A DNA stretch of 6,040 bases from Candidatus Tectimicrobiota bacterium (GTDB taxonomy: Bacteria; JACPSX01). Both the position numbers and the translations under genes were made by a program. The notes beneath the pieces were generated by a model that had not been told where the DNA came from, did not search any database, and saw only the letters and a list, made by a program, of their open reading frames with translations. The DNA lies in assembly GCA_016193065.1 (NCBI GenBank), contig JACPSX010000249.1, forward strand, positions 1-6,040. The letters are read 5' to 3'. Position 1 is the first letter of the stretch; each line of letters starts with the position of its first letter. This document shows, piece after piece, positions 1 to 6,040 of the stretch.

Positions 1-397
1 GCCGGGCAATTTCGGCCGCCTTGTCACTTTTCATGGCGTGTCACAGGTCCCAGTCAACCTGCAGCCCGAGCCAGAAATCCGCCGATATGCCCAGCACACG
101 GGCCAGCCGCAGCGCGGTATTGGCGAGCATCTCGCCCGGATGGGTTAGGGGTCGAAAACACACCCGATACTGCTCGTTGACCCGGATGCTGTGCTGTCCG
201 CTCCGGTTGCCCCTCAGGCGTTCTAACCGGTTACCCGGTGGAGTCGCCAGATCCCGCAAATCGCGCACCCGATTGATCTGATCGAGCTTTCTACGGACAG
301 TAGCCCACAACGCTCTTGGACACGTCCGCCGGGCAACCCGGGTGTCAGACCCGTCGAATATATCCTCCGTCCCCCGATCCCGAAATGAACGTATCAC
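1..397 (-). pseudogene. Decayed higB-higA toxin-antitoxin locus: HigB fused by deletion to HigA C-terminus
   Basis: The reading frame starts at GTG 397 and gives 118 residues ending at TGA 41-43. Residues 1-82 match the HigB/RelE-type mRNA-interferase pattern (MIRSFRDRGTE at the start, then PPGNRLERLRGNRSGQHSIR and YRVCFR). The usual end of the toxin (an acidic strand ending in DYH, which carries catalytic residues in HigB) is missing. Residues 86-91 (HPGEML) are the HigA start motif. Residues 92-118 (NTALRLARVLG, FWLGLQ, DWDL) are the HigA C-terminus, so the helix-turn-helix between them is deleted. At the stop, the second higA fragment in this window has TGG (Trp); here it is TGA. Homology continues past it as HAMKSDKAAEIA to the window edge. 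Neither toxin nor antitoxin is complete, so I call a pseudogene, although a chimeric peptide could still be made. The family assignment is firm; loss of function is inferred. Confidence 0.82.
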
Positions 398-404
398 GGG
401 TCAC

Positions 405-433
405 ATTATAATGGGTAACAATAATACCATCAA
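405..433 (-). promoter_or_regulatory. Near-consensus sigma70 promoter of the higB-higA remnant, apparently leaderless
   Basis: On the minus strand, TTGATG (428-433) and TATAAT (405-410) are separated by exactly 17 bp. The -10 box ends 8 nt before the GTG start at 397. Initiation at the usual distance would therefore begin at or next to the start codon, and no Shine-Dalgarno sequence is visible. The repeated GTGA in GTGACCCGTGA between the box and the start could be part of an operator, but this is not established. Confidence 0.7.
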
Positions 434-533
434 CTCTTGTTCTGGGGTCAATTCAACAGATGGGTAAAGGCGCGTTGCTGTCAAGGCTGAGCCGGCGTAG
501 CATGTCGATGTCGCTTCGAGAAGTCCGAGCGGG

Positions 534-920
534 TTAATGAATGATCTCGCTGGTCCAGCGATCCCGATGCGCCCAGAACGGGCAGCGGGGGCAAGCGTGT
601 CCCTCCGGATAGTCTATGCCCTCTTCATGGGTGCAACCGATGATGCGGTCCGTCATTACAACCGATTTGACTCCATGCCTCTGGATGAAGTTGATGATCT
701 CTCTGCCGATTGCAGGATCGTTGCGCACATCCAGATTCTGGCCAGACCAGGTTTCCAGTGCCCCGGGTTCTGCACCCTCCGTGGCGACGATGCCGACTGC
801 AACCTTCGTGGCGCAAGTGTCGTCCGGACCATAGAAGGCCACGGTCGCCACGGGGTATCCCCGGAAGCCGTGCCGTGCCTTCTTCTTGAGCGGCGATCCC
901 GAACGACGTTTGAACCTCAC
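534..920 (-). CDS. Small conserved protein of unknown function with a C-x-H...C-x2-C cluster
   Basis: With the GTG at 920 the product is 128 residues. I chose it because the frame further upstream (to 1004) only reads through a REP-like palindrome, giving the spurious MVSLSNHEKDFF peptide, and because an AGG lies about 9 nt before it. The conserved core begins near residue 17 (HGFRGYPVATVAFYGPDD), continues through KVAVGIV and DPAIGREI, and ends with IGCTHEEGIDYPEG and CPRCPFWAHRDRWT. Cys96, His98, Cys110 and Cys113 are placed as in a small zinc or metal site. The core resembles short uncharacterised bacterial proteins that I recall only as hypothetical, and no function can be assigned. There is no signal peptide or membrane segment, so it is probably cytoplasmic. 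It stands alone: higBA remains lie downstream and a repeat block upstream. The exact start is uncertain. Confidence 0.72.
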   Translation of the reverse strand: MRFKRRSGSPLKKKARHGFRGYPVATVAFYGPDDTCATKVAVGIVATEGAEPGALETWSGQNLDVRNDPAIGREIINFIQRHGVKSVVMTDRIIGCTHEEGIDYPEGHACPRCPFWAHRDRWTSEIIH

Positions 921-959
921 TCCGAAGAACCTCAGCCTTGGGTCAGGTCGGCGAGCCAG

Positions 960-1010
960 GAGGCTGCTGAAAAAGTCTTTTTCGTGGTTCGACAGGCTCA
1001 CCACGAACGG
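960..1010. repeat. REP-like element with two adjacent palindromes
   Basis: A perfect palindrome GAAAAAG-t-CTTTTTC lies at 969-983. It abuts and overlaps by 3 nt an 8-bp perfect stem, TTCGTGGT (981-988) and ACCACGAA (1000-1007), with an 11-nt loop TCGACAGGCTC. The GTGAGCCTGTCGAACCAC motif is a familiar dispersed intergenic repeat in proteobacteria, and read as protein it gives the recurrent false start VSLSNHE. It lies directly upstream of the small conserved gene at 534-920. Confidence 0.75.
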
Positions 1011-1038
1011 TCAAGTGCCAATGTTTTCAATACCTGCC

Positions 1039-1086
1039 CCGTTCGGCCTCACCCGGAAGCCGGGTACCCGGTCGAAGGCTGAACGG
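1039..1086. repeat. Imperfect inverted repeat, REP-like, enclosing a 12-bp palindrome
   Basis: The outer arms CCGTTCGGCCT (1039-1049) and AGGCTGAACGG (1076-1086) pair at 10 of 11 positions. The middle holds CCGGGTACCCGG (1060-1071), a perfect 12-bp palindrome, and the alternative hairpin ACCCGG-aag-CCGGGT. The flanks resemble the CCGTTC...GAACGG ends of common REP units. It sits 29 bp from the preceding palindrome pair, so the two probably form one composite block. Confidence 0.6.
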
Positions 1087-1177
1087 AGAGTGTCTCAGTA
1101 TCCTGCTGGTGCACTTTGACATGCCGCGAGCTGATAAACCGGTGCAGCCCAAGCTTCCGCCACAAGGCAGACAAAGT

Positions 1178-1519
1178 TCAGCTGCGTGCTTTGGTACGCC
1201 GAATAGAGCGTCGCGTTGGAGAAGAGGAACGCCCACTTAGCCACTTCTTGAATGAGGTTTGACTTTCACCTGACGGCTTACCCGCCAATAAACCTTCGAC
1301 GCTAATATCTTCGTCGATATCTTCCCAGTGAATACCATGGCCCTTTCCGATCAACCTCCAGTGATTCCTCTCCTCTGGAGTCGAATGTAGGAGCCGAGGA
1401 AACCATGCCAGCGGAACAGAAATAGTTCGCCCATCGCTTAGGTCAACACTTAAGGTATCTTCGGTCACTTTCACTTTCTCAGCATTCGGAATCTCTATTT
1501 CATTTGCCGAAATACCCAT
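1178..1519 (-). CDS. DUF2442 family protein
   Basis: The product has 113 residues. The DUF2442 signature is plain: DGRTISVPLAWFPRLLHSTP (residues 29-48), then WRLIGKGHGIHWEDIDEDIS (54-73) and VEGLLAGKPSGES (74-86). The biochemical function of the family is unknown; some members carry an extra DNA-binding helix-turn-helix, which is not seen here. After the usual end of the family (SFKKWL) there is a basic Ser/Arg-rich tail of about 19 residues that looks lineage-specific. GGAGG lies 6 nt before the ATG, inside the 3' end of the DUF4160 gene, and the two genes overlap by 20 bp, so translation is probably coupled. The pairing suggests a two-protein unit, possibly a toxin-antitoxin-like module with this as second partner, but that role is inferred. 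It is AT-richer than the right half of the window. Confidence 0.88.
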   Translation of the reverse strand: MGISANEIEIPNAEKVKVTEDTLSVDLSDGRTISVPLAWFPRLLHSTPEERNHWRLIGKGHGIHWEDIDEDISVEGLLAGKPSGESQTSFKKWLSGRSSSPTRRSIRRTKARS

Positions 1520-1736
1520 TCCATGCCTCCACGAATCGTGAATGGTGTTCGTTGATAATTTTCAGGATTTCACCAATTTCCGCCCGGTGAAATCCGCCAC
1601 TGCTTTGCAGTCGAATCGGATCAAGCCAAACTTTTGCGATCTTGTCGTCACGCTCAACGTGAATATGCAACGGCTCGTTCCGATCACCTGCATAAAAGAA
1701 GAATCGATATGGCCCACTTCTGAGTACTGTAGGCAT
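1500..1736 (-). CDS. DUF4160 family protein
   Basis: This is a full-length 78-residue DUF4160 protein. Visible signatures are GPYRFFFYAGDRNEPLHIHV (residues 8-27, with His24 and His26 in the HIHV strand), AKVWLDP (34-40) and a C-terminal helix ending FVEAWNGYFGK. No enzymatic role is established for the family. It is commonly found next to DUF2442, as here, and the small size and overlap resemble toxin-antitoxin pairs; which partner would be toxic cannot be read from sequence. A GAGGAG lies only 3 nt before ATG 1736, a tight spacing. Nearby promoter candidates are TTTACC-16 bp-TATATC close upstream, and the TTGACA promoter of dispersed repeat copy 1 (1848-1877). It is the first gene of the two-gene operon. 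Confidence 0.88.
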   Translation of the reverse strand: MPTVLRSGPYRFFFYAGDRNEPLHIHVERDDKIAKVWLDPIRLQSSGGFHRAEIGEILKIINEHHSRFVEAWNGYFGK

Positions 1737-1847
1737 CTACTCCTCAATGTATCCCATCTTGCCCTGGCTAGCTATAACTGATATATTCCGTTTCCTCCAC
1801 GGGTAAACACGGGCGCATGGGTCAATAAATCGCTTAGGTATGCCTCA

Positions 1848-1897
1848 AGGTTAAGCTTCGATGCAGATGGGTGTCAAGATAAATGATCAGATCCCGA
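1848..1897 (-). repeat. Dispersed promoter-bearing repeat, copy 1 (upstream of DUF4160/DUF2442)
   Basis: The core on the minus strand is GGATCTGATCATTT, then CTTGACACCCATCT. It shares 36 of 45 positions with copy 2 over 1852-1896. The -35 TTGACA is at 1872-1877 and a TAACCT hexamer at 1848-1853 (18-bp spacer), pointing toward the DUF4160 start about 110 bp away. The repeat is directly visible; promoter function is inferred. Confidence 0.65.
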
Positions 1898-2005
1898 TCT
1901 ACTGCGGAAGCTGCGGTTCGAGACGGTGAGACCGCACAGGCACTGTGCCTCACTTGCGGGTGCCGAGGGCGACTGCCAGGCGCAAGCACTTCACTGGGCG
2001 CCAGA
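1898..2005. other. Non-coding spacer with several small hairpins
   Basis: This lies between repeat copy 1 and the second higA fragment. It holds GCACAG-gca-CTGTGC (1934-1948, perfect 6-bp stem), the overlapping AGGCA-ctg-TGCCT (1938-1950), and CTTGCG (1953-1958) facing CGCAAG (1981-1986) around an inner GGC/GCC. No coding signature or T-run is visible. It could end higA transcription on the minus strand or be debris. Confidence 0.35.
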
Positions 2006-2191
2006 TCAGGCCGTGCGACCGACCGGTTCGAGGTGGGCAATCTCAGCCGCCTTCTCGCCTCTCATGGCGTGCCACAGATCCCAGTCGAGCTGCAGCCCGA
2101 GCCAGAAATCCGCCGGCATGCCCAGAACACGGGCCAGCCGCAGCGCAGTATCGGGGGTCACAGCCCGCTTGCCACGGATGAGTGCGTTAAG
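2006..2191 (-). pseudogene. Second higA antitoxin remnant (C-terminal part only)
   Basis: Read on the minus strand, this encodes NALIRGKRAVTPDTALRLAR, then VLGMPADFWLGLQLDWDLWH and a tail ending at TGA 2006-2008. It is the end of the HTH plus the C-terminal helix region of a HigA-type antitoxin. Upstream of about 2190 the similarity stops abruptly, and no start codon gives a complete antitoxin, so the N-terminal half and any partner toxin are gone. Positions 2032-2151 match 1-120 at 104 of 120 bases in the same orientation. Unlike copy 1, the Trp before HAM is intact and the reading frame runs about 20 residues further. The break lies about 110 bp from the divergently oriented DUF4143 ATPase, suggesting that insertion or rearrangement there truncated the gene. 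Confidence 0.82.
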
Positions 2192-2248
2192 ACATGGGAA
2201 CGATACCTCAATTGGGGAAAAGTAGATTTGCGCTGGGGGAGTTTTTCG

Positions 2249-2289
2249 TACCTTGAAATTTCTGTTGATAGGACAGAGTTTTCAAGGTA
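2249..2289 (+). promoter_or_regulatory. 41-nt interrupted palindrome in the leader of the DUF4143 ATPase
   Basis: Arms TACCTTGAAA (2249-2258) and TTTCAAGGTA (2280-2289) are a perfect 10-bp inverted repeat. Inside, TCTGT (2261-2265) and ACAGA (2273-2277) pair perfectly around a 7-nt loop, separated from the outer stem by a 2x2 internal loop with one possible G-U pair. The right arm contains AAGG (2284-2287), the only Shine-Dalgarno-like sequence before ATG 2300. The element could therefore be a protein-binding operator or an RNA hairpin that hides the ribosome site. Confidence 0.6.
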
Positions 2290-2299
2290 AGATTTCGTC

Positions 2300-3472
2300 A
2301 TGATAGACCGGCACCGAGAAGTGAATACTCTTAGCGCTCTTCTGAAACGCCACCGGGTTGTCGGAATCATCGGCGCTCGCCAGGTGGGAAAAACAACGCT
2401 GGCACGCTCTCTCCTCAAACAGATACGCGGCAACTCCACATACTACGATCTGGAAAATCCCGAGGATTTGGCGCGGCTTGCCGACCCCATGTATACGCTC
2501 AAGGGGTTAAAGGGGATTGTTATTATCGATGAGATACAACGATTTCCCGACCTTTTCCCCATCCTGAGAGTGCTTGTGGATCGACCGAAGACGTCAACGC
2601 GGTTTCTGGTTCTCGGGAGCGCTTCCCCTGCTCTCCTTCGTCAAGGTTCTGAAACCCTCGCCGGCCGTATTATTTATCATGAACTGGCAGGCTTTTCTCT
2701 GGAAGAGGTGGGAATCAAGAACTATCGGCGATTGTGGCTGCGCGGGGGGTTCCCGCGGTCATACCTTGCTCCCTCCGACGCGGTCAGCGAAGAATGGCGT
2801 CGCGGCTTCATACGCACTTTTCTCGAAAGAGACCTCCCGCAGTTAGGGATTACCATCCGTTCAACTACGATGCACAGGTTCTGGAGCATGTTGGCGCATT
2901 ATCACGGTCAGATATGGAATGCCTCGGAATTCGGGCGGTCTTTTGGCGTGGCCGATACTACTGTACGCAGCTATCTTGATTTGTTGTCATCGGCGCTGGT
3001 GGTGAGGCAGTTACTGCCGTGGCATGAAAACATCTCAAAACGCCAGGTCAAATCACCCAAGGTCTACATTGCAGACAGCGGGCTGCTCCATACGCTGCTC
3101 GGCATTGAAACCCGTAACGATCTGGAAAGACATCCCAAGATTGGGGCCTCATGGGAAGGATTCGTCATCGAGCAGGTTATCCGTTGGACGGGATCCAGGA
3201 AAGAGGATTGTTTTTTCTGGGCGACGCATGCGGGCGCGGAACTGGACCTTCTTGTCGTCAAGGGAAGAGACAGGCTGGGATTTGAGGTGAAACTTACAAG
3301 CTCACCGCGGGTGACCCCATCGATGCGAAGCGCCCTTTCAGACCTGAAACTTCAGCGCTTGCATGTAATCCATACAGGGGAAGAGACATTTATGCTTGAG
3401 AGAAACATACAGGCGCTGGCGATGCCCCGCTTGCTGGATGATCTCAAGGCTGATTATGTAGAGGGCAAATAA
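2300..3472 (+). CDS. AAA-family ATPase with C-terminal DUF4143 domain
   Basis: The 390-residue product is the normal length for AAA_14/DUF4143 proteins. Walker A is GARQVGKTT (residues 25-33, Lys31), Walker B is IVIIDEIQ (73-80, Asp77/Glu78), and a sensor-like LGSAS lies at 105-109. After LERDLP (175-180) comes a winged-helix-like part (about 205-240). The DUF4143 C-terminal half shows KVYIADSGLLHTLLG (254-268), WEGFVIEQVI (285-294), then a PD-(D/E)xK nuclease-like core with ELD (314-316) and EVK (329-331). All nucleotide-binding residues and the E-x-K are present, so the gene looks intact. The family is widespread, cytoplasmic and poorly understood; ATP hydrolysis is expected and the nuclease activity is only suggested by motif. 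It is transcribed alone, divergent from a truncated higA and convergent with the ferritin gene. The ATG is supported by conserved MIDR and an AAGG 12 nt upstream, inside a palindrome. Confidence 0.93.
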   Translation: MIDRHREVNTLSALLKRHRVVGIIGARQVGKTTLARSLLKQIRGNSTYYDLENPEDLARLADPMYTLKGLKGIVIIDEIQRFPDLFPILRVLVDRPKTSTRFLVLGSASPALLRQGSETLAGRIIYHELAGFSLEEVGIKNYRRLWLRGGFPRSYLAPSDAVSEEWRRGFIRTFLERDLPQLGITIRSTTMHRFWSMLAHYHGQIWNASEFGRSFGVADTTVRSYLDLLSSALVVRQLLPWHENISKRQVKSPKVYIADSGLLHTLLGIETRNDLERHPKIGASWEGFVIEQVIRWTGSRKEDCFFWATHAGAELDLLVVKGRDRLGFEVKLTSSPRVTPSMRSALSDLKLQRLHVIHTGEETFMLERNIQALAMPRLLDDLKADYVEGK

Positions 3473-3512
3473 TGAATGCCCCTTCATCACAACCACTGAC
3501 TCCATCCGCACA

Positions 3513-3560
3513 ACAGGGTTCCTGCGGGCAAACGATCGACGCGGAACCGGCCCTGTTCCG
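3513..3560. terminator. Candidate stem-loop between convergent genes
   Basis: Two overlapping foldings are visible in the 130-bp gap between the converging ATPase and ferritin genes. One is ACAGGGTTCC (3513-3522) against GGAACC plus CCCTGT (3543-3556, small bulge). The other is CGGAAC (3542-3547) against GTTCCG (3555-3560). Neither has a clear U-run, so a shared terminator is plausible by position but weak by sequence. Confidence 0.35.
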
Positions 3561-3602
3561 GCGAGGTCTTAGAACTCAAAACAACCTATTCCGTGCTCAC
3601 GC

Positions 3603-3881
3603 TTACTCGTGGGCAAGAGATTTATCCGTGAAGAGGTAATCTTTCAGTTCCTTGGAAAAAGTGGGATCTTTCCGGCGGATCCACTCCAGGATCATTGCGG
3701 CGTGTTCTTTCTCTTCATCCCGGTTGTGAGCAAGGGTCGCCCTTAGTTCTTTGTCCTTGCATACATCGACCCTCTGGTTGTACCAATTAATGGCCTCTAA
3801 TTCCTCCTTCAATGATTCAATCGCGCGGTGCATATCGCGCACTTCGTCCGAAAGCTCGTTGCTCGATTCCTGGTACGGCAT
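3603..3881 (-). CDS. Encapsulin-type ferritin-like protein (EncFtn family), stand-alone
   Basis: This 92-residue protein is recognisable by EELEAINWYNQRVD (residues 26-39), LAHNRDEEKEHAAM (50-63), LEWIRR (65-70) and YLFTD (82-86). EncFtn proteins are two-helix half-ferritins that assemble as dimers with the iron-oxidising centre at the interface. By comparison with Rhodospirillum EncFtn, ligands Glu27, Glu57 and His60, and entry-site Glu26 and Glu29, are all present, as are Trp33 and Tyr34, so Fe(II) oxidation is expected. Unlike encapsulated members it ends at LFTDKSLAHE, with no C-terminal cargo-loading peptide. No encapsulin gene lies beside it: the convergent ATPase is downstream and 660 bp of spacer upstream. 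The start is well supported by AGAGGAG about 7 nt before the ATG. It could load a remote encapsulin or work free in the cytoplasm. Confidence 0.9.
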   Translation of the reverse strand: MPYQESSNELSDEVRDMHRAIESLKEELEAINWYNQRVDVCKDKELRATLAHNRDEEKEHAAMILEWIRRKDPTFSKELKDYLFTDKSLAHE

Positions 3882-3919
3882 TGAGTTTCTCCTCTCGGTT
3901 CGAATTCCCCCTCACCCTC

Positions 3920-3943
3920 CCCTCTCCCCTTGAGGGGAGAGGG
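3920..3943. repeat. Perfect 10-bp hairpin repeat CCCTCTCCCC-ttga-GGGGAGAGGG
   Basis: The arms pair at every position around a 4-nt loop. This C/G-rich palindrome is a familiar dispersed intergenic element in many bacterial genomes. If transcription starts at the candidate promoter at 3974-4002, it lies in the 5' leader of the ferritin mRNA, about 25 nt upstream of its Shine-Dalgarno sequence, and might affect mRNA stability. No T-run follows. Confidence 0.8.
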
Positions 3944-3973
3944 ACAGACTAAGGTGTGGCGGTGCCTTCTTAA

Positions 3974-4002
3974 AATATAAGACGTCGCATCTCATTTCGC
4001 AA
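3974..4002 (-). promoter_or_regulatory. Candidate sigma70 promoter of the ferritin gene
   Basis: On the minus strand, TTGCGA (3997-4002, 4/6 match) is followed after 17 bp by TATATT (3974-3979, 5/6). Transcription would begin near 3967, giving a leader of about 85 nt that includes the 10-bp hairpin. No Fur-like palindrome was recognised nearby. Confidence 0.5.
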
Positions 4003-4070
4003 AGATGAACCACCTTTCCCGCACCCGGTTCGATCAACTCACCACAGGCTTCGACATGTCTGTTCTGAGC

Positions 4071-4108
4071 CCGCCGCTTTCCTTCGACAAGCTCAGGACG
4101 AGCGGCGG
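4071..4108. repeat. REP-like inverted repeat containing TTCGACAAGCTCAGG
   Basis: Perfect 8-bp outer arms CCGCCGCT (4071-4078) and AGCGGCGG (4101-4108) flank CCTTCGACAAGCTCAGGACG, the common proteobacterial REP core. Degraded relatives of the same core precede it (CTTCGACATGTCTGTTCTGAG from about 4049), so this looks like an eroded REP cluster. Confidence 0.65.
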
Positions 4109-4254
4109 AGTCAAAGAGCTCAGGGGAACGGGGCGCCCGTTGAACACATTGAATGAGGATTCCCGAACGCCGCCATAGCCCTGCCCTCCCATCCGATCAG
4201 ACAGGGAGTATTTCGGAGCAACCAGCGAATAAGGTGAACTCTCAAGGTAGCCAA

Positions 4255-4303
4255 AGCATAAGCTTGGGCTGAGATGGGTGTCAAGCAAAATGACCAGATC
4301 CGG
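4255..4303 (-). repeat. Dispersed promoter-bearing repeat, copy 2 (upstream of the ferritin gene)
   Basis: The minus-strand core is GGATCTGGTCATTTTGC then TTGACACCCATCT. The -35 TTGACA is at 4279-4284 and TATGCT at 4255-4260 with an 18-bp spacer, the best -10 match of the three copies. It points toward the ferritin gene but starts about 370 bp from it, beyond the REP fragments, so it may instead serve as an extra upstream promoter. Confidence 0.6.
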
Positions 4304-4422
4304 CTCTCCTGGAAAAAATGGGCTATCGGCGATTCAAGGCTGGATCGGCTATGGAGTCCGAGAGAAGCCGGAGTGGCGGCTCTGCTTTTTGCGCCCTTCG
4401 TTGCGCCGCAAGTTAGGCTTCA

Positions 4423-4485
4423 GGCCTCCGGAAACGGTGGGCACCTTAAAGCTGTGCCCGCCGTCCCTGGGATGAAGCGGAGGCC
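4423..4485. repeat. Nested inverted repeat downstream of the protease gene
   Basis: Outer arms GGCCTCCG (4423-4430) and CGGAGGCC (4478-4485) are perfect. Within them ACGGTGGGCA (4434-4443) pairs with TGCCCGCCGT (4455-4464), 10 bp with one G-U, around an 11-nt loop. It begins 59 bp past the protease stop. It may end protease transcription on the minus strand, but lacks a U-run; a small structured RNA or repeat remnant is possible. Confidence 0.55.
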
Positions 4486-4543
4486 TCATACGGGGCTGGT
4501 CGCGACCGGTGTGCGATCGACTCTGCGCTCGAGAGGTGGCGTC

Positions 4544-5665
4544 CTACGGGAAGTCGTTGCGAGCCCTGATGATACAGTCGACCATGTGGGCACCGCCGCT
4601 CGCCGAGTTCTCGTCGGATGTCTGCCCGCTCTGGTCGGCGACGACCCGCGGCCACGATTCTCCATCCCACCAGGCGAAGAACGGGCCGCCCGACTGCCCG
4701 GGCCAAACGTCACCCTGGTGGAAGATCCGCGTGTGGACTTCGCGGTCCCAGAAGGACCCGTCGAGCGCGATGCTTCCCTGGTACGAGGGACGCTGGCCAC
4801 CTGCCAAGTCGCCGGGATAGCCGATGTGGCTCCAGTAGGGCTCGCCGTCCCAGTCGTCCGACCAACTCCGGGAACCCATCCAGCCGGTGAGATCGCCGAT
4901 TCGATTATTGAGCACCACCGCTACGTAGTCGTGTTGGCCCTCCGTGCGGTTCAGCGAGGGGCCGAACACCTTCAACTCCTCCCAGTATATCCACGTGCCC
5001 CAGGCAACGCCGAAGGGTGCGCTTCCGTCGAAGTACGCAGGCGTGAATTTGACCCAACCGGCCGTGCCGTCGGAGTTCCACTGGATCGCATGGCTGCAGG
5101 TGAGCATGTGGCGGGGCCCAACCATCACGCCGCTTGCCTGGCCACCCGGGGTGTCCACGCGGCCAACGGTGCACCAGGGAAACGCCGTGTCATTGAAGGT
5201 GTAGCGGTTGTCCGGCGCGAAGATAGTCGTCGCCTGGTGTACGTCCCTTGGCCGATCCGGCAGCGCCGCACTCTGGACGCGAGGGGGCACCACGAGATCG
5301 GACGGAAGGCGCCTCGGAAGTGGCCGAAGCGGCAAGTGATCGGGTAGGTAACCCTCGAAATCGGGCCACTCCTTCTGTCTCTGCCGGATGTCCTTCTCCG
5401 GCCCGAACTTGCGGGTCTCGATTGCCGGCGGAAGGGCGTGCACTCCGAGCGTGGCGCCCCGGACTGAAAGCTTCACCTCGTAGGCCTGGCCCATGTTTCT
5501 GCCCTTGCTCGCTGCCACCGACAAATAAACCTGGGGCGTCGCGGTGGCGGCGAGCATTACCGACATTTCGAGGGGCAGTTCCTCCGCGCTCTTTAATGGC
5601 TCTCGCGGCTTCAGTCGCGCCACAAGCTCGTCCAAGTGAAGTGGTCGTGCGGGTTTCTCTGGCAT
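4544..5665 (-). CDS. Trypsin-like serine protease (S1/V8 type) with long N-terminal extension
   Basis: The product has 373 residues. The protease domain occupies about 150-373. The catalytic His192 is in MLTCSHAI, Asp246 in QHDYVAVV, and the nucleophile Ser325 in GQSGGP (323-328), with glycines forming the oxyanion pocket. The arrangement and the HDYVAVVLNN and GYPGD strands fit the bacterial V8/glutamyl-endopeptidase branch of the chymotrypsin fold. Residues 1-149 form a proline- and arginine-rich region, including a segment with predicted beta character (about 33-75), that may act as a propeptide or binding module. No signal peptide or membrane helix is visible at the start, so export by the usual Sec route is not supported. 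Cys165 and Cys190 could bridge next to the active site. AGGGGG lies 8 nt before the ATG. The region is GC-rich and has long antisense open frames, which are shadows. The natural substrate is unknown. Confidence 0.88.
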   Translation of the reverse strand: MPEKPARPLHLDELVARLKPREPLKSAEELPLEMSVMLAATATPQVYLSVAASKGRNMGQAYEVKLSVRGATLGVHALPPAIETRKFGPEKDIRQRQKEWPDFEGYLPDHLPLRPLPRRLPSDLVVPPRVQSAALPDRPRDVHQATTIFAPDNRYTFNDTAFPWCTVGRVDTPGGQASGVMVGPRHMLTCSHAIQWNSDGTAGWVKFTPAYFDGSAPFGVAWGTWIYWEELKVFGPSLNRTEGQHDYVAVVLNNRIGDLTGWMGSRSWSDDWDGEPYWSHIGYPGDLAGGQRPSYQGSIALDGSFWDREVHTRIFHQGDVWPGQSGGPFFAWWDGESWPRVVADQSGQTSDENSASGGAHMVDCIIRARNDFP

Positions 5666-5915
5666 TTCTTTTACCCCCTCTCAGATTCTGAGTTTGACTC
5701 GTCGCTCCGACTTCAATTGGTCAACTTGCATCAAGAATAAGATCACCTCCCTTCAAGCCACCAAGCAATATGTCGCCAAACTATGGATCCTATGGTTCCG
5801 TATAAGAACCCTGGTGTTGCCTCCCTGCAGCATAAGACCCTTGGTCCTCATCTCGCAAAAACGCTGCGGAGGTCGTATCCGTCTTCCAACAAATGAATGG
5901 CAAGAGAATACCCTA

Positions 5916-5970
5916 ACACTAACGTTCGCCTAAGATGGTGTCAAGGAAAATGACCTGATCCTTGACAACC
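5916..5970 (-). repeat. Dispersed promoter-bearing repeat, copy 3 (upstream of the protease)
   Basis: The minus-strand core is GGATCAGGTCATTTTCC then TTGACACCATCT. The -35 TTGACA is at 5939-5944 and TAGTGT at 5916-5921 with a 17-bp spacer, pointing to the protease about 250 bp away. This copy lacks one C after TTGACA. It also contains a perfect 9-bp inverted repeat, TGTCAAGGA (5939-5947) and TCCTTGACA (5959-5967), not present in the other two copies. Confidence 0.62.
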
Positions 5971-5990
5971 TCCCTGGATTCCCCTACAGT
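5962..5990 (+). promoter_or_regulatory. Candidate sigma70 promoter pointing out of the right edge
   Basis: TTGACA (5962-5967) and TACAGT (5985-5990, 4/6) are 17 bp apart. The -35 box is the right arm of the inverted repeat whose left arm supplies the -35 of the opposite promoter, so the two would be divergent, face-away promoters. Any gene served would begin beyond 6040. Confidence 0.4.
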
Positions 5991-6000
5991 GAGGCCGCAT

Positions 6001-6019
6001 GATCCCGTCGGGCGGGATC
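6001..6019. repeat. Short perfect hairpin GATCCCG-tcggg-CGGGATC
   Basis: The 7-bp stem (6001-6007 with 6013-6019) is perfect around a 5-nt loop, and the loop repeats the stem's CGGG. If the plus-strand promoter at 5962-5990 is used, the hairpin lies at the very 5' end of that transcript. There is no T-run on either side. Confidence 0.5.
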
Positions 6020-6040
6020 CGAATCACCCATTCACAAGGC

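Follow-up and report, generated by a model that had tools for sequence, protein, structure and literature searches.

Three co-oriented repeats in a 6-kb contig

The window, a 6,040-nt stretch of DNA from a Candidatus Tectimicrobiota bacterium, is the complete contig C179 of a 2.9-Mb draft genome in 294 contigs (other contigs are given below by their C numbers). Three co-oriented copies of a repeat (c1, c2 and c3) lie on its minus strand, where the initial annotation had placed them, and the −35 and −10 hexamers and spacings that it had listed are correct in all three. As it had also claimed, each copy faces a different accessory gene: a DUF4160/DUF2442 pair (c1), an encapsulin-associated ferritin-like (EncFtn) gene (c2) and a trypsin-like peptidase gene (c3).

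The head of c1 (1839–1894, minus strand) carries TTGACA at 1872–1877, an 18-bp spacer and the −10 hexamer TAACCT at 1848–1853, which we read as a relic of an integron integrase (intI) promoter. Behind it on the same strand, at 1789–1823, is a relic of the IntI C-terminus, the counterpart of ..IYTHVLNRGG.., placed by comparison with the intI tail on C103. This is the window's best place against that tail (0 of 1000 shuffles equal it), and the fragment is recognizable solely via the C103 copies. All intI sequence between the promoter and the C-terminal relic is gone. The DUF4160 gene (1500–1736, minus strand) comes first after c1 and overlaps the DUF2442 gene (1178–1519).

The head of c2 (4151–4304, minus strand) comprises an intI promoter (−35 at 4279–4284, 18 bp, −10 TATGCT at 4255–4260, minus strand), a leader of about 80 nt containing a G-rich, ribosome-binding-like stretch, an ATG at 4174–4176 and the first intI codons; it matches the head model described below with an E value of 2e-34. 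The next co-directed gene is the EncFtn gene (3603–3881, minus strand); the window contains no encapsulin shell gene.

The promoter of c3 (head 5906–5964, minus strand; −35 at 5939–5944, 17 bp, −10 TAGTGT at 5916–5921) runs into a relic of the IntI C-terminal domain, YSLAIHLLEDGYDLRSV (5860–5910, minus strand), which matches IntI residues 272–288. With 17 residues, this fragment reaches an E value of 0.02 by itself in tblastn; that it lies behind the head and has a paralogue on C103 backs the assignment. An attI-like block follows 3′ of the relic (5779–5860, minus strand; 84% identical to C103:3535–3616). The first gene after c3 is the peptidase gene (4544–5665, minus strand), whose score is under the Pfam cut-off.

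Upstream of c3, positions 5929–6040 are 97% identical to C103:3987–4099, 113 bp that on C103 form the 5′ region of an MFS transporter gene. This block holds a divergent promoter-like TTGACA-17-TACAGT (5962–5990, plus strand). The 97% identity before the promoter gives way to abrupt divergence directly after TTGACACC, and identity rises again, to 84%, within the attI-like block. This sequence pattern may reflect gene conversion or recombination at the c3/C103 head.

The core GATCNGRTCATTTNNCTTGACACC has four exact matches in the 2.9-Mb genome, three in the 6-kb window, far more than expected by chance, and one at C103:3996–4019; the reversed control has none. With up to two mismatches allowed, none of 97 other genomes contains the core, and no exact match was found in viral contigs. 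The sole exact match among 84,980 GTDB genomes, in a member of the Desulfobacterales, lies within the livM coding sequence and was set aside as chance. No known RNA family came near threshold for the repeats, which are longer than small isolated units: c1 and c2 have 53–58 bp in common, and homology of c2 extends about 150 bp downstream.

The repeats as front ends of decayed integrase genes

A search with the longer C103 copy carried the homology further downstream and added C103:2296–2482, C98, C49 and C66. The aligned heads share TTGAC(A/T) and, after a spacer of 16–18 bp, a TA...T hexamer. These are followed by a leader of some 80–100 nt, a G-rich ribosome-binding-like stretch and the start codon, which is ATG except for GTG in one copy. 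Six heads can be aligned over 158 positions, ATG included, and a sequence model built from these six detects an additional head on C25 (E 3e-8). Copies c1 and c3 score weakly against this model (E 0.05) because only the promoter part is left.

What follows the start codon identifies the parent gene. The C98 frame reads LDRVREAIRTRHYSYRTEKAYIHWIKRF, the N-terminus of integron integrases, and the C49 copy is likewise N-terminal; for the 53-aa N-terminal piece from C49, the only NCBIfam matches are the integron integrase models TIGR02249 and PRK15417. Fragments matching TIGR02249 lie on C49, C131, C188, C98, C145, C48, C41, C103, C73, C66 and C273, all under the cut-off. Further matches on C78, C31 and C37 resemble other tyrosine recombinases and were excluded from the relic count. 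A tblastn search with an integron integrase placed an N-terminal part, a C-terminal part or both at most relics; the relics are thus homologous to IntI, weakly so for c3 and c1 taken alone.

Merging fragments by judgement, we count about 16 intI relics in the draft genome, and several arrays hold more than one: three on C179, two on C103 and two on C48. The two on C103 each combine promoter, start and a ..YTHVLNRGG..-like C-terminal end, and the C66 relic is built alike; on C49, head and tail are separated. In c1 and c3 the promoter is joined directly to IntI C-terminal sequence, and c2 retains leader and start codon. No complete or functional IntI with its specific additional domain exceeded the TIGR02249 cut-off in the draft genome, which yielded fragments only. 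An intact intI may have escaped the assembly, the draft being 86% complete.

From these comparisons we conclude, with high though not full confidence, that each repeat is the promoter (PintI), with the leader where retained, of an intI gene that died by loss of its interior in a co-oriented integron layout. Searches near the intI genes of other genomes did not find the same head. The heads thus appear lineage-specific among the genomes searched, none of which is another member of the phylum.

The initial annotation had offered a REP/RAYT-type element with an incidental TTGACA as its alternative and a Y1 transposase as the check. Both kinds of element are dispersed short repeats, here partly palindromic in one window copy: a short inverted repeat surrounds the core in c3 and on C103, and the genome does have two Y1 transposase genes. 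However, c1 and c2 lack the inverted repeat, neither Y1 contig stretch carries the motif or a head, and the repeat is accounted for by intI as the parent gene. We consider this alternative extremely improbable.

In a survey of 290 genomes with an IntI C-terminal motif, the present genome was among the highest, with 5 matches at E 1e-6, compared to 11 in genome G086. Several of these 11 matches (loci L107–L117) are internally deleted, and C136 and C317 have the same deletion, which joins IntI residue 131 to 275.

Many internally deleted copies within one genome could also suggest an intI-derived, miniature non-autonomous transposon that spreads a promoter, and the two identically deleted copies in G086 imply that the deleted form was copied there. 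Against this, the copies do not have both ends in common, the upstream limits of the heads differ, no terminal repeats are evident, and segmental duplication of arrays accounts for deletions in common. We therefore regard such a transposon as improbable and retain decayed intI genes as the source of the repeats.

Orientation and recombination sites

The initial annotation had each repeat upstream of a minus-strand gene and asked how copies elsewhere are oriented. All nine genome heads are followed by a co-directed gene, which agrees with it weakly (p about 0.04 against a local background of 69%). By a simple coding score, a co-oriented gene follows 14 of the 15 relics with a downstream neighbour, a modest excess (p 0.03 against the same background). 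The relics are also clustered, with about one gene between neighbours (p 5e-5 against random placement).

The three best attC-like sites in 86 kb of fetched sequence (C131 6759–6669, C49 907–833 and C188 2140–2217) are correctly oriented and lie at most about 50 bp from the stop codon of the gene that comes after a relic. The C188 and C131 sites fold into stacked attC arms with an extrahelical base. It is their placement alone that is telling, as the number of attC-like matches over all loci was not above shuffles in a looser scan; the count from a strict-consensus scan was uninformative. The window yielded no attC site that scored well. A candidate there, after the peptidase gene (about 4412, GTTAGGC), was rejected since it folds no better than shuffles (z 0.28). 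The intI loci of other genomes, which have little flank, gave one co-oriented attC-like site, at locus L098.

Integron recombination crosses over at G|TT. The 3′ paralogous blocks end at this step: ..CAGTAG|TT for C131 compared to C73, ..ATGG|TT for C188 compared to C49, and ..CATAG|TT for C103 and c3 (in the window, G at 5781 and TT at 5780–5779). Because homology stops there, we read the block at 5779–5860 as a putative attI and place the peptidase gene in the first cassette after it; this gene is probably an integron cassette gene, and we infer that the window genes are integron cassettes.

The intI gene of Treponema chromosomal integrons reads towards attI and has the same orientation as the cassettes (PMC3607928). 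The attI-like block, the placement of the attC-like sites and the co-orientation together point to the same order here, with intI, attI and cassettes in one direction; the 14 of 15 relics and the same-strand attC-like sites on C131, C49 and C188 fit integrases transcribed toward the cassettes.

Conservation and possible use of the promoters

By sequence, the promoter elements are of sigma-70 type, with a conserved −35 TTGACA, a TATAAT-like −10 and a spacing of 16–18 bp. Across the nine heads, substitutions affect 3 of the 54 cells of the −35 and none of the 27 cells at −10 positions 1, 2 and 6 (T, A and T; p 1e-5). Together, 3 of 81 cells are substituted in the −35 and key −10 positions, compared to 81 of 216 elsewhere (spacer, −10 positions 3–5 and the six bases after the −10; Fisher p 3e-10), with the caveat that the −10 hexamers were picked after the sequences had been viewed. 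TAnnnT would occur by chance at an allowed spacing in both c1 and c3 with a probability of about 0.002. An independent consensus scan listed c2 (10/12) and the opposite-strand promoter of the block that precedes c3. The claim that promoter bases are kept while the rest varies thus holds, and the pattern supports constraint on these promoters at some time.

In part, this also bears out the proposal of a repeat that supplies promoters to accessory genes, in that conserved promoters do face genes. That it is a promoter-dispersing element as such is not supported; it is the decayed 5′ end of intI. Part of intI separates the promoter from the accessory gene in every window copy, and the repeat owes its existence to having served as the promoter of the integrase itself. 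PintI would have transcribed intI and, in a co-oriented layout, could have continued through attI into the cassettes. Once the interior of intI was lost, the same promoter would have remained about 110–370 bp from accessory genes, pointing through the shortened intI and attI into captured genes. It is plausible that the relic promoters now drive accessory genes, in which case RNA polymerase starting at the window promoters would today transcribe the DUF4160/DUF2442 genes, EncFtn and the peptidase gene.

The intI relics may further have been exapted as cassette promoters, with selection keeping PintI while the integrase was deleted, so that each unit is a promoter arm for one gene. Promoter bases kept against a divergent background, the nine heads that all face a co-oriented gene, the clustering of relics about one gene apart, and the C98 relic, whose frame overlaps the start of the next gene, would all fit. 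However, the conservation may stem from the time of a live intI, co-orientation is expected in such an integron layout regardless, and tandem duplication can yield clustering. We regard exaptation as a real possibility, somewhat short of an even chance. A more general form, which we put forward tentatively and consider rather doubtful, is that dead integrases of co-oriented integrons are repeatedly whittled to a promoter–attI stub that serves as a cassette promoter, turning arrays into strings of separately promoted single-gene units.

Comparison with known integrons

The loci described here resemble the Treponema integrons in that intI, the attI-like block and the cassette genes all point the same way, with attC-like sites after genes. 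They differ in belonging to another bacterium, in lacking an intact intI, and in their roughly 16 relics, several per array and about one gene apart. Pseudogenes make up nearly one third of intI genes, and 20% of integron-bearing bacteria have more than one intI (PMC2426708). Dead integrases are thus common in both settings; here they show a large internal deletion, keep promoter and 3′ end, and occur in many copies per genome.

Promoter-bearing, gene-less cassettes are known (PMC11014356, PMC6557892). As with these, promoters are scattered in the arrays and could drive downstream cassettes, but the promoter here is the residue of an integrase gene, not of a cassette. Delta-attI-type cassettes, which occur in mobile integrons (PMC12901181), likewise place attI-derived pieces inside arrays; the putative pieces here differ in having an intI relic and PintI attached.

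Pseudogenes of intI and promoter cassettes are therefore known already, and the repeats are neither RAYT/REP elements nor a new promoter transposon. Unusual features here are the relic count, the repeated loss of the middle while both ends remain, and arrays that hold several relics. What looked like a promoter-carrying repeat becomes a fossil record of integrons in a bacterium that has been little sampled. It also offers a testable idea on cassette expression after the death of a co-oriented integrase: the integrase promoter stays, close to the cassette. Relics this short (about 16 here, with internally deleted copies also in G086) fall under the curated integron-integrase cut-off, so routine annotation probably misses them.

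Other head families and neighbouring repeats

C41 and C145 carry a head family different from that of the window. On C48 (locus L052), at 22252–22372 and 23086–23204, a second head family (TTGTGC or TTGTAC, then TACAAT) is fused to IntI C-terminal ends, twice in 1 kb. A third family, ..TGACTC.. GTAGGAT ..GGAGGAAGC.. ATGAGAGAGG, is fused to differing IntI parts on C41 (L053, about 390–485) and C145 (L051, contig positions 3291–3382). On C188 (L050, 205–953), about 750 bp interrupt the intI C-terminus; this piece has an opposite-strand frame of 228 aa and TTATGCGCAG / CTGCACATAAG-like ends and resembles an insertion.

Within the window, a HigB toxin-like frame is fused to a HigA end (41–397, minus strand), and the HigA end occurs a second time at 2035–2154, within 2006–2161 (minus strand), with 88% identity over 120 bp. 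Dispersed GTTCGACAGGCTCACCACGAACGG / CCTGAGCTTGTCGAAGG-type repeats, at 968–1107 and 4081–4105, are common to C131, C145 and C49.
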